64,000 nt of DNA from Micropruina glycogenica (GTDB lineage: Bacteria > Actinomycetota > Actinomycetes > Propionibacteriales > Propionibacteriaceae): the NCBI RefSeq assembly GCF_900289045.1, contig NZ_LT985188.1:124001-188000 (forward strand), read 5' to 3'. A model generated the notes under the pieces. The model was not told the DNA's origin, did no database searches, and was given only the letters and a program-made list of their open reading frames with translations. Each line of letters starts with the position of its first letter. The first letter of the stretch is position 1. Position numbers and translations under genes: made by a program. Below are positions 1-64,000 of the stretch, piece by piece.

Positions 1-1175
1 GCCAAGACTTGGTGCAGCCGGTACCGGTCGCCCATCGCGTAGACGGGCTCGTCGGGCAGCGACAGCGTCCAGGTGTGGTCGGGGCCGGCGACCCGGGCGT
101 CACTGGTGGCGTTGAGCACGATCTCGGTCAGGTCGGTGGCGCGCACGTCGAGCGCGGGCCCCGAATCGAGCCGCGCGAGCAGCAACAGATCCTCGACCAG
201 GGTGCTCATGCGGTCGGACTCGCTCTCGATGCGGGTCAGGGCGTGCGACATGGTGTCAGACACCTGATCGCGCTCGCGCCGGGTGAGCTCGGCATAGCCG
301 CGAATCGCCGCCAGCGGGTTGCGCAGCTCGTGTGACGCATCGGCCACGAACTGCCGCAGCTTCACCTCCGAGGCGTGCCGCGCCGCCAGAGCGCCCTCGA
401 CGTTGTCGAGCATGTGGTTGAACGCCAGCCCCACGCGGCCGACCTCGCTGACCGGGTCGGTGTCACGCTGCGGCACCCGCACGATGCCCTCGACCTCGCC
501 CGACTCGAGCGGCAGGTTCGACACGGTGGTGGCGGTGGCGGCCAGCCGGTTGAGCGGCGCGAGGCTGTTCACCACCACGCTGCGGGCCACCACCACGGCA
601 CCGATGATCACCACACCGGCCAGCAGCGCCTCGAACAGCAGCAACGACGTCATGGCGCTGGCCACCTCGTTCAGCGGTATGCCCACGATCACCCGATTGG
701 TGCCGTCCGTGGCCGCGGCGACGCGGTAGAGCCCGTAGCCCGTGAGTTGAACGGTGGTGCGGCTGCTGTCGGCCAGGGTCAGCGCGGTTAGCTGGCTGAC
801 GGCGTCCGTGCTCAACGTCTCGAAGCCCACCGGGGCCGATGTGCTCGACTTGTCGACCAGGATCACTCCGCTGGCGGTGCCACCGGTCTGCACGGCGGTG
901 ATGGTGCCGATCACCTGGCCGCCGGGGGAGGGCCCGCCGCGGCCGCCGTCGTCGGGCCGGGTCTGCCGGTTCAGCGCGAGGCCCAGCCGGTTGTCGATCT
1001 GGTTGATCTGAATGTTGTACGCGGCCAGCGCGACCACCGTGCTCAGGCCGATGGCCACCACCGCCACGAGCACCGCGACGCGCACGACCAGCCGCCGTCC
1101 GAGGGTGCCTTTGGCGAGGGGACGAACGGGTGGGGTCACGGACGGCTGCGGGGTGGCAGGCACAGAAGGACTCAT
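1..1175 (-). CDS. Sensor histidine kinase (partial, C-terminus beyond window)
   Basis: Membrane sensor kinase of a two-component system; only about the first 391 residues are in the window. A hydrophobic segment at about residues 29-53, a periplasm-facing loop of roughly 130 residues and a second hydrophobic stretch (ALLAGVVIIGAVVV) lead through a HAMP-like linker to the phosphorylation box ASHELRNPLAAIRGYAEL, whose histidine is at about residue 282. The ATP-binding domain is only beginning at the edge. The ATG overlaps the stop codon of the response regulator (ATGA), so the two are translationally coupled and almost certainly partners. The signal sensed cannot be read from the sequence. Domain order is seen directly; pairing is inferred from the overlap. 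Confidence 0.93.
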   Translation of the reverse strand, partial: MSPSVPATPQPSVTPPVRPLAKGTLGRRLVVRVAVLVAVVAIGLSTVVALAAYNIQINQIDNRLGLALNRQTRPDDGGRGGPSPGGQVIGTITAVQTGGTASGVILVDKSSTSAPVGFETLSTDAVSQLTALTLADSSRTTVQLTGYGLYRVAAATDGTNRVIVGIPLNEVASAMTSLLLFEALLAGVVIIGAVVVARSVVVNSLAPLNRLAATATTVSNLPLESGEVEGIVRVPQRDTDPVSEVGRVGLAFNHMLDNVEGALAARHASEVKLRQFVADASHELRNPLAAIRGYAELTRRERDQVSDTMSHALTRIESESDRMSTLVEDLLLLARLDSGPALDVRATDLTEIVLNATSDARVAGPDHTWTLSLPDEPVYAMGDRYRLHQVL

Positions 1176-1912
1176 TCGGTCGCGGGTTTCAGCACGTAGC
1201 CCGAGCCGCGCAGGGTGTGGATCATGGGCGGCCGGTTGGCGTCGATCTTCTTACGCAGGTAGCTGATGTACAACTCGACCACGTTGGCCTGGCCGCCGAA
1301 GTCGTAGTTCCACACCCGGTCGAGAATCTGCGGCTTGCTGAGCACCCGGCGCGGGTTGCGCATCAGGTAGCGCAGAAGTTCGAACTCGGTGGCGGTCAGC
1401 TGAATCTCTTCGCCGCCGCGGGTCACCTCGTGCGAGTCCTCGTCGAGCACCAGGTCGCCCACCACAAGCTGTGATCCGGGACGCACGGTGGTGGCGCCGG
1501 TGCGGCGCAGCAGGCCCCGCAGCCGGGCGATCAGCTCCTCGAGCGAGAACGGCTTGGTGACGTAGTCGTCGCCACCGGCGGTGAGTCCGCCGATGCGGTC
1601 TTCGAGGGCGTCCTTGGCGGTGAGAAAGATCACCGGCACGTCGGGCTGTTCGGTGCGAATGCGCCGCATCACCTCGAGGCCGTCGAAGTCGGGCAGCATC
1701 ATGTCGAGCACGATGGCGTCGGGCCGCATCTCGCGCGCGGCCTTCACCGCGGCGATGCCCGAGCCGGCGGTGGCCACCTCCCAGCCCTCGTAGCGCATCG
1801 CCATGCTGAGCAGCTCGGTGAGGCTCGACTCGTCATCGACGGTGAGAATCTTGATCGGTGTGCCGTCGGGCCGGGTGAGGGCGTCGCTGCCACCGCGGGT
1901 GCTGGTCGTCAT
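1172..1912 (-). CDS. OmpR/PhoB-family response regulator
   Basis: DNA-binding response regulator of 246 residues, partner of the overlapping kinase gene. The receiver domain (about residues 20-135) has the acidic pair D26/D27, phospho-acceptor D70 in IVLDMMLPD, T98 and the conserved K120 in YVTKPF. A winged-helix output domain follows, with the family's typical end (VVELYISYLRKKID, then RGSGYVL). The ATG is 6 bases downstream of a CAGATT -10-like hexamer (1919-1924 on the minus strand), so the transcript is probably leaderless. CTGTG repeats in the intergenic space upstream (1933, 1957, 1968) could be its own binding sites. The regulon cannot be predicted from the window. Confidence 0.95.
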   Translation of the reverse strand: MTTSTRGGSDALTRPDGTPIKILTVDDESSLTELLSMAMRYEGWEVATAGSGIAAVKAAREMRPDAIVLDMMLPDFDGLEVMRRIRTEQPDVPVIFLTAKDALEDRIGGLTAGGDDYVTKPFSLEELIARLRGLLRRTGATTVRPGSQLVVGDLVLDEDSHEVTRGGEEIQLTATEFELLRYLMRNPRRVLSKPQILDRVWNYDFGGQANVVELYISYLRKKIDANRPPMIHTLRGSGYVLKPATE

Positions 1913-1991
1913 GTGGCCAATCTGTCAGCCGCCTGTGAGGTTGAGCTAGGTAAATCCTGTGTAATCCCTGTGAGGGTACTCGCCTGACAGG
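1913..1991. promoter_or_regulatory. Shared upstream region of response regulator and cobS with CTGTG repeats
   Basis: The 79 bases between two divergent genes hold CTGTG at 1933-1937, 1957-1961 and 1968-1972. The last two are spaced 11 bases start to start, the usual spacing of direct half-sites bound by OmpR-family dimers. Autoregulation, with a possible effect on cobS, is an inference. Confidence 0.4.
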
Positions 1992-2771
1992 ATGGTGACC
2001 GTGACATCACCCTGGCGCGACGGCTGGCGACTGGCCGTCGGCACGCTGACCGTGCTGCCCGTGCGACCACCCGAGCAGGTCGACGCCCGCGTGGCGCGGG
2101 CGATGGCCACCCTGGCGCCGCTCGCGTTCATGCCCGTGGCCCTGATCGCTGGTGGGCTCGGCTTCGCGACCGTGGCGCTCGGCTGGCCGTCGCTGGTGGC
2201 CGGACTGTTGACGGTCGCCGCCACGGCGTGGCTGACCCGCGCGATTCATCTCGACGGCCTCGCCGACACCGTGGACGGGCTGGGGTCGGGGCGTCCGACC
2301 GAGGCGGCGCTGGCGATCATGCGGCGCGGCGACGTGGGTCCGATGGGCGTGGTTGCGCTCGTCGTCGTCCTGGCGCTGCAGGCGATTGCTGCTGCCGAAC
2401 TGCTCGGACGTGAGGGTGGCTGGCTGGGGTTGGTGGTCGCCCTGTGCGCAGGTCGAGCCGCCCTGGCCCTGGTGGCGCTGCGCGGCGTGCCGGCCGCCCG
2501 GCCCGACGGCCTGGGAGCGGTGTTCGCGTCGTGCGTGCCACCCGGGTTGGCGATCACGATCTGGCTGGTGTCGTCCGCCGCGCTGGCCGCGGCCGCGGCA
2601 TGGGCGGGTTCGAACTGGTGGCTGGGGGTTGTGGCCGCAGCGGCGGCGGCAGCGGCGGTGCTGGCCCTGGTGCGTACGGCCGTGCGAAAGTTGGGCGGCA
2701 CCACCGGCGATGTGCTGGGTGCCGGCGTCGAACTGGCCACCACCGCCCTGCTCGTGATGCTGGCCCGCTGA
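1992..2771 (+). CDS. cobS: Adenosylcobinamide-GDP ribazoletransferase
   Basis: Integral membrane enzyme that joins adenosylcobinamide-GDP to alpha-ribazole (or its phosphate) in the last assembly step of adenosylcobalamin. The 259 residues contain the family hallmark HLDGLADTVDGLGSG followed by the acidic and basic residues of RRGDVGPMG, and several hydrophobic helices rich in Ala, Val and Leu; the length is normal for CobS. Translation starts at ATG 1992 or the GTG one codon later. The next gene, cobU, acts just before it in the pathway and lies 143 bases downstream on the same strand, so the pair forms a nucleotide-loop assembly unit. No cobalamin riboswitch fits in the 79-base upstream gap. 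Confidence 0.94.
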   Translation: MVTVTSPWRDGWRLAVGTLTVLPVRPPEQVDARVARAMATLAPLAFMPVALIAGGLGFATVALGWPSLVAGLLTVAATAWLTRAIHLDGLADTVDGLGSGRPTEAALAIMRRGDVGPMGVVALVVVLALQAIAAAELLGREGGWLGLVVALCAGRAALALVALRGVPAARPDGLGAVFASCVPPGLAITIWLVSSAALAAAAAWAGSNWWLGVVAAAAAAAAVLALVRTAVRKLGGTTGDVLGAGVELATTALLVMLAR

Positions 2772-2914
2772 TCCAGTGTCACCTCGCCCGAGGCGCTTGC
2801 TGCTGCGCGGCGCTCAGGACGCAGGTCGCGGCTTTGCCCTCGGTGGTCGGACAACCCGGGCCGACTTTCGCAGAGCGGCTGTGCCGAGCGGGGCGCGGCG
2901 GTAACTTCCGTTGC

Positions 2915-3469
2915 ATGAAGGTGTTGGTGACCGGAGGCATTCGTTGCGGTAAGTCGCTGTATGCCGAAAACCTGCTCGCCGACGCCTCGGCGGTCACCTA
3001 CGTCACGCCCGGCTACGCGGCGGATCCCAGCCACGACCCAGAGTGGGCAGCGCGGGTGTACAACCACCAGAAGCGCCGGCCCCGCCACTGGACGACCATC
3101 GAGACCGTCGACATCGCGTCGGCGCTCAGGGCGGCGGAGTCGCCCGTGCTGATCGACTGCCTGGGAACGTGGCTGTCACGCACCATCGACGGTTGGGGCG
3201 TGTGGGAGAAGCCGTTCGAGCAGTGGCGGCACAGGTTCGACGATGCGCTGATGGATTTTCTGGACGCCTGGCACGGCAGCAGCCAACTGACGATCGCGGT
3301 CACCAACGAGGTGGGCTGGGGGCTGGTGTCGGAGTACCCGTCGGGGCGGCTGTTCGCCGACCTGATGGGACGGCTCAACTATCGGGTGGGCGGCGCCAGC
3401 GACGACGTGGTGTTGATGGTGTCGGGTCGTGCCCTGCACCTGGGCTCCGATGCGAACTATCACCGCTGA
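2915..3469 (+). CDS. cobU: Bifunctional adenosylcobinamide kinase / guanylyltransferase
   Basis: Phosphorylates adenosylcobinamide and then adds GMP, giving the substrate of CobS. The protein begins MKVLVTGGIRCGKSLYAE, a P-loop (GGxRxGKS) at the very N-terminus as in CobU/CobP; further conserved pieces are VLIDCLGTWLS near residue 70 and VTNEVGWGLV and GRLFADLMGRLN in the C-terminal half. Its 184 residues match the family. The ATG lies 7 bases after a TAACTT hexamer (2902-2907), so it is probably leaderless with its own promoter, despite sitting behind cobS. The reading frame extends further upstream, but that part overlaps cobS in another frame and is not coding. Confidence 0.93.
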   Translation: MKVLVTGGIRCGKSLYAENLLADASAVTYVTPGYAADPSHDPEWAARVYNHQKRRPRHWTTIETVDIASALRAAESPVLIDCLGTWLSRTIDGWGVWEKPFEQWRHRFDDALMDFLDAWHGSSQLTIAVTNEVGWGLVSEYPSGRLFADLMGRLNYRVGGASDDVVLMVSGRALHLGSDANYHR

Positions 3470-3541
3470 CCGACTCTTCGCACAAGAGATCCAGCCTCGA
3501 CCCACCGGTGGGGTCGGATCTGTATCGCTGGTGGTGATGGG

Positions 3542-3826
3542 TCAGAAGCGAACGTCGAATCCACTCGTGCGGCTCGACGGTTCGACCCAGTCGATCGTGT
3601 GCGAGGTGACCTGTCCGGGCCGGCCGGAGCGTGGCGGGTGTTCGAGCAGCGCGTGGATCAGCTTGCCGAGCGCCTCGGTGGAGCCCTGAGCGTCGATCTC
3701 GACCCGGCCGTCGTCGAGGTTGCGCGCGTAGCCAGACAGGCGCAGTTCGCGCGCCAAGCCCTGCACCCACCACCGAAATCCGACGCCCTGCACCCGGCCG
3801 TCGACCCGGATCAGCGCACGTTCCAT
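3542..3826 (-). CDS. acyP: Acylphosphatase
   Basis: Small cytoplasmic enzyme that hydrolyses acyl phosphates. The 94-residue protein contains the two signatures of the family: GRVQGVGFRWWVQ with the phosphate-binding Arg18, and GYARNLDDGRVEI with the catalytic Asn36. It ends in the usual FDVRF-like strand. The start ATG follows a TAGGGT hexamer by 6 bases (3833-3838 on the minus strand), the leaderless arrangement seen at many genes here. It is convergent with cobU and monocistronic. Cellular role in bacteria is uncertain; the assignment to the family is firm. Confidence 0.95.
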   Translation of the reverse strand: MERALIRVDGRVQGVGFRWWVQGLARELRLSGYARNLDDGRVEIDAQGSTEALGKLIHALLEHPPRSGRPGQVTSHTIDWVEPSSRTSGFDVRF

Positions 3827-3865
3827 GGCAGCACCCTAACCGTGTCGAGAGCGGTGGAAAATGGC

Positions 3866-3899
3866 GACGGCGCCACCCCGAAACCGGGGTGACGCCGTC
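3866..3899 (-). terminator. Intrinsic terminator of the CsbD gene
   Basis: The arms CACCCCG / CGGGGTG and GACGGCG / CGCCGTC form a long hairpin with an AAAC loop and a single mismatch. On the minus strand it is followed within a few bases by a run of T residues, and it starts 22 bases past the CsbD stop codon. Confidence 0.8.
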
Positions 3900-3920
3900 T
3901 GTCGATGATCGTGAGGACGA

Positions 3921-4136
3921 TCAGTTCGTGGCCTTGTTCCAGGCGGCCTTGGCGTCTTCGCCGGCGTCCTTGACACCGTCTTTGACCGCTTCGCCGGCCT
4001 GCTTGGCCTTCGCACTGGCCTGCTCGGCCGCGCCCTCGGCTTGGAGCCGCTCGTTGTCGGTGGCGTCGCCGATCACCTCTTTGGCCTTGCCGCCAACCTC
4101 TTCGGCCTTGTTCTTGATCTTGTCGCCGATACCCAT
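3921..4136 (-). CDS. CsbD-family stress protein
   Basis: Small hydrophilic, alanine/lysine-rich protein of 71 residues. It begins MGIGDKIKNKAEEVGGKAKE and includes GDATDNERLQAEG, both typical of the CsbD domain, a general-stress family of unknown biochemical function. The rest is a charged helix rich in Lys, Ala and Glu. The start is fixed by a strong AAGGAGG ribosome site 7 bases upstream. A clear terminator follows, so it is a single-gene unit. In other bacteria CsbD is under stress sigma-factor control; no such promoter could be identified here with confidence. Confidence 0.9.
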   Translation of the reverse strand: MGIGDKIKNKAEEVGGKAKEVIGDATDNERLQAEGAAEQASAKAKQAGEAVKDGVKDAGEDAKAAWNKATN

Positions 4137-4267
4137 GGGGTGCCTCCTTGCCTGGACGCCGGGCGCGTCCGAATGTCTCACAAGGCTAGGTGGCCCACTC
4201 GAATAACCCTTCACCCTTTGGGGCGTGTTGTCGGTTGAGGGCCGGTGGCTCATGCTCGACGATCCCC

Positions 4268-4735
4268 TCAGGTGATGTCGGCCACCGTCGCGTCCAGCGC
4301 GGCGAGCATGGCGTCGGCGTCCACGGCGATCGCCACCCCGTGGGCTCCGCCGCCGATCGACACCCGGCGCCCGGTCACGGAGGCGTCTGCGATCACCGGC
4401 CACGCCCGCGACGCACCGAACGGGGTGATGGTGCCGCGTTCGTAGCCGGTCACCTTGCGGGCGGTTGCTGCGTCGGGCATCGACAGGCGTGACACCCCGA
4501 GCAGGGCGCGCAGCTTCGGCCAGGCGATCTCGGCGTCGCCCGGCACCAGCACGAACAGGTAGTCGTCGTTCGCGCGCCGCACCACCATGGTCTTGACGAT
4601 GTCGCGCGGCTGCACCCCGCGGGCGGCCGCGGCTTCGGCCAGCGAGTTGACCGGGCCGTGCCTGGTCACGGTGACGTCGAGACCCGCCGCACGGGCGGCC
4701 AGGGCGGCCGGGCCGTCGCCGTCCGGCTGGTTCAC
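4268..4735 (-). CDS. YbaK/ProX-type aminoacyl-tRNA deacylase
   Basis: Trans-editing domain protein of 155 residues that likely hydrolyses mischarged tRNA (Cys-tRNA(Pro) or a related species). The YbaK signature is visible: the Lys of DIVKTMVVR, GDAEIAWPKLRALLG, and VTGYERGTITPFG, which lines the active site; a glycine-rich IGGGAHGVAI segment follows. Which mischarged tRNA it edits cannot be told from sequence. It lies 4 bases downstream of the CBS-domain gene on the same strand, so the two form an operon transcribed from the promoter at about 5175-5180. Confidence 0.88.
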   Translation of the reverse strand: MNQPDGDGPAALAARAAGLDVTVTRHGPVNSLAEAAAARGVQPRDIVKTMVVRRANDDYLFVLVPGDAEIAWPKLRALLGVSRLSMPDAATARKVTGYERGTITPFGASRAWPVIADASVTGRRVSIGGGAHGVAIAVDADAMLAALDATVADIT

Positions 4736-4739
4736 GAGG

Positions 4740-5168
4740 TCAGGCGTGCAGGTAGCCGAGCAGGTGGTTGCGCTCGTCGAGCAGCTGGTCGATGCGGTTC
4801 TTCACCACGTCGCCGATGGAAATCACCCCGTGCAGTTCGCCGTCGACCACCACCGGCAGGTGCCTGATGCGCTGGTAGGTCATGGTGTGGGCGGTCTCTT
4901 CGAGGCTGTCGTTCAACCCGCAGGTGTGCACGTTGGCGGTCATGATCTCGCTGACCAGCTTGGTCAGCACCGCCGCGCCCTGCTTGCCGAGTTCGCGCAC
5001 CACGTCACGCTCGCTCACGATGCCGTCGATGTGCAGACCGTCGGACGTGACCACCACCGCGCCGATTCGATGCTCGCCCAAGAGGCCAACCAGGTCTTCC
5101 ACCGAGGCCGAGGGTTCGATCGTGACCACTGCGGCGCCCTTGCCTCGGACGATGTCTTCGATCCTCAT
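4740..5168 (-). CDS. CBS-domain pair protein
   Basis: A 142-residue protein made only of two CBS motifs in tandem (about residues 8-60 and 75-130). These usually form a Bateman module that binds adenosyl nucleotides and reports energy status. GIVSERDVVREL closes the first repeat and HGVISIGDVVKNRID the second. There is no attached enzyme or transporter domain, so the target is unknown; stand-alone CBS proteins of this size are common in actinobacteria and some respond to hypoxia. The ATG is 6 bases after TACCTT (5175-5180 on the minus strand), suggesting a leaderless mRNA. It heads an operon with the YbaK gene. Confidence 0.9.
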   Translation of the reverse strand: MRIEDIVRGKGAAVVTIEPSASVEDLVGLLGEHRIGAVVVTSDGLHIDGIVSERDVVRELGKQGAAVLTKLVSEIMTANVHTCGLNDSLEETAHTMTYQRIRHLPVVVDGELHGVISIGDVVKNRIDQLLDERNHLLGYLHA

Positions 5169-5307
5169 AACGGGAAGGTACCCGCTCGCTCGCCGCGAGA
5201 TAACCCATTTGTCCTAAGAAACGGCCGTCGGGTTCTTCCACGTGCTGGACGGCACCGCCCGGGCCGAGCGGGTCGGCCGACTATTGTCCAGCCGAGAAGG
5301 AGGCCTG

Positions 5308-6486
5308 ATGAGCGAGCCGTCGCCGATCACCCGCGCCGTGCGCGCGGGCATCGACAGCGACCTGACCCACGGTGCCGTCGTGCCCCCGATCTACCTCAGC
5401 ACCACCTTCACGTTCGAAGAGTTCGGGGTGCCACGCGAGTTCGACTACGCCCGACGCGGCAACCCCACGCGTAGTGCGCTGGCCGCAGCCGTCGCGGCCC
5501 TCGAGGGCGCCGCGGGTGCGGTGATCACGGCCAGCGGCATGGGGGCGATCACCACCGTGCTGGCGGCGCTGCTGCAACCCGGCCAGGTGCTGGTGGCTCC
5601 GCACGACTGTTACGGCGGCTCGTGGCGGCTGTTCGACGCGCTGGCGCGCAAGGGGCATTTCGAGCTGGTGCTCGCCGACCTGACCGACCCCGAGGTGGCC
5701 GAGCAGGCGATCCGCGAGCATGGTCCGACGGTGTTGTGGGTCGAGACGCCGTCGAACCCGTTGTTGCGCATCAGCGACGTGTCGGCCCTGGCCGCTCTGG
5801 GCCACGCGGTGGGGGCCACAGTGGTGGTCGACAACACGTTCTGTACGCCGCTGGGTCAGCGGCCGCTCGAGCTGGGCGCCGATCTGGTGGTGCATTCGGC
5901 CACGAAGTACCTGGCCGGGCACAGCGACGTGGTGTCGGGGGCGGTGGTGTGCTCGACCGAGGCGCAGGCCGAAGACCTGGCCTGGTGGGCCAACTGTCTC
6001 GGGGTCACCGGTGGAGCCTTCGACTGCTACCTCGCGCTGCGCGGCCTACGCTCGCTGCATGCCCGCATGGCCGTGCATGAATCCAACGCGGCACAGATCG
6101 TCACCCTTCTGACCGACCATCCGGCCGTGACGGCCGTTCATCACGCGAGCCTGGCGAGTCATCCCGGCCACGAGCTGGCCGCTCGGCAGCAGCGGCTCTT
6201 CGGCGGCATCGTCACGTTCGAACTGGGCGGCGGGCTGCCGGCGGCGCAGGCGTGCATGGACGGGCTGCGGCTGTTCTGCCCGGCCGAGTCGCTGGGCGGT
6301 ACCGAGTCGCTGGTGTCGCACCCGGCCACCATGACGCACGCCGCGATGCCGCCGCAGGTGCAGGCCGCCGCGGGCATCACCCCGGGCATGCTGCGGTTGA
6401 GCGTCGGTATCGAGGACGCCGCCGACCTGGTCGCCGACCTGGCCGCCGGACTGCAGCGCGCGGCGCAAGTTGGGAACGGTTCCTAA
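5308..6486 (+). CDS. metB: Cystathionine gamma-synthase
   Basis: PLP enzyme that condenses an activated homoserine ester with cysteine to cystathionine in methionine synthesis. The 392-residue protein is close to E. coli MetB from memory of that sequence: YARRGNPTR, LLVAPHDCYGGSWRLFD-type substrate loop, VETPSNPLL, VVDNTF, and the PLP lysine at about residue 200 in HSATKYLAGHSDVV; the end has SLGGTESLVSHPATMTHA. The start ATG has a GAAGGAGG site just upstream. The last codons (AQVGNGS) and the stop lie inside a 33 bp palindromic repeat, so the C-terminus may have been rewritten by that repeat. No other methionine gene is adjacent. Confidence 0.95.
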   Translation: MSEPSPITRAVRAGIDSDLTHGAVVPPIYLSTTFTFEEFGVPREFDYARRGNPTRSALAAAVAALEGAAGAVITASGMGAITTVLAALLQPGQVLVAPHDCYGGSWRLFDALARKGHFELVLADLTDPEVAEQAIREHGPTVLWVETPSNPLLRISDVSALAALGHAVGATVVVDNTFCTPLGQRPLELGADLVVHSATKYLAGHSDVVSGAVVCSTEAQAEDLAWWANCLGVTGGAFDCYLALRGLRSLHARMAVHESNAAQIVTLLTDHPAVTAVHHASLASHPGHELAARQQRLFGGIVTFELGGGLPAAQACMDGLRLFCPAESLGGTESLVSHPATMTHAAMPPQVQAAAGITPGMLRLSVGIEDAADLVADLAAGLQRAAQVGNGS

Positions 6487-6538
6487 CTCGCGCCACCTGG
6501 GTTCTGGTGGGTGTTGGGGACGGCTCCTAACTCGCGCC
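6462..6538. repeat. Two copies of a 33 bp palindromic repeat
   Basis: Copies at 6462-6494 and 6506-6538 share an imperfect palindrome with arms like GGCGCGAGTT and AACTCGCGCC around a GGGACGGTTCC centre. Related copies lie at 17169-17201, 17221-17253 and 39947-39979. The first copy overlaps the metB stop codon. They may also act as a terminator between metB and the convergent proline dehydrogenase gene. Confidence 0.85.
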
Positions 6539-6556
6539 AGCGGGCTGCTGCTCGGC

Positions 6557-7510
6557 TCAGAAGCCCGACTGCACCTGCTTCTTCTTCGGACGCTCGAACA
6601 ACGCCCGCAGCAGAAACACCACGTTGGCGGGGCGTTCGGCCAGCCGCCGCATGAAGTAGGCGTACCAGTCGGTGCCGAAGGGCACATAGACCCGCATCGA
6701 GTGGCCAAGCCCGGCGAGCCGCACCTGCTCGTCCGACCTGATGCCGAGCAGCATCTGCAGTTCGAACGAATCGACTGCGCGGTCCAGCCGGCTGACCTCG
6801 TCGAGCACATGCCCGATCATCGCGTCATCGTGCGTGGCGAACAGCGGACGTCCATCGCCCTCCAATAGCACGGTGGCGCACCGCCGGTAGTTGCGGTCGA
6901 CTGCGCTCTTGGCTTGATGCGCCACCTCGGACGGCTCGGCGTAGGCCCCCTTGCAGAGCCGCACCCGGTTGCCGGGGTCACGCTGCTGCAGGCAATCGGT
7001 GGTGGTTCGGTACAGCATCGACTGCAGCACGGTGCCCACCCACGGGTACTGCTCGCGCAGTTTTGCCACGGTGCGCAGGGTGGCGTCGGTGGTGGTGTGG
7101 TCTTCTGCGTCGACGGTGACGGTGGTGCCCACCCGGTCGGCGGCCGCACAGATCACCCTGGCGTTGTCGAGGGCCAACTCGTGCCCGCCCGCCAGCAAAG
7201 CGCCCAGCGCCGACAGCTTGATCGACACCTCGACCTCGCCCGTCAGTCCTTCGGCGCTCAGCCGGTTGAGCAGTTCGACGTAGGTGTCGGTGACCCGGTC
7301 GGCCTGAGCCGCGGTGGTGGTGTCTTCGCCCAGAAAGTCGATGGTGACCAGCAGTCCGCGCTCGACCAGCGCGTGCGTGACGCGCAGGCAGTCGTCGAGG
7401 TTCTCACCCGCCACAAACCGTTCGACCAGCCTTCTGGTCAGCGGAAATGCGACCACCGCGTGCTTGACCGCGGGGGTTCGTGACAGGCCGAGCAACACGT
7501 TCTTGAGCAT
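6557..7510 (-). CDS. Proline dehydrogenase
   Basis: FAD-dependent enzyme of 317 residues that oxidises proline to pyrroline-5-carboxylate. It has the monofunctional size, unlike fused PutA. Family motifs are VSIKLSALG, VTVDAEDHTTTD, the FAD-binding RLCKGAYAEP and the substrate-binding end VYVPFGTDWYAYFMRRLAERPAN. A GAGGAG ribosome site precedes the ATG. The P5C dehydrogenase needed for the second step is not in the window. The gene is convergent with metB, and the two 33 bp palindromes lie between the two stop codons. Confidence 0.95.
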   Translation of the reverse strand: MLKNVLLGLSRTPAVKHAVVAFPLTRRLVERFVAGENLDDCLRVTHALVERGLLVTIDFLGEDTTTAAQADRVTDTYVELLNRLSAEGLTGEVEVSIKLSALGALLAGGHELALDNARVICAAADRVGTTVTVDAEDHTTTDATLRTVAKLREQYPWVGTVLQSMLYRTTTDCLQQRDPGNRVRLCKGAYAEPSEVAHQAKSAVDRNYRRCATVLLEGDGRPLFATHDDAMIGHVLDEVSRLDRAVDSFELQMLLGIRSDEQVRLAGLGHSMRVYVPFGTDWYAYFMRRLAERPANVVFLLRALFERPKKKQVQSGF

Positions 7511-7686
7511 GGAGTCTCCTCGGCACGGACTCTAGCCGCACCCACCCCGAACACGCCAAGGATCAGTTCGGACGGCTGTCGTATCGGTACGTCGTGCCGG
7601 CTGGTCCGAACCCCCACTGGTCCGTCACCCGGTCCGTCATCCCGGTGGACGCCGGGACCTCATCGGTCGGAGCGGCACCTATGGCG

Positions 7687-8340
7687 TCAACCTCTGTACG
7701 AGGCCACGAAGTCCACGAACTCGGGCGACGACAGTGATTCGACGGCCAGCTCGGCCGAGCCGGCGATCGCTTGGAGTTGATCGGCGTCGGTGTTCACCGC
7801 CACGAACACCGCACCTGCGGCCTCGGCCGCGATGGCGTCTTGAGCGGTATCGCCGAGTACCAGCAACGGACCGTCGCCGGCCAAGGCGCGGGCTTGACGG
7901 CCCAGTTCTGCGCGGTCGGACACAAAACCGCCCGAGGCGAACAGTTCCCAGTCGATCAGATCGAGGTCGAAGCCGGACGTCCGCAACTTCACTCGCGCCC
8001 GTCGTGGCGTGTTGCCGGTGAGCAGCCCGTTGCGCCAGCCGGCCTTCTTGGTGAGTGCCAGCGCCCGCTGTGCGCCCGGCACCGTTTCACGGGGTGTGTG
8101 CGCGTAGAACGCTTCGGACAGGTCGTCCAACTGGCCCAGAAAGTCGTCGACCCGTGCCACGTCGAGCCCCGATGAGCCCAGATGCAGTTCGGCGAGCCGA
8201 CGGTCGGTGAATCCGTCACGCGGCCCTGGTGGCTGCACCGGTTCGACGCCGAAGGTGGCTGTGGTTTCGGTGAACAGGTCGGTTCGGTTACCGGGGCTAC
8301 GCACCAGCGTGCCGTCGATGTCCCAGAAAGCGGTGATCAC
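7687..8340 (-). CDS. HAD-superfamily hydrolase
   Basis: Cytoplasmic phosphatase-like protein of 217 residues. The first HAD motif is FWDIDGTLVRSP near the N-terminus (nucleophile and acid aspartates), motif II is GLLTGNTPRRARVKL and the metal site is VLGDTAQDAIAA. The start is chosen as GTG 8340 because a TAGGGT hexamer lies 7 bases upstream (8348-8353 on the minus strand); an in-frame GTG at 8349 would overlap that hexamer. Substrate is not predictable; the cap resembles the phosphoglycolate phosphatase group. It follows another HAD gene with a gap of about 110 bases and probably has its own promoter. Confidence 0.88.
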   Translation of the reverse strand: MITAFWDIDGTLVRSPGNRTDLFTETTATFGVEPVQPPGPRDGFTDRRLAELHLGSSGLDVARVDDFLGQLDDLSEAFYAHTPRETVPGAQRALALTKKAGWRNGLLTGNTPRRARVKLRTSGFDLDLIDWELFASGGFVSDRAELGRQARALAGDGPLLVLGDTAQDAIAAEAAGAVFVAVNTDADQLQAIAGSAELAVESLSSPEFVDFVASYRG

Positions 8341-8450
8341 CCGGGGCACCCTATCGATCCTCTGAGGCCGCCGGGCGGACGGGGATGCGCCGGCGCCCGA
8401 ACGTCCACGACGCCTGATGACATCCCGGAGCGAGGCAGGGAGGGCGGCGC

Positions 8451-9110
8451 TCAGCCACCCACTCGACGCACCAGGTCGACCGTCAGCCCGGCCAAGTCGT
8501 CGAGCACCTCGGCCGCTCGAGCGAGCACGTCGGCCGAGGGGGGCAGAAAGTGCGGCGGAATTGCGATCACCGGCATGCCGGCGTTCACCCCGGCCATGAT
8601 GCCGTTGGCCGAATCCTCGACGACCACGGTGTGCGCAGGGTCTGCGCCGAGCTGCTCGGCGACCCACAAAAAGGCGTCGGGGGCGGGCTTGCCCTTTGCC
8701 GTGCCCTCCTCGGTCGAACGGACGACGGTGAACAGCTCCCGCACACCCAGCACCTGCAGAGCGCGTTCGATCAGCACCCGGGGCGACGACGACGCCACAC
8801 CCAGCGGCCACACCTCGGCCATGCGGCGAACGGCATCCGCGGCACCCGGCAGCACCGGCAGGTCACGGCTGTAGCGCTGCAGCATGGCGTCGATGGTGCG
8901 GCGGGCGGCGTCGTCGGGGTTGTCGCCGAAACCGACGCTGCGGTGGGTGTAGCCCGACCAGTCGGGGGTGCTCATGCCCATCGTGGCGCGGCTGTCCGCC
9001 TCCGACCACTCCAGCCCCTCGCGAGCCATCAGGGCGCGGCGCTCCTCGTCCCACACCGCCTCGGTGTTGGTGAGCGTGCCGTCCAGGTCGAAGATCACAG
9101 CCTGCGTCAT
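8451..9110 (-). CDS. HAD-superfamily hydrolase, beta-phosphoglucomutase-like
   Basis: A 219-residue HAD enzyme with a small helical cap. Motifs run VIFDLDGTLTNTEAVWDEE (nucleophile and acid Asp), GVASSSPRVLIERAL (Ser), KGKPAPDAFLWVAEQLG (Lys) and VVVEDSANGIMAGVNAG (metal-binding acidic pair). This set is typical of the beta-phosphoglucomutase / sugar phosphatase subgroup; whether it is a mutase or a phosphatase cannot be told. The ATG at 9110 begins right before the nucleophile motif, as expected. It is downstream of, and on the same strand as, the dimethylargininase gene, with an 80-base gap. Confidence 0.9.
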   Translation of the reverse strand: MTQAVIFDLDGTLTNTEAVWDEERRALMAREGLEWSEADSRATMGMSTPDWSGYTHRSVGFGDNPDDAARRTIDAMLQRYSRDLPVLPGAADAVRRMAEVWPLGVASSSPRVLIERALQVLGVRELFTVVRSTEEGTAKGKPAPDAFLWVAEQLGADPAHTVVVEDSANGIMAGVNAGMPVIAIPPHFLPPSADVLARAAEVLDDLAGLTVDLVRRVGG

Positions 9111-9190
9111 GGCCCCATTCTCGGGGGCGTTCGGTTGCTGCCACCACCAGACCCATCGAACAGACCAGTGGACACGCCAGTGGCCTGGTG

Positions 9191-9961
9191 TCAGACGCCG
9201 CGCAACCGCACCGACAGGCAGGTGACGCAACCTTCGAGCTTCTCGAACTCGCTGATGTCGACGCTGCTCACGTCGTACCCGCGCTGCGACAGCAGTTCGG
9301 CGGTGCGTGGCGCGGAGGCAGCGATCAACAGCCGGTTGCCGTTGAGCAGCACCACGTGCGCGCCCTCGGGTTCGGGCACCTCGAGCACGCTGGGGAACAC
9401 CGAGGGGTCGTCGATGGTGCCGGGGTGAAACAGCACCGCCCCGTCGGGCAGCGCGGTGACGGCCGACTTCAGGTGCAGCACCTTCTCGACCGGCACCGGC
9501 ACCACCTCGGCGCCGAGCGGGCGCAGCAGGTCGGCGAGCTGTTCGACGCCGGCCGCGTTGGTTCGGCCACCCACGCCCACCCACACGGTGTTGCCGTGCT
9601 TCAGCACGTCGCCGCCGTCCAGCGTCCCGGGCTCGGTGATGCGCGCCAGCCGATACCCCAGCGCCCGAACGGCCACCTCGGCGCCCGGTAGCTCCAGCCG
9701 CCGCTCGACCGCTCCGGGTCGGCTGATCACCGCCATGTCGCCGTAGACCACCATGGTGTCTTCGATGAACACGCCGTCGGGGCATTCGTCGGCCGCCGGC
9801 ACCTCGATGGTCTCCCAGCCGTGGTCGTGCAACACCTGCCGGTAGTCGTTCCACTGCTCGACGGCCCAAGGCACGTCCACCGGCTGTCGTTCGAGATGGG
9901 TGAGCAGGCCTTCGGCCAGCCTTGCCGAGGGGCGCCGAACCAGGGCACGTTGCTGAAGCAC
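9191..9961 (-). CDS. Dimethylargininase (DDAH)
   Basis: Hydrolyses N-omega-methylated arginines to citrulline and methylamines, or acts on arginine analogues. The protein (256 residues from this start) shows the guanidino-modifying fold motifs: ALVRRPS at the N-terminus, DGVFIEDTMVV, EPGTLDGGDVL, and catalytic cysteines in the C-terminal KLEGCVTCLSVRLR. The GTG start at 9961 is preferred because CAGACT lies 6 bases upstream and because known family members begin almost directly at ALVRRPS; an ATG at 10006 would add 15 residues without family match. It is divergent from the hydrolase gene at 10038. Confidence 0.9.
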   Translation of the reverse strand: MLQQRALVRRPSARLAEGLLTHLERQPVDVPWAVEQWNDYRQVLHDHGWETIEVPAADECPDGVFIEDTMVVYGDMAVISRPGAVERRLELPGAEVAVRALGYRLARITEPGTLDGGDVLKHGNTVWVGVGGRTNAAGVEQLADLLRPLGAEVVPVPVEKVLHLKSAVTALPDGAVLFHPGTIDDPSVFPSVLEVPEPEGAHVVLLNGNRLLIAASAPRTAELLSQRGYDVSSVDISEFEKLEGCVTCLSVRLRGV

Positions 9962-10037
9962 GCCCTTAGTCTGACGGGTCCGGCCGTCCAGGTGCGCGAA
10001 ACCCACGCCGCGGACGCCGGGCGTCTACGATCGGCAC

Positions 10038-10985
10038 ATGCGCGAGTGGGTGCGGTTGAGTGTTGACACGGCGCACGAGATACCCGAACCGAGCGGCCGG
10101 CTGCTGCAGTTCGTGGCCCGCATCGACCCTGACCAGCCGCCGTTGCAGGCGCTGCTCGTGGGCGAGCCCAGCGACCGGCTGCTGGTGTACTTTCCCGGCT
10201 TCAACACCCCGCTCGGCCCGTGGGAGGCCGCGAAATGCCGCATGCTCGCCACCGCCTTCGACGAGCCGGTGCTGCTGGTCGAGATTCCCGGCATGAGCCA
10301 CTACGGCGACCCGCTGCCGTCCAGGGTGCGCAAGCAGATGCTGAAGGGCGACGTGCAGGCCTGGGCGAACCTGATGGTCGACTACCAAGAGGCGGCGCTG
10401 GCCTCACTCGGGCTGGCGCTGCCCTCCACGATCGACGTGCTCGGGTACTCCACCGGGTGTTCGCTGGGTGTCGCCGCGCTCAGCCGCTGGGGGCGAGACA
10501 CCGCCGTGCGGTCGGTTTCGTTGGTCGAGCCGGTGGCCACCATGCCGCGCAACCTGTTCAGGCTCGAGTTGCACAACCTGGCGGACGTGCTGCGGCAGCC
10601 GGCCAGCTATGCCACCAACCACCCGCACGACTGGGTGATGCGGGCTCGTCGCCGGCAGCTGCGCGAGCCCTGGGTGCGCTACGGCCCCGCCGATCTGGTG
10701 GCCATCGCCCACGTGCTGGGCCGGCCCCACCTGCCCGGCGACCTACCCCTGGACGGCTCGGTGGCGGTCAGCCTGGTGCGCGGCGACCGCAGCGACCTGT
10801 GCCACTCCGACTCGTTCGCGGCGCTGGCCGCAGCCGCTCCCGACGACGCCGGCATCACCGTCGAGGTGCAGGGCTTCGGGCACCCGCTGTGGCATTCGTT
10901 TCCGGTGCTCGAAAAGCTCGTGCCGATGCTCGGCGACGCGGCTCAGCAGGGCGGCGGCAGCGTGATCGACCCGTCGCCGCGATAG
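10038..10985 (+). CDS. Alpha/beta-hydrolase-like protein of unknown substrate
   Basis: A 315-residue cytoplasmic protein with the alpha/beta hydrolase layout: LLVYFPGFNTPLGPW (strand and oxyanion turn), nucleophile elbow GYSTGCSLG, LVRGDRSDLCHSD near the acid position and GFGHPLWHSF with a candidate histidine. No close named family was recognised. The ATG lies 6 bases after TACGAT (10026-10031), a leaderless start, and the gene is divergent from dimethylargininase. Its last 43 bases overlap the 3' end of the convergent membrane-protein gene, an unusual tail-to-tail overlap. Confidence 0.8.
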   Translation: MREWVRLSVDTAHEIPEPSGRLLQFVARIDPDQPPLQALLVGEPSDRLLVYFPGFNTPLGPWEAAKCRMLATAFDEPVLLVEIPGMSHYGDPLPSRVRKQMLKGDVQAWANLMVDYQEAALASLGLALPSTIDVLGYSTGCSLGVAALSRWGRDTAVRSVSLVEPVATMPRNLFRLELHNLADVLRQPASYATNHPHDWVMRARRRQLREPWVRYGPADLVAIAHVLGRPHLPGDLPLDGSVAVSLVRGDRSDLCHSDSFAALAAAAPDDAGITVEVQGFGHPLWHSFPVLEKLVPMLGDAAQQGGGSVIDPSPR

Positions 10986-12016
10986 CCGATGGCGATGCGT
11001 GTCACCGCATCGCCCGTCACCACGTAGGCGATGTAGCGGTCACCGGTGGTCAACGCCCATTGGCTCACCTTCGTGCCGCCGTCGTTCATCGTGACGCGCT
11101 TGAGCGCTGAGCCGTAGGTCGCCTTCACGTCGGCCAAGGTGGTGCCGACCCGCACCCCGCGAGCGCTGCCGAACGCGGCGCTGCGAATGTCGATGGCCAC
11201 CACCGTGCCGCCGGCCGAATACACCCGGGTGTCGCCGAGCAGGTCGGTGGGCGAGTAGGCGTCGCAGGCGGTGGGGGCTGCCTGCAGCACGCCCAGTTCG
11301 ACGGCCTGCTCGGCGTTCAGGCCGAGGGTGACCGGGCCGAGCCCGTCGATCAGAAAGGTCCAGCCCAGCCGGTTGCTCGCATCGTTGAGCGTGCTCGTCG
11401 GCGACGCCGATGCGGTGGGGGTCGGTGTGGCGGTGGGGGTCGGCGTCGGTGTGGGCGTCGGACTGGCTGTGGTCGGTGTCGCGGACGCCGAACTGCGGGT
11501 GCGCGTCGGGGTCGGCGTGGTCGACGCCTCGACGCTCGCCCCGGTGGTGCGCACCGGCGTCGCCCGGGTCGCCTCGGGCGAAGGGAAGCGAAACACGAAG
11601 AACCACGCCAGCACCAGCGCGACGACGCCCACCAGCGCGCCCAGCGCGATCGCCTGGCCGGTGCCGCCGCCCGCTGTCGCCGGCTTGCGGCCCTGGGTGT
11701 CGTTCGCCGGGCTCGACCCCCGGCGCGGTTCGGTCGGTGACGCCGGCTGCGCCGAAGCTGCCGGCGCAGGATCCGCCGCCCACGACGGTGTGAACGGTGC
11801 GGTGGCGGCCCCCGTCGGGTCGTCCGGTGGTGAAGGGGGACGGCCCGGCGTCAGTGGCGTGCCGGGGCTTGCCGGCTGGGCAGTCGCTCCGCCGGGTGCA
11901 CCCGGGCCTGGTTGGTGGCTCGCTTCGCCCTCGTACCGCAGGCCCGCGTCGGTGTCGCTCTGCGGGTCGAACAGCCAGCCGGTGTCGTCGTCGCCGTCCG
12001 GACGATCCGTGGCCAC
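10943..12016 (-). CDS. Membrane-anchored Pro/Thr-rich protein, function unknown
   Basis: A 357-residue single-pass protein. Residues 1-118 are a cytoplasmic tail rich in Pro, Ala and acidic residues, 121-143 form one membrane helix (ALGALVGVVALVLAWFFVF), 150-210 are a Thr/Pro/Ser-rich stalk with TPTPTP repeats, and 215-357 are a compact outer domain with two cysteines (about 251 and 357) that could pair. The start is GTG 12016, supported by AAGGAGG seven bases upstream. The outer domain was not matched to a named family. The gene is divergent from the dnaK operon and its 3' end overlaps the convergent hydrolase gene. Confidence 0.82.
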   Translation of the reverse strand: MATDRPDGDDDTGWLFDPQSDTDAGLRYEGEASHQPGPGAPGGATAQPASPGTPLTPGRPPSPPDDPTGAATAPFTPSWAADPAPAASAQPASPTEPRRGSSPANDTQGRKPATAGGGTGQAIALGALVGVVALVLAWFFVFRFPSPEATRATPVRTTGASVEASTTPTPTRTRSSASATPTTASPTPTPTPTPTATPTPTASASPTSTLNDASNRLGWTFLIDGLGPVTLGLNAEQAVELGVLQAAPTACDAYSPTDLLGDTRVYSAGGTVVAIDIRSAAFGSARGVRVGTTLADVKATYGSALKRVTMNDGGTKVSQWALTTGDRYIAYVVTGDAVTRIAIGYRGDGSITLPPPC

Positions 12017-12145
12017 AAGTCCTCCTTCGCTCCGACGCAGTCGTGAACCAATGTCGCACGCGTGCCACCCGAGCCGCACGTCGCCGCGTCTGGGCAGAGC
12101 GTCCTGACAGGGGTGCGCCAGAGGAATATTCGGCCCAGTTCAGTA

Positions 12146-12194
12146 GTTGAGTCTGATGCACTCAACTTTTCGAGTTGAGCGTGTTAGGCTCAAC
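12146..12194 (+). promoter_or_regulatory. Two HAIR operators (HspR boxes) of the dnaK operon
   Basis: Two inverted repeats with 7-base spacers: GTTGAGT-N7-ACTCAAC at 12146-12166 and GTTGAGC-N7-GCTCAAC at 12174-12194. Both match the HspR-associated inverted repeat known in Streptomyces and Mycobacterium. A TAGGCT hexamer (12185-12190) inside the second box is the best -10 candidate, so bound HspR would cover the promoter. Confidence 0.93.
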
Positions 12195-12201
12195 AACGTA
12201 G

Positions 12202-14103
<1,902 letters not shown>

Positions 14104-14115
14104 CGCACGTGTTCC

Positions 14116-14142
14116 GGCCCGTGGGTGAGACGCCCACGGGCC
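14116..14142 (+). terminator. Hairpin between dnaK and grpE (possible attenuator)
   Basis: GGCCCGTGGG and CCCACGGGCC pair around a 7-base loop in the short gap after dnaK. There is no long T-run, so readthrough into grpE is expected; it may lower downstream expression or protect the dnaK 3' end. Confidence 0.55.
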
Positions 14143-14163
14143 CGGTTCTGCGAAGGAGAACCT

Positions 14164-14721
14164 GTGACGAACGAGGAGCAGCTACCCGCTGACCACCCCG
14201 TGACCCCCGATGAGGCCGAGGGCCTGGTCGAGGAGTCCACCCTGGCCGACGCCACCACCCCCGAGGGCTTCAACGATTCGATCGTCTCGGCCAAGATCAG
14301 CGAACTCGAAGAGCTGGCTGCCGAGCGCACCGCCGACCTGCAGCGGCTGCACGCCGAGTACGCCAACTACAAGAAGCGTGTCGACCGCGACCGTGCGCTG
14401 GCCCGGCAGGGCGGCATCGAGGCGGTGGTACTCGACCTGCTGCCGGTGCTCGACAGCATCGAAGGTGCGCGCGAGCACGACGAGTTGACCGGCGGTTTCA
14501 AGCTGGTCGCCGACGAGATCGAAAAGGTCGGCGCCAAGTACGGGCTGAGCGTGTACGGCGAGGTCGGCGACCCGTTCGACCCCAACGTGCACGAGGCCCT
14601 CATGCACGTGCCGATGCCCGGCGTCGAGGTCACCACCGTGTCGGCGGTCATGCAGAAGGGCGTCCGCCTCAACGACCGGGTGCTGCGCCCGGCCCGGGTC
14701 GGCGTAGCCGAACCCGAATGA
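14164..14721 (+). CDS. grpE: Nucleotide exchange factor GrpE
   Basis: DnaK co-chaperone of 185 residues that speeds ADP release. An acidic, poorly structured N-terminus (about residues 1-50) is followed by a long coiled coil ([28 protein letters not shown]) and the beta-domain end [14 protein letters not shown] and [16 protein letters not shown], both hallmarks. The start is GTG 14164 with GAAGGAGAA upstream; an earlier in-frame ATG would run into the hairpin that follows dnaK. It lies between dnaK and dnaJ in the standard actinobacterial order. Confidence 0.97.
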
Positions 14722-14777
14722 GCGCTGGCCGCGCTCGCCACAACTACGATCGACGGCACCTGAAAGGAGGCGTCTGA

Positions 14778-15932
14778 ATGAGTACCAAAGACTGGATCGA
14801 GAAGGACTTCTACAAGGTTCTCGGCGTGTCGAAAGACGCCAAGCCCGACGAGATCAAGAAGGCGTTCCGCAAGCTGGCCCGTGAGAACCACCCCGACCAG
14901 AACCAGAACGACCCCAAGGCCGAGCAGCGGTTCAAAGACATCAGCGAGGCCAACTCGGTACTGTCCGACCCCGCCAAGCGCAAGGAGTACGACGAGGCCC
15001 GCAGCCTGTTCGGCGGCGGCGGCTTCCGCTTTCCCGGCGGTGGCCAGGGGCCGTCAATGGAAGACCTGTTCCGCAACGCCGGCGGCTCCGGCGCCGGCGC
15101 GGCGAGCGGCAACATCAGCGACCTGTTCGGCAACCTGTTCGGCGGCACGTCCACCCGGCGCACCACCACCCAGCGCGGCCCGCGCCGTGGCCAAGACATC
15201 GAAGGCGAGGCGACGATCGACTTCACCGACGCCGTCGAAGGGGTCACGGTCACCATGCAGACGGTGTCGGACGAGGCGTGCGGGGCCTGTTCGGGCACCG
15301 GCGCCAAATCGGGCACGCTGCCGCGGGTGTGCCCCACCTGTCAGGGCAGCGGCATGGAAACCTCGACCTCAGGCGGTGTCTTCGCGGTCAGCGAACCGTG
15401 CCACGACTGCCGCGGTCGCGGATTGATCGTCGAAGAGCCCTGCCCGGTGTGCGGCGGCTCCGGCCGCGGCCGCTCGACCCGGTCGATGCAGGTGCGCATT
15501 CCCGCCGGGGTCACCGACGGGCAGCGCATTCGCATCAAGGGCAAGGGCGGCGCCGGCGAGAACGGTGGTGCCCCGGGCGACCTGTACGTGCTCGTGCACG
15601 TGCGGCCGCACAAGCTGTTCGGCCGCAAGGGCGACAACCTCACCCTGACCGTGCCGGTCACCTTCACCGAGGCCGCCTTGGGCGCCGAGGTGTCGGTACC
15701 CACCCTGAACGGCCAGCGGGTCACCCTGAAGCTCGGCCCGGGCACCCCCAACGGACGCACCTTCCGGGTGCGCGGCCGGGGCGTGCACAAGAACGACGGC
15801 AGCACCGGCGACCTGCTGGTCACCGTCGAGGTGCAGGTGCCCAACCAGCTCAACGACACCGCCAAGGAAGCGCTCGAGAGCTTCGCCGCTGCGCTCGGTG
15901 ACGCCGACCCGCGCTCGTCGCTGTACGCGTGA
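14778..15932 (+). CDS. dnaJ: Chaperone DnaJ
   Basis: Hsp40 co-chaperone of 384 residues that stimulates DnaK ATPase. The J domain (about 10-75) has the HPD motif in RENHPDQNQ; a Gly/Phe-rich linker follows (FGGGGFRFPGGG). The zinc region contains four CxxCxGxG-type repeats beginning CGACSGTGAKSG and CPTCQGSG. C-terminal substrate domains end in SLYA. AAAGGAGG lies upstream of the ATG. The stop overlaps the hspR GTG (GTGA), so regulator and chaperone are translationally coupled. This operon-linked form corresponds to DnaJ1 of other actinobacteria. Confidence 0.98.
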   Translation: MSTKDWIEKDFYKVLGVSKDAKPDEIKKAFRKLARENHPDQNQNDPKAEQRFKDISEANSVLSDPAKRKEYDEARSLFGGGGFRFPGGGQGPSMEDLFRNAGGSGAGAASGNISDLFGNLFGGTSTRRTTTQRGPRRGQDIEGEATIDFTDAVEGVTVTMQTVSDEACGACSGTGAKSGTLPRVCPTCQGSGMETSTSGGVFAVSEPCHDCRGRGLIVEEPCPVCGGSGRGRSTRSMQVRIPAGVTDGQRIRIKGKGGAGENGGAPGDLYVLVHVRPHKLFGRKGDNLTLTVPVTFTEAALGAEVSVPTLNGQRVTLKLGPGTPNGRTFRVRGRGVHKNDGSTGDLLVTVEVQVPNQLNDTAKEALESFAAALGDADPRSSLYA

Positions 15933-16426
15933 GCGCCATGACCGAGCCGACCGGTTTTCTGCCCCAGCGCATCGATTCGGACGCGCCCGTGTTCGTGATC
16001 TCGGTGGCCGCGCAGTTGGCCGACATGCACCCCCAGACCCTGCGCGGCTACGACCGGCTGGGTCTGGTGGTGCCCAAGCGGGCCCGCGGCCGTGGCCGCC
16101 GTTACTCGCTGCGCGACATCGCCACCCTGCGGCACATTCAGCACCTGTCGCAGAACGAGGGCATCAACCTCGAGGGCATTCGGCGCATTCTGGCGCTCGA
16201 GAACGAGTTGGACGCCGTGCGCGCCCAGCTCTCCCGCGTGGCCGACCTGCTCACGGCCCTGCAGCACGAGGTGCCGGCCGCACGCATCTTCACTGCTGCG
16301 GCCGCCGGTGACGTGCACCTGGGTCGCAGCGCGGCGCGCCGTCCGGCTCTGGCCCTGCCCAGTCGGGCGAGCACCGCCCGCGATCTGGCGCGGCGTGACG
16401 TGCCGCCGGTTTCCAAAGCCCTCTGA
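15929..16426 (+). CDS. hspR: Heat-shock repressor HspR (MerR family)
   Basis: Transcriptional repressor of 165 residues that binds HAIR elements. The N-terminal winged helix is MerR-like: VFVISVAAQLADMHPQTLR, YDRLGLVVPKR, RRYSLRDIATLRHIQHL and NLEGIRRILALE, followed by a coiled dimer helix and a basic, Ala/Arg-rich tail of about 45 residues. The GTG overlaps the dnaJ stop. Matching operators occur upstream of dnaK (two) and clpB (one) in this window, so the regulon core is visible here. In Streptomyces HspR requires DnaK as co-repressor; this is family knowledge, not seen in the sequence. Confidence 0.96.
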   Translation: MSAMTEPTGFLPQRIDSDAPVFVISVAAQLADMHPQTLRGYDRLGLVVPKRARGRGRRYSLRDIATLRHIQHLSQNEGINLEGIRRILALENELDAVRAQLSRVADLLTALQHEVPAARIFTAAAAGDVHLGRSAARRPALALPSRASTARDLARRDVPPVSKAL

Positions 16427-16436
16427 GCCTGGCTGA

Positions 16437-16808
16437 TCAGGCCTGGCGGGTGCGGCGCGCGGCGACGAACGACCGCACGCCCACAACCAGGTAGGCCACC
16501 AGCAGCACGCACATGACGGCACTGGCGATGATGGCGCCCGGTCGTTCGGCGGTGCCGTCGAACACCTCGCCCAGCTTGAGGGTGTTCATCACCGAACCCA
16601 GCACGCCCAGCAGGGCGACGGCCAGCGCACCGTGAATGGCGTGCCTGCGCATGCGCTCGTCGCGGGCCAACCATCCGGCCACCAGCAACAACACCCCCAC
16701 TGCGCTGGGAATCAGGGCGGTGAGGCTGCCCGCGTGCGTGGCTGCGTAGGCGACCACGCCGGTCAGCGTGAGCAGCGCGCCGATGGCCAGGGTGAGTCTG
16801 GTGATCAC
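16437..16808 (-). CDS. Four-helix membrane protein, unknown function
   Basis: A 123-residue protein with four predicted membrane helices (about residues 3-24, 30-47, 58-76 and 90-112) and a short basic end RSFVAARRTRQA. No family was recognised. It begins with GTG 16808. An 18 bp inverted repeat GTGAGAC-AATC-GTCTCAC lies 21 bases upstream and looks like a TetR-type operator, so expression is probably repressor-controlled. It is convergent with hspR, with only 10 bases between the stop codons. Confidence 0.75.
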   Translation of the reverse strand: MITRLTLAIGALLTLTGVVAYAATHAGSLTALIPSAVGVLLLVAGWLARDERMRRHAIHGALAVALLGVLGSVMNTLKLGEVFDGTAERPGAIIASAVMCVLLVAYLVVGVRSFVAARRTRQA

Positions 16809-16828
16809 GGTGAGGTGTCCTCTCGTCG

Positions 16829-16846
16829 GTGAGACAATCGTCTCAC
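16829..16846 (-). promoter_or_regulatory. TetR-type operator candidate
   Basis: Perfect inverted repeat GTGAGAC / GTCTCAC with a 4-base centre, 21 bases upstream of the four-helix membrane gene. The shape fits a TetR-family site. No TetR gene lies next to it; the adjoining 690 bases hold no intact gene. Confidence 0.5.
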
Positions 16847-17536
16847 GCTTGGTGAGGTACCCCGCGCCGGCCGGACCGGGCCGGCAGGTCGGGAGCGATG
16901 TGCCACTCCACGATCACCCCTACCGCCAGCACCCCGTCCTCGGCGTTGATGTCTGAAAGAGGTCGTCGGGGCATCGGCTGATACCGCCGTCGAGCGTCAG
17001 CCGGTGGCGTGACTGACTGGGCCGTGCGGTGCTGGGGCCAATGCCTACTTGCGCCCACCACTCGACATTGCGGCGAACGCGGGAATCTCACGACGCAACC
17101 ATGAGGCCCGAGGGACCGCACGCGGCCCACCCTCGTCCACCAGAGATCCCGGCTTCCTGCGCACAGTTGGCGTGAGTTGGGGACGGTTCCGATCTCGCGC
17201 CACCCTGGCCGCACCCCTGTGGCGTGAGTTGGGGACGGTTCCGATCTCGCGCCACCCCGGCCGTCCGCACCCCTGCCGCTGGTCGGCGATCTCGAGATCG
17301 CTGCAGACTTTCAGCCGCGCTGCACGCTTTCGCCCTGCAACACGCCATCACGTGGCCGGCCCGAAATCGTGCCGCGATCTCGAGATCGCAAACCCTCACC
17401 GGGGTGCAGACGAGTGCATGCGGGATCGTCCGGCCGATGAATCAGCGGGGACGGCGGCACCCACCCACCGGAGCGGTGCAACGACTTCGTCCACGCAGCG
17501 CTCGGAACTGTCGGAGCCGGCGGGCATGCTTGCGTC
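16847..17536. other. Gene-free stretch with repeats
   Basis: No intact gene is seen in these 690 bases. They hold two 33 bp palindromes (17169-17201, 17221-17253) and a 104 bp element with palindromic ends (17286-17389). Immediately before 17537 a CATGCT hexamer (17525-17530) sits 6 bases from the protease ATG and is its likely -10. Open frames in the stretch have the composition of repeats rather than proteins. Confidence 0.7.
17286..17389 (+). repeat. 104 bp element with palindromic ends, copy A
   Basis: Both ends carry the 16 bp palindrome GCGATCTCGAGATCGC (17286-17301 and 17374-17389). The interior matches the reverse complement of copy B at 50689-50792, sharing pieces such as GCGCTGCA, CTTTCG and CCTGCAACACG in the same order; both copies are exactly 104 bp. 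Confidence 0.85.
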
Positions 17537-18907
17537 ATGACACACCCCCGGCACACCATCATTCCGCCCTACTTATTGCGGCACCTGGCCGAGTCGGCCG
17601 ACGATTCTGTGGCGGCTCGCGCCGAGTCGACGCTGCGGGTCGACCAGACGTTTCGGTCAGATCGGCGCGCCGTTGCTGCGCAAGCGACCTTCCGCCCCAC
17701 GGCCATCACTGTTGCCGCCGCACCGAACCGCGAGATCAGCACTGCCAAGAACGCCAGGCGATTGCCCGGCACCGTGGTGCGGCGCGAGGGCGAGGCGGCC
17801 ACCGGCGACGCCGCCGCCGACGAGGCCTACGACGGCTTCGGCGCCACGTGGGCCCTGTTTCACGACGTCTATGGCCGCAACTCCATCGACGGCGCGGGCA
17901 TGACACTGGCCGGCACGGTGCATTACGACAAGGGCTACGACAACGCGTTCTGGAACGGTGAGCGCATGGTGTTCGGCGACGGTGACGGCGAGATCTTCGG
18001 CCGGTTCACCGCCAGCCTCGAGGTGATCGGCCACGAACTCACCCACGGGGTCACCGAGAGCACGGCCGGCCTGATCTACCAGGGCCAACCCGGTGCCCTC
18101 AACGAGCACGTCTCGGACGTCTTCGGGGTGCTGGTCAAGCAGCACAGCCTCGGCCAAGACGCCACTACGGCCGACTGGCTGGTGGGCGCAGATCTGCTGC
18201 TGCCCGGTGTCGCAGGCGTCGCCATTCGCAGCATGATCTCGCCCGGCACCGCCTACGACGACCCGCGCCTGGGCAAGGACCCGCAGCCCGACCACATGAG
18301 CGACTTCGTCACCACCAGCGACGACAACGGCGGCGTGCACATCAACTCCGGCATTCCCAACCGGGCGTTCGCGCTGGCGGCACGCGCCATCGGCGGCCAG
18401 GCATGGACGGCGGCGGGCCAGATCTGGTTCGACGTTCTGACCGGTGCCGACATCACCGCCCGCACCGACTTCGCCACCTTCGCCCGCTTGACGGTGGCGG
18501 CGGCTGCGGCCAGGTTCGGTAGCGACAGCGCGCAGCACGACGCGGTGCGCGACGGGTGGGTCACGGTCGGAGTGCAACTCGACGCACAGGTCGACGCGGC
18601 GCCGTCCGAGCCCCCAGCCGGCGCCGACGCCGAGTTGCTCCTGCGCCGCACCGGTGGCCTGGCAGGGCTGGTCAAAGAGCGTCGCACCACGCTCGACGAG
18701 TTGCCGGCCAAAGACGCCAAGCGGTGGAGCAAGCTGCTCACCTCCGACACCCTGCAGTCGCTCAGCGGCGGCAACCCGGCTGTGGACGGCTTCTGCTACC
18801 GAGTGGCCTGCGAGGCGCTGTCGGTCGACGTGACCGTGCCCGAGCAGCAACTCAGCGAGTCGCAGCGCAACCTGTTCAAGCGCACCCTGCACCAAGGCGA
18901 TCAGTAG
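17537..18907 (+). CDS. Protealysin-like M4 metalloprotease with C-terminal emfourin-like domain
   Basis: Zinc endopeptidase of 456 residues with no signal peptide, as in protealysin. Residues 5-60 resemble the short protealysin propeptide (IIPPYLLRHLAES). The catalytic domain (about 80-350) has HELTH at 166-170 with the third zinc ligand Glu190 in GALNEHVSDVFG, and the proton-donor His268 in GGVHINSGIPNRAF. After a Pro/Ala linker (351-363), residues 366-451 (LLLRRTGGLAGL, DELPAKDAKRW, DGFCYRVACE) resemble emfourin, the protein inhibitor of protealysin, here fused to the enzyme. The ATG is 6 bases after a CATGCT hexamer. Fusion to the inhibitor suggests a built-in latency mechanism; this is inferred. 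Confidence 0.9.
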   Translation: MTHPRHTIIPPYLLRHLAESADDSVAARAESTLRVDQTFRSDRRAVAAQATFRPTAITVAAAPNREISTAKNARRLPGTVVRREGEAATGDAAADEAYDGFGATWALFHDVYGRNSIDGAGMTLAGTVHYDKGYDNAFWNGERMVFGDGDGEIFGRFTASLEVIGHELTHGVTESTAGLIYQGQPGALNEHVSDVFGVLVKQHSLGQDATTADWLVGADLLLPGVAGVAIRSMISPGTAYDDPRLGKDPQPDHMSDFVTTSDDNGGVHINSGIPNRAFALAARAIGGQAWTAAGQIWFDVLTGADITARTDFATFARLTVAAAAARFGSDSAQHDAVRDGWVTVGVQLDAQVDAAPSEPPAGADAELLLRRTGGLAGLVKERRTTLDELPAKDAKRWSKLLTSDTLQSLSGGNPAVDGFCYRVACEALSVDVTVPEQQLSESQRNLFKRTLHQGDQ

Positions 18908-18916
18908 GCCACGGCC

Positions 18917-19056
18917 AGCTCGTCGAGACCCATCCCGTTGGTCTAGCTCGTCGAGACCCATCCCGTTGGTCTAGCTCGTCGAGACCCTTCCCGTTGGTCG
19001 AGCCTGTCGAGACCCTTCCCGTTGGTCGAGCCTGTCGAGACCCTTCCCGTTGGTCG
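18917..19056. repeat. 28 bp tandem array, five units
   Basis: Five consecutive 28 bp units of the type AGC(T/C)(C/T)GTCGAGACCC(A/T)TCC followed by CGTTGGTC(T/G). The unit is a variant of the dispersed GGTCGAG...GTCGAGACC repeat. There are no spacers, so it is not a CRISPR array. Confidence 0.9.
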
Positions 19057-19413
19057 AGGGCCTGCTTTTCGAGCCCGTTCTGGATGAGTCTCTTGCCGCG
19101 GAGTGGCACTGCAGCCCGTCCCGCCCGGGTCAGCCTCACCGGCTTCGCAGGCTCCGCCGCTGAGTTGGCCCGGACGCCGGCATCACCACCCGTGACCGGC
19201 TCTTTCGTCATCCCGGCGGACGCCGGGATCTCACAGGCCGGGTCTCGACAGGCTCGACCTGCGGTGGTCTCGACGAGCTCGACCAACGCGGTCTCGACTT
19301 ACGTCCCCGTCATTCCGGCGAACGCCGGAATCTCTCAGGTGCGGTCTCGACAAGCTCGACCGACGGCTCGCCCCCGCTCGACCTGCTTCACCCGCGCCGA
19401 CGATACTGGGCCC
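19057..19413. other. Gene-free stretch with REP-like hairpins
   Basis: Holds CCCGGCG-type hairpins (CATCCCGGCGGACGCCGGGA at 19209-19228 and a related one near 19312-19331) and several more GTCTCGACAAGCTCGACC-type motifs. No gene is supported. The end carries GATACT (19402-19407), a likely -10 for the fdhD region. Confidence 0.7.
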
Positions 19414-19458
19414 ATGCAGCAGCCCCGCGAAACCGCCCGATCGATCGATGGCCGCTGA
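19414..19458 (+). CDS. Possible 14-residue leader peptide upstream of fdhD
   Basis: ATG 19414 follows GATACT by 6 bases, the leaderless pattern of this genome. It opens a 14-codon frame (MQQPRETARSIDGR) whose TGA overlaps the fdhD ATG in TGATG. Translation of the leader could feed fdhD by re-initiation. The frame is very short, so this is only a suggestion. Confidence 0.35.
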   Translation: MQQPRETARSIDGR

Positions 19459-20291
19459 TGGGTCGCGTCACGCAGCCGGTGCAGGTGCTGCGCTTCGAGC
19501 ACGGCGTCGCCGCCCGCCGTCCTGATCGGCTGGCCGTCGAACAGCCGCTCGAACTGCGACTGGGTGGGCTGGCCCATGCGGTCACCATGCGCACACCGGG
19601 CCAGGACATCGAACTGGCGCACGGTTGGTTGCATGCCGAGGGGGTGATCGCCGAAGCCACCGATGTGGTGCGGGCCCAGTACTGCGCGGGTTCGGTGCTC
19701 GACGACGACACCGGCACGCCGGTCAACACCTACAACGTGCTCGACTTCACTCTGGCGCCGGGGTGCGCAGCCCCCACGCCGCGCGACACCTACACCACCA
19801 GCGCGTGCGGGGTGTGCGGGGCCGACTCGATCGATTCGCTCAGCCGCCACGGCCGCTACGAACTCGCCGCCGACGACACCGCCGTCACCGCGGAGCTGCT
19901 CGGCTCGCTGCCCGAGGCGTTGCGGGCCCAGCAGCGCACGTTCGAGTCCACCGGCGGGGTGCACGCCGCCGGCCTGTTCGCCGCCGACGGCACCCCGCTG
20001 GTCGTCCGCGAAGACGTCGGGCGGCACAACGCGGTCGACAAGGTGATCGGCTGGGCCCTGCTGGCGGGCCGCCTGCCGCTGACCGGCACCGTGCTGCAGG
20101 TGAGCGGACGGCTGTCGTTCGAGCTGGTGCAGAAGGCGTACCTGGCCGGCGTTCCGATCATCTCGGCGGTGTCGGCGCCCAGCTCGCTCGCAGTCGAGAC
20201 GGGGCGGCGACTGGGGCTGACGGTGGTGGGTTTCGTGAGGGGCGAATCGCTCAACGTGTACGCCCACCACCGACGCGTGCAAACCGTTTGA
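19458..20291 (+). CDS. fdhD: Formate dehydrogenase accessory sulfurtransferase FdhD
   Basis: Transfers sulfur from a cysteine desulfurase to the molybdenum (bis-MGD) cofactor of formate dehydrogenase. The 277-residue protein has the substrate loop TMRTPGQDIELAHGWLHAEGV, the active cysteines in TSACGVCGADS, the GGVHAAGLF segment, and EDVGRHNAVDKVIGWAL; near the end VSAPSSLAVE is conserved. Length is normal. No formate dehydrogenase or molybdopterin gene lies in the window, so the client enzyme must be elsewhere. The ATG overlaps the stop of a short upstream frame. Confidence 0.95.
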   Translation: MGRVTQPVQVLRFEHGVAARRPDRLAVEQPLELRLGGLAHAVTMRTPGQDIELAHGWLHAEGVIAEATDVVRAQYCAGSVLDDDTGTPVNTYNVLDFTLAPGCAAPTPRDTYTTSACGVCGADSIDSLSRHGRYELAADDTAVTAELLGSLPEALRAQQRTFESTGGVHAAGLFAADGTPLVVREDVGRHNAVDKVIGWALLAGRLPLTGTVLQVSGRLSFELVQKAYLAGVPIISAVSAPSSLAVETGRRLGLTVVGFVRGESLNVYAHHRRVQTV

Positions 20292-20519
20292 TCGGGCGCG
20301 ACCGCACGCGCAGATAGGTGATGGATCACCGAAATTTGGCATGCCACGTATTCGTGAAAGAAGTCAATGGAAGCAACGTGATCGCGCAGTGAGAACGCTT
20401 TTGATGCCGCACCGATCAACATAAGAAGGCGTAAAACAATGCACCACCCCATCAACTATTCGGCACAATTTGCGTCATGCCGATGACGTGATGCGCCGAA
20501 TGGGTCTACGTTCGGGCAC
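20292..20519 (+). promoter_or_regulatory. A+T-richer promoter region of the sugar-porter operon
   Basis: These 228 bases are visibly lower in GC than their surroundings. A TACGTT hexamer (20507-20512) lies 7 bases before the porter ATG, suggesting a leaderless start. No clean repressor palindrome was found, although the sequence GAGAACGCTTTTG near 20391 vaguely recalls LacI-type sites. Confidence 0.45.
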
Positions 20520-21914
20520 ATGAAACCCCTAGTCATTCGCTCTGCGATTGTCGCCTCCCTGGGTGGTTTGATCTTCGGATTCGACACCGCCGTCATCTCA
20601 GGGACGACCGAAAGCCTCAAAGAGGTCTTCCACCTCGACGACGCCGGACTCGGCTGGACCGTGGGTATCGCCCTGCTCGGTACCATTCTCGGCGCCCTGA
20701 TCGCGGGTAAGCCCGCCGACAAGTTCGGCCGCAAGCCCACCCTTTTCGCCATCGGCATTCTGTACGTGATCGGTGCTCTCGGCACCGCGCTCACCAGCAA
20801 TCTGGTGGCCTTCGACATCTTTCGCTTCCTGGGCGGCATCGGGGTGGGTGCCGCCTCGGTATGCGCCCCGATCTACACCGCCGAGGTCTCGCCGCCCGCC
20901 GTCCGTGGCCGGCTGGTGGGCCTGGTGCAGTTCAACATCGTCTTCGGCATTCTGCTGGCCTACCTGTCGAACTACATCATCGTGAGCACCATGTCGGCAG
21001 ATGTCGCGTGGCGCTGGATGTTCGGCGTCATGGCCCTTCCGGCCGCGATCTTCCTGGCCCTGCTGTTCACCGTGCCCGAGACCCCGCGCTGGCTGATGAG
21101 TGTGGGACGCGACGCCGAGGGCGAAGAGGTGGCCCGACGTCTGGCCACCACCGACGCCGAGGCCGATCAGGTGATCCACGACATTCACTCCGCCCTGAAT
21201 GCCGCCGAGAACGCGCCCAATGTGCCGTTCTTCACTCGTGGTCACACCAAGGTGATTCTGTTGGCCTTCACGATCGCCATGTTCAACCAGCTCTCGGGCA
21301 TCAACGCGGTGCTGTACTACGCCCCCGAGGTGATGCGGCAGGCCGGTGCGGCCACGAACACCGCCTTCCTGATGAGCGTCGGCGTCGGCGCCATGAACCT
21401 GGTGGCCACCATGGCCGCCCTCACCGTGATCGACAAGATCGGCCGGCGCAAGCTGATGTTGGTGGGGTCGATCGGCTACATCATCAGCCTGGGCTTCCTG
21501 TCGTGGGTGATGTTCTACTACGCCGGTCACTACGACGCGACGTCCAGCTGGCTGGTGCTGGCCGGCCTGATGGTGTTCATCGCGGCCCACGCGTTCGGTC
21601 AGGGCGCGGTGATCTGGGTGTTCATCTCAGAGATCTTCCCCAACCGCATTCGGGGTCGTGGCCAGGCCCTCGGGTCGCTCACCCACTGGGTGTTCGCCTG
21701 GATCACTTCGACGGCGTTCCCCGCTGTGATCGCCCTGTTGGGCAGTGGCGTGGCGTTCGGCATCTTCGCCGTCTGCATGGTGGCCCAGCTGATCTGGGTG
21801 ATCAAGGTCATGCCTGAGACGAAGGGTGTGCCGCTGGAAGAGATGGAGCATAAGCTCGGTCTCGTCCACGATCCCAATGATGTGGGTGGGCCCTCCACTC
21901 CCGTCATGCACTGA
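20520..21914 (+). CDS. MFS sugar porter (hexose:H+ symporter type)
   Basis: Twelve-helix transporter of 464 residues in the sugar porter family of the major facilitator superfamily. Family signatures are visible: GFDTAVISG in helix 1, DKFGRKPT after helix 2, RFLGGIGVGAASVCAPIYTAEVSP with the adjacent RG motif, VPETPRWL, QLSGINAVLYY in helix 7, DKIGRRKL and the closing PETKGVPLEEME. The fructokinase gene starts 11 bases downstream, so fructose or another hexose is the likely substrate. The pair forms an uptake-and-phosphorylation operon. Sugar specificity cannot be assigned by sequence alone. Confidence 0.93.
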   Translation: MKPLVIRSAIVASLGGLIFGFDTAVISGTTESLKEVFHLDDAGLGWTVGIALLGTILGALIAGKPADKFGRKPTLFAIGILYVIGALGTALTSNLVAFDIFRFLGGIGVGAASVCAPIYTAEVSPPAVRGRLVGLVQFNIVFGILLAYLSNYIIVSTMSADVAWRWMFGVMALPAAIFLALLFTVPETPRWLMSVGRDAEGEEVARRLATTDAEADQVIHDIHSALNAAENAPNVPFFTRGHTKVILLAFTIAMFNQLSGINAVLYYAPEVMRQAGAATNTAFLMSVGVGAMNLVATMAALTVIDKIGRRKLMLVGSIGYIISLGFLSWVMFYYAGHYDATSSWLVLAGLMVFIAAHAFGQGAVIWVFISEIFPNRIRGRGQALGSLTHWVFAWITSTAFPAVIALLGSGVAFGIFAVCMVAQLIWVIKVMPETKGVPLEEMEHKLGLVHDPNDVGGPSTPVMH

Positions 21915-21925
21915 CGGGAGCGCGC

Positions 21926-22846
21926 ATGGCCAAACAGAGTCCGGTGCTGGTGCTCGGCGAGGCGCTGGTCGACGTCGTCCACGCCAACGGCGAGATCAAC
22001 GAGCACGTCGGAGGCAGCCCCGCCAACGTCGCTTTCGGCCTCGGCCGGCTCGAACACGACGTCACACTCGCGGCCTGGTTCGCCAAAGACGAGCGCGGCG
22101 AACGCATCGCCCAGGCGTGCCGTGACGCCGGGGTGAAGGTCGCCGCAGGTGCAGACCGGGCGCCGCGCACGTCGGTGGCCAACGCCGACATCGACGCCGC
22201 CGGCAAGGCCACCTACCAGTTCGACCTGTCGTGGCTGCTGCCCGAACTGCCCGCTGCGGGCAGCTCGGGCCACGTGCACACCGGCAGCATCGGGGCGACC
22301 CTCGAACCGGGCGGTTCGCAGGTCGTCAAGGCGCTGCGCGACAACGTCGACGTCGCGACGATCAGCTATGACCCCAACGCCCGGCCGACCCTGATGGGCA
22401 ACCCGGGGGCCGTGATCGGGCGGGTCGAAGAGATCATCGCGCTGTGTGACGTGATCAAGTCGAGCGACGAAGACATCGAGTGGCTCTACCCCGACCGGTC
22501 AGTGGCCGACGTGATGCGGCACTGGCTCAACCTGGGCCCGGCCCTTGCGGTGGTGACCCGGGGCGGTGACGGCGCGTACGTGGCCGTCTCGACCGACGAT
22601 GCCATCATCGAGGTGGAGCCCCGCACTGTGAGCGTGATCGACACCGTCGGGGCCGGCGACTCGTTCATGGCCGGCCTGATCTCGGGCCTGCTCGACGCCG
22701 ACTACCTGGGTGGCGCCGAAGCGCGTGAGGCTCTGCGGCACGCGCGTCTGGTGGACGTGATGCCCGCCATCGACCGGGCGATCAGCACCTCGGCCACCAC
22801 GGTCAGCAAGGCCGGGGCGTACGCGCCGACCAGAGACGAGTTGTAG
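21926..22846 (+). CDS. PfkB-family carbohydrate kinase, probable fructokinase
   Basis: Sugar kinase of 306 residues. The N-terminus (VLVLGEALVDVV then GGSPANVAFGLGRL) is typical of bacterial fructokinases, with the glycine pair in the substrate site. The C-terminal signature DTVGAGDSFMAGL carries the catalytic Asp and the anion hole. VTRGGDGAY precedes it. It lies 11 bases after the MFS porter gene and likely phosphorylates the imported hexose. Fructose is favoured by the N-terminal motif. Amylosucrase at 47-49 kb releases fructose from sucrose, so a functional link is possible but speculative. Confidence 0.9.
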   Translation: MAKQSPVLVLGEALVDVVHANGEINEHVGGSPANVAFGLGRLEHDVTLAAWFAKDERGERIAQACRDAGVKVAAGADRAPRTSVANADIDAAGKATYQFDLSWLLPELPAAGSSGHVHTGSIGATLEPGGSQVVKALRDNVDVATISYDPNARPTLMGNPGAVIGRVEEIIALCDVIKSSDEDIEWLYPDRSVADVMRHWLNLGPALAVVTRGGDGAYVAVSTDDAIIEVEPRTVSVIDTVGAGDSFMAGLISGLLDADYLGGAEAREALRHARLVDVMPAIDRAISTSATTVSKAGAYAPTRDEL

Positions 22847-22897
22847 CGCCTGATCAGCGCGCTCCAGGTCGTCCGGTCGCACCATTGGACGGAGATC

Positions 22898-22931
22898 CCG
22901 CCACTTTCGCCGGGTACGGCGAAAGGGTGGG
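22898..22931. repeat. CCACTTTCGCC hairpin repeat
   Basis: The arms CCACTTTCGCC and GGCGAAAGGGTGG face each other around GGGTAC. A closely related, longer hairpin is at 43666-43715. It lies 52 bases after the fructokinase stop and may act as a terminator. Confidence 0.65.
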
Positions 22932-22988
22932 ACAACCGTGCAGTGACGGCGGGTGGCCTTGCGAGGTCGCACCGGGCAGGCTGTGCGC

Positions 22989-23828
22989 ATGGATCTGGAG
23001 ACCGCGGCCGACGAACTGTACGGGGTGGATCCCGACGAGTTCGTGCCGACCCGCACCCGGCTGGTCCAGCAGGCGCGGGCGGCCAAGGATCGTCCGCTGG
23101 CCACCGCGATCGCGGCGCTCAAGAAGCCCACCCGATCGGCCTGGTTGGTGAATCTGTTGCGCGACGACCGGGCGGCGGGGGAGAGCCTCACCGCGCTGGC
23201 CGGTCGGTTGGCGAAGGCCCATCAGAGCGTCGACCTGGTCGCCCTGCGCGCAGTCGGCGCCGAACGGCAGAAGCTGGTGGACGACCTGACCCGCCGAGCC
23301 GTCGCCGCCGGCGCCGAGCGGGGCTACGTCGCCACCGAGGCCGTGCGGCTCGAGGTGCAGGGCACCCTGTCGGCTGCGGTGGCCGACGCGAGTGTGCTGA
23401 CTGAGGTGCTGAGCGCGCGGGTGGTCAAGGCGCAGGTGTACTCGGGTTTCGGCTTCACGATGCCGCTCGCCGCGCCCGCGCCGGCCACAGCACCCCCGGC
23501 AGCCGGCGCCCCTTCGTCCGACGATGCGGACGCCGAGGCGCAGAAGGCCGGGTTGGCGCAGCAGGCGCTGGCCGAGGCCACCGATCGGCTGCTGGAGGCG
23601 CGGACGGCACTCGACCGGGTTCAGGCGACGGCCGACGAAGCCACGGCCGTGCTCGACCGGGCCAGCCAAGAGGTGGCCGACCTGCGCGCCGAGTTGCGCC
23701 GGGCCGAGCAGGCCGAGGACAAGGCCCGTCAGGCAGCCACGCAGGCCGCGGACGACGTGCATGACGCGCGCACCGCCGTCCAGCAGACCGAGCGGGCGCT
23801 CGCCGAGGCGGCGCGGGCGGTCGGCTGA
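22989..23828 (+). CDS. Conserved actinobacterial hypothetical protein with C-terminal coiled coil
   Basis: A 279-residue soluble protein. The N-terminal half (DLETAADELYGVDPDEFVP, then AAIAALKKPTRSAWLVNLL) recalls a family of uncharacterised actinobacterial proteins. A Pro/Ala linker at about 162-180 leads to a long Ala/Glu/Arg-rich helix (about 183-279) with heptad character, probably a coiled coil. Function is unknown; nothing in the neighbourhood explains it. The ATG at 22989 starts right at the conserved block. The gene is convergent with the Dabb-family gene. Confidence 0.78.
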   Translation: MDLETAADELYGVDPDEFVPTRTRLVQQARAAKDRPLATAIAALKKPTRSAWLVNLLRDDRAAGESLTALAGRLAKAHQSVDLVALRAVGAERQKLVDDLTRRAVAAGAERGYVATEAVRLEVQGTLSAAVADASVLTEVLSARVVKAQVYSGFGFTMPLAAPAPATAPPAAGAPSSDDADAEAQKAGLAQQALAEATDRLLEARTALDRVQATADEATAVLDRASQEVADLRAELRRAEQAEDKARQAATQAADDVHDARTAVQQTERALAEAARAVG

Positions 23829-23903
23829 CAACTCGTCGAGCGTGTCGAGACCAGGACCGTCGGTCGAGCGGGCTGTTGAGACCTCGCTGCCGAGAACCGG
23901 TGC

Positions 23904-24218
23904 TCAGGCCGACTCGGCGGGGTCGTAGTCGATCACGGAGCGTCCGGTGACCCGGGCTTTGATCAGCGCCACCACCGGCAGGTGGGCGGGGTGCACCGCG
24001 TACCCGCTCAGCGCGTCGGCGTCGGTGAACACCGAGTACAGGGCCAGATCGAAGCTGGTGTCGAGCCCGTCCTGCGGGGTGATCACTTCGAACTCGAGAA
24101 TGCCGGGCACCTTATCGGGCAGTTCGCGCAGCGCCTTGGCCGCCAGCGCCACGTTGGTCGCCTTGTCGGCACCTTCTGCTTCGTCGGCGAAGTTCCACGC
24201 CACGATGTGCTTGATCAT
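23904..24218 (-). CDS. Dabb-family (stress-responsive A/B barrel) protein
   Basis: A 104-residue dimeric alpha/beta-barrel domain protein. It begins MIKHIVAWNF, followed by the helix LAAKALRELPDKVPGI and FEVITPQDG, then DLALYSVFTDADALSGYAVHPAHL, the typical Dabb end. Members include small stress proteins and enzymes of olivetolate type; the bacterial role is mostly unknown. The ATG lies 7 bases after TAGATT (24226-24231 on the minus strand). It is divergent from the alkyltransferase-like gene 42 bases away. Confidence 0.88.
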   Translation of the reverse strand: MIKHIVAWNFADEAEGADKATNVALAAKALRELPDKVPGILEFEVITPQDGLDTSFDLALYSVFTDADALSGYAVHPAHLPVVALIKARVTGRSVIDYDPAESA

Positions 24219-24260
24219 GGGCGTCAATCTATCGGCCGGCCCTGGTACTACGGTGACCCG

Positions 24261-24800
24261 ATGGACGACTTTCTGGTCGATCGCGCGCTGCTGGCGGTGG
24301 AGCAGATTCCGCCCGGACGGGTGGCCGCGTACGGCGACATCGCGCGCATCGTCGGCTGCGGGCCACGCAGGGTCGGCACCATCATGCGGCTGTACTCCCG
24401 CGACGTGCCGTACTGGCGGGTGGTGGGGGCAGACGGCGATCCGGGCGGCAAGCTGCTCGACCACTTCCGCCCGCACTGGGATGCCGAGGGCATCACGGTC
24501 AAACCCAACGGGCTGGGCTGCCGCATTGCTGACTACCGCGCCGATCAGGTCGCCCTGGATCACGCCTATCGGCAGGCGCTGGCCGAGCTGTTGGCGCGCT
24601 CGTCCACGCCGCTGCCACTGATCGGACGCCCGGCGACCGACGCGCTGGCAATCATCGGGGTGACCTGCCTGGAACGGGTGATCGAGCATTCGCAAGCCGA
24701 GTTGCTGGGCCTGCACGGCGTGGGGCCGAAGGCGATTGGGCTGCTCGCGGATGAACTCGACCGCCTCGGCTGGGGCTGGAGCCGGCGAGGCGCAGCCTGA
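24261..24800 (+). CDS. Alkyltransferase-like protein fused to helix-hairpin-helix
   Basis: A 179-residue protein. Residues 1-100 are an O6-alkylguanine alkyltransferase-type domain: IPPGRVAAYGDIARIVGCGPRRVG is the DNA-binding helix region, but the active-site PCHRV is replaced by PYWRV, so the acceptor cysteine is missing and it cannot dealkylate. Such alkyltransferase-like proteins bind O6-alkylguanine and flag it for nucleotide excision repair. Residues 125-172 (ALAIIGVTCLERVIEHSQ, LLGLHGVGPKAIGLL) form a helix-hairpin-helix, giving a second DNA-binding module. The ATG at 24261 precedes the conserved domain directly. Confidence 0.85.
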   Translation: MDDFLVDRALLAVEQIPPGRVAAYGDIARIVGCGPRRVGTIMRLYSRDVPYWRVVGADGDPGGKLLDHFRPHWDAEGITVKPNGLGCRIADYRADQVALDHAYRQALAELLARSSTPLPLIGRPATDALAIIGVTCLERVIEHSQAELLGLHGVGPKAIGLLADELDRLGWGWSRRGAA

Positions 24801-24984
24801 GGCGGCTGCGATCGCTGGTCGCGCTTGTCGAGACCTCTGGCTACGTGTTTCGACCCGCTGTCGCCGAGGCCGAACGAGCACACCCTCGTCATCGGGGACT
24901 TGATCCGCGATCTCACCACTCGCGCGCCGCACCAGAGATCCCGGCCTGCCGCGCTGACGGGACGCCAGGCTCGGCCAGCGGTGG

Positions 24985-25992
24985 TCAGGGCTCTGACCGA
25001 CCGATCGTGACGGGTCCGGCGCCCCGAATCAGCCAGCTGTCGTCCGCCCCGCTCAGCACGCCACCCTCGACCGACGGACGCGCCCCGCGCAACCGAATCT
25101 CGGACGCCTCGCCCGCCAACCCCGGCCCGAACACCAGCCGCTCGGAACTCACCTCGACCAGTTCGGCGTCCGCCATGTCGATCACCCCCAGGCCGGTGAC
25201 CAGGCCGAGCGGCAGCATCACCCCCGTGCGCGCCGGCAGCGTCAGGGCCCGCGGCTCCGCGCCGCGCCAACCCACCCGCACCTGGGGTCGGTGGCCGGTG
25301 ATGTTCAGCAGGTGCACCAGCCGCTGGCCGGACTCGTCGGCACTGGTCAGGCCGAACACGCCCGGCACCGAACTGGTCAGCGACAGCCGCGCCGTGGCGC
25401 CCAGCCGGGCGAACGCCCGTCCGAACAGGTGCAGGTTGCTGGGCAGTTCAGCGGCGAACAGCACCACGCGGCCCGAGCCCGCCGACACCTCCACACCGCA
25501 CGGCACGCCGTCGTGATCGGTCAGCAGCACGGTGCCGGCGCCGGGGTCGAGGTGCTCCGGGCAGCCCACCCGGGTCTGCGGCCAGGGCGCCGCCCAGTCG
25601 TGGGCGGTCACGGTGGGAAAGTACTGCCGCTGCTCGGTCACGAAGTCGAGCCCCCGCACGCCCAACGCGTCCGCCAGCACGGTGCAGGGCGCCCCGGTCA
25701 GGTCGAAGCACGGCACCCGACCGAGCAACAGCAGGCGCCCGCCGCCGGTCAGGAAATCGACCAGCCGTCCCTGCACGCCGCCGTCCAGGTACTGGCCGGT
25801 CGACAGCATCAGTACCGCGTCCGGACGCGGATCGTCGCGCTCGAGCCAGACCGCATCGAACTGCAGACCCGACAACAGCGCCGACCGGCTCAGCGCCCGC
25901 CGCGGCGCCGCCCCGCGGTGCCGGCGCAGGTCGGCGATGATCGTCGACATCGTCGCAGGTTCCGGCAGTTCGCCGGGCGCTTCCCGACTCAC
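24985..25992 (-). CDS. Beta-galactosidase C-terminal-like protein, possible remnant
   Basis: The 335-residue product resembles only the C-terminal half of actinobacterial GH35/GH42-type beta-galactosidases: DAVLMLSTGQYLDGGVQ, VDFLTGGGRLLLLG, CTVLADALGV, VVLFAAELPSNLHLFGRAF, SVPGVFGLTSADESGQRLVHLLNI. The catalytic barrel is absent. GTG 25992 overlaps the malic enzyme stop (GTGA), which would couple it to that gene; an ATG at 25950 is the alternative start. It may be a remnant whose 5' part was lost, or a stand-alone glutaminase-like domain protein. Family reading is from memory of the motifs, not a search. Confidence 0.65.
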   Translation of the reverse strand: MSREAPGELPEPATMSTIIADLRRHRGAAPRRALSRSALLSGLQFDAVWLERDDPRPDAVLMLSTGQYLDGGVQGRLVDFLTGGGRLLLLGRVPCFDLTGAPCTVLADALGVRGLDFVTEQRQYFPTVTAHDWAAPWPQTRVGCPEHLDPGAGTVLLTDHDGVPCGVEVSAGSGRVVLFAAELPSNLHLFGRAFARLGATARLSLTSSVPGVFGLTSADESGQRLVHLLNITGHRPQVRVGWRGAEPRALTLPARTGVMLPLGLVTGLGVIDMADAELVEVSSERLVFGPGLAGEASEIRLRGARPSVEGGVLSGADDSWLIRGAGPVTIGRSEP

Positions 25993-27716
25993 TCGTCGCG
26001 GTTGACCACCTCGAGGCGCGGGTATTCCGGCTTCCACATGCGCTGGTAGATGTCGTTGATCGGGTTGTTCAGCGGCGTTCGGGCCAGCCCCTGCTCTTCG
26101 GCGGTCTTGGCCACCGCCATCGCCACCGTGGCCGACACCAGCCGCAGGTCGTTCATGGACGGCAGCAGCGACGCCCCCGGCCGGTATTCGTTGACCAGGC
26201 CGGCCAGCGCGGCCGCCGCAGCGTAGATCATCTCGTTGCTCACCCGGGTGGCACGCACCACCGATACCCCGAGGCCGAGCCCGGGGAAGATCAAGGCGTT
26301 GTTCGCCTGTGCGATGGTGTGGTACACCTCGCCGTGCCGAATGGTGCCGTAGGGGCTGCCAGTGGCGATCAGGGCATGCCCGTCGGTCCATTCGAGCAGG
26401 TCGTTGGGGTGGGCCTCCGAGCGGCTGGTCGGGTTCGAGAGCGGCATGATGATCGGCCGCTCGCAGCCCTCGGCCATCGCCTGCACGACCTCGGCGGTGA
26501 AGGTGCCCGGCTGGGCCGAGGTGCCGATCAGAATGGTCGGCTTCGCCGCCCGCACCGTTTCGACCAGGCTGATCCGCGCAGGGTTCGCGACGTCCCACTC
26601 GTCCACCTCCGCCCGGCTGCGCGCGTACGGCCGCTGAAAGTCGCGAATGCCCGCGCTGTCGTCCACGATCAGCCCGCGGCTGTTGAACGCGTAGAACTGG
26701 TCGTAGGACTGCTCGGCCGGTAGGCCGTCGTGCGCCATCGCCTCGCGAATGATGTCGGCGATGCCGACCCCCGCCGTTCCTGCGCCGTAGATCAGCACCC
26801 GGTGCTGCGACATCGGCACCCCGGTCAACCGCACAGCCGCCAGCACCGCGGCCAGCACCACCGCGGCGGTGCCCTGAATGTCGTCGTTGAATGTGCAGAT
26901 CGAGTCGGCGTAGCGCTGCAGAATGCGGTGCGCGTTGCCGGCGCCGAAGTCTTCCCAGTGCAGCATCGCGTTGGGGAACTGCCGGGTGATCGCGATCACG
27001 AAGGCGTCGATGAAGTCGTCGTAGGCCTCGCCGCGAACCCGGGCGTGCTGTTCGCCGAGGTAGAGGTCGCTGTTCAGCAGGCCCAGGTTGTCGGTGCCCA
27101 CGTCGAGCACGATCGGAATGGCGCGCCGCGGGTGAATGCCGGCCGCCGCGGTGTAGACGCTGAGCTTGCCGTTGGCGATCTGAATGCCGCCGATGCCCTG
27201 ATCGCCGATGCCCAGAATGCCCTCGGAGTCGGTCACCACCACCAGGTCGATCTCGTCGGGGTCGGGCACGTAATTGCGCAGCGACTGTTCGATCAGATCG
27301 GGCCGGTCGATCGACAGAAACAACCCGCGGGTGCCCACGTACTCGTGGCTGAACCGCTCGATGGCCTCGCCGATGGTGGGGGTGTAGATGATCGGCAGCA
27401 ACTCTTCGATGTTCTCGCTCAGCAGCCGGTAGAACAGCACCTCGTTGCGGTCGCGCAACTGCGCCAGGTAGATGAACTTCGCCAGCGGGGACGGCGAGCG
27501 GCTGTACTGCGCGTAGGTGCGGCGCAACTGCTCTTCGATGGTGATCACCCGGCTCGGCAGCAACCCCGACAGGTCGAGCAATTCGCGTTCCGCAAGGGTG
27601 AACGCCGTGCCCCGGTTGGCGATGGGGTTGCGCAGAATCTGCCGGCCGCGGGTCGCCACCTTCAGCACCACGTCACGGCTGTCTGTGGTGTCGAGGTAGA
27701 AATCGGGTGCGCGCAT
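25989..27716 (-). CDS. NAD-dependent malic enzyme
   Basis: Oxidatively decarboxylates malate to pyruvate; 575 residues, the long SfcA/MaeA type. Recognisable blocks are YTPTIGEAIERFSHEY, TDSEGILGIGDQGIGGI (catalytic region with Asp), FEDFG-equivalent HWEDFGAGNAHRIL, CTFNDDIQGTAAVVLA, the NAD-binding RVLIYGAGTAGVGIAD and IIMPLSNPTSRSEAHP. The ATG at 27716 has an AAGGGCG site upstream. The downstream gene overlaps its stop codon by 4 bases. A GGGACC...GTCCC palindrome lies about 120 bases upstream. It provides pyruvate and reducing power from C4 acids. Confidence 0.96.
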   Translation of the reverse strand: MRAPDFYLDTTDSRDVVLKVATRGRQILRNPIANRGTAFTLAERELLDLSGLLPSRVITIEEQLRRTYAQYSRSPSPLAKFIYLAQLRDRNEVLFYRLLSENIEELLPIIYTPTIGEAIERFSHEYVGTRGLFLSIDRPDLIEQSLRNYVPDPDEIDLVVVTDSEGILGIGDQGIGGIQIANGKLSVYTAAAGIHPRRAIPIVLDVGTDNLGLLNSDLYLGEQHARVRGEAYDDFIDAFVIAITRQFPNAMLHWEDFGAGNAHRILQRYADSICTFNDDIQGTAAVVLAAVLAAVRLTGVPMSQHRVLIYGAGTAGVGIADIIREAMAHDGLPAEQSYDQFYAFNSRGLIVDDSAGIRDFQRPYARSRAEVDEWDVANPARISLVETVRAAKPTILIGTSAQPGTFTAEVVQAMAEGCERPIIMPLSNPTSRSEAHPNDLLEWTDGHALIATGSPYGTIRHGEVYHTIAQANNALIFPGLGLGVSVVRATRVSNEMIYAAAAALAGLVNEYRPGASLLPSMNDLRLVSATVAMAVAKTAEEQGLARTPLNNPINDIYQRMWKPEYPRLEVVNRDE

Positions 27717-27834
27717 GATCGCCCTTCGTCGGTTGCCTGTTGAGCCTATCGACGGCGGCACCACGGTGCACGATCGCCAGGGCGCCCAGGGCCTCGCGGC
27801 GCGTCTGCGCAGCCGGCCGAGGTGGGCAAGAAGT

Positions 27835-27868
27835 GGGACCGTTCTTGATCCGGATCGAGAACCGTCCC
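27835..27868. repeat. 34 bp palindrome of the GGGACGGTTCT family
   Basis: Arms GGGACCGTTCTTGATCC and GGATCGAGAACCGTCCC pair with two mismatches and no loop. It lies in the 170-base gap after the lipoprotein gene stop, upstream of malic enzyme, and could terminate the lipoprotein transcript's antisense side only; its main interest is as a member of the repeat family at 52337 and 58735. Confidence 0.75.
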
Positions 27869-27886
27869 CATTCCTGCTCAGTGCTG

Positions 27887-28987
27887 TCAGCCGGTGACCT
27901 CGAAACGCACGACGACGGCACGGTTGCGGGCGTCTGTCGGCGGCTGCACGAGCGGCTTGCTGCGCCCGTAGCCGACCACGGAGTAGATCGCCTTCGCGGG
28001 TACGTCCAGGTCTTTGAGCAGCACCGCCACCACGGTGGCCCGCTGCTTCGACAACTCCACGGTCGCCCTGCCGTTGTCGGACGAGTCGCCCGAGGTGTGC
28101 CCCTCGACCACCACCCGGTAGTTCTCGGGCGCTTTGGCCAGGCACTTCTTCAACCCCTGCAGGGTCTTGCCGCGGTCGATCAGAGTCGGGGTGTTGATGA
28201 TGAACAGGGCCGGGTTGGGCAGCGTGCACACCACCGCGGTGCCCTCGGTGGCGGTGTCGACGTCGTCGGGCCGGGGAACGGCCACGGCCGGGCCGGTGCC
28301 CTGCCCAGGGGTGGTGCCGGTGCCGTCGAAGAACTCGACCCGTTTGGCCCCGGCGGCCTTGGCCAGGCCCTCCCACACCGCGTGCAGGTAGCCGGTCTGC
28401 AGGTCGCTCAGTTCGGCCTGATCCCCGGCGACCGGGTTGATCACGAAGCTGACCACACGGCCCTTGAGGTCGGGCAGCGCCTTGGCCTTCTTCACCGCCT
28501 TGACCACCTCGGACGGAGTCTCGTCGAAGGCGAGTTCGTTGAAGTCGAGCGGGTCGCGGGTGTCGAGCAGAGGCGAGAACACCCACACCGGAGCTCCCGC
28601 GGGTGACTTCAGGTCGCCCAGCGCGGCGAGCACCGAGCGGTCGGTGCCCGCACCGGCGGCGGCGTTGATGCGGTCGACCAGACCCTGGCTGTCGGCCGCA
28701 CCCACAGCCAGGTCGGTGGTGGTGACGTCGGTGGTGTTGGGCGTACTGATCCACTCCACGCCCTTGCCGGCGGCCTGCAGGGCGTTCCACTGGTCGGCCA
28801 CGGCCTGCGGCAGCGTGCTCACCATCTGGTTGGTGCTGGCACCGGTGCTGATCACGCTGCCGCCGGCCGGCGGGGCGGACGCGGGCACGGTCGCAGACGG
28901 CGTGGTGGTCGGGCTGCACCCGGCCAGCAGGGCCGCCATCAGCAGGGGGATCAACAGTGAGAGGGTGCGCGGACGGCGCAGGTCCAT
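27887..28987 (-). CDS. OmpA-domain lipoprotein
   Basis: A 366-residue exported lipoprotein. The signal peptide ends in the lipobox LLAGC with the lipidated Cys24. A Thr/Pro-rich spacer (about 25-50) precedes a domain of unknown type (about 55-255) with VEWISTPNTTDVTTTDLAVG and VVSFVINPVAGDQAELSDLQTGYL. The C-terminal 110 residues are OmpA-like: YRVVVEGHTSGDSSDNGRATVELSKQRATVV and GYGRSKPLV, which bind peptidoglycan in other proteins. It probably tethers the membrane to the wall. A CAAGGAGAA ribosome site fixes the ATG at 28987. Two Cys (in VCTLP and KKCLAK) may form a disulfide. Confidence 0.88.
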   Translation of the reverse strand: MDLRRPRTLSLLIPLLMAALLAGCSPTTTPSATVPASAPPAGGSVISTGASTNQMVSTLPQAVADQWNALQAAGKGVEWISTPNTTDVTTTDLAVGAADSQGLVDRINAAAGAGTDRSVLAALGDLKSPAGAPVWVFSPLLDTRDPLDFNELAFDETPSEVVKAVKKAKALPDLKGRVVSFVINPVAGDQAELSDLQTGYLHAVWEGLAKAAGAKRVEFFDGTGTTPGQGTGPAVAVPRPDDVDTATEGTAVVCTLPNPALFIINTPTLIDRGKTLQGLKKCLAKAPENYRVVVEGHTSGDSSDNGRATVELSKQRATVVAVLLKDLDVPAKAIYSVVGYGRSKPLVQPPTDARNRAVVVRFEVTG

Positions 28988-29453
28988 CGGGTTCTCCTTG
29001 CCTGGAGGGCTGTTCGAGCGCGAATGGTTCGTTCGCCAGCCTAGGGCGTGTCGCATAACCCTGACCACGCTGCGGCGCACCCGTAACGACCGCTCGCTGC
29101 CTTGTCATCCTCGGCGATAGGACCCACTGTCGATTCGTCTTCCGCCGTGCGATCGGCCGCTCCGGGCACGTCCTCGCTTTGCGCCCATGGTTGTGCGACA
29201 CGCCCTGGTGGCGCCCATCGTCCACCCACGACTGGAGGCGGCACCCGACGGTTCAGGTGTGGCCCGAGCGAGCCCCACCCCCAGGTAGCTGCCTTTCGGT
29301 CACGTCGCTGCCTGCATGCAGGCAGCGACGTGTCACAAGGGCAGCTACGTCGTTGTTCGGACGGGTCAGAGCAGGCTTCGGGGGTTGTCATGCTCCTTGT
29401 GCACTGCGAGGTTAGGAGGGCGAAGAACGCGGAATACCCACCTCGAAAACTCG
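28988..29453. other. Gene-free stretch upstream of clpB
   Basis: No gene is supported in these 466 bases between the divergent lipoprotein and clpB genes. A short inverted repeat CTGCCTGCATGCAGGCAG lies near 29310-29327. Low-scoring open frames on both strands lack ribosome sites and family motifs. The clpB promoter and HspR box begin at 29454. Confidence 0.6.
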
Positions 29454-29474
29454 GTTGAGTTTAGTAGACTCAAC
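29454..29474 (+). promoter_or_regulatory. HAIR operator (HspR box) of clpB
   Basis: GTTGAGT-N7-ACTCAAC, the same arms as the first dnaK box. A TAGACT hexamer (29465-29470) starts at the same offset (11 bases into the box) as TAGGCT in the second dnaK box, marking the likely -10 and placing it under HspR. Confidence 0.93.
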
Positions 29475-29501
29475 TTTATTTCTTCAGGAGAACGACACCA
29501 C

Positions 29502-32084
29502 ATGGACACTTCCAAGCTCACCGCGAAGAGCCGCGACGCAGTGTCGGCGGCCCTCCGCAACGCACTTACCAACGGCAACCCCAACGCCGAGCCGGTGCAC
29601 CTGCTGCACGCGCTGCTGATGGTGCCCGACAACACCGTCGCCAGCCTGCTCAGCGCGGTCGGTGCCGACCCCAAGGTGGTCGACGCGGCGGCCCAGGGCG
29701 CGATCACCAAGTTGCCCAGCGCGTCGGGCAACTCGGTCAGCCAGCCCACCATGTCGGGCAGCCTGGCCCGAGTGCTGGCCGACGCCGAGACCCGCGCCGA
29801 ACAGATGGGCGACGAGTTCGTCGCCACCGAGCACCTGATGATCGGCCTGGCCACCATCGTCAGCGACGCGCAGAAGATCCTGCTGCAGTTCGGCGCCGAT
29901 CCGAAGAAGCTGATCACGGCGTTCAACGACGCCCGCGGCGACAAGCGCATCACCTCGGCCGAGCAAGAGGGCGGCGAATCGACCCTCGACAAGTACTCCG
30001 TCGACCTCACCGCCAAGGCCCGCGACGGCAAGCTCGACCCGGTGATCGGCCGCGATTCCGAGATCCGCCGCGTGGTACAGGTGCTGGCCCGGCGCACCAA
30101 GAACAACCCGGTGCTGATCGGCGAGCCCGGCGTGGGCAAGACCGCCGTGGTCGAAGGGCTCGCCCAGCGGGTGGTGGCCGGTGACGTGCCCGACTCGCTG
30201 AAGGGACGCCGCGTGGTCAGCCTCGACCTGGCCTCGATGGTAGCCGGAGCCAAGTACCGCGGCGAGTTCGAAGAGCGGCTGAAGGCGGTGCTCAACGAGA
30301 TCCGCGACGCCGAGGGTCAGATCATCACCTTCATCGACGAGCTGCACACGGTGGTGGGAGCCGGGGCGTCCGGCGACTCGTCGATGGATGCCGGCAACAT
30401 GCTCAAGCCGATGCTGGCCCGCGGCGAACTGCGCATGATCGGCGCCACCACCCTGGACGAGTACCGCGAACGGATCGAGAAGGATCCCGCGCTGGAGCGG
30501 CGCTTCCAGCAGGTGTTCGTCGGCGAGCCGTCCGTCGAAGACACCATCGCGATTCTGCGCGGCCTGCGCGAGCGCTACGAGGCGCACCACAAGGTGCGCA
30601 TCACCGACGGCGCGCTGGTGGCAGCGGCCACCCTGTCGAACCGCTACATCACCAACCGGCAACTCCCCGACAAGGCCATCGACCTGATCGACGAGGCCGC
30701 CTCGCGGCTGCGTATGGAGATCGACAGCTCACCCGAAGAGATCGATCAACTGCGCCGCACCATCGACCGCATGACCATGCAGAGCTTCGCGCTCGAGAAA
30801 GAGACCGACCCGGCCTCGGTCGAGCGCTACCAGCGGCTGCAGAGCGAGTTGGCCGACGCGCAAGAACAGCTCCGGGGCCTCGAAGGTCGCTGGGAGGCCG
30901 AGAAATCAGGCCTCAACCGGGTGGGCGAGCTCAAGGCCAGGGTGGACGAACTGCGCATCGCCGCCGAGCGGGCGCAGCGCGAGGGCGACCTGACCCGGGC
31001 GTCCCAGATTCTGTACGGCGAGATCCCGAGCCTGCAGGCAGAGATGGAATCGGCCGAGACCGAAGAGCAGGACCGGGCGCCGATGGTGAGCGAAGAGGTG
31101 TCGGCCACCGACATCGCCGAGGTGGTCGGCTCGTGGACCGGCATTCCGGTCGGCCGGCTGCTGCAGGGCGAGAGCGAGAAGCTGCTGCAGATGGAGGAGC
31201 GCCTCGGCGAGCGGCTGATCGGTCAGCGCGAGGCCGTCATCGCCGTCTCCGACGCGGTGCGTCGTTCGCGGGCCGGCATCAGCGACCCCAACCGTCCGGT
31301 CGGATCGTTCCTGTTCCTCGGCCCGACCGGTGTGGGCAAGACCGAGCTGGCCAAGTCGCTGGCCGAGTTTCTGTTCGACGACGAGCGGTCGATGGTGCGC
31401 ATCGACATGAGCGAGTACGGCGAGAAGCACTCGGTCTCGCGCCTGGTCGGTGCCCCGCCCGGGTACATCGGCTACGAAGAGGGCGGTCAGCTCACCGAAG
31501 CGGTGCGGCGGCGTCCGTACTCGGTGATCCTGCTCGACGAGGTCGAGAAGGCGCACCCCGAGGTGTTCAACATTCTGCTGCAGGTGCTCGATGACGGACG
31601 GCTCACCGACGGTCAGGGCCGCACGGTCGACTTTCGCAACGTGATTCTGATCATGACCAGCAACCTGGGTTCGCAGTACCTGGCCGACCAGAGCCTGGAG
31701 CCCGAACTCAAGGAGCAGGCCGTGATGGGGGTGGTGCGGCAGGCGTTCAAGCCCGAGTTCTTGAACCGGCTCGACGAGATCGTCATGTTCACCCCGCTGG
31801 GCACCGACGACCTCACCCGCATCGTCGACATTCAGCTGAACCGGCTGAACGCCCGCCTGGCCGACCGGCGCATTCACGTCGAGGTGTCGCAGGCCGGCAA
31901 GGACTGGCTGGCGCTCACCGGCTTCGACCCGGTGTACGGGGCGCGTCCGCTGAAGCGGTTGGTGCAGACCACCATCGAGGACGCCCTGGCGCGGCGCATG
32001 CTGAACGGCGAGATTCTGGACGGCGACACGGTGCGGTTCGACGTGAACGCCGACAACAGCGGACTGGTGGTCGTCGAGGACTGA
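29502..32084 (+). CDS. clpB: Disaggregase ClpB (Hsp100)
   Basis: ATP-driven disaggregase of 860 residues that works with DnaK/DnaJ/GrpE. The N-domain (1-150) is followed by the first AAA module with Walker A GEPGVGKT (207-214) and Walker [14 protein letters not shown], a coiled-coil middle domain (about 405-525, [19 protein letters not shown]), and the second AAA module with GPTGVGKT (607-614) and [20 protein letters not shown]. The end [16 protein letters not shown] is typical. An AGGAG site lies before ATG 29502. One HspR box overlaps the promoter, so clpB belongs to the same heat-shock regulon as the dnaK operon 15 kb away. Confidence 0.98.
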
Positions 32085-32485
32085 AGCGCGACGGGGATCC
32101 CGGCGTTCGCCGGGAGGACGGCGGCCTGTCATCCCGGGCTTGCCCCGGGATCTCCACAGGTGTGCTGGCCGCGTCTGAGATCCCGGCGCTCGCCGGGATG
32201 GAGTCGTTGGTGAGAGCCCGGTGTTCGCTGAAATGGCGGCAGCCACGTCATCCCGGGCTTGCCCCGGGATCTCCAAAGGTCTCGGGGTGCGTCTGAGATC
32301 CCGGCGTGCGCCGGGATGCCGGAGTCGGTGGCTGAGAGCCCGGCGCTCGCCGGGATGACGGAATCGGTGGGCTCGAGACCCCATGGTGCGTTCGGGCTGG
32401 GGGTCCAGTACCTGGCGCGCGCCGGGCGTCTCAATGGTGATATGTATTCTCGTCGGGTCGAGCGAGCCATCGGGAGGTGATCACC
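32085..32485. repeat. Cluster of REP-like CCCGGCG hairpins
   Basis: Between clpB and the exporter gene at least six short hairpins occur between about 32096 and 32360. They are of two alternating types: GATCCCGGCG..CGCCGGGAT and CATCCCGGGCTTGCCCCGGGAT. The first lies just after the clpB stop and may terminate it. The last 100 bases hold the exporter promoter; GATATGTATTCT near 32438 is A+T-rich and may include its -10. No gene is seen. Confidence 0.85.
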
Positions 32486-33430
32486 GTGGACGTCGGTATC
32501 GCCGTGGCCGGCCTGCTGGTGGGCATCGTGGTGGGCCTGACCGGCATGGGCGGCGGCGCGCTGATGACGCCGGTGCTGGTGTTCTTCTTCAAGGTCGACG
32601 CCCTGACCGCCATTTCGAGCGACGTGGTGACCAGCCTGTTCATGAAACCCGCCGGTGCCATCGTGCACCTGGTGCGCAGGACCGCGAACCTGCAGCTGGT
32701 GCTGTGGCTGTGCGTCGGCTCGGTGCCCGCAGGGTTTCTGGGTGCGGTGATCGTCGACCACCTCAAGGTTTTTCCCGGTTTCGAGCAGATTCTGCTCGCG
32801 CTGCTGGGTGCCGCGCTGCTGCTGGCCGCCGGCGGGCTGATCATTCGGGCCTGGTTTCAGATGACCCGCAAGCGCCTGCCCTGGGGCGAAGGCCCGGCAC
32901 CCATGACCTCGGCCGAGGTCGTGGTCAAGAAGCTGCCCACCGTGGCCCTCGGTGCCCTGGGCGGCCTGATGGTGGGCATGACCTCGGTGGGCGCCGGCTC
33001 GCTGATTCTCACCCTGCTGCTGGTGCTCTACCCGGCGCTGAAGCCGTCGCAACTGGTGGGCACCGACCTGGTGCAGGCCGTTCCGCTGGTGGCGGCGGCG
33101 TCCCTGGGGCATTTGCTGTACGGGCAGGTGTCGTTCGGCATCACGACGTCGCTGCTGATCGGCGCGATTCCGGGCGCGTTCATCGGCGCGCAGATCTCGT
33201 CGAGGGCCCCCGGCGGCATCATTCGTCGCGCCTTGGCCATTCTGCTGATGGCCTCGGGCCTGAAGCTGATCGGCGTGGCCACACCGCTGGTGCTGATCGC
33301 CTCGGGGGTGGCGCTGGTCGGCGGGCCGCTGGCCTGGGCCGTGCTGCGCCGCCGCTACAGCTGGACCAACGGCAGCCGGTCGGCACGGGGTGATCCAGTG
33401 CCCGAGAGCCAGGCGTCGCGCGACCCCTGA
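32486..33430 (+). CDS. TauE/SafE-family sulfite or anion exporter
   Basis: Membrane protein of 314 residues with about eight helices in two similar halves. The first half starts with VGIAVAGLLVGIVVGLTGMGGGALMTPVL and the second with ALGALGGLMVGMTSVGAGSLILTLL, the paired Gly-rich motif of the TauE/SafE family; VGTDLVQAVPLVAAASLGHLLYG and GAIPGAFIGAQISSRAPGG are also typical. Substrates in the family include sulfite, sulfoacetate and other organosulfur anions; none can be assigned here. GTG 32486 is chosen because GGGAGG lies 8 bases upstream; GTG 32477 would overlap that site. Confidence 0.88.
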   Translation: MDVGIAVAGLLVGIVVGLTGMGGGALMTPVLVFFFKVDALTAISSDVVTSLFMKPAGAIVHLVRRTANLQLVLWLCVGSVPAGFLGAVIVDHLKVFPGFEQILLALLGAALLLAAGGLIIRAWFQMTRKRLPWGEGPAPMTSAEVVVKKLPTVALGALGGLMVGMTSVGAGSLILTLLLVLYPALKPSQLVGTDLVQAVPLVAAASLGHLLYGQVSFGITTSLLIGAIPGAFIGAQISSRAPGGIIRRALAILLMASGLKLIGVATPLVLIASGVALVGGPLAWAVLRRRYSWTNGSRSARGDPVPESQASRDP

Positions 33431-33440
33431 CCCCGTTTGC

Positions 33441-35189
33441 TCAGTCGTTGTGGCGATTGCGCTTCCTGATCCACCAGCGCTTCCCCTCGCGCATCTGGTG
33501 CCACACCCAACCGCCGCCCCGCTCGCGTCCGGTGCGCACGTAGAACAGCACGTTCGGGTTGTTCAGCGTGAGCCGCAGCCGGTTCGCGGCCTCGCGCGAG
33601 CCCGCGATCAGCAACTGGTCGCCGATCTCGAGCTGGTAGCCGGTGGTCGGCAGAATCTCGCCGCCGTCGCCCCGGGCCACCATCAGCACCAGGGCGTTCG
33701 CCGGCCGGGACGCGTCGTAGGGGTCGACCAGCAGGTGGCCGATGTTCACCCAGTGTTCGTGCCGAATCGCGTCCGTCACGGCCGCCGCCTGCTCGTCGTT
33801 GATCGTCACGCCCCACACCTCGGGCACGTAGCCGTCGTTCACCATGCTCAGCGCGTCGGTGAGGTCGGCGCTCCACTTCTCGGACGCCCCTCGAATCTCG
33901 AACCGGAACCGGGCCAGCAGCGGGGTGGTGATCAGGGCCAGGAACTCGCGGGCCACGATGCGGCTGGGCTGCATGCACAGGTCGTCTTGGAAGGCCTCGA
34001 ACAGCGTCGCGTTGCTCACCTGGTTCTGCCTGGTGACGATGAAGATGTCGGGCTTGAGGTCGCGGGCCACCAGCGCGATGGCCAGGTTCTTCAGGTCGCT
34101 GGCGTTGCCGGCCACGATGCCCACCGAATGCTCGATGCCGGCATTGATCAGGCTGGCCGAGTCGGTGCCAGTGCCCTCGATGTCGACGCCCTTCTCGCCG
34201 TAGTGCAGCTTGTCGATCACGGTGACCTCGTTGCCCGCCTTGGTCAGCGCGTCACGAATGCCGTGCCCGAACCGTCCATAGCCGCACATGATCCAGTGCC
34301 CGCGCGGCGGATGGTGCGGCTCGGGCAGGTCGTCGCCGGGAAAGCCGGTGAGAATCTGCCCCATGCGGTACCGCTCCGGACGGGCCACCGCCAGCGCCAG
34401 GTACGTGGCGAACCGCTCGAACGGGTTGGTCACCATGTCGCCGCCGAACGCCCCGCGGGAGTGGTCGGTGTCGGCATCGCCGACCCGCGCCATCACGGCC
34501 AGGCCCGGCCGCAGCAGCCGGACGGTCACGGCGATGGCCCGGTTGGTCGCGTCGTCCACCGCCAGCGCCATCACGCCGCGGCAGTGCGGCGAGAGCAGGC
34601 CGGCGCCGGTCAGCGTGGCCGGCTGGGACGCGTCCGCCATCACGCTGGGCGGGTCGGAATAGAAGTTCTCGAGCTTGATCTGTTCGATGCGGCTGGCGTC
34701 CGAATCGATCACCACGAACCGCAGGCCCAGCCGGTCGAGGCCGTGGCAGACCAGGGTGCCGGTCTCGCCCACCCCGCAGACGATGTAGAACGGCTCTTTC
34801 AGGTTGCGGATGCGCCGGGCGTAGCGGCCGTGCCGCAGGGCGTTCTGAAAGGCCGGCTCCTGCAGCAGGCCCACCACGGTCACCACCGCGTACGACCAGC
34901 CGGTCACGGTGAGGTAGATCGACAGCGCCATCCACAGCCGTTGCGCCGTCGAGTAGGGGTGCGGCAGCTCGCCGAAGCCGATCGTGGTGGCGGTGTAGCT
35001 GATCACGTAGAACGCGTTGAACAGGCCCATGCCCTCGGTGGCGTTGCCCGCGTCGTCGACCCCCGGCATGACCGCCAGCCCGAACACGCTGACCGTGTAC
35101 AGCATGATCACCAGCACCAGCGGCACGCGCATGCGCCGCAGAAACAGGTAGGTGACGTTGTTGATCGCCGTCCGCGGGCTTTGGGTCAC
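33441..35189 (-). CDS. Potassium channel with two RCK domains
   Basis: A 582-residue channel subunit. Two membrane helices (about 20-42 and 88-108) flank a pore loop with the selectivity filter TATTIGFGELPHP. Two cytoplasmic nucleotide-binding RCK (TrkA-N) domains follow, starting FYIVCGVGETGTLVCHGLDRLG (about 132) and HWIMCGYGRFGHGIRDAL (about 295). The C-terminus has a TrkA-C-like segment (GYQLEIGDQLLIAGS). The filter TIGFG is a slight variant of TVGYG and still fits K+ selectivity. A small membrane-protein gene lies 10 bases upstream on the same strand, so the two form an operon. Confidence 0.9.
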   Translation of the reverse strand: MTQSPRTAINNVTYLFLRRMRVPLVLVIMLYTVSVFGLAVMPGVDDAGNATEGMGLFNAFYVISYTATTIGFGELPHPYSTAQRLWMALSIYLTVTGWSYAVVTVVGLLQEPAFQNALRHGRYARRIRNLKEPFYIVCGVGETGTLVCHGLDRLGLRFVVIDSDASRIEQIKLENFYSDPPSVMADASQPATLTGAGLLSPHCRGVMALAVDDATNRAIAVTVRLLRPGLAVMARVGDADTDHSRGAFGGDMVTNPFERFATYLALAVARPERYRMGQILTGFPGDDLPEPHHPPRGHWIMCGYGRFGHGIRDALTKAGNEVTVIDKLHYGEKGVDIEGTGTDSASLINAGIEHSVGIVAGNASDLKNLAIALVARDLKPDIFIVTRQNQVSNATLFEAFQDDLCMQPSRIVAREFLALITTPLLARFRFEIRGASEKWSADLTDALSMVNDGYVPEVWGVTINDEQAAAVTDAIRHEHWVNIGHLLVDPYDASRPANALVLMVARGDGGEILPTTGYQLEIGDQLLIAGSREAANRLRLTLNNPNVLFYVRTGRERGGGWVWHQMREGKRWWIRKRNRHND

Positions 35190-35199
35190 CGTCGGTGGC

Positions 35200-35580
35200 T
35201 CACCGTCGTGCGGTGATGATTTCGCTGATCATCAGCACCACCGAGACCACGTTGGCCAGCAGGGCGCCGGCCGACATCGAGACGATCGTCGCCATGTCGT
35301 GCGAGGTGACCCCCGCGGGCTGGCTGGCTGCCCACGTCCAGATAATGGCGCCGGCGATCAACTGCACGTCGGCAACCAGCGACGTGGCCAGATGGACGGC
35401 GCCGAGCTGCGTGCGGTCGCCGAACTTGAGCACGGTGGCGATCAGGCTGGCCACGATGGCCGCGGCCAGCTCCCAGACGTTGTGCAGTTCGACGCGGTCC
35501 ATCTCGCCGGTCCAGAAGCCGAAGTTGAGGGCCGCGGCCAGGGTGATGAAGAAGCCGAAGATGACTTTTTCCGAGTTCAT
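35200..35580 (-). CDS. Small four-helix membrane protein paired with the K+ channel (DUF6394-like)
   Basis: A 126-residue protein with about four membrane helices. It begins MNSEKVIFGFFITLAAALNFGFWTG and contains VASLIATVLKFGDRTQLGAVHLATSLVADVQL; from memory this matches small proteins annotated DUF6394, though I could not search. GGGAGG before the ATG fixes the start. The channel gene follows after 10 bases, so a role as a channel partner or co-regulated stress gene is likely but unproven. Frame extends upstream without support. Confidence 0.8.
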   Translation of the reverse strand: MNSEKVIFGFFITLAAALNFGFWTGEMDRVELHNVWELAAAIVASLIATVLKFGDRTQLGAVHLATSLVADVQLIAGAIIWTWAASQPAGVTSHDMATIVSMSAGALLANVVSVVLMISEIITARR

Positions 35581-35779
35581 GCAGCCTCCCTGCTGGTCGC
35601 GGCCCACTCTAGCGAGGGGGCCCGACTGATTCGTGGTGGCGACGTTGCGCACGTTTGGATTCGTTGCCGCGGTTCAAACCTGAGCAACGAACCCAAAGCT
35701 GAGCAATGTGGGCTGCGGCCCGGTCGTCTGCGGTGTCGTGGCGGACGCGCTGCGGCTGCGTTTGGGCCACACTGACGCC

Positions 35780-36367
35780 ATGGACCTGACGATGACCCTG
35801 CTGGTCGGCGTGCCCGGACAGGTCGCGGTCTTCGCGCTGGTGCCCCTGGCGTACTGGTTGAACGCCTCGCGGCCCGACGGTTCGTTTCTGCGCTGGCTCG
35901 GCTTCCGGCGGGTCAAGCACGGCGCCGACCCGCTGGTGCTGGGTGCGACGGTGCTGGCCGGGCTGGGGTTTCTGGGCAGCGCGCTGCTCGACCGGTCGTC
36001 GGCGACGATGGCGGGTGAGGGGTACTTTCTGTGGCTCGCGGTGCTGCTGGTGGCGGTGGTGCAGACGGCGTTGAGCGAAGAGATCTTCTTTCGCGGCTTC
36101 ATGCTGGCCTGGCTGAGCGGTAAGCGCGGGGGGGCGCTGCTGGCCAACCTGACGCAGGCCCTGCTGTGTGGCCTGGTGCGTGGCACGGCGCACTGGCTGT
36201 TCGTCGATCGTGACGTGGCCGCCTGCCTGGCGGCTTTCGCGCTGGGCGTCGGCCCTGCGCTGATGGTGGGCTGGGTGCGGCAGCGCACCGGCTCGCTGTT
36301 GCTGCCGTGGGCGGCGCACGGTGCCGGCAACCTGATCGCGGGGGTCGTCGCGACCCTTACCCGGTGA
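35780..36367 (+). CDS. CPBP-family intramembrane protease
   Basis: A 195-residue membrane protein of the CAAX protease / bacteriocin-processing (Abi) family. Catalytic motifs are SEEIFFRGFM (paired glutamates and Arg) on one helix and AAHGAGN (His, Asn) near the C-terminus. Six or so hydrophobic helices. In bacteria these enzymes are linked to peptide maturation, bacteriocin immunity or membrane-protein processing; no such peptide is evident here. The stop overlaps the GTG of the next gene (GTGA), so it is coupled to the spermidine-synthase-like gene. Confidence 0.86.
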   Translation: MDLTMTLLVGVPGQVAVFALVPLAYWLNASRPDGSFLRWLGFRRVKHGADPLVLGATVLAGLGFLGSALLDRSSATMAGEGYFLWLAVLLVAVVQTALSEEIFFRGFMLAWLSGKRGGALLANLTQALLCGLVRGTAHWLFVDRDVAACLAAFALGVGPALMVGWVRQRTGSLLLPWAAHGAGNLIAGVVATLTR

Positions 36368-37188
36368 GCGGCGTGAACGACCGGGTCGAAGCCGACCGTG
36401 AGGTGCGCGGGGCGTTTCTGGTGCGCACCGGCAAGACCCAGCAGTCGTGGGTCGACCCCGACGACCCGTTGCGGCTCGAATTCGAGTATGTGCAACGCAT
36501 CGCCGAGATTCTGCGGGTCACGATCCTGGGCCGCGACCGTGACGCTCGGCTGCGGGTCGTCCATCTGGGCGGGGGCGGCATGACGCTGCCGCGCTGGCTG
36601 TGCGCGGTGCGCCCGGGCACGGCTCAGGTGGTGTGCGAACCCGACGGCGAACTGCTGGCCGAGGTGCGGCGCAAACTGCCGCTACCGCCCCGCAGCGGCA
36701 TCAAGGTGCGCGAGGTCGACGGCCGCAGCGGCCTGGCCGCGATGCCGCCCGACTACGCCGACGCGGTGATCGTCGACGCCTTCGACGGGCTGCACGTGCC
36801 CGGCGCGCTCGCCACCACCGAGTTCTTCGCCGACGTGTCGCGGGTGCTGCGATCCGGCGGCGTGCTGATCATGAATCTGGCGGACGAGTCGCCGTTCGGC
36901 TGGTCGCGCGCCTGCCTGGCCGGGGTGGCCGAGCACTTCCGGCACGCCCTGGCGACCGCCGAGACCTCGGTCTGGAAGGGCCGGCGGTACGGCAACTTCG
37001 TGCTGGTGGCGGCGCGTTCGACCCTGCCCGTCGACGCCCTGGACGCCGTGTCGCGGCAGGCGTTGTTCGGCTACCGAGCCCTCGCCGGGGCGTCCCTGAA
37101 GCGCTGGATCGGCGGTGCCGCGCCGTTCACCGACGTCGCGCCGCGCGACAGCCACGGGCCGACCAGCGGGCACACCTGGTACGGGTGA
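36364..37188 (+). CDS. Spermidine synthase-like protein
   Basis: A 274-residue soluble protein with a Rossmann-type methyltransferase/spermidine synthase fold. Blocks are KTQQSWVDPDDPLRLEFEYVQRI, VVHLGGGGMTLPRWLC (SAM/dcSAM-binding loop), VCEPDGELL, and AVIVDAFDGLHVP followed by TTEFFADVSRVLRSGGVLIMNL. Actinobacteria have many such proteins that are not true polyamine synthases, so the reaction is uncertain. It overlaps the CPBP protease gene by 4 bases. An insertion sequence sits right at its end: the TGA stop is within the 5 bp target duplication TGAGG, so the coding sequence is preserved. Confidence 0.84.
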   Translation: MSGVNDRVEADREVRGAFLVRTGKTQQSWVDPDDPLRLEFEYVQRIAEILRVTILGRDRDARLRVVHLGGGGMTLPRWLCAVRPGTAQVVCEPDGELLAEVRRKLPLPPRSGIKVREVDGRSGLAAMPPDYADAVIVDAFDGLHVPGALATTEFFADVSRVLRSGGVLIMNLADESPFGWSRACLAGVAEHFRHALATAETSVWKGRRYGNFVLVAARSTLPVDALDAVSRQALFGYRALAGASLKRWIGGAAPFTDVAPRDSHGPTSGHTWYG

Positions 37189-38563
37189 GGCGTCTTGCCT
37201 CACGTCAAGATGTCCGCGAGGGATTGACGCGTGCCTCACTTGAAATGTCCGGATGGTTAGGCGGCGGGTCGGGTGCCGAGGGTGCGTGCTTTGGCGAGGT
37301 CGATGAGTTGTTGCTGGATGTGGTTGATGCCGCGGGTGATGCGGGCGGGGTTGAGCAGGTCGTGTTCGGCGGCGAGTCGGGTTCGGGTGGTGTCGTCGAG
37401 GGTTGCGGTGTCGAGGAGCCGCTGGTAGGGGGTCTTGGGTTTGTCGTAGATCCGTTTCTTGCGGCCGGAGCTTGTGTGGGCCCAGCCGGTGGCTTTGACG
37501 CAGGGCAGGAGGTGGTTCTTGCGGGCCATGACGAGGTCCCAGAGCTGGTTGAGCAGGTCAAGCTCGGCGTCGGTTTCGTAGCGGTAGCGGAAGGCGTGGC
37601 GGCGGACCCAGTCGCCGTTGCGTTGCTCGATGTGGGCGTTGTCGTTGTGGTGGTAGGGCCGGCCGCGGGTGATGGGGATGTGGTGGTCGTCGCACCAGGC
37701 GATCACGGACCAGTTCATGAACTCGGAGCCGTTGTCGAAGTCCATCCCGGCGATCGGGACGGGGGTGTGTTTCGCGATCCATTCCAGGCCGTCGTGGACG
37801 TGCACGAAGGCGTTGTTGCGGATGCTGCGCAGCATGCTCCAGCCGGTCACCACATCGGTGGCTGACAAGGTGCGCAGGAACTCGCCTTTCAAGGTGTGGC
37901 CGCAGTGGGCGACCGTGTCCAACTCCAGGAAACCCGGCTGGGTGATCGGCTCGTCGGTCGCGGCCCGGACTGGGATCGAGGACCGCAGGATGTGCGACGG
38001 GCGGGTGCTGGACAGGCCCGCTGCCGGGTAGGCGGCGGCCTTGTGCGGTTGCAGATAGCGGTCGATCGAGGCCGCCGACATTGCTCGCAGTTCGTCGATC
38101 ACCGCGTCGGTGAGCCGGTCGGCGACCTTGCCGAGCTCACGATCACGAACTAGCCGGGCCAGCGTGTCGTCCATGATCGCGACGAGGTACTTGCCGCAGG
38201 GCTGGCCCGATAATCGCCACACTTCCTGCAACACGATCAGCGCATCGTAGGAGTACTTGCGGGATCGCCGTTTGCGTTGCTGGTCACGAGCGGCGCCCTT
38301 GCGGGCCGCGGCGGCCCGGATCGCGCGGCGGGCATGATCACGGGTCCAACCGGTCGACGCCACCAGGGCATCGAGGATCTCGCCCTTGGCAGCTTTGTCC
38401 GCCTTCGCGTACTCACGGGCGAACTTCTTCGTCAGATCACGGCGCGACGCCATCGACAACTCCCTGCTCACACGACCCAGGGAACCCCAGCAGCTACGCG
38501 GACATCCTCGTCTGAGGCACGCGCCGCCCTTCCCGGACCTTTTACGTGAGTCAAGTCGTGAGG
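37186..38563. mobile_element. 1,368 bp insertion sequence with 5 bp target duplication
   Basis: The element spans 37191-38558 and is flanked by the direct repeat TGAGG (37186-37190 and 38559-38563). The ends are imperfect inverted repeats, CGTCTTGCCTCACGTCAAG against CGACTTGACTCACGTAAAA, followed by matching GTCCG blocks. Each end has a second copy of the GCCTCA...ATGTCCG motif (37231-37252; 38499-38518), probably transposase-binding sites. It encodes one DDE transposase. Insertion was at the TGA stop of the upstream gene and 28 bases before the sortase start. Confidence 0.93.
37257..38471 (-). CDS. DDE transposase of the insertion sequence
   Basis: A 404-residue transposase. An N-terminal helical DNA-binding region (ALVASTGWTRDHARRAIRAAA) precedes an integrase-type catalytic core with LELDTVAHCGHTL (first Asp), AGMDFDNGSEFMNW (second Asp) and NAHIEQRNGDWVRRHAFRY (Glu). 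The arrangement recalls the ISNCY/IS481-like integrase group; the exact family was not determined. The frame is intact, and both ends plus the target duplication are present, so the element may still be active. Confidence 0.9.
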   Translation of the reverse strand: MSRELSMASRRDLTKKFAREYAKADKAAKGEILDALVASTGWTRDHARRAIRAAAARKGAARDQQRKRRSRKYSYDALIVLQEVWRLSGQPCGKYLVAIMDDTLARLVRDRELGKVADRLTDAVIDELRAMSAASIDRYLQPHKAAAYPAAGLSSTRPSHILRSSIPVRAATDEPITQPGFLELDTVAHCGHTLKGEFLRTLSATDVVTGWSMLRSIRNNAFVHVHDGLEWIAKHTPVPIAGMDFDNGSEFMNWSVIAWCDDHHIPITRGRPYHHNDNAHIEQRNGDWVRRHAFRYRYETDAELDLLNQLWDLVMARKNHLLPCVKATGWAHTSSGRKKRIYDKPKTPYQRLLDTATLDDTTRTRLAAEHDLLNPARITRGINHIQQQLIDLAKARTLGTRPAA

Positions 38564-38590
38564 TTGTCGATCGCCGTAGCCGCGTTCACA

Positions 38591-39274
38591 ATGGACGCCG
38601 TGGGGGACACGTTGACGCTGCCCGCGCCTGCGCCGCAATCGCCGGCGCCCAGGCCGCGGCGTCGCCTGCTCACGATCGTCGGGGCGCTGCTGCTGGTCAC
38701 CGGGCTGTCGTTCGTGGGCCTGTACGTGTACGACGCCTACTTCAACCCAGTGATGGACGTGAAAGCCGCGCAACAGCAGGTCGACGAGGTGAAGAAGGAG
38801 TGGTCGGCGGGCAAATCGCCCTCGGCCAAGATTCCCGGCAACGCGGTCGCGCTGATGCGCATTCCCGAGTTCGGCCCCGACTACGAGGTCGCCGTGGTGA
38901 CCGGTACCACGCCCTATTCGCTCAACGTCGGAGTCGGTTGGTTCGATAGCACCGCGGCCCCCGGGCAGGTCGGCAACTTCGCCGTCGCCGGCCATCGCGG
39001 TGCGTCCGGGCCGTTCGTGCCGCTGCTCGACCTCAAGCCGGGGTCGAAGGTGATCGTCGAGACGCGCACGGCGATCTACACCTACGAACTGACCAACTAC
39101 CCCAAGAACCTCACCGTCGACAGCAGCGAGACCTGGGTGATCGACCCGGTGCCCGGACAGGCCGGCGCCAAGCCGACCGAGGCGCTGATCACCCTGGTCA
39201 CGTGCCGCAACTTCTTTCACTCCCCGGAGCGTTCGATCGCGTTCGGCAAACTGGTCGGGACCGACAAGAAGTGA
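38591..39274 (+). CDS. Class E sortase
   Basis: Membrane-anchored transpeptidase of 227 residues. A short basic Pro-rich tail (about 10-28) leads to one membrane helix (TIVGALLLVTGLSFVGLYVY) and the extracellular sortase barrel. Catalytic residues are His in NFAVAGHRGASGPFVPL, Cys in LITLVTCRNFFHSP and Arg in ERSIAFGKLVG. The sequence matches actinobacterial class E enzymes, which handle LAxTG-type signals. No sortase substrate is in the window. The start ATG 38591 lies only 32 bases after the insertion sequence, so the original promoter or upstream operon link was interrupted. Confidence 0.92.
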   Translation: MDAVGDTLTLPAPAPQSPAPRPRRRLLTIVGALLLVTGLSFVGLYVYDAYFNPVMDVKAAQQQVDEVKKEWSAGKSPSAKIPGNAVALMRIPEFGPDYEVAVVTGTTPYSLNVGVGWFDSTAAPGQVGNFAVAGHRGASGPFVPLLDLKPGSKVIVETRTAIYTYELTNYPKNLTVDSSETWVIDPVPGQAGAKPTEALITLVTCRNFFHSPERSIAFGKLVGTDKK

Positions 39275-39302
39275 CCCCTCGCCTGGCACTAGCCTGAGCC
39301 GC

Positions 39303-39842
39303 ATGGCCGATCGCGACGAGCTCATCGAACACATCAAGAACCTGGCCGTGGTGCACGGCAAGGTCACGCTCACCTCGGGTGCCGAGGCCGACTACTACGT
39401 CGACATGCGCCGGGTGACGCTCGACGGCGTCGCGGCACCGTTGGTCGGACGGGTGATGAACGAACTGGTGGCCGACTGGAGCTTTGATGTGGTGGGCGGC
39501 ATGACCATGGGCGCCGATCCGGTGGCCACCGCCATGCTGCACGCCAAGGCCGCCTCGGGTGGCCGTCTGGACGCCATCGTGGTGCGCAAGGCCGCCAAGG
39601 CCCACGGCATGCAGCGCCGCATCGAGGGAGCCACGGTCGATGGACGGCGCGTGCTGGTCGTCGAAGACACCTCCACCACCGGTGGTTCGCCGCTGGAGGC
39701 GATCGAGGCCGTCCGCGCCGAGGGCGGCGAGGTGGTCGGCGTCGCGGTGATCGTCGACCGCAACACGGGTGCGGCGGAGCGCATCGAGGCGGAAGGCGTC
39801 CCGTACCGGTACGCCGTGGGACTGGCCGACCTGGGGCTGTAG
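39303..39842 (+). CDS. pyrE: Orotate phosphoribosyltransferase
   Basis: Adds PRPP-derived ribose phosphate to orotate in UMP synthesis; 179 residues, typical for the short actinobacterial enzyme. Motifs: GKVTLTSGAEADYYVDMRR at the N-terminus, VVGGMTMGADPVATAM, VVRKAAKAHGMQRRIEG on the mobile loop, and the PRPP site VLVVEDTSTTGGSPLEAI. The ATG lies 7 bases after TAGCCT (39290-39295), a leaderless start. It is 28 bases downstream of sortase but has its own promoter. Other pyrimidine genes are not in the window. Confidence 0.97.
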   Translation: MADRDELIEHIKNLAVVHGKVTLTSGAEADYYVDMRRVTLDGVAAPLVGRVMNELVADWSFDVVGGMTMGADPVATAMLHAKAASGGRLDAIVVRKAAKAHGMQRRIEGATVDGRRVLVVEDTSTTGGSPLEAIEAVRAEGGEVVGVAVIVDRNTGAAERIEAEGVPYRYAVGLADLGL

Positions 39843-40180
39843 CGCGCCGTCTGTCGAGCTTGTCGAGACCGCTGCGCTCAAAGGTGCGCGTCGTGGCGGC
39901 TCGTCCTCCCGACGAACGGCGGGACCTGTCGCGGGAGGAGGAATGTGGCGCGAGTGAGGAACCGTCCCCAACTCGCGCCAAGTCTCATGACGTGGGTGGC
40001 GGACTGGCTTTCGTCATCCCGGCTGTGAGTCGAACGCCGGGACCTCGAGGGCGCCGAACGTGAGAACGTGTTCCCGGTCACTGCCGCCCCTGGTCCACAG
40101 CCGGACGGCGCCACCACTCGCCGCATTGCGACGACCACCCGTTAGGCTGGCGAGCACAATCCACGACAAGGAGTAGCCCC
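39843..40180. other. Gene-free stretch with repeats
   Basis: 338 bases without a gene. They hold a TCGAGCTTGTCGAGACC motif (about 39854-39870, the IS110 target type), a 33 bp palindrome (39947-39979), a REP-like CCCGGC hairpin (about 40017-40045) and, near 40142, TTAGGCT as likely -10 for the LemA gene, which has an AAGGAG site before its ATG. Confidence 0.75.
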
Positions 40181-41095
40181 ATGTCAGGCATTTTGTGGTT
40201 CCTGGTGATTCTGGTGGTCCTCGCGGTCGGCATCGGCCTGTACGCGGTATCGCTGTACAACGGGTTCGCGCGTGACCGGAACATGATCCAGGAGTCCTGG
40301 CGTCAGATCGACGTCGAACTGAACCGCCGCTACGACCTCATTCCCAGACTGGTCGAAACCGTGCGCGCCTACGCCGCCCATGAGCGCAACACGCTCGAAG
40401 GCGTCACCCGCATGCGTAACCAGGCCGCGGCTCTGGCGCAGCAGGGTGGCACCGCCGCTCAGCGGGCCCAGGCCGAAGAGCAGTTGTCGGCCGCCGTGCG
40501 CAACCTGATCGTGAGCGTCGAGGCGTACCCGCAGTTGCAGAGCAACCAGAACTTTCTCGAACTGCAGCGCGAACTCACCGACACCGAAGATCGCATCGCC
40601 GCCGGACGCCGCTTCTACAACGCGAACGTGCGCAACTACAACACCAAGATCGACTCGTTCCCTTCGAACATCCTGGCAGGCATGTACCACTTCGAGAAGG
40701 CCACCTACTTCGAGGTCAACGACGCCGAGGTGCGCCGCGCGCCTGATGTGAACTTCGGCGAGATCAGCTACCGCGGCGACGAGCAGCAGGGCAACGCCGA
40801 GCCCACCAACGCCCAGCTCAACGCTGCCCCGCAGTCGTCCAACGATCTGCCCAACCCGCAGGGCTACCAGGGCCAGAGCTATCAGGCCCCGGCGCCGGGC
40901 GAGCTGAACGAGCAGCCGCAGTACCAGCAGCAGCCGCCGCAGCAGTACCAGCAGCAGCCGCCGCAGCAGTACCAGGCCCCGCAGCCGGGCCAGCAGTATG
41001 GCCAGCCCCAGCAGTACCCGCAGCAGGGTCAAGGCGGCCAGTCGAGCCAGGGTGGCCAGTCGAACCAGGGCGGTTACAACCCGCCGCAGACCTGA
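40181..41095 (+). CDS. LemA-family membrane protein with Gln/Pro-rich tail
   Basis: A 304-residue protein. One N-terminal membrane helix (ILWFLVILVVLAVGIGLYAV) is followed by the LemA helical domain (about 25-190): YNGFARDRNMIQESWRQIDVELNRRYDLIPRLV and the conserved AGRRFYNANVRNYNTKIDSFPSNI. The last 100 residues are low-complexity and Gln/Pro/Tyr/Gly-rich with repeats of QQYQQQPP, unusual for LemA, which often ends soon after the domain. LemA proteins are linked to membrane stress and often sit next to a TPM-domain or peptidase gene; neither is here. Confidence 0.9.
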   Translation: MSGILWFLVILVVLAVGIGLYAVSLYNGFARDRNMIQESWRQIDVELNRRYDLIPRLVETVRAYAAHERNTLEGVTRMRNQAAALAQQGGTAAQRAQAEEQLSAAVRNLIVSVEAYPQLQSNQNFLELQRELTDTEDRIAAGRRFYNANVRNYNTKIDSFPSNILAGMYHFEKATYFEVNDAEVRRAPDVNFGEISYRGDEQQGNAEPTNAQLNAAPQSSNDLPNPQGYQGQSYQAPAPGELNEQPQYQQQPPQQYQQQPPQQYQAPQPGQQYGQPQQYPQQGQGGQSSQGGQSNQGGYNPPQT

Positions 41096-41210
41096 CGCAT
41101 CGCCTGTCGAGGCCCTGTTTGGTCAGGAGTTTCGACACGCTCAACCAGCTATGAAGGGCTCCCGGCACGATGGTCCGGGAGCCCTTTGCGTCGTGGACGA
41201 CAGCCGCGGC

Positions 41211-41678
41211 TCAGTTCTGGTCGGGAAGCCCTGCGCCCTCCAGATCCTCCACGGTCATCGCGTCGGGATCGTAGGGCCGCCGCTCGACCATCACCATCCA
41301 GTTGCCGGAGTTGTCGCGCAGCAGCGCCTCGACGCCGTAGGGACGCTCCGCCGGCTCCTGCAGGAACGTGACCCCTTTGGCCTTCAGTTGCTCGTAGGTG
41401 GCGCGGCAGTCGTCCACGGTGAGGCCCACACCGGGCATGCCGCCGCCGTCCAGCGAGCGATGAATGGCCTGCTGCAACTCGTCCGACAGCGGAGGGCCGG
41501 GTGTGGTCAGGTGCAGGTGCAGTTCGGGCTGGCTGGGGTGCACGACCGTCAACCAGCGAAAGTCTTCGGCCAGGCGCACGTCGTCGCCCACCTCGAAGCC
41601 CAGGACGTCGGTGTAGAAGGCGAGCGAGGCGTCCTGATCCTTCACCCATACGCTGACGAGAGAAACATTGGTGATCAT
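41211..41678 (-). CDS. VOC-family (glyoxalase/bleomycin-resistance fold) protein
   Basis: A 155-residue protein with two beta-alpha-beta-beta-beta modules. VSVWVKDQDASLAFYTDVLGFEVGDD opens the first and GVGLTVDDCRATYEQLKAKGVTF and EALLRDNSGNWMVMVE close the second; His (about 54, 56) and Glu residues that could bind a metal are present. The ATG lies 6 bases after TAGGCT (41685-41690 on the minus strand), which overlaps the stop of the upstream AraC gene, so it has its own leaderless promoter while also being downstream of that regulator. Substrate unknown. Confidence 0.87.
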   Translation of the reverse strand: MITNVSLVSVWVKDQDASLAFYTDVLGFEVGDDVRLAEDFRWLTVVHPSQPELHLHLTTPGPPLSDELQQAIHRSLDGGGMPGVGLTVDDCRATYEQLKAKGVTFLQEPAERPYGVEALLRDNSGNWMVMVERRPYDPDAMTVEDLEGAGLPDQN

Positions 41679-41687
41679 GCGATCAGC

Positions 41688-42131
41688 CTAGGAATCGTCA
41701 CCGCCGGGACGCTTCTTCTGGCTTGCGGTCTCGGCCAGGCCCCACATGAACACGTAGCACCCGGGTATGTGTGGCGCGCCCGAAGCTGCATAGCGGGCCT
41801 GAAACGCACTCGGCGGCTCACCCACCACCTCACGAAAACGGGCACTGAACGAGCCCAGGCTGCTGAACCCGACCGCGTGGCACACCTCGGTGACCGAGAG
41901 GTTGGTGGCGCGCAGCAGGTCTTGGGCCCGCTCGATACGTCGGCGCGACAGATACGCGGCCGGGCTCAACCCGTAGGTGGCGCTGAAGAGCCGCTGAAAG
42001 TGGTACTTGCTCAACCGGGCGACGGCGGCCAACTGCTCCAGATCGAGCGGCTCGGTGAAGTGCCGGTCGGCGTGGTCGCGGGCGGCCCGTAGATGCACGA
42101 GCACGTCGTCGTGGGCCCGGGCGGTGCTCAT
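41688..42131 (-). CDS. AraC-family transcriptional regulator
   Basis: A 147-residue regulator made mostly of the AraC DNA-binding domain. Two helix-turn-helix units are visible: EQLAAVARLSKYHFQRLF, then SVTEVCHAVGFSSLGSFSARFREVVGEPPSAF. A short C-terminal extension (GAPHIPGCYVFMWGLAETASQKK) follows; there is no effector-binding domain. The ATG is 6 bases after TAGACT (42138-42143 on the minus strand), a leaderless start. It is 9 bases upstream of the VOC gene, which is the natural target candidate. Confidence 0.9.
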   Translation of the reverse strand: MSTARAHDDVLVHLRAARDHADRHFTEPLDLEQLAAVARLSKYHFQRLFSATYGLSPAAYLSRRRIERAQDLLRATNLSVTEVCHAVGFSSLGSFSARFREVVGEPPSAFQARYAASGAPHIPGCYVFMWGLAETASQKKRPGGDDS

Positions 42132-42212
42132 CGGGTGAGTCTAGGCGTGGGTGCCGACGTGGCGCTTGACGAACTGACTGTACGGGCCGCCGACTCGCTC
42201 ACCGGCACCGAG

Positions 42213-42908
42213 TCACTCGGCCGGGGCCTGCGCCTTCAGCTTGCGCCGCTCGCGCAGGTACTCGAACACCATGGGCAGCACCGAGACCAGCACGATGATG
42301 ATCAGCACCAGTTCGAGGTTGTCGCGAATCATCGGGGCGTTGCCGACCAGGTAGCCCAGCACGGTCAAGCCGGCCGCCCACACCACCGCACCGACGCCCG
42401 TCCAGGTGATGAACTTGCGAAAGTTCATGCGGCCGATGCCGGCGATCAACGTGATGAACGTGCGCGCGAACGGCACGAAGCGCGCCAGCACCAACGCACG
42501 GGGGCCGTAGCGCTCCATGAGTTCGTGGGTCTGGTCGACGCGCTTGGGGTCGAACACCCGGCCCCAGAACCCTTCGCGTGGTTTGAAGATCGCCGGGCCG
42601 ATCCACTTGCCGACGAAGTAGCCCGCAACGTTGCCGAGCACCGCTGCCGTCATCAGCACCAGGCACGAGACGAGCAGCACCATCGGTTGGCTCATTCCCG
42701 GAAACGTGATCGCCGGGGGCACGATGGCGATGAACATGCCCACGGTGAACAGCAGTGAGTCACCGGGCAGGATCGGGAAGATCGAGCACTCGATGATCAG
42801 CACCAGAGCCACTCCCCACAGGGCCCAGTTGCCCAGGGCGTGAATCAGGTACTCGGGGTCCATCCAGTCAGGCAGCAGCAGTGGCACGAGCAAAGTCAGC
42901 AGGGTCAC
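42213..42908 (-). CDS. DedA-family membrane protein
   Basis: A 231-residue membrane protein of the DedA (SNARE-associated) family, linked to lipid carrier recycling and membrane homeostasis. The conserved blocks are FPILPGDSLLFTVGMF with the acidic residue, GNVAGYFVGKWIGPAIF, and RYGPRALVLARFVPFARTFITLIAGIGRMNFRKF, with the basic residues typical of the family. The start is GTG 42908; TAGCCT lies 8 bases upstream. It is divergent from the SpoU methyltransferase gene. A DedA gene also lies beside fba in Mycobacterium. Confidence 0.93.
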   Translation of the reverse strand: MTLLTLLVPLLLPDWMDPEYLIHALGNWALWGVALVLIIECSIFPILPGDSLLFTVGMFIAIVPPAITFPGMSQPMVLLVSCLVLMTAAVLGNVAGYFVGKWIGPAIFKPREGFWGRVFDPKRVDQTHELMERYGPRALVLARFVPFARTFITLIAGIGRMNFRKFITWTGVGAVVWAAGLTVLGYLVGNAPMIRDNLELVLIIIVLVSVLPMVFEYLRERRKLKAQAPAE

Positions 42909-42934
42909 GGTTACTCAGGCTACCGTGGTGCGCT

Positions 42935-43639
42935 GTGCACCCGCTAAGCGACAACCCTGCGCGGCCCGCGGGCGCGTCGCCCGATCGCCCGGGCGAACGC
43001 GAGCTGATCGACGAGGCGGACGATCCCACCGCCCCGTCCGTCGGAGTCGGGCCGCACCCCCGTCCCTGGCCCGACGACCCCCGGCTCGACCCGGCCCTGC
43101 TCGAGCACGGCGACCGGCGCAACGTCATCGACGCGTACCGCTACTGGCGGTTGGACGCGATCGTGGCCGACCTCGACACCAGGCGCAACCCGCTGCACGT
43201 GGCTATTCAGAACTGGGAGCACGACTTCAACATCGGTTCGATCGTGCGCACCGCCAACGCGTTCAACGCCACGGCGGTGCACATTCTGGGCCGGCGGCGC
43301 TGGAACCGGCGCGGGGCGATGGTCACCGACCGCTACCTGCACGTGCACCACCACCCCGACGTGCCGTCGTTTCTCGCCGCGCTGGCGCAACAGGGCGTCA
43401 CCCCGATCGGGGTCGACAACCTGCCCGGCTCGGTGCCGCTCGAGAGCGCCGAACTGCCGCAACGTTGCTGTCTGGTGTTCGGCTCCGAAGGCCCGGGGCT
43501 GACCGACGAGGTGGTGCGCGGCTGCGCCGGCCTGGTGTCGATCACCCAGTACGGCTCCACCCGCTCGCTGAACGCGGGCGCCGCGGCCGCGATCGCCATG
43601 TACCACTGGGCGCTGACCTGGGGGCGTCCCGGGGTCTGA
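42935..43639 (+). CDS. SpoU/TrmH-family RNA methyltransferase
   Basis: A 234-residue knotted (SPOUT) methyltransferase. The three family motifs are IQNWEHDFNIGSIVRTANAF (motif 1), LVFGSEGPGLTDEVV (motif 2) and SITQYGSTRSLNAGAAAAIAMYHW (motif 3, with Ser and Asn). An N-terminal extension of about 80 residues, rich in Pro, Asp and Glu, is not part of the catalytic fold. Target (tRNA or rRNA 2'-O) is not assignable. GTG 42935 lies 8 bases after TACCGT. A 50 bp hairpin lies just downstream and may terminate it. Confidence 0.9.
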   Translation: MHPLSDNPARPAGASPDRPGERELIDEADDPTAPSVGVGPHPRPWPDDPRLDPALLEHGDRRNVIDAYRYWRLDAIVADLDTRRNPLHVAIQNWEHDFNIGSIVRTANAFNATAVHILGRRRWNRRGAMVTDRYLHVHHHPDVPSFLAALAQQGVTPIGVDNLPGSVPLESAELPQRCCLVFGSEGPGLTDEVVRGCAGLVSITQYGSTRSLNAGAAAAIAMYHWALTWGRPGV

Positions 43640-43665
43640 GTGCGCACCTGCGAGGCCCTCTGGAA

Positions 43666-43715
43666 CGGTTGTCGCGCCACTTTCGCCGGGGTCGCCGAAA
43701 GTGGCGCAACAACCG
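43666..43715. repeat. 50 bp hairpin with CCACTTTCG arms
   Basis: CGGTTGT and GCGCCACTTTCG on the left pair with CGAAAGTGGCGC and ACAACCG on the right, with one mismatch and a 10-base loop. It is a longer relative of the hairpin at 22898-22931 and follows the methyltransferase stop by 27 bases. Confidence 0.85.
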
Positions 43716-43763
43716 TCCGGTGGCCGTGACAGGGTCGTCCACCCGCTTGGCTAGCATGGGCGC

Positions 43764-44288
43764 GTGAACGGTGTCGGCGAGTACGTGGTGTTCTACGCGC
43801 CCGAGGCCGTGCAGGCCAAGGTCAAGCGTTGGCGCTCGATGCTGATTCAGCGGCTGATCTCGACGGCGTTCTCGGTGGCCGTCGGCGCCGCCGTCTGGTA
43901 CTTCTTCGCCGCCCAGGTGGGGTCGTGGGGCCCCTGGCTGGTCGGGTCGGCCCTGGTGATCGGCCTGATCTGGGTGATCATCAGCACCGTCGGCCTGCTG
44001 ATCGCCCGCAGCGAGGCCCGAACGGTGGCCCCGGGGCCGGCGTTCGCCGTCACCCGCGACGGCGCGTGGATCGCCAACCTGTGGCTGACCTGGCCCGAAG
44101 TGGGTGCCGTGCTGGCCAACCCCGGCCGCTTCGGACGATCCGCGCGGCTTGCGGTTCAGGGTCGTGACGGTCGTTCGGCCGCAGTACCGATGGAGTACCT
44201 GAGCGCCCTGCCCGCCAACATCGACTCGGCGGTGCGAGCGTTGTCGGGCGGGCGCTGCTGGATCGACCTGTCTCGGCTCGACGACTGA
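43764..44288 (+). CDS. Two-helix membrane protein, unknown function
   Basis: A 174-residue protein. A short amphipathic N-terminus is followed by two membrane helices (about 28-50 and 55-80: LISTAFSVAVGAAVWYFFA, GPWLVGSALVIGLIWVIIS) and a cytoplasmic domain (about 90-174) with GPAFAVTRDGAWIANLWLTWPEVGAV. No family was recognised. The GTG lies 6 bases after TAGCAT (43752-43757). It is 134 bases upstream of fba on the same strand and might be co-transcribed with it. Confidence 0.75.
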   Translation: MNGVGEYVVFYAPEAVQAKVKRWRSMLIQRLISTAFSVAVGAAVWYFFAAQVGSWGPWLVGSALVIGLIWVIISTVGLLIARSEARTVAPGPAFAVTRDGAWIANLWLTWPEVGAVLANPGRFGRSARLAVQGRDGRSAAVPMEYLSALPANIDSAVRALSGGRCWIDLSRLDD

Positions 44289-44421
44289 ACCCGGCGTGCG
44301 GGGTGATCGCCGGGCTTTGGCGAATGGGTCGCGCGTCCGGGCGACTTTTGAAAGACTGGCCAGGTGCGGCAGCCGTAGTTGCCGATCGTTGATGTCACGA
44401 CCCCCGTGAGGAGCGCAGTAC

Positions 44422-45444
<1,023 letters not shown>

Positions 45445-45456
45445 TTCAGTCACCAA

Positions 45457-45490
45457 CGACGATGCCCGGGCTTCGGCCCGGGCATCGTCG
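45457..45490 (+). terminator. Terminator after fba
   Basis: A perfect 15 bp stem (CGACGATGCCCGGGC / GCCCGGGCATCGTCG) with a TTCG loop, 12 bases after the fba stop. There is no T-run after it, as is common in high-GC actinobacteria. Confidence 0.88.
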
Positions 45491-45539
45491 CGTTCGGCGG
45501 CGCTGGTCGAGCCTCCTGATTTCGCTGGTCGAGACGCTT

Positions 45540-46610
45540 CTATGTCTTGTCAAGGGTGGTCGTGTTGAGGTGTCGGAAGATTTGGCGGGCGATGTAGCGC
45601 TTGAGGCAGCGTCGGATTCGGGGTTTGGTTTGGCCTTGCTGTTTGCGTTTCTTGACGTAGGCCTTGGTGGTTTCGTCGTGTCGCATGCGGGTGTTCGCGA
45701 TGGAGTTCAGGGCTGAGTTGAGTTGTCGGTCGCCGGTGCGGTTGAGGCGATGATCCTTGGAGTTGCCCGAGGAGATCTCCAGGGGGCAGACGCCGCCGAT
45801 CTTGGCGAAGCCGGCTTCGTCATGGATGCGGCCGGGGTGAGACCAGACGGCGAGCACAATGGCGGCGTTGATGGGTCCGAGGCCGGGCAGGTCGAGCAGG
45901 GTTGGTTCGAGTTCACGCACGAGGGCGTTGATGGCTTTCTCGTTGCTGTCGAGGTCGGCGTCCAGGGTGTGGATGCGGGTGGCGAGGCGGTGCGCTTCGG
46001 TGCGGGCGATCCGGGCCAGGGTGGTGTCGGTGGGCCGCTTGCGCCAGCCCGCAATGAGGCTGATGTGGACCTTGTTGATTCCCTTGCGGGCATCGATGTC
46101 GAGGTTGTGGGTGCGTAGCAGCGCGGTGAGCTGGTTCTTGGAACGGGTCCGGTCGCGTCGCATGCTGTCGCGGGCGGTGAGCAGGATCTGCAGCGCGGCA
46201 CGGGTATGGCCGGCGCGTCGGTCGGCGAGCCGTTCGCTGTCCTTGGGTAACGCGCCGCGGGCAGCGACCAGGGCATCGATGTGGTCGTTCTTGCCGCTGC
46301 CACGAGCCCGTTTCGGCGAGGGTGCGTCGACGACCCGGTAACCGCGTGCGGCGAGCAGCTCGGCTGCCTGGGCGCCGTAACTGCCGGTGCCTTCCATGCT
46401 GATCAGCACCTGGTCGACAGCTGGGTTGTCGTCAACACTGGTGCGGCGGCTGATCCAATCCACGGCCCGCAACAAGCCCGCGGCATGGGTGGGGAACTTC
46501 CCGTGGGTGATCTGGCCGCCGCTACGGGTCTCCACGATCGCGTAATGATGAGTGGCGGCGTGGGTGTCCACACCCACCACATAGGTGTAGGTATCTGCAA
46601 CGATGGCCAT
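45540..46610 (-). CDS. IS110-family DEDD recombinase (transposase)
   Basis: A 356-residue recombinase. The RuvC-like N-terminal domain has VVGVDTHAATHHYAIVE (Asp), ISMEGTGSYG (Glu) and GKNDHIDALVAARG (Asp pair); the C-terminal Tnp domain contains LDLPGLGPINAAIVLA and the region SGNSKDHRLNRTGDRQLNSAL with the catalytic serine candidates. Intact length suggests activity. The stop codon lies only about 6 bases from the inferred right end of the element. The family works with a bridge RNA encoded in the element's non-coding end. Confidence 0.95.
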   Translation of the reverse strand: MAIVADTYTYVVGVDTHAATHHYAIVETRSGGQITHGKFPTHAAGLLRAVDWISRRTSVDDNPAVDQVLISMEGTGSYGAQAAELLAARGYRVVDAPSPKRARGSGKNDHIDALVAARGALPKDSERLADRRAGHTRAALQILLTARDSMRRDRTRSKNQLTALLRTHNLDIDARKGINKVHISLIAGWRKRPTDTTLARIARTEAHRLATRIHTLDADLDSNEKAINALVRELEPTLLDLPGLGPINAAIVLAVWSHPGRIHDEAGFAKIGGVCPLEISSGNSKDHRLNRTGDRQLNSALNSIANTRMRHDETTKAYVKKRKQQGQTKPRIRRCLKRYIARQIFRHLNTTTLDKT

Positions 46611-46689
46611 CGGTGTCTGAGCCTCCTGTTTTCGGGATGTTGGGCATCGAGCCGGTCGAACCGGCGCGGCCATCCCGGGGAAAGAGTCA

Positions 46690-46870
46690 CCCGTGGCGTT
46701 ACTGTGATCGGTCACCCCGCCAAAGCGGTGGGACGGGCTTCTATCAGGCCAACGAGTGGGCCGGGATGGTCGGCCGGTTCTCCGTGCACGAGCCGGACAG
46801 ATCTCGACCAAGACACCCCGCACAATTGCGGACGGTCAGCTTGTCGAAGGGTCACGACCCGCACACGAAC
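46690..46870 (-). ncRNA. Candidate bridge RNA of the IS110 element
   Basis: Upstream of the recombinase, reading the minus strand, four short matches lie in the order known for IS621. The left target guide UUCGACAAGCU (46848-46838) matches the flank TCGACAAG plus the CT core. The right target guide UGGUCGAG (46810-46803) is complementary to the other target half. The left donor guide AUAGAAGC (46744-46737) matches the element's right end (45543-45536). The right donor guide UCACAG (46707-46702) is complementary to its left end. Apical hairpins lie between each pair: CCGCA-AUUG-UGCGG (46831-46818), and a CCGC/GCGG stem (about 46730-46713). Ends of the RNA are estimated. Confidence 0.78.
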
Positions 46871-46927
46871 AACCGGTCCCACCACCCTGCCAGCTAGCCC
46901 CAGGCCAGCCACCACCAACTCTCACAG

Positions 46928-47144
46928 CTTGTCGAGACCCCGGGAACGACCGTGATGGCCATTCAACCCCCATGTGTCGGTGCTCGGCGAGCGCGGTCAG
47001 AGCTCCGAAGATGATGATGTTGAGATCTGACACCCCGTCTGAGGTGGCCAGATCAACACTCTCTTCGGTGTCTGCAGTGATCCAGAACCGTTCCCGCTGG
47101 TCAGGTCAACTTTGGCCCGGTCTCGCGCTCCGGTACCGCCTCGG
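46928..47144 (-). other. Possible gene remnant between IS110 and amylosucrase
   Basis: No intact gene. On the minus strand, around 47100 to 46960, one frame reads like protein (ERFWITADTEESVDLATSDG, then LNIIIFGALTALAEHRHMG) without a start or an end that makes sense. It may be a fragment left by earlier rearrangement near the insertion; no family was recognised. Confidence 0.35.
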
Positions 47145-49019
47145 TCAGCCCTTGGCGGTCAGCCACAGCGGCTGGTAGGGCCGCACCCGCAGCGTCTCGG
47201 GTTCGAGGGAATAGTCATAGCCGCTGATGTGCTCGACCGCGGTCGACCCGAGCCGGTCGCGCAGCGCGTACACCGGCAGGTCGACGACGTCCTCGCTGAA
47301 GTTGTACACCTCGATCAGCATGCCCTCGGGGTGCTCACGGGTGAGCAGCAGCACCCGCGAATCGGGGCTCGGCAGCACCCGTGATTCAACCGAGGCGTGC
47401 AGGTGCGGCAGCCGCTTGCGCACGCCGATGGAGTGTTTGAGGCCCGACAGCACGCGCCCGGCGGGGCTGGACGCGTCGGCCTCGGCGTCGGCGACCAGGC
47501 CCCAGTCCATCTTCGGACGGTGCACCCACCGGTTGTCGCCGGCATGGTCGGGGTCGTCGAGGTACGAGTGATCGTTCAGCATGCCGATCTCGTCGCCCAT
47601 GTACAGCAGGGGCACGCCACCGAAGCCCAGCACGAACGTGTGCAGCAGGTTCACCCGGGCGATGGCGTCCGCGAGCTGACCGTCGTCACCGGCGGCCAGC
47701 GCGGCCTCGACGCCGGCCAGGCTGGCCAGCGTGCCGCTGATGCGGCGGTCGTTGTTGATCGGGTTGAACTGAAACACCAGGCCCCTGGCGAACGAGCCGG
47801 GGTAGAGGCCGGCGTAGAACTCCGAGAGAAACGCGCGGTGCGAATGCCCCTCGAGGTAGGCGCCGCGGGCGTCGTCGTCGCCGATCGCCCAGCCGATGTC
47901 GTCGTGGCAACGCACGTAGGTGCCCCAGGTGGCCGAGGCGGGCTTGGCCGGAAAGTTCGACAGGGCCACCTCGAACAGCCGGGTGTGCCGTGAAGCCAGG
48001 GCCCCCCAGAGTTGCACCATCACCGAGTTGTGGTAGGCCAGATCACTCACCTTGCCGAAGTGCTTGCCCTGGCCCAGGTAGGCGATCAGGTCTTGCGGCC
48101 CGACGATCGCCTCTGCCTTGAGCGCACAGGCTGGGGCGACGATGCGCAGTGCGGCCCGCAGTGCCTGGGTGATCTCGTGCACCGGCGGTTCGTTCTGGCA
48201 GTCGGTGCCGAGCACCTTCCAGATGAACGCGATGGCGTCGAGTCGCATGACCTCGACGCCGTTGTTGGCCAGAAAGCAGATGATGTCGACGAACTCGGCG
48301 AAGACGTCGGGGTTGGCCCAGTTGAGGTCCCACTGAAACGAGTTGAAGGTCGTCCAGACCCAGCCGTTGAGCTCGTCGTCGAAGGTGAAGCTGCCGGGGG
48401 CGAAGTCGGGAAAGATCTCTGGCAGGGTGCGCTCGTAGGCGTCGGGTTCGGTGCGGTCGGGGTAGATCAGAAAATAGTCACGGTACTTCTGCTCACCGGC
48501 GCGGGCGCGGGCCGCCCACTCGTGCTCTTTGGCCACATGGTTGAGCACCAGGTCGACCACCAGCGACATGTGGTGGCGGCGCAGGGTAGTGGCCAGCGCC
48601 ACCAGGTCGTCCATGGTGCCCAGGCGCGGGTCGACCGCGCGGTAGTCGGCCACCGCGTACCCGCCGTCACTGTCACCCGGCCGCGGCTCGAGCAGCGGCA
48701 TCAGGTGCAGGTAGGTGACGCCGAGCGATTCCAGGTGGTCGATGTGGTCGGAGACCTTGGGCAGCGAGCGGGCGAACCGGTCGGCATAGCAGACGTAGCC
48801 GATCTGATCGGGGCGCTGCAGCCAGTCGGGACTGAGCAGGCGGGCCTCGTCGAGCACGCGCAGATCGGCCGGACGGGCGTCGAACGCGCCGCGCAGAGCC
48901 TCGGTCAGCCGCTCGAACAGCTCGCCGGCGCGGTCGCCGTAGGCACCTTCGAGACCGCTCAGCAGTTCAGGGCCGTAGCGGTCCATGCGCAGTTGGAACG
49001 TGGTGTCGTCATCGACCAT
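47145..49019 (-). CDS. Amylosucrase (GH13)
   Basis: A 624-residue GH13 enzyme with amylosucrase architecture, which makes alpha-1,4-glucan from sucrose and releases fructose. An all-helical N-terminus (about 1-90, [14 protein letters not shown]) precedes the barrel: [53 protein letters not shown] (nucleophile Asp), ALKAEAIVG (acid Glu) and [12 protein letters not shown] (third Asp). The segment [19 protein letters not shown] is typical of the amylosucrase / sucrose-hydrolase group. ATG 49019 lies 6 bases after TATGCT (49026-49031 on the minus strand); an in-frame start at 49073 has no support. Sucrose hydrolase activity is an alternative. Confidence 0.88.
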
Positions 49020-49085
49020 GGCGGCAGCATAGAGCGTGGTTGCAGGCAATTTCACATCGAGGTCGCAGACCATCTGGGAGGCTCG

Positions 49086-50021
49086 TCAGCCCACGATCGG
49101 GGTCGGCCGGCGACGGCTGAGCGGCGGTTCGACCTGCGGTGTACCGATGCGCACGACGGTGACCACGCGGCCTGCGACGTCGGCTGCCTCGAGCAGCAGC
49201 GCCATGGTGGCGGCGGTGTCGGGGCAGGCCGTCACGTGCGGCAGCGGCTGCAGTCGCAGGCCGTGCCGAATGCCGTGCAGCCCCAGTCTCAGCAGCGCGG
49301 CGCCCATCGTCCACGGCACGGGGGAGCCGCCGGTGTCGACCAGCGCCGCCACCGTGCCGAGCCCGCGCGGGTGGCCGCCCAGCAGGTCGGCGATGCCGTC
49401 GTCCACGGCCCCGCGCGATGCCAGAAAAAGGGCGGCTCGCCAGGCCGGCAGGCCCAGGGCGACGGGTTCGATGCCGTCGTCTGCACCCGGACGCACCCAG
49501 GCCCGCAGTTCGCGGCGCGGTTCGGGGGTGGCGAACAGCCAGCGGTGGGCACGCTCGACCAGCGGATCGCCGGTCGCGCGTTCCCAGGCGATCACCCGGG
49601 CGTTCGCCGGAAGTGCCGCCCGGTCGGCGAGGTGCTCGACTTCGGCGATGCTGGGCGAGGGCTCGGCGAACCGTCCGACCCCGGTGACCCGATTGCGCAG
49701 GTCGTCGGCGTCGAACGGTGGGCGTACCACCGGGCCGGAGTGCAGCAGCGCGAACCGGTGCCGGGCTTCGTCGAGGGCGGGTTCGACGCGCACCCCCAGG
49801 CCGGCGGCGGCGCCGGCGATCAGCATGGCCTCCACGAAGGCACCCAGAGCGAGCCAGAGTTGGTCGTGACGGGGGTCGAGCACGCTCAGTGTGCGGGCAG
49901 GATCCCAGTCGACTTCGACGAAGTTCTCGCCGCGACGCAGCACCACCGGTTGGGTGTTCAGCACGCTGGGCGCCCTGCGAGCCAGCGGCTCGGTGCGCAG
50001 TACGTCGTCGACCCAGGTCAC
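49086..50021 (-). CDS. Acg/nitroreductase-like protein
   Basis: A 311-residue protein. RRAPSVLNTQPV near the N-terminus resembles the flavin-binding signature of the mycobacterial Acg group (nitroreductase fold, dormancy-linked), and the rest has two diverged halves, as in those proteins. Typical catalytic or FMN contacts could not be checked, so it may have lost enzyme activity and instead bind flavin. GTG 50021 lies 6 bases after GATACT (50028-50033 on the minus strand). That hexamer abuts a nested inverted repeat shared with the divergent DUF3151 promoter. Confidence 0.72.
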   Translation of the reverse strand: MTWVDDVLRTEPLARRAPSVLNTQPVVLRRGENFVEVDWDPARTLSVLDPRHDQLWLALGAFVEAMLIAGAAAGLGVRVEPALDEARHRFALLHSGPVVRPPFDADDLRNRVTGVGRFAEPSPSIAEVEHLADRAALPANARVIAWERATGDPLVERAHRWLFATPEPRRELRAWVRPGADDGIEPVALGLPAWRAALFLASRGAVDDGIADLLGGHPRGLGTVAALVDTGGSPVPWTMGAALLRLGLHGIRHGLRLQPLPHVTACPDTAATMALLLEAADVAGRVVTVVRIGTPQVEPPLSRRRPTPIVG

Positions 50022-50032
50022 GGGGTCAGTAT

Positions 50033-50195
50033 CGCCACTTTTTGGTTGAAAAGAATCGCTGCTGCGCTGAGGCCCAACGCCTCCGCCACTTTATGGTTGA
50101 AATAGATACCCGCGGGGGGTACCTATTCCAACCATAAAGTGGCGGCGTGGAGCTGCGGCCACAAAATCCGCCGGCATATCAACCACAAAGTGGCG
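50033..50195. repeat. Nested inverted repeats between divergent promoters
   Basis: Outer arms CGCCACTTTTTGGTTG (50033-50048) and CAACCACAAAGTGGCG (50180-50195) match at 15 of 16 positions. The inner arms, 28 bases each (50083-50110 and 50118-50145), begin CCGCCACTTTATGGTTG and match at 26 of 28 positions around a 7-base loop. All four share the GCCACTTT-TGGTTG motif. The left outer arm touches the -10 of the Acg-like gene; the right one is 14 bases from the TAGGGT -10 of the DUF3151 gene. Confidence 0.9.
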
Positions 50196-50222
50196 CCCGA
50201 CGCTCTCGGTAGGGTGAGGGCC

Positions 50223-50651
50223 ATGTCGCACCTGCCCTTCGCCGACCCGCACGCCAACCGCACCCTGTTGCCCGACGACGTCGCCGCCACCGCGCCGACC
50301 GATTCCGACCCGTTCGAGGTGGCTGCGGAGTTTCCGGCCTCGAGTTTGGCCTGGGCCGTGCTGGCCGAGCTGGCACTGGCGAACGGCACCCGTGAAGGAG
50401 TGCTGCAGGCCTACGCGTTCGCCCGCACCGGTTACCACCGTGGCCTGGACGCACTGCGGCGCAACGGCTGGCGCGGCGCCGGACTGGTGCCGTGGGAACA
50501 CGAGCCCAACCAGGGCTTTCTACGAGCGGTGTGGGCCTTGGCGCAGGCCGCCCGGGCGATCGGTGAGACGGCGGAATACGACCGCTGCGTGCAGCTCTTG
50601 GTGGACTCGTCGCCCACCGGTTACGCGGAACTGTCGGGCAACACGCTCTGA
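50223..50651 (+). CDS. DUF3151 protein
   Basis: A 142-residue helical protein of the actinobacterial DUF3151 family. The diagnostic stretch is YAFARTGYHRGLDALRRNGW followed by GLVPWEHEPNQGFLRAVWAL; SSLAWAVLAELALA precedes it. Function is unknown. The ATG lies 7 bases after TAGGGT (50210-50215). In Mycobacterium the family gene sits between purA and fba, and both of those genes flank it here too (at 51 kb and 44 kb), supporting the assignment. Confidence 0.92.
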   Translation: MSHLPFADPHANRTLLPDDVAATAPTDSDPFEVAAEFPASSLAWAVLAELALANGTREGVLQAYAFARTGYHRGLDALRRNGWRGAGLVPWEHEPNQGFLRAVWALAQAARAIGETAEYDRCVQLLVDSSPTGYAELSGNTL

Positions 50652-52331
<1,680 letters not shown>

Positions 52332-52336
52332 ACCGA

Positions 52337-52372
52337 AAGAACCGTCCCCTGAACGTTCAGGGGACGGTTCTT
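52337..52372. terminator. 36 bp perfect palindrome between purA and the DMT gene
   Basis: AAGAACCGTCCCCTGAAC and its exact reverse complement stand back to back, five bases after the purA stop, and another half-copy follows at about 52377-52392. It is a member of the GGGACGGTTCT family and is placed to end transcription from both convergent genes. Confidence 0.7.
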
Positions 52373-52398
52373 CCAGTTCAGGGGACGGTTCCTTCGGT

Positions 52399-53349
52399 TC
52401 AGGACGACAGCGCCTGACCCCGCTGCACCGCGGCAACTCCGGCGAGCAGAACGACGCCGCCGACCAGTTGCGGCAACCCGGGCAGCTCGCCCAGCAGCAG
52501 CCAGGCCCACAGCACGGCGAACAGCACCTCGGTCAGCCCCACGAAGCTCGCCACCGTCGAGCCCAGGTGCTGCACGCCCACGAACCCCAGTGCGTACGCC
52601 GCCGCAGCGGCCACCAGGGCCAGTTCGAGCAGCGGTACCCACCAGGCCAGCGTGACCCCGACGAACACCACATCGGCGGTGGTCGCCCGCAGAGGCATCA
52701 GCCCAGCCACCCCCGCGATGACAATGGCGACGGTTCCGATCGACAACCCGACGGCCACGAACGTGAGCGCCGGCAGCGTCATCTCGCGGGCCGACACCAC
52801 GAAGTACACCGCCAGCCCGAACGCGGCCAGCAGCCCCCAGGCCAGGCCGCGCGGGTCCAGTGCGCCCATGCAGCCCGGGTCGAGCACGATCACCAGCCCG
52901 GCGATCGCCACCACGACGCCCACCAGGGTCAGCCTCGACGGCAGGCGTCGCGTGCGCAGAGCCACCCAGCCCACGACCAGCAGAATCCCCAGGTATTCCA
53001 GCAGCAGGCCGAGCGCCACCGGCACGTACTGCACGGCGTTGAAGAACGACACCTGTGCGGTCGCGCCGCCGAACACCCCGTACGCGAGCAGCGGACGCCA
53101 GTGGGCCAGCAGCAGCCGCCACCGTCCGCGCAGCGCCAGCAGGCCGGGAATCAGCAGCACCACGGCGGCGAGGCCGAGCCGAACCGACACCACGGCCCCG
53201 GCGCTCCACCCCGAGGCGAGCAGCGGTTTGGCGAAGGCGCCGGACGTGCCGAAGGCCGCGGCCGACACCAGGGCGGCCGTCCAGCCGGCCACGGCTCCCG
53301 AACGCATGACGCGTGGCGCTTCGGTCACCTCTGCCAGCGCCTCGGCCAT
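52399..53349 (-). CDS. DMT-superfamily (EamA) transporter
   Basis: Ten-helix exporter of 316 residues with two EamA repeats. The first repeat begins VSAAAFGTSGAFAKPLLASGWSAGAVVSVRLGLAAVV and ends VPVALGLLLEYLGILLVVGWV; the second ends GSTVASFVGLTEVLFAVLWAWLLLGELPG, a typical EamA block. Substrate unknown (amino acids or other metabolites in the family). ATG 53349 is preferred over 53379 because GGGAAGGA lies in front of it. It is divergent from a CGNR regulator gene, and a palindrome in the shared gap suggests direct control. Confidence 0.9.
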   Translation of the reverse strand: MAEALAEVTEAPRVMRSGAVAGWTAALVSAAAFGTSGAFAKPLLASGWSAGAVVSVRLGLAAVVLLIPGLLALRGRWRLLLAHWRPLLAYGVFGGATAQVSFFNAVQYVPVALGLLLEYLGILLVVGWVALRTRRLPSRLTLVGVVVAIAGLVIVLDPGCMGALDPRGLAWGLLAAFGLAVYFVVSAREMTLPALTFVAVGLSIGTVAIVIAGVAGLMPLRATTADVVFVGVTLAWWVPLLELALVAAAAAYALGFVGVQHLGSTVASFVGLTEVLFAVLWAWLLLGELPGLPQLVGGVVLLAGVAAVQRGQALSS

Positions 53350-53374
53350 CACGATCCTTCCCTTTGTGTAATGG

Positions 53375-53398
53375 GTCATGAGTTAACATGCTCATGAC
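53375..53398. promoter_or_regulatory. Operator candidate between exporter and CGNR regulator
   Basis: The inverted repeat GTCATGAG-N8-CTCATGAC lies between the two divergent genes. Its spacer TTAACATG contains TAACAT (53384-53389), a -10 candidate for the regulator. A dimeric regulator bound here would cover both promoters. Confidence 0.6.
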
Positions 53399-53424
53399 AT
53401 CGCATCGATGCGTCAGGAGTCAAG

Positions 53425-53961
53425 ATGGATTTCACTCATGACACCCGTCTGTCTTTGCAGGCGCTCACGGCGTTGGTGAACACCCGCCACCCCGACACGC
53501 TCACGACTGTTGCCGACCTCGACGACCTCTGCGACCGGTGGCGCTGGTCGGGCGGCCGCAACCACGACGAGGCCGAACTGCAGGCCGTGCGCGACGTGCG
53601 TGACCGGCTGGCCGGCTTCTGGGGCGCCGACGAGCAGACGGTGGTGAACCTGATCAATGCCCTGCTGTTCGAGGGCAATGCGTTACCGCAACTCGTGCGA
53701 CACGACGGTTTCGACTGGCACATTCACGCCACCAGAGCCGACGACCCACTGGTGGTGCGCATGGTGGTGGAGTACGCCATGTCGATGATGGACGTCGTGC
53801 GCGCCGGCGATCTCGACCGGCTGTCGTACTGCGCGGCCGACGACTGCGATCAGGTGGTGCTCGATCTCAGCCGCAACCGGTCGCGCAAGTTCTGCGACTC
53901 GGGCTGTGGCAACCGCAGCAACGTCGCGGCCTACCGAGCCCGGCGCAAGCGGGCCGACTGA
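53425..53961 (+). CDS. CGNR zinc-finger transcriptional regulator
   Basis: A 178-residue regulator. The N-terminal ABATE-like domain (about 1-125; LSLQALTALVNTRHP, LDDLCDRWRW, VRDVRDRLAGF) is followed by the zinc finger with four cysteines in SYCAADDCDQVVLDLSRN and KFCDSGCGNRSNVAAYRARRK, which gives the family its CGNR name. AGGAG precedes the ATG. Members usually regulate neighbouring genes, here the DMT exporter on the other strand. The ligand is unknown. Confidence 0.9.
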   Translation: MDFTHDTRLSLQALTALVNTRHPDTLTTVADLDDLCDRWRWSGGRNHDEAELQAVRDVRDRLAGFWGADEQTVVNLINALLFEGNALPQLVRHDGFDWHIHATRADDPLVVRMVVEYAMSMMDVVRAGDLDRLSYCAADDCDQVVLDLSRNRSRKFCDSGCGNRSNVAAYRARRKRAD

Positions 53962-54124
53962 CTGCGCCTCGCCGCGCACCGTTGGCCGGGCGGTTGTGCA
54001 GGCAGCCACGCGATCGGACGGTCGTCCAGCACAAGTGCCGACGTCGCATTCCACGCGAGGTCAAGCGGCTGTTCAGAAGCCGTTTCCCTTCCACGGCGGC
54101 CCCTTGTGGGGCAGCATGTGGGCC

Positions 54125-54784
54125 ATGACGACCTACGACGCTCGCTGGTTCGCCAGTCAGGCGGCAACCTGGGACGACGACCCGCGCAGAGTCGAGCGGG
54201 CCCGTCGCGCCGCCGACGCGATAGCCGCCGAGGTGCCCGTCGACCCGTCATGGTCGGTGCTCGACTACGGTGCCGGCACCGGCCTGTTGGCCTTCGCACT
54301 GGCCGATCGGGTGGGCGACATGCTGCTGCTGGACTTCTCCGACGGCATGGTCGAGGTGGCCCGGCGGCGCATCGCCGACTCGGGCCGCGCCGGCATGCGG
54401 GCCGAGGTGCACGACCTCACGCAGGCAGCGGTGCCCGAGGGGCAGAAGTTCGACCTGGTGATCTCGATGATGGTGATGCATCACGTCGACGATGTTCCGT
54501 TGCTGCTGAAACAACTGGCCAAGGCGACCGTCGACGGTGGTTGGATCGCCGTTCTCGATTTGGAGCCCGAGCAGGGGGAATACCACGACCCCGGCTTCAC
54601 CGGCCATCACGGGTTCAAACGGGGCATGCTGCGCCGAGCCTTGTCAGCGGCCGGTTTCGGGCATCTGACCGTGCGACGCGTGCTTGAGGTCGACAAAGAG
54701 GTGGACGGCGTCAGCCGAACCTTCGGCGTCTTCTTGGCCACCGCCCGCAAAGACGCGCAGCGCTCCGAAGGCACCGATGCGTGA
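54125..54784 (+). CDS. Class I SAM-dependent methyltransferase
   Basis: A 219-residue enzyme. The SAM-binding site is WSVLDYGAGTGLLAFALAD with LLDFSDGMVEVARRR as motif II; SMMVMHHVDDVPLLLKQLAK and DGGWIAVLDLEPE follow, typical of the ubiquinone/small-molecule methyltransferase group. The C-terminal part (FKRGMLRRALSAAGFGHLTVRRV) resembles class I enzymes acting on small acceptors. Substrate unknown. ATG 54125 begins MTTYDARWF; an ATG three codons earlier is possible. It stands alone, with repeats on the downstream side. Confidence 0.87.
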   Translation: MTTYDARWFASQAATWDDDPRRVERARRAADAIAAEVPVDPSWSVLDYGAGTGLLAFALADRVGDMLLLDFSDGMVEVARRRIADSGRAGMRAEVHDLTQAAVPEGQKFDLVISMMVMHHVDDVPLLLKQLAKATVDGGWIAVLDLEPEQGEYHDPGFTGHHGFKRGMLRRALSAAGFGHLTVRRVLEVDKEVDGVSRTFGVFLATARKDAQRSEGTDA

Positions 54785-55059
54785 GCACCACAGACGCTGA
54801 TCACCGCCGGTGAAGCCCGTCGAGACCTTCGCGTGGCGAGGCGTTCGATAGCTCACCCAGCGGCTCGGTCACTTTGGTCGAGGTTGTCGAGACCTCCTGT
54901 GGCTTTCGACAAGCTCGACCAAGGGTTCGGCCGGTCGACCAGCGTGGCACAGTGCGTCGAGCGCGAACGAGAGATCCCTGCTTCCGCTGTCTTGCGATGC
55001 CTGACTCGGCCCTCGCCAACCGGCGAGCCGCTTGGGGCACACGCCATTAGGCTGTGCGC

Positions 55060-56409
55060 GTGCGAAATCAGCAGCTTTCCGTCTTGGTCGTCGGCAGCGG
55101 TGGGCGCGAACACGCGCTTGCTCTGGCATTGTCGCACGACCCGTCCGTCACCAGACTGTTCTGCGCGCCCGGCAACCCCGGCACGGCAACCGTGGCCACC
55201 AACTATCCGGTCGACATCAACGACGCCCGGGCCGTCGTCACCCTGGCCCGCCGGTTGCGGGTCGACCTGGTGGTCATCGGCCCCGAGGCGCCCTTGGTGG
55301 CCGGCGTCGCCGACGCCGTTCGGGGGGCCGGCATCGCGTGCTTCGGGCCGTCCAAGGCCGCGGCCCGGCTCGAGGGGTCGAAGGCGTTCGCGAAAGAGTT
55401 GATGGCGGCCGCCGGGGTGCCCACGGCTCGGTCGCGCTACTGCGAGACTCTGGACGAGGTCGCTCATGCACTCGACCACTTCGGCGCCCCCCACGTGGTG
55501 AAGGACGACGGGCTGGCGGCCGGCAAGGGCGTCATCGTCACCCACGACCGGGCTGCTGCGCTCGCGCACGCCGAGGGTTGCCTGCCGGTGGTGGTCGAAG
55601 AGTTTCTGGACGGGCCCGAGGTGAGCCTGTTCGCGATCACCGATGGCCTCACGGCCCTGCCGCTGCAGCCGGCCCAGGACTTCAAGCGCGTCGGTGACGG
55701 CGACAGCGGCCCGAACACCGGCGGCATGGGCGCCTACACGCCGCTGCCGTGGGCGCCGCCCGGGCTGGTCGACGAGATCATGGAGAGCGTGATCGAGCCC
55801 ACGATCGCCGAACTGGGCCGGCAGGGCACGCCCTTCGTCGGGTTGTTGTACGCGGGGCTGGCGCTCACCTCGAAGGGCCTGCGGGTGGTCGAGTTCAACG
55901 TGCGCTTCGGCGATCCCGAGACCCAGGCGGTGCTGGCCGCGCTCGATTCGCCGTTGGGCCAGGTGCTCTACGCGGCCGCCACCGGCGACCTCGAAGACGT
56001 GGGCGAACTGGCCTGGAAGCCGGGCTCGGCGGTGGCCGTGGTGCTCGCTGCGAACGGGTACCCGGGCCAGCCGTCGCTGGGTGGGGTGATCGACGGACCG
56101 CGGTTGCAGGGCTCGAGCGACAACGTGCACATCGTGCATGCCGGCACGGCGCTGAACGACGCGGGTGAACTGGTGGCGTCCGGCGGTCGGGTGCTCGCCG
56201 TGGTGGCCCAGGCGTCCACGCTGAGCCAGGCGCGGGCCGATGCCTACGCCGGGGTGGCCGACCTGGACGCCCCGAGCCTGTTCTGCCGCAGCGACATCGC
56301 CGAGCGGGCCGAGCAGGGCGACATCGAGGTGTCGAAGACCTATCAGGTCAACTCCAGCTACGCCCAGTACCTGGCCGACGTGGCCGAGGGTGACGCGGGG
56401 GAGTGGTGA
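55060..56409 (+). CDS. purD: Phosphoribosylamine-glycine ligase (GAR synthetase)
   Basis: Second step of purine synthesis; an ATP-grasp ligase of 449 residues. Motifs: VLVVGSGGREHALALAL, GPEAPLVAGVADAVRGAGI, CFGPSKAAARLEGSKAFAKE, VVKDDGLAAGKGVIV, GPNTGGMGAYTPLPW and VVEFNVRFGDPETQAVL (metal site). The last 25 residues (after RSDIAERAEQGD) look like an added tail compared with typical PurD. GTG 55060 is preferred because TAGGCT (55048-55053) lies 6 bases upstream; GTG 55054 abuts that hexamer. No purine gene is directly adjacent, but purB lies 0.9 kb downstream. Confidence 0.96.
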   Translation: MRNQQLSVLVVGSGGREHALALALSHDPSVTRLFCAPGNPGTATVATNYPVDINDARAVVTLARRLRVDLVVIGPEAPLVAGVADAVRGAGIACFGPSKAAARLEGSKAFAKELMAAAGVPTARSRYCETLDEVAHALDHFGAPHVVKDDGLAAGKGVIVTHDRAAALAHAEGCLPVVVEEFLDGPEVSLFAITDGLTALPLQPAQDFKRVGDGDSGPNTGGMGAYTPLPWAPPGLVDEIMESVIEPTIAELGRQGTPFVGLLYAGLALTSKGLRVVEFNVRFGDPETQAVLAALDSPLGQVLYAAATGDLEDVGELAWKPGSAVAVVLAANGYPGQPSLGGVIDGPRLQGSSDNVHIVHAGTALNDAGELVASGGRVLAVVAQASTLSQARADAYAGVADLDAPSLFCRSDIAERAEQGDIEVSKTYQVNSSYAQYLADVAEGDAGEW

Positions 56410-56441
56410 GGCGGTTTCGGGCTGCTCGCTAGGCTGGAATG

Positions 56442-57220
56442 ATGCGTTCTTCTCGAATCTCCGCTGCCGCCGCCTGTGCCGTGCTGGTGCTCGCCGTGGC
56501 GCAGGCCGTCGCGGTGGTACTGCCGTTGTGGCTGTTCGGCACCGACCCCAACTCCGACGAGTCGACCTGCTGATCAACCCCGCCGGTTACGCCTTCACCA
56601 TCTGGGCGGTCATCTACCTGGCGTGCATCGCCACCGGTGTGGTGTTCGTGCACACCCGGGTTTCGGGCAACCCGTCGGCCCAGCGGTTGACCGTCGACCT
56701 CGCCGTTGCCTGTGCCGCGGCTGCGTCGTGGCTGCTGGTGTCGGCGGCGTCCATCGACTGGCTGCCCTCGGTGCTGCTCACCGTGATGGTCGTGGTGCTG
56801 ATCGACGCCGCACTGATCGCTGCCCGGCCGGCCGCTGCCGACGTCGACGCGCGAATCACCCTGCTGGTGCGCACCACGATGGGAAACTACGCAGCGTGGG
56901 CCAGCGCCGCGGTCTTTCTCAACTGGGCCGCCGATCTGGGCCGATCAGTCGCTGATCCGCAGGCGCTGGGTTGGCAACTCGCGCTGTTGATCGCGGCCGC
57001 GGCGCTCGGGGTGGCGGTGACCTACCTGGTCGGTTCGGCGCTGCCTGGCTACCCGATCACGCTGCTGTGGGCGTTGGTTGCGATCATCGTGAACGCCGCC
57101 GGACGGTCGACCGTGGTGGTCGCGGTTGCCGCCATCGGCATCGCCGCGGTGATCGCGGCGTACCTCGCCTCGCGCCGCCGTCACGACCGGCTGGTGGTCG
57201 CCGCCGGCAGCACCGCGTGA
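56442..57220 (+). pseudogene. Frameshifted membrane protein, TspO/MBR-like
   Basis: ATG 56442, 6 bases after TAGGCT (56430-56435), begins a hydrophobic signal-like start (ISAAAACAVLVLAVAQAVAV) and reads to a TGA at 56571-56573. From about 56560, the -1 frame continues as a membrane protein (NPAGYAFTIWAVIYLACIA and later LINWAADLG-type and VTYLVGSALPGYPITLLWA stretches) to 57220. The joined product, about 258 residues with six helices, resembles actinobacterial tryptophan-rich sensory (TspO/MBR)-like membrane proteins. The break lies around 56545-56565. It is a one-base deletion, a programmed shift or a sequence error. Confidence 0.75.
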
Positions 57221-57296
57221 CTGCCCGGTCGGCGCACCCGTCCCGCTCCGTCCACGGCTGCACCTGAGAGCAGCAGGCTCGTGAAAGCATGAACCC

Positions 57297-58727
57297 ATGA
57301 CCGTTCCCAACGTGCTGGCCACCCGTTATGCGTCCGAACAGATGCGGGCGATCTGGAGCCCCGAGCAGAAGATCGTGGCCGAGCGCCGGCTCTGGCTGGC
57401 CGTGCTGAAGGCGCAGAAAGACCTGGGCGTCGACTTCGGCGGCGCCGACGCGGCCGAAGTAATCGCCGACTACCAGCGGGTGCTCGAGCAGGTCGATCTA
57501 GCCTCGATCGAGGCCCGCGAGCGGGTCACCCGGCACGACGTGAAGGCGCGCATCGAAGAGTTCAACGCGCTGGCCGGGCATGAGCACGTGCACAAGGGCA
57601 TGACCAGCCGCGACCTCACCGAGAACATCGAGCAGTACCAGGTGCTGAGCGGTCTGAAGCTGGTGCGCGAGCGCATCGTCACCGTTCTGGTCGCCCTGTC
57701 GCGGCTCGCCGTGCAGTACCGCGATCAAGCGCTCACCGGACGGTCGCACAACGTCGCCGCGCAGCTCACCACTCTGGGCAAGCGGTTCGCGACGGCCGCG
57801 GACGAACTGCTGGTCGCGTTCGCGCGCGTCGATGAGCTGATCAACCGCTACCCGGCCCGCGGCATCAAGGGCCCGATGGGCACCGCGCAGGACATGCTCG
57901 ACCTGCTCGGCGGCAGCGCCAAGAAGCAGTTGGCGCTCGAGAACCAGATCGGCCAGTACCTGGGCTTCGCCCGCATCTTCACCTCGACCGGCCAGGTGTA
58001 CCCGCGTTCGCTCGACTACGAGGTGTTGACCGCCCTGGTGCAGGTGGCGGCGGCGCCGTCCAACGTGGCGACGACCATTCGGCTGATGGCCGGCCACGAG
58101 CTGGTCACCGAAGGATTCAAAGAGGGCCAGGTCGGGTCGTCGGCCATGCCCCACAAGATGAACACCCGCTCGTGCGAGCGGGTCAACGGGCTGGCGGTGG
58201 TGCTGCGCGGGTACGCCACGATGGTGGGCGAGCTGGCCGGCGACCAGTGGAACGAGGGTGACGTGTCGTGCTCGGTGGTGCGACGGGTGGCGTTGCCCGA
58301 CGCCTTCTACGCCCTGGACGGCCTGTTCGAGACGTTCCTGACGGTGCTGGCCGAGTTCGGCGCGTTCCCGGCCGTGATCGAGGCCGAACTGGCCCGCTAC
58401 CTGCCGTTCCTGACCACCACGAAGGTGCTGATGGCGGCCGTCCGCAACGGGGTGGGTCGCGAGGTCGCGCACGAGGCGATCAAAGAGCACGCCGTGGCGG
58501 TGGCGCTGGGGTTGCGGCAGGGGGCGCGCACCAACGACCTGCTCGACCGGCTGGCGGCCGACTCTCGGCTGGGGCTCACCCGTGAGCAGTTGGAGGCCAC
58601 CCAGGCCGACCCGCTCGAACTCACCGGCGCGGCCCGCGATCAGGTCGACGACGTGGCCGACAAGGTGAAACGCATCGCCAAGAAGTACCCGGCCGCCGCG
58701 GGCTACACCCCCGGCTCGGTGCTCTGA
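57297..58727 (+). CDS. purB: Adenylosuccinate lyase
   Basis: Cleaves SAICAR and adenylosuccinate in purine synthesis; 476 residues. Signature GQVGSSAMPHKMNTRSCERVNGL (catalytic Ser loop) is unmistakable; EHVHKGMTSRDLTENIEQYQ and ALTGRSHNVAAQLTTLGKR hold the other active-site residues. Length suits the actinobacterial form. AAGCAT lies 6 bases before the ATG, a plausible leaderless -10. Directly after the stop comes a 23 bp tandem array. With purA and purD, it shows that three purine genes lie in this 8 kb stretch. Confidence 0.98.
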   Translation: MTVPNVLATRYASEQMRAIWSPEQKIVAERRLWLAVLKAQKDLGVDFGGADAAEVIADYQRVLEQVDLASIEARERVTRHDVKARIEEFNALAGHEHVHKGMTSRDLTENIEQYQVLSGLKLVRERIVTVLVALSRLAVQYRDQALTGRSHNVAAQLTTLGKRFATAADELLVAFARVDELINRYPARGIKGPMGTAQDMLDLLGGSAKKQLALENQIGQYLGFARIFTSTGQVYPRSLDYEVLTALVQVAAAPSNVATTIRLMAGHELVTEGFKEGQVGSSAMPHKMNTRSCERVNGLAVVLRGYATMVGELAGDQWNEGDVSCSVVRRVALPDAFYALDGLFETFLTVLAEFGAFPAVIEAELARYLPFLTTTKVLMAAVRNGVGREVAHEAIKEHAVAVALGLRQGARTNDLLDRLAADSRLGLTREQLEATQADPLELTGAARDQVDDVADKVKRIAKKYPAAAGYTPGSVL

Positions 58728-58734
58728 CGGTTCA

Positions 58735-58952
58735 GGGGACGGTTCTCCAACCGGTGAGGGGACGGTTCTCCAACCGGTGAGGGGACGGTTCTCCAACCGG
58801 TGAGGGGACGGTTCTGCAACCGGTGAGGGGACGGTTCTCCAACCGGTGAGGGGACGGTTCTGCAACCGGTGAGGGGACGGTTCTCCAACCGGTGAGGGGA
58901 CGGTTCTCCAACCGGTGAGGGGACGGTTCTCCAACCGTCCGAGAACCGTCCC
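58735..58952. repeat. 23 bp tandem array of GGGGACGGTTCT units
   Basis: Eight full units of 23 bp (GGGGACGGTTCTCCAACC followed by GGTGA; two units have CTGC instead of CTCC) run from 58735 to 58918. A partial ninth follows, closed by an inverted copy GAGAACCGTCCC (58941-58952). The array starts 8 bases after the purB stop. It lacks spacers and is not CRISPR. Confidence 0.95.
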
Positions 58953-59172
58953 GGCTGCCGCGTCGCGATCTACAGCGCGGGACTTCTTGCAGACTGAGCC
59001 TATCGCCACCTCAGCGAGGCGAGGTCTCGAAAGGCTCGACCACCGATGCCGCCATCGGTTAGTACTGCCGTCCTGGGTAACTCATGCCGGGTTATTTCGC
59101 GGCACCAGTTCTTTGAGGCGGCAGCAGAGATGATGCCGCCATCAGTGATCGTGAGCCTGCGCGCTTCGCCGT
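58953..59172. other. Gap after the tandem array
   Basis: These 220 bases, with the array before them, make a 445-base stretch without a gene. They hold CTCGACC-type motifs near 59025-59040 but nothing else recognised. Confidence 0.6.
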
Positions 59173-60306
59173 TCAGGACTTGATGACGATCTTCGCCGAC
59201 TTGTTGGGCAACTCGACGTAGGTCTGACCCGGCGCCATCGACAGCGGGCTGCCGTCGTCGAGGGTGAACTCGAACAGCTCTTCGATGCTGCCCTTCTTCC
59301 ACGTGCCGGTCACGTACTTGCCGCCGTGAAAGTAGTGGAACGGGCCCGAGGTGTCGATGATGTCGTGAATGGGTTCGTCGTGGCCCGAGCCGCTGTAGAT
59401 CTTGTCGTAGTGCTGTTTGGCCCGAATGATCAGCACGTTGTCGGGGGCCACCCGTTTGCCGCCGGCCAGAACGTGCGGGCCCCAAGGCATACTGCGTAGC
59501 CAGGTGCCGGTTTTCTCGCTCCAGGTGTAGCTCATGTTGTAGCTGTTGCCGCTCTTCCACGGAACACTGATCGAGGCAGCGGTCTTGCCGTCGCGAGTGC
59601 TGGCCACCTTGGCGTCACCGAACGGAAAGTAGACCTGCGGCGGCCCGTCGCGAAACTTCTTGGTCTGCTTGGCGAGCACCGACGGGTGGCACACCACGGC
59701 CCGGTCGTAGTACGTGTTGCCCTGGTACACCCGCACCCGGGCCGAGTCGATGCCGTACGACCCGGTGCCCTTGGTGTTCATGTACGACAACATGCCTTCG
59801 AGGTAGCTGCCGTAGTGCTTCACGTACTTGAGCACCCAGCCGGTCGCGCCGGTGTTGCCGATGATCGCGTGCATGGGGCTGAGCAGCGGAATGTCCACCG
59901 GACGAATCGAGCGCACCGGGCCCACCGATTCGGCCATCTTCGAGTGGAACACCGGCACCAGCCGGGTGCTGCTGTAGCCGGCGGAGTCGCGGTAGCCGTC
60001 CAACTCGACGAACACGATGTCGGCCTCGTCGAGGCCCCGCTGCGGGTGCTCGTTCTTGTTGTCGGGCACCTTCACCGCCACCGCGGCGTGTTTGGCGTCG
60101 TCGGCGTCCTTGAGCAGCTTGCCCGACAGCGGCCAGCGGGGCCTGGTGTCGACCGAAACGGACGGGGATGGGCTGGGCGACGCGCTCGTCGACGGCGCGA
60201 CGGACCCACTGGTGGACGGACTCGGCGTACCCGAGCAGCCCGCGGCCACAGCACCCGCGGTTGCGAGCAGGCCGACGAGCGCCGTTCGACGGCTCAGTTC
60301 ATGCAT
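59173..60306 (-). CDS. DUF3048 lipoprotein (YerB-like)
   Basis: An exported lipoprotein of 377 residues. The signal has twin arginines (SRRTALVGLLATAGAVAAGC) and a lipobox ending in Cys24, so a Tat-exported lipoprotein is likely. A Ser/Pro-rich linker (25-60) precedes the DUF3048 domain: AVAVKVPDNKNEHPQRGLDEADIVFVE, GPVRSIRPVDIPLL and GNTGATGWVLKYV, with the C-terminal half VPWKSGNSYNMSYTWSEKTGTW and LIIRAKQHYDKIYSGSGH. The family is found in Gram-positives; its function is unknown. The start ATG follows an overlapping ATGCATG; no clear ribosome site. Confidence 0.9.
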   Translation of the reverse strand: MHELSRRTALVGLLATAGAVAAGCSGTPSPSTSGSVAPSTSASPSPSPSVSVDTRPRWPLSGKLLKDADDAKHAAVAVKVPDNKNEHPQRGLDEADIVFVELDGYRDSAGYSSTRLVPVFHSKMAESVGPVRSIRPVDIPLLSPMHAIIGNTGATGWVLKYVKHYGSYLEGMLSYMNTKGTGSYGIDSARVRVYQGNTYYDRAVVCHPSVLAKQTKKFRDGPPQVYFPFGDAKVASTRDGKTAASISVPWKSGNSYNMSYTWSEKTGTWLRSMPWGPHVLAGGKRVAPDNVLIIRAKQHYDKIYSGSGHDEPIHDIIDTSGPFHYFHGGKYVTGTWKKGSIEELFEFTLDDGSPLSMAPGQTYVELPNKSAKIVIKS

Positions 60307-60401
60307 GCCACACAAGGTACAACCTCGCATCACACCCCAAAGGTCAAGGCTGGCATCATGGGCGGGGCGCCGTCGTCGCGGCGCAGCAGCCGGAGGTGAC
60401 C

Positions 60402-61223
60402 GTGGGGCAGCCGACCTGGATCGAGCGCGGCGTTCCCGGCCGTCACGGCGAGGTCAGGGTGCGCGAGTACACCCCCGACGGCGAGCCGTCCGGCCCGCGG
60501 CTGGTGTGGGTGCACGGGGGTGGCTGGGTGGTCGGCACGCTCGACGAACCCGAGGCTCACGCCGTCAGCATGGCAGTGGCGAAGGCCGGATTTCCGGTCA
60601 CCAGCGTCGAGTACGGACTGCTGCCGATGTTTCCGCTGGTCGGGCCGTTGCGGCTCCGGCCGTCGCCGTTTCGCTACCCGGTCAGTCAAGACCAGGTGAT
60701 GGACGCCTGGCTCGACGCCCAGCGCAGCCACGGCGGTGCGATGTGGCTGGGTGGTGCGAGCGCCGGCGCCTGCCTGGCGGCGGCGGTCGCGCTGCGGTTG
60801 CGTGACGGTGAGGGCAGTCGTCCGGCCGGCCTGGCGTTTCTGTACGGGCTGTTCCACGGGGTGCTGCCCGAACCGTCGGCGTCGCTGCGCCGGCGCATGT
60901 TCGGGGTGTCCGACCTGCGGGTCGTGCAAGAGATGGTGCGGCGCGCGGCGGTCAATCACGCCGGCCATGCAGACGACCTGCACAATCACGCGATCTTTCC
61001 CGGGCTGGGCGATCTGACCGGGCTGCCGCCGGTGCACCTGCTGAACGCCGACCGCGACCTGCTGCGTGCCTCGGCCGAGAACTTCGCCCACCGGCTCACC
61101 CAGGCGGACGTTCCGCACGAGGGTTGGTACCTGCACGGCACCACGCACGGCTTTCTGGCCCGTCCCGAGAAGCCGCCGTTCGGCGTCGGCGTGCGCGCGA
61201 TCGCGGGGTGGCTGGCCGGCTGA
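60402..61223 (+). CDS. Alpha/beta hydrolase of the HSL family
   Basis: An esterase/lipase-type enzyme of 273 residues. The oxyanion motif WVHGGGWVVGTLDEPEAHA (HGGGW), nucleophile elbow WLGGASAGACLAA, acid HLLNADRDLLRASAE and HGTTHGFLARP with the catalytic His are all present in order, as in the hormone-sensitive lipase group. GTG 60402 is chosen because CGGAGG lies 5 bases upstream; an in-frame GTG at 60396 would overlap that site. Substrate unknown. The gene is divergent from the DUF3048 gene and followed by the 103 bp direct repeat. Confidence 0.88.
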   Translation: MGQPTWIERGVPGRHGEVRVREYTPDGEPSGPRLVWVHGGGWVVGTLDEPEAHAVSMAVAKAGFPVTSVEYGLLPMFPLVGPLRLRPSPFRYPVSQDQVMDAWLDAQRSHGGAMWLGGASAGACLAAAVALRLRDGEGSRPAGLAFLYGLFHGVLPEPSASLRRRMFGVSDLRVVQEMVRRAAVNHAGHADDLHNHAIFPGLGDLTGLPPVHLLNADRDLLRASAENFAHRLTQADVPHEGWYLHGTTHGFLARPEKPPFGVGVRAIAGWLAG

Positions 61224-61227
61224 GTTG

Positions 61228-61433
61228 GGACGAGGCTACGTCCGGTTGGTCGAGATGCTCACCGGTTCGTTCGTGGTCGGCAGAGATCCCGGCTTTCGCC
61301 GGGATGACGGGGAGCGAGTTGGCTGACCACGGACGAGGCTACGTCCGGTTGGTCGAGATGCTCACCGGTTCGTTCGTGGTCGGCAGAGATCCCGGCCTTC
61401 GCCGGGATGACGGGGAGCGAGTTGGCCGACCCC
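61228..61433. repeat. 103 bp direct duplication
   Basis: Two nearly identical 103 bp units (61228-61330 and 61331-61433), each with a GGTCGAGATGCTCACC stretch and a CCCGGC..TTCGCCGGG hairpin, lie right behind the HSL-type hydrolase gene. A further CATCCCGGCG-type hairpin follows at about 61438-61459. No gene is present between 61224 and 61500. Confidence 0.95.
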
Positions 61434-61500
61434 TTCGTCATCCCGGCGCATGCCGGGATGACGATCCGTCACAGAGCGGCAGCACCTGGTTTCGACAGGC

Positions 61501-62790
61501 TCAACCAGCGAAAGTCAGCGGCGGCAGCGGCTTAGCGTAGACCCAACGCGCGATCAGGCCCGCCACGTCGCCCTTTGTGTACCGCTGGGCGAAATCGACG
61601 AACGCCGGAGTCGTGACCACGCCCCACCGGTTCGCGGCCGTCCAGTCACGCAGCATGTCGAAGAACCGGTCACCCAGCAGAGCCCGCAGCGCGTGCAGGG
61701 TGAGCGCCCCCCGCTTGTACACCCGGTCGTCGAACATGTCGTCGCGGCCCGGATCGCCGAGCAACAAGTCCTGCGGCAGCGCGGCCAGCTTGCGGTGATG
61801 CTCGCGCGCCAGTTCGTCGGCGCTTCGCCCCCCGGACGCCTCAGACCACAGCCACTCGCTGTAGCAGGCGAATCCTTCGTGCAGCCAGATGTCGGCCCAG
61901 GTGGCGGCGGTCAGGCTGTTGCCGAACCACTGGTGGGCCAGTTCGTGCGCGACCAGGCGTTCGTTGTTCCAGCCCGCCACCGCGTGATTGGCGCCGAAGG
62001 TCGACAGTGTCTGTGCCTCGAGCGGAATCTCCAGGTCGTCGGCGGTGATCACCACCGCGTAGCCGTCGAACGGGTAGGGGCCGAACAGCCCGGTGAACAC
62101 CTCGAGCATGTCGGCCTGACGCTCGAACGCGGTGCCCACGCCCACCGGCACCGTGCGCGGGTGCAGCACCTCCACCTCGCCGGCCGCCGTGCTCACGTAG
62201 CGTCCGATGTGCAGCACCGCCAGGTAGGGCGCCATCGGCTGTGCCTGCACGTAGCGCCAGGTCGTGCGGCCCGAGCGTCGCTCGCGCCCGGCCAGCACAC
62301 CGTTGGCCACCACCCGATAGCCGTCGGCCACCGTGATCGCGAACCGGTAGCTGGCCTTGTCATCGGGCCGGTCGTTGCACGGAAACCACGACGGCGCCCC
62401 GCACGGCTGCGCGGCCACCAGCACGCCGTCGGTGAGTTCTTCCCAGCCGACCGGCCCGAACACGCTCGGCATCGGACGCGGCTTGCCCGCATAGTCGATC
62501 TCGACGCTCAGCCGCGACCCCGCCTTGACCGGCGAGGCCAACGCGATGCGCAGCTTGCGGTCGCGATGGGTGAACCGCGCCGGCCGTCCACCCACCTTCA
62601 CCTTCGTCACGGTCAACCCGTACAGGTCGAGCGCCACCTGATCGAGCGGCTCGGCGGCCTCGATCTCGAGCACCGCCCGCGCACTGAGGTGGTTGGTGGC
62701 GATGCGGTAGTCGAGGTCGAGGTCGTACGCCCGCACGCCGAATCGACGATTGCCGTGCCCGGGAACATAGGCGTCGGCTGCGGGCATCAT
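61501..62790 (-). CDS. M1-family aminopeptidase (gluzincin)
   Basis: A zinc aminopeptidase of 429 residues, shorter than PepN. The N-terminal beta-domain (about 20-190, ending PSWFPCNDRPDDKASYRFAITVADGYRVV) leads to the catalytic domain with HELAHQWFG (zinc ligands) and WLHEGFACYSEWLW (third ligand Glu). Where GAMEN is usual the sequence reads EAQTLSTFG, as in some actinobacterial members. The ATG overlaps the stop of the upstream synthetase-like gene (ATGA). Peptidases next to Pls-type synthetases are thought to degrade or process the homopolymer; this is an inference. Confidence 0.9.
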   Translation of the reverse strand: MMPAADAYVPGHGNRRFGVRAYDLDLDYRIATNHLSARAVLEIEAAEPLDQVALDLYGLTVTKVKVGGRPARFTHRDRKLRIALASPVKAGSRLSVEIDYAGKPRPMPSVFGPVGWEELTDGVLVAAQPCGAPSWFPCNDRPDDKASYRFAITVADGYRVVANGVLAGRERRSGRTTWRYVQAQPMAPYLAVLHIGRYVSTAAGEVEVLHPRTVPVGVGTAFERQADMLEVFTGLFGPYPFDGYAVVITADDLEIPLEAQTLSTFGANHAVAGWNNERLVAHELAHQWFGNSLTAATWADIWLHEGFACYSEWLWSEASGGRSADELAREHHRKLAALPQDLLLGDPGRDDMFDDRVYKRGALTLHALRALLGDRFFDMLRDWTAANRWGVVTTPAFVDFAQRYTKGDVAGLIARWVYAKPLPPLTFAG

Positions 62791-64000
62791 TCCTCCGTGG
62801 TCGGCTCGGACGCCGGCCACGGGGCGATCGGATTGCCGATCCAACGGGTCTTGTCAGGTACGGATTCACCGCGCATGACCAGCGATACCGGGCCGATCGT
62901 AGCGTGTCGTCCGATGGTGGCCGCGGGCAGAATCACACTGTTGGGGCCCAGTGTCGCGCCCGCCCGCAGGGTGACGGTGTCCATGCTGAGCACCCGGTCG
63001 TGAAACAGGTGGGTCTGCACCACACAGCCGGCGTTCACGGTCACGCCGGCGCGCAGGTCGATCAGGTCGGCCTCGGGCAACCAGTAGGTCTCGCACCACA
63101 CGCCCTCGCCCACCTTGGCGCCCATGGTGCGAAACCACGCGTTCAGCGCGGGCGTACCCATGGTGGGGTGCGCGAACCACGGCGCGGCCAGCAGTTCGAC
63201 GAACATGTCGGCCAGCTCGTTGCGCCACACCAGCGAGCTCCACAGCGGGTGGTCCGACGGCTTCAGCCTGCCCAGCAGCACCCATTTGGCGATGGACGCC
63301 GACGCTGCCGCCAGCACTCCGCCCACCGCGAGCACCACCCCGGACGCCAATGCGGCAAGCCACCAACCGACGCCGGCCAACGCCACCACTGCCGCGACGC
63401 ACACCAAAGTGAGCGTCACCAGGGTCAGCGGGGCGAGCAGCCGGCACAGCTCGACGCCGGCCCGGGCCAGCTTCAGCGCCGTGGTGGGGGCGTAGGTGCG
63501 TGAGGTGTCGGCGTTGCCTGCGGTGCGGCGCAGCTTGGTGGGCGGCGAGCCGATCCAGGACGTCCCTCGCTTGGCCCGCGCCCTGGCCGGGGCCGCCGAC
63601 AACACCGCGACCAGCCCACCCTTGGGCACCTTGCGGCCCGGGGCGGCCATGCCCGAGTTGCCGACGAAGGCGTGCTTGCCGATGCGCACCTCTTCGATGC
63701 GCAGCCAGCCGCCGCCCAGCTCGTAGCCACCGATCAGGGTGTCGTCGGCCAGAAACGCCCCGTCGGCGACGGTGACCAGCTTGGGAATCATCAGCGTGGT
63801 GCTCGCTTCGACCTCGTGGCCGATGGTGGCGCCCAGGCTGCGCAGCCAGGCCGGGGTGGCGAAGCTCGAATACAACGGAAACAACCAGGTGCGGGCCTCG
63901 TCGAGCACTCGGATCGTCGACCAGGCCTGCCACGAGATGCGTGACTGCACCGGGTGATGCCCGGCCACCAGGCCGATGCCGAGCAACCGCACCAGCACCC
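62787..64000 (-). CDS. Pls/PosA-type synthetase, C-terminal portion (partial)
   Basis: The gene runs off the window on its 5' side, so only the last 400 or so residues are seen. These hold hexapeptide-repeat segments typical of a left-handed beta helix (GATIGHEVEAST, DGAFLADDTLIGGYELGGG, GKHAFVGNSGM and, near the end, AGATLGPNSVILPAATIGRHATIGP) flanking several membrane helices (about 205-265). This recalls the terminal domain of Pls/PosA non-ribosomal peptide synthetase-like proteins, related to epsilon-poly-lysine synthetase. The adenylation and carrier domains would lie outside. The 3' end overlaps the M1 peptidase start. Confidence 0.78.
   Translation of the reverse strand, partial: VLVRLLGIGLVAGHHPVQSRISWQAWSTIRVLDEARTWLFPLYSSFATPAWLRSLGATIGHEVEASTTLMIPKLVTVADGAFLADDTLIGGYELGGGWLRIEEVRIGKHAFVGNSGMAAPGRKVPKGGLVAVLSAAPARARAKRGTSWIGSPPTKLRRTAGNADTSRTYAPTTALKLARAGVELCRLLAPLTLVTLTLVCVAAVVALAGVGWWLAALASGVVLAVGGVLAAASASIAKWVLLGRLKPSDHPLWSSLVWRNELADMFVELLAAPWFAHPTMGTPALNAWFRTMGAKVGEGVWCETYWLPEADLIDLRAGVTVNAGCVVQTHLFHDRVLSMDTVTLRAGATLGPNSVILPAATIGRHATIGPVSLVMRGESVPDKTRWIGNPIAPWPASEPTTEE

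Follow-up and report, generated by a model that had tools for sequence, protein, structure and literature searches.

A protealysin-like M4 protease fused to an emfourin inhibitor domain in Micropruina glycogenica, with a putative DNA-damage-type promoter

The window analysed here is a stretch of 64,000 nucleotides from the genome of Micropruina glycogenica (contig NZ_LT985188.1, positions 124,001 to 188,000), and all positions are those of the window. On its forward strand, 456 codons without interruption (17537-18907) encode a protealysin-like M4 protease together with an emfourin domain (Table 1), the only emfourin in this genome (3.84 Mb, single contig). NCBI taxonomy places Micropruina under Nocardioidaceae, and most named relatives (best-segment identity 59-70%) belong to Micropruina. 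The nine neighbouring ORFs scanned with Pfam include the dnaK operon, fdhD, a transporter and a kinase (two had no match). The dnaK-grpE-dnaJ-hspR genes lie upstream of the fused gene (12247-16423), as they do in four of five Micropruina loci (L060, L062, L063 and L064; not L061), and fdhD is found downstream in 4/5. The gene is also flanked by repeats: a 28-bp tandem repeat lies directly 3’ of it in five copies (18917-19058), with related pieces to ~19370, and interspersed repeats with the unit gagttggggacggttccgatctcgcgccacc lie upstream (17177-17400), as does the palindrome GCGATCTCGAGATCGC, present at 17286 and 17374. No hairpin was evident after the gene, where 186 bases fold no better than shuffled sequences (z 0.60).

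Table 1. Features of the fused gene and its upstream region.
Feature	Residues	Position	Strand	Basis
Promoter core of RecA-NDp/PafBC type, TGTCGG-N10-CATGCT		17509-17530	+	kept before aligned fused genes; same pattern and spacing before DNA-repair genes
Fused gene, protealysin-like M4 protease and emfourin inhibitor	456 aa	17537-18907	+	domain and structure-sequence matches
Propeptide, P10-P11 invariant (PPYLL motif)	8-45	17558-17671	+	2vqx alignment; 31 fusions; PLN_propep 24.5 bits, cut-off 28.1
M4 catalytic domain	65-346	17729-18574	+	PF01447, PF02868; model matches 2vqx
HELTH motif, zinc-binding and catalytic (H166, E167, H170)	166-170	18032-18046	+	invariant in 31 fusions
Third zinc ligand by homology	E190	18104-18106	+	invariant in 31 fusions
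Catalytic histidine by homology	H268	18338-18340	+	invariant in 31 fusions
Pro/Ala-rich flexible linker	347-365	18575-18631	+	length and sequence variable; pLDDT 54 at residues 351-360
Emfourin domain (M4 protease inhibitor)	366-451	18632-18889	+	PF20242 2.2e-15; 6zyg profile match 1.1e-10
Glycine pair of first inhibitor loop (GGLAG)	G373-G374	18653-18658	+	invariant in 39 fused and separate emfourins
Single invariant Asp	D417	18785-18787	+	39 fused and separate emfourins; aligns with an Asp of 6zyg

Pfam searches with the 456-residue protein returned Peptidase_M4 (1.2e-28), Peptidase_M4_C (6e-48) and Emfourin, the last at residues 369-450 with 57.3 bits against a cut-off of 27. This confirms that protease and emfourin domain share one chain, as the original prediction, made from the sequence alone, had said, and that its emfourin-like C-terminal domain (residues 366-451) matches the emfourin profile. 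A frame error or other artefact is ruled out because 30 further distinct proteins have the same domain order in one frame.

Among solved structures, the protealysin precursor 2vqx is closest in sequence; phmmer aligns it with residues 6-346 (8.2e-108), propeptide included. The HEXXH motif, the Glu ligand and the catalytic His that define M4 peptidases are all present, and the five residues concerned are invariant in 31/31 fusions, as are P10 and P11 of the propeptide. The prediction of a protealysin-like protease with a propeptide-like N-terminus is upheld by these alignments, the Pfam propeptide profile scoring just below its cut-off on residues 6-33; propeptides of protealysin-like peptidases span about 50 residues and carry a PPL-type motif. 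On direct reading, the N-terminus (MTHPRHTIIPPYLL) contains no hydrophobic segment, in agreement with the predicted absence of a signal peptide.

In searches with the emfourin domain, the C-terminal 101 residues of the M. glycogenica protein did not find 6zyg (‘Protealysin-associated protein’) as sole query, and a profile of 39 emfourin domains, that of M. glycogenica included, did. Only G373, G374 and D417 are invariant in 39 emfourins (4 fused, 35 separate); all three are likewise invariant in 31/31 fusions, every one of which carries F, V, I or L at position 375. In the 39-domain profile D417 aligns with one Asp of 6zyg, and we take it to correspond to the zinc-binding residue of the Serratia emfourin. 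In the emfourin structure published in 2023 (J Biol Chem), an Asp reportedly binds zinc and a hydrophobic loop binds the pocket. A tblastn search with the M. glycogenica domain for emfourins in phages gave 0 matches in 50,697 records.

Across the 31 fusions, the M4 domain has a median identity of 71% to that of the M. glycogenica protein; the corresponding values are 49% for the propeptide, 44% for the emfourin domain and 12% for the linker. The faster divergence of the emfourin than of the protease, together with its loss in one fused lineage (L172), might be read as signs of a relic, or of a domain with another task (e.g., substrate binding) and no inhibition left. This is very unlikely given the invariance of D417, G373 and G374 and the omega values: in the three pairs with the lowest divergence among the 14 listed, the emfourin domain is under purifying selection (0.13, 0.13 and 0.07; M4 domain 0.06, 0.11 and 0.09). 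In the other eleven pairs omega is 0.22-1.52 for emfourin and 0.24-0.61 for M4, values for which dS is probably saturated in this high-GC DNA. Both domains look functional from these sequence comparisons.

Linkers vary in length as well as in sequence: within the aligned region they have a median of 18 and span 16-70, and 17-71 aa separate the domain matches. Thermolysin-like enzymes cut before hydrophobic residues, and these account for 6.8% of pooled linker residues, vs. 28.6% of the M4 domain and 11.7% of the propeptide junction, where cutting is expected. Because the linker is unconserved and poor in hydrophobic residues, no dedicated cleavage site is visible in it. Residue 355, near which the inhibitor was predicted to be cut for release, does fall within the linker, but the idea that release needs a cut there is not supported by a segment of this kind. 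Were the linker cut during maturation, the product would be a classical two-part complex, and the fused gene would only ensure a 1:1 supply, as the Serratia operon does. Free variation of linker length and sequence would be expected if equal expression alone matters, and the Serratia emfourin acts as a separate protein (PMC9505478). The scarcity of hydrophobic residues disfavours self-cutting, with the qualification that disordered linkers are low in them anyway, and the single frame has been kept in 50/51 genomes having both parts. We therefore regard a cut linker as a possibility to be taken seriously without calling it probable.

The full-chain AlphaFold2 model (49 sequences; mean pLDDT 85.6, pTM 0.74) has a confident emfourin domain with the order EE-H-EE-H and a weak linker. 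VIA-align superimposed 312 of its residues (8 to 347) on 2vqx (Z 41.7, rmsd 2.3), compared with ~270 for mature thermolysins, and the propeptide is thus modelled at its precursor position. The model without propeptide (residues 65-456, 53 sequences) reached pLDDT 90.9 and pTM 0.80, a value between the 0.71 and 0.86 that we roughly estimate for unplaced and placed domains, respectively, and the pLDDT of the inhibitor-loop blocks rose from 83-84 in the full chain to 92-94, with the reservation that the two alignments differ. A cleft that passes from propeptide to emfourin would fit this shift weakly. No emfourin structure was among the best 50 of 210 Foldseek matches in the PDB or among the 50 entries listed by VIA-align; the protease part fills both lists, which are silent on the emfourin fold. 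The conserved G373, G374 and D417, the confident domain model and the long flexible linker are consistent with inhibition within the same chain. Linkers that leave as little as 17 aa between the domain matches occur, as might be expected if the emfourin inhibited in trans between two chains to give dimers or larger assemblies. We consider this unlikely, as a tether should favour same-chain binding at cellular concentrations, and the confidence of the mature-form model is compatible with packing inside one chain.

Directly upstream of the gene, a -26-type element (17509-17514) and a -10 hexamer (17525-17530) precede the start codon, which follows 6 nt later. Upstream of 31 fused genes, counted from the start codon, TGTC at -28 to -25 and single bases at -23 (G), -11 (A), -8 (C) and -7 (T) each recur in 24-28/31. 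This arrangement resembles the RecA-NDp, for which we assume the consensus TTGTCRGTG-N8-TAnnnT. The M. glycogenica site has three mismatches in the 12 fixed positions and CATGCT instead of TAnnnT as its -10 hexamer, and so is a weaker copy that is missing from the genome list of sites with up to two mismatches. With up to three mismatches allowed, the assumed consensus occurs in 28/39 distinct fused upstream regions (1.42 expected; the remaining 11 lie further from it) and in 3/11 further ones (0.45 expected; 14 regions minus L227, L229 and L230, which have no usable start). Counts are 4/38 for separate Actinomycetota pairs (2.17 expected) and 3/50 for other phyla (4.72 expected). Looser and stricter patterns gave 29 and 19 of 39 fused regions (0.42 and 0.04 expected), vs. 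7 and 0 of 89 separate downstream pairs (2.39 and 0.12 expected). The RecA-NDp is a RecA-independent promoter activated by PafBC (PMC8223512, PMC6789036), which contacts a ‘-26 promoter motif’ (PMC11804915).

Across the M. glycogenica genome the pattern TGTCRG-N10-YANNCT occurs 38 times, vs. 10 times for a reversed control. We examined 16 of these sites, namely, besides that of the fused gene, all 13 with TA and the three with CATGCT; a start codon follows 6 or 7 nt after the pattern in 15/16, and 12 of those 15 starts open frames of at least 300 aa (background, 49/2816 positions). The genes behind the sites include uvrB, uvrC, recG, radA, polA, ligA, a LigD polymerase, a gyrB-like gene and holA, the last with the same -10 hexamer CATGCT as the fused gene, as well as two DUF222-type genes (one identified by Pfam, the other by resemblance alone) and, outside DNA repair, a dapD-like gene. 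The recA promoter carries a perfect TTGTCAGTG-N8-TAGGGT, so that the RecA-NDp motif stands before recA and nine repair/replication genes, and a PafC HTH is encoded in the genome (4.7e-41). No LexA box was found before the fused gene in 17101-17540, the best candidate having 4 mismatches.

A full 22-position matrix that includes the spacer recovered 6/39 fused regions at the lowest training score, 9/39 at 3 bits less and 0/11 further fused regions. A nine-position matrix without spacer, at cuts of 8, 9 and 10, recovered 44, 42 and 40 of 50 fused regions (3.59, 1.27 and 0.67 expected), 11, 8 and 8 of 38 separate Actinomycetota regions (3.29, 1.06 and 0.54 expected) and 11, 2 and 0 of 50 from other phyla (7.99, 3.56 and 1.38 expected). 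Because the nine-position matrix was chosen after the 22-position result, and because the protease promoters were the source of the pattern that supplied nine of the ten sites used to train it, we base the promoter claim on the count for the assumed consensus. The fused genes thus appear to carry RecA-NDp architecture close before the start codon; the motif is conserved, and induction by DNA damage would be its expected consequence.

Effector and immunity roles have been suggested for the Serratia protealysin-emfourin pair by the authors of PMC9505478, and the fused protein could by analogy be an antibacterial effector that carries its own immunity domain, leaves the cell by an unspecified route and is freed in a neighbouring cell. 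We find this most improbable: there is no signal peptide, the Pfam-scanned neighbours (nine ORFs, two of them without a match) are not a secretion system, the promoter points to DNA damage, and an immunity domain that leaves with its toxin protects no sister cells.

The fusion is a lineage-wide trait. Among 197 genomes of the family of M. glycogenica, 58 have an emfourin match, 57 a whole-protein match at 1e-20 and 51 both; in 50 of these 51 the two parts lie in one frame, as read from the loci in 29 (M. glycogenica included) and from match coordinates in 21 (21/21 in phase). The sole exception, G076, is not a split fusion, because its protease groups with L042 and L046 in a different clade. 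Six genomes have the protease and no emfourin at Pfam level. Our own emfourin profile identified two of them (G074 and G159) as fused, G159 being broken by a stop, and found no emfourin in G113 and G134; G025 and G132 break off at contig edges. An emfourin without a whole-protein protease match occurs in seven genomes, and one of the seven lies at a contig edge. In a phylum sample of 396 genomes, 31 have an emfourin, and the fetched loci outside the family have separate frames or no M4 frame seen, with the exception of L170, a second locus of G281. This genome, of another family, carries the fused L170 and a separate protease-emfourin pair (L042) of a different clade.

Of 166 loci with an M4 frame, a number that counts duplicates, 65 are fused, 90 have a separate emfourin gene downstream on the same strand, seven have it upstream and one on the other strand, and three have none; a separate same-strand emfourin gene is thus present in 97/101 non-fused loci. 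In seven loci with an upstream emfourin gene (L070, L072, L076, L080, L095, L114 and L117), the protease frame extends 76-180 residues past the M4 match. Emfourin-like domains also end frames of 205-362 aa in L177-L182 (four of them in one genus), with no M4 frame in the locus, and may there have another partner.

On a tree built from 37 fused proteases and 31 others, two changes are required; L172, nested among the fused rows, accounts for one of these as a loss. The starred branches of the careful tree force two changes, and the fused rows form one clade (one change) in 0/200 bootstrap trees; an earlier quick tree also gave two changes, with a Microbacterium/Brevibacterium clade among the fused rows. 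One fusion of neighbouring genes, followed by one loss (L172), would fit the tree. In Microbacterium loci (L119-L139), the unfused proteases have CGTCGG-N10-TAGGGT upstream of the PP motif at a consistent distance, which may represent a variant DNA-damage promoter, and the unfused G134 protease (L174, around base 1920) has a RecA-NDp-like TGTCGGAAGG...TAGGGT and a leader with a ribosome-binding site. Because related sites precede the Microbacterium pairs and the G134 protease, DNA-damage-type control may be older than the fusion.

Our preferred reading, to which we assign a probability of roughly 60%, is a cytosolic, DNA-damage-induced zymogen that is locked first by its propeptide and then by the emfourin domain of the same chain. 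Transcription would start at the RecA-NDp promoter, PafBC raising expression of the fused gene after DNA damage alongside recA and the excision-repair genes, and the chain would be synthesised as a zymogen with the propeptide covering the cleft. Once the propeptide is removed, the tethered emfourin would occupy the cleft, with its Asp bound to the zinc and the substrate pocket filled by its GG(hydrophobic)AG loop, and would keep the enzyme off while the cell lives. Activation would require failure of this lock, through cleavage of emfourin or linker by a second protease, the dilution that follows lysis, or competition from a substrate. We infer that the two locks are sequential and not simultaneous, because both are expected at the same cleft.

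Serratia protealysin cleaves RecA and FtsZ in vitro (PMC9505478). UV survival is reported to be lowered in E. coli carrying protealysin, and UV sensitivity is not significantly changed in Serratia without the protealysin-emfourin operon. The fused protease might be a DNA-damage-induced executioner or brake, made in doubly locked form with RecA and the repair enzymes. Its cis lock would fail once damage is beyond repair or the cell starts to die, and the released enzyme would destroy targets such as RecA and FtsZ and end the damage response or the cell. We offer this tentatively and think it rather improbable; if true, fusion to the inhibitor would be an adaptation that makes such an enzyme safe to express in a living, stressed cell.

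To our knowledge, thermolysin-like proteases have few protein inhibitors, and emfourin has been known as a free partner. The natural single-chain form offers a ready construct for studying the enzyme-inhibitor contact and how a cell unlocks the enzyme. If the promoter works as it looks, a broad-specificity protease lies within the actinobacterial DNA-damage regulon; this placement adjoins the report of a Serratia enzyme that destroys RecA, and makes the long-open role of these cytosolic proteases directly testable. The lineage-wide fusion and the DNA-damage promoter both go beyond the original prediction. The titles and abstracts searched, a set that does not extend to the two main emfourin papers, mention neither a fused protease-emfourin nor DNA-damage control of such a protease. 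The fusion architecture may already be known, because public domain databases may show it, which would leave the promoter link as the newer part.

Compared with RecA-NDp promoters of the PafBC regulon, the fused gene has TGTCRG and a -10 hexamer at equal spacing close before the start codon, and differs in the hexamer itself (CATGCT). The available portions of the PafBC-regulon literature (PMC8223512, PMC6789036, PMC11804915) mention no protease of the protealysin type. In Serratia, emfourin is a separate protein encoded in the same operon as protealysin (PMC9505478), in line with the original prediction; it binds 1:1 at the active-site region of protealysin, and optical density falls earlier in cells without m4in (PMC9505478). 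The pln-m4in operon of Serratia proteamaculans likewise combines a protealysin-type M4 protease with a short propeptide, which the fusion probably shares, an emfourin directly after it and no signal peptide, in two genes where M. glycogenica has one chain. Its regulation is tied to quorum sensing (PMC9505478), whereas the M. glycogenica gene has a putative DNA-damage-type promoter. Serratia protealysin is kept as an inactive precursor until lysis and has the autoprocessing site RS↓VI (PMC6778150), a counterpart of which may be read in the fused protein as T↓II before PPYLL. The separate protease-emfourin pairs of other Actinomycetota (Streptomyces-like, Microbacterium, Brevibacterium) share domains, order and strand with the fusion at a short distance, and differ in their separate frames and in the low consensus count before them (4/38, given above). 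Thermolysin-like propeptides are cis-acting locks of M4 enzymes. The fused protein resembles such zymogens with N- or C-terminal inhibitory extensions, of which 2vqx is a precursor structure, in having a putative cis-acting M4 lock, and would differ from them in that its extra lock comes from a family of free-standing inhibitors, sits after the catalytic domain and is present beside the propeptide.
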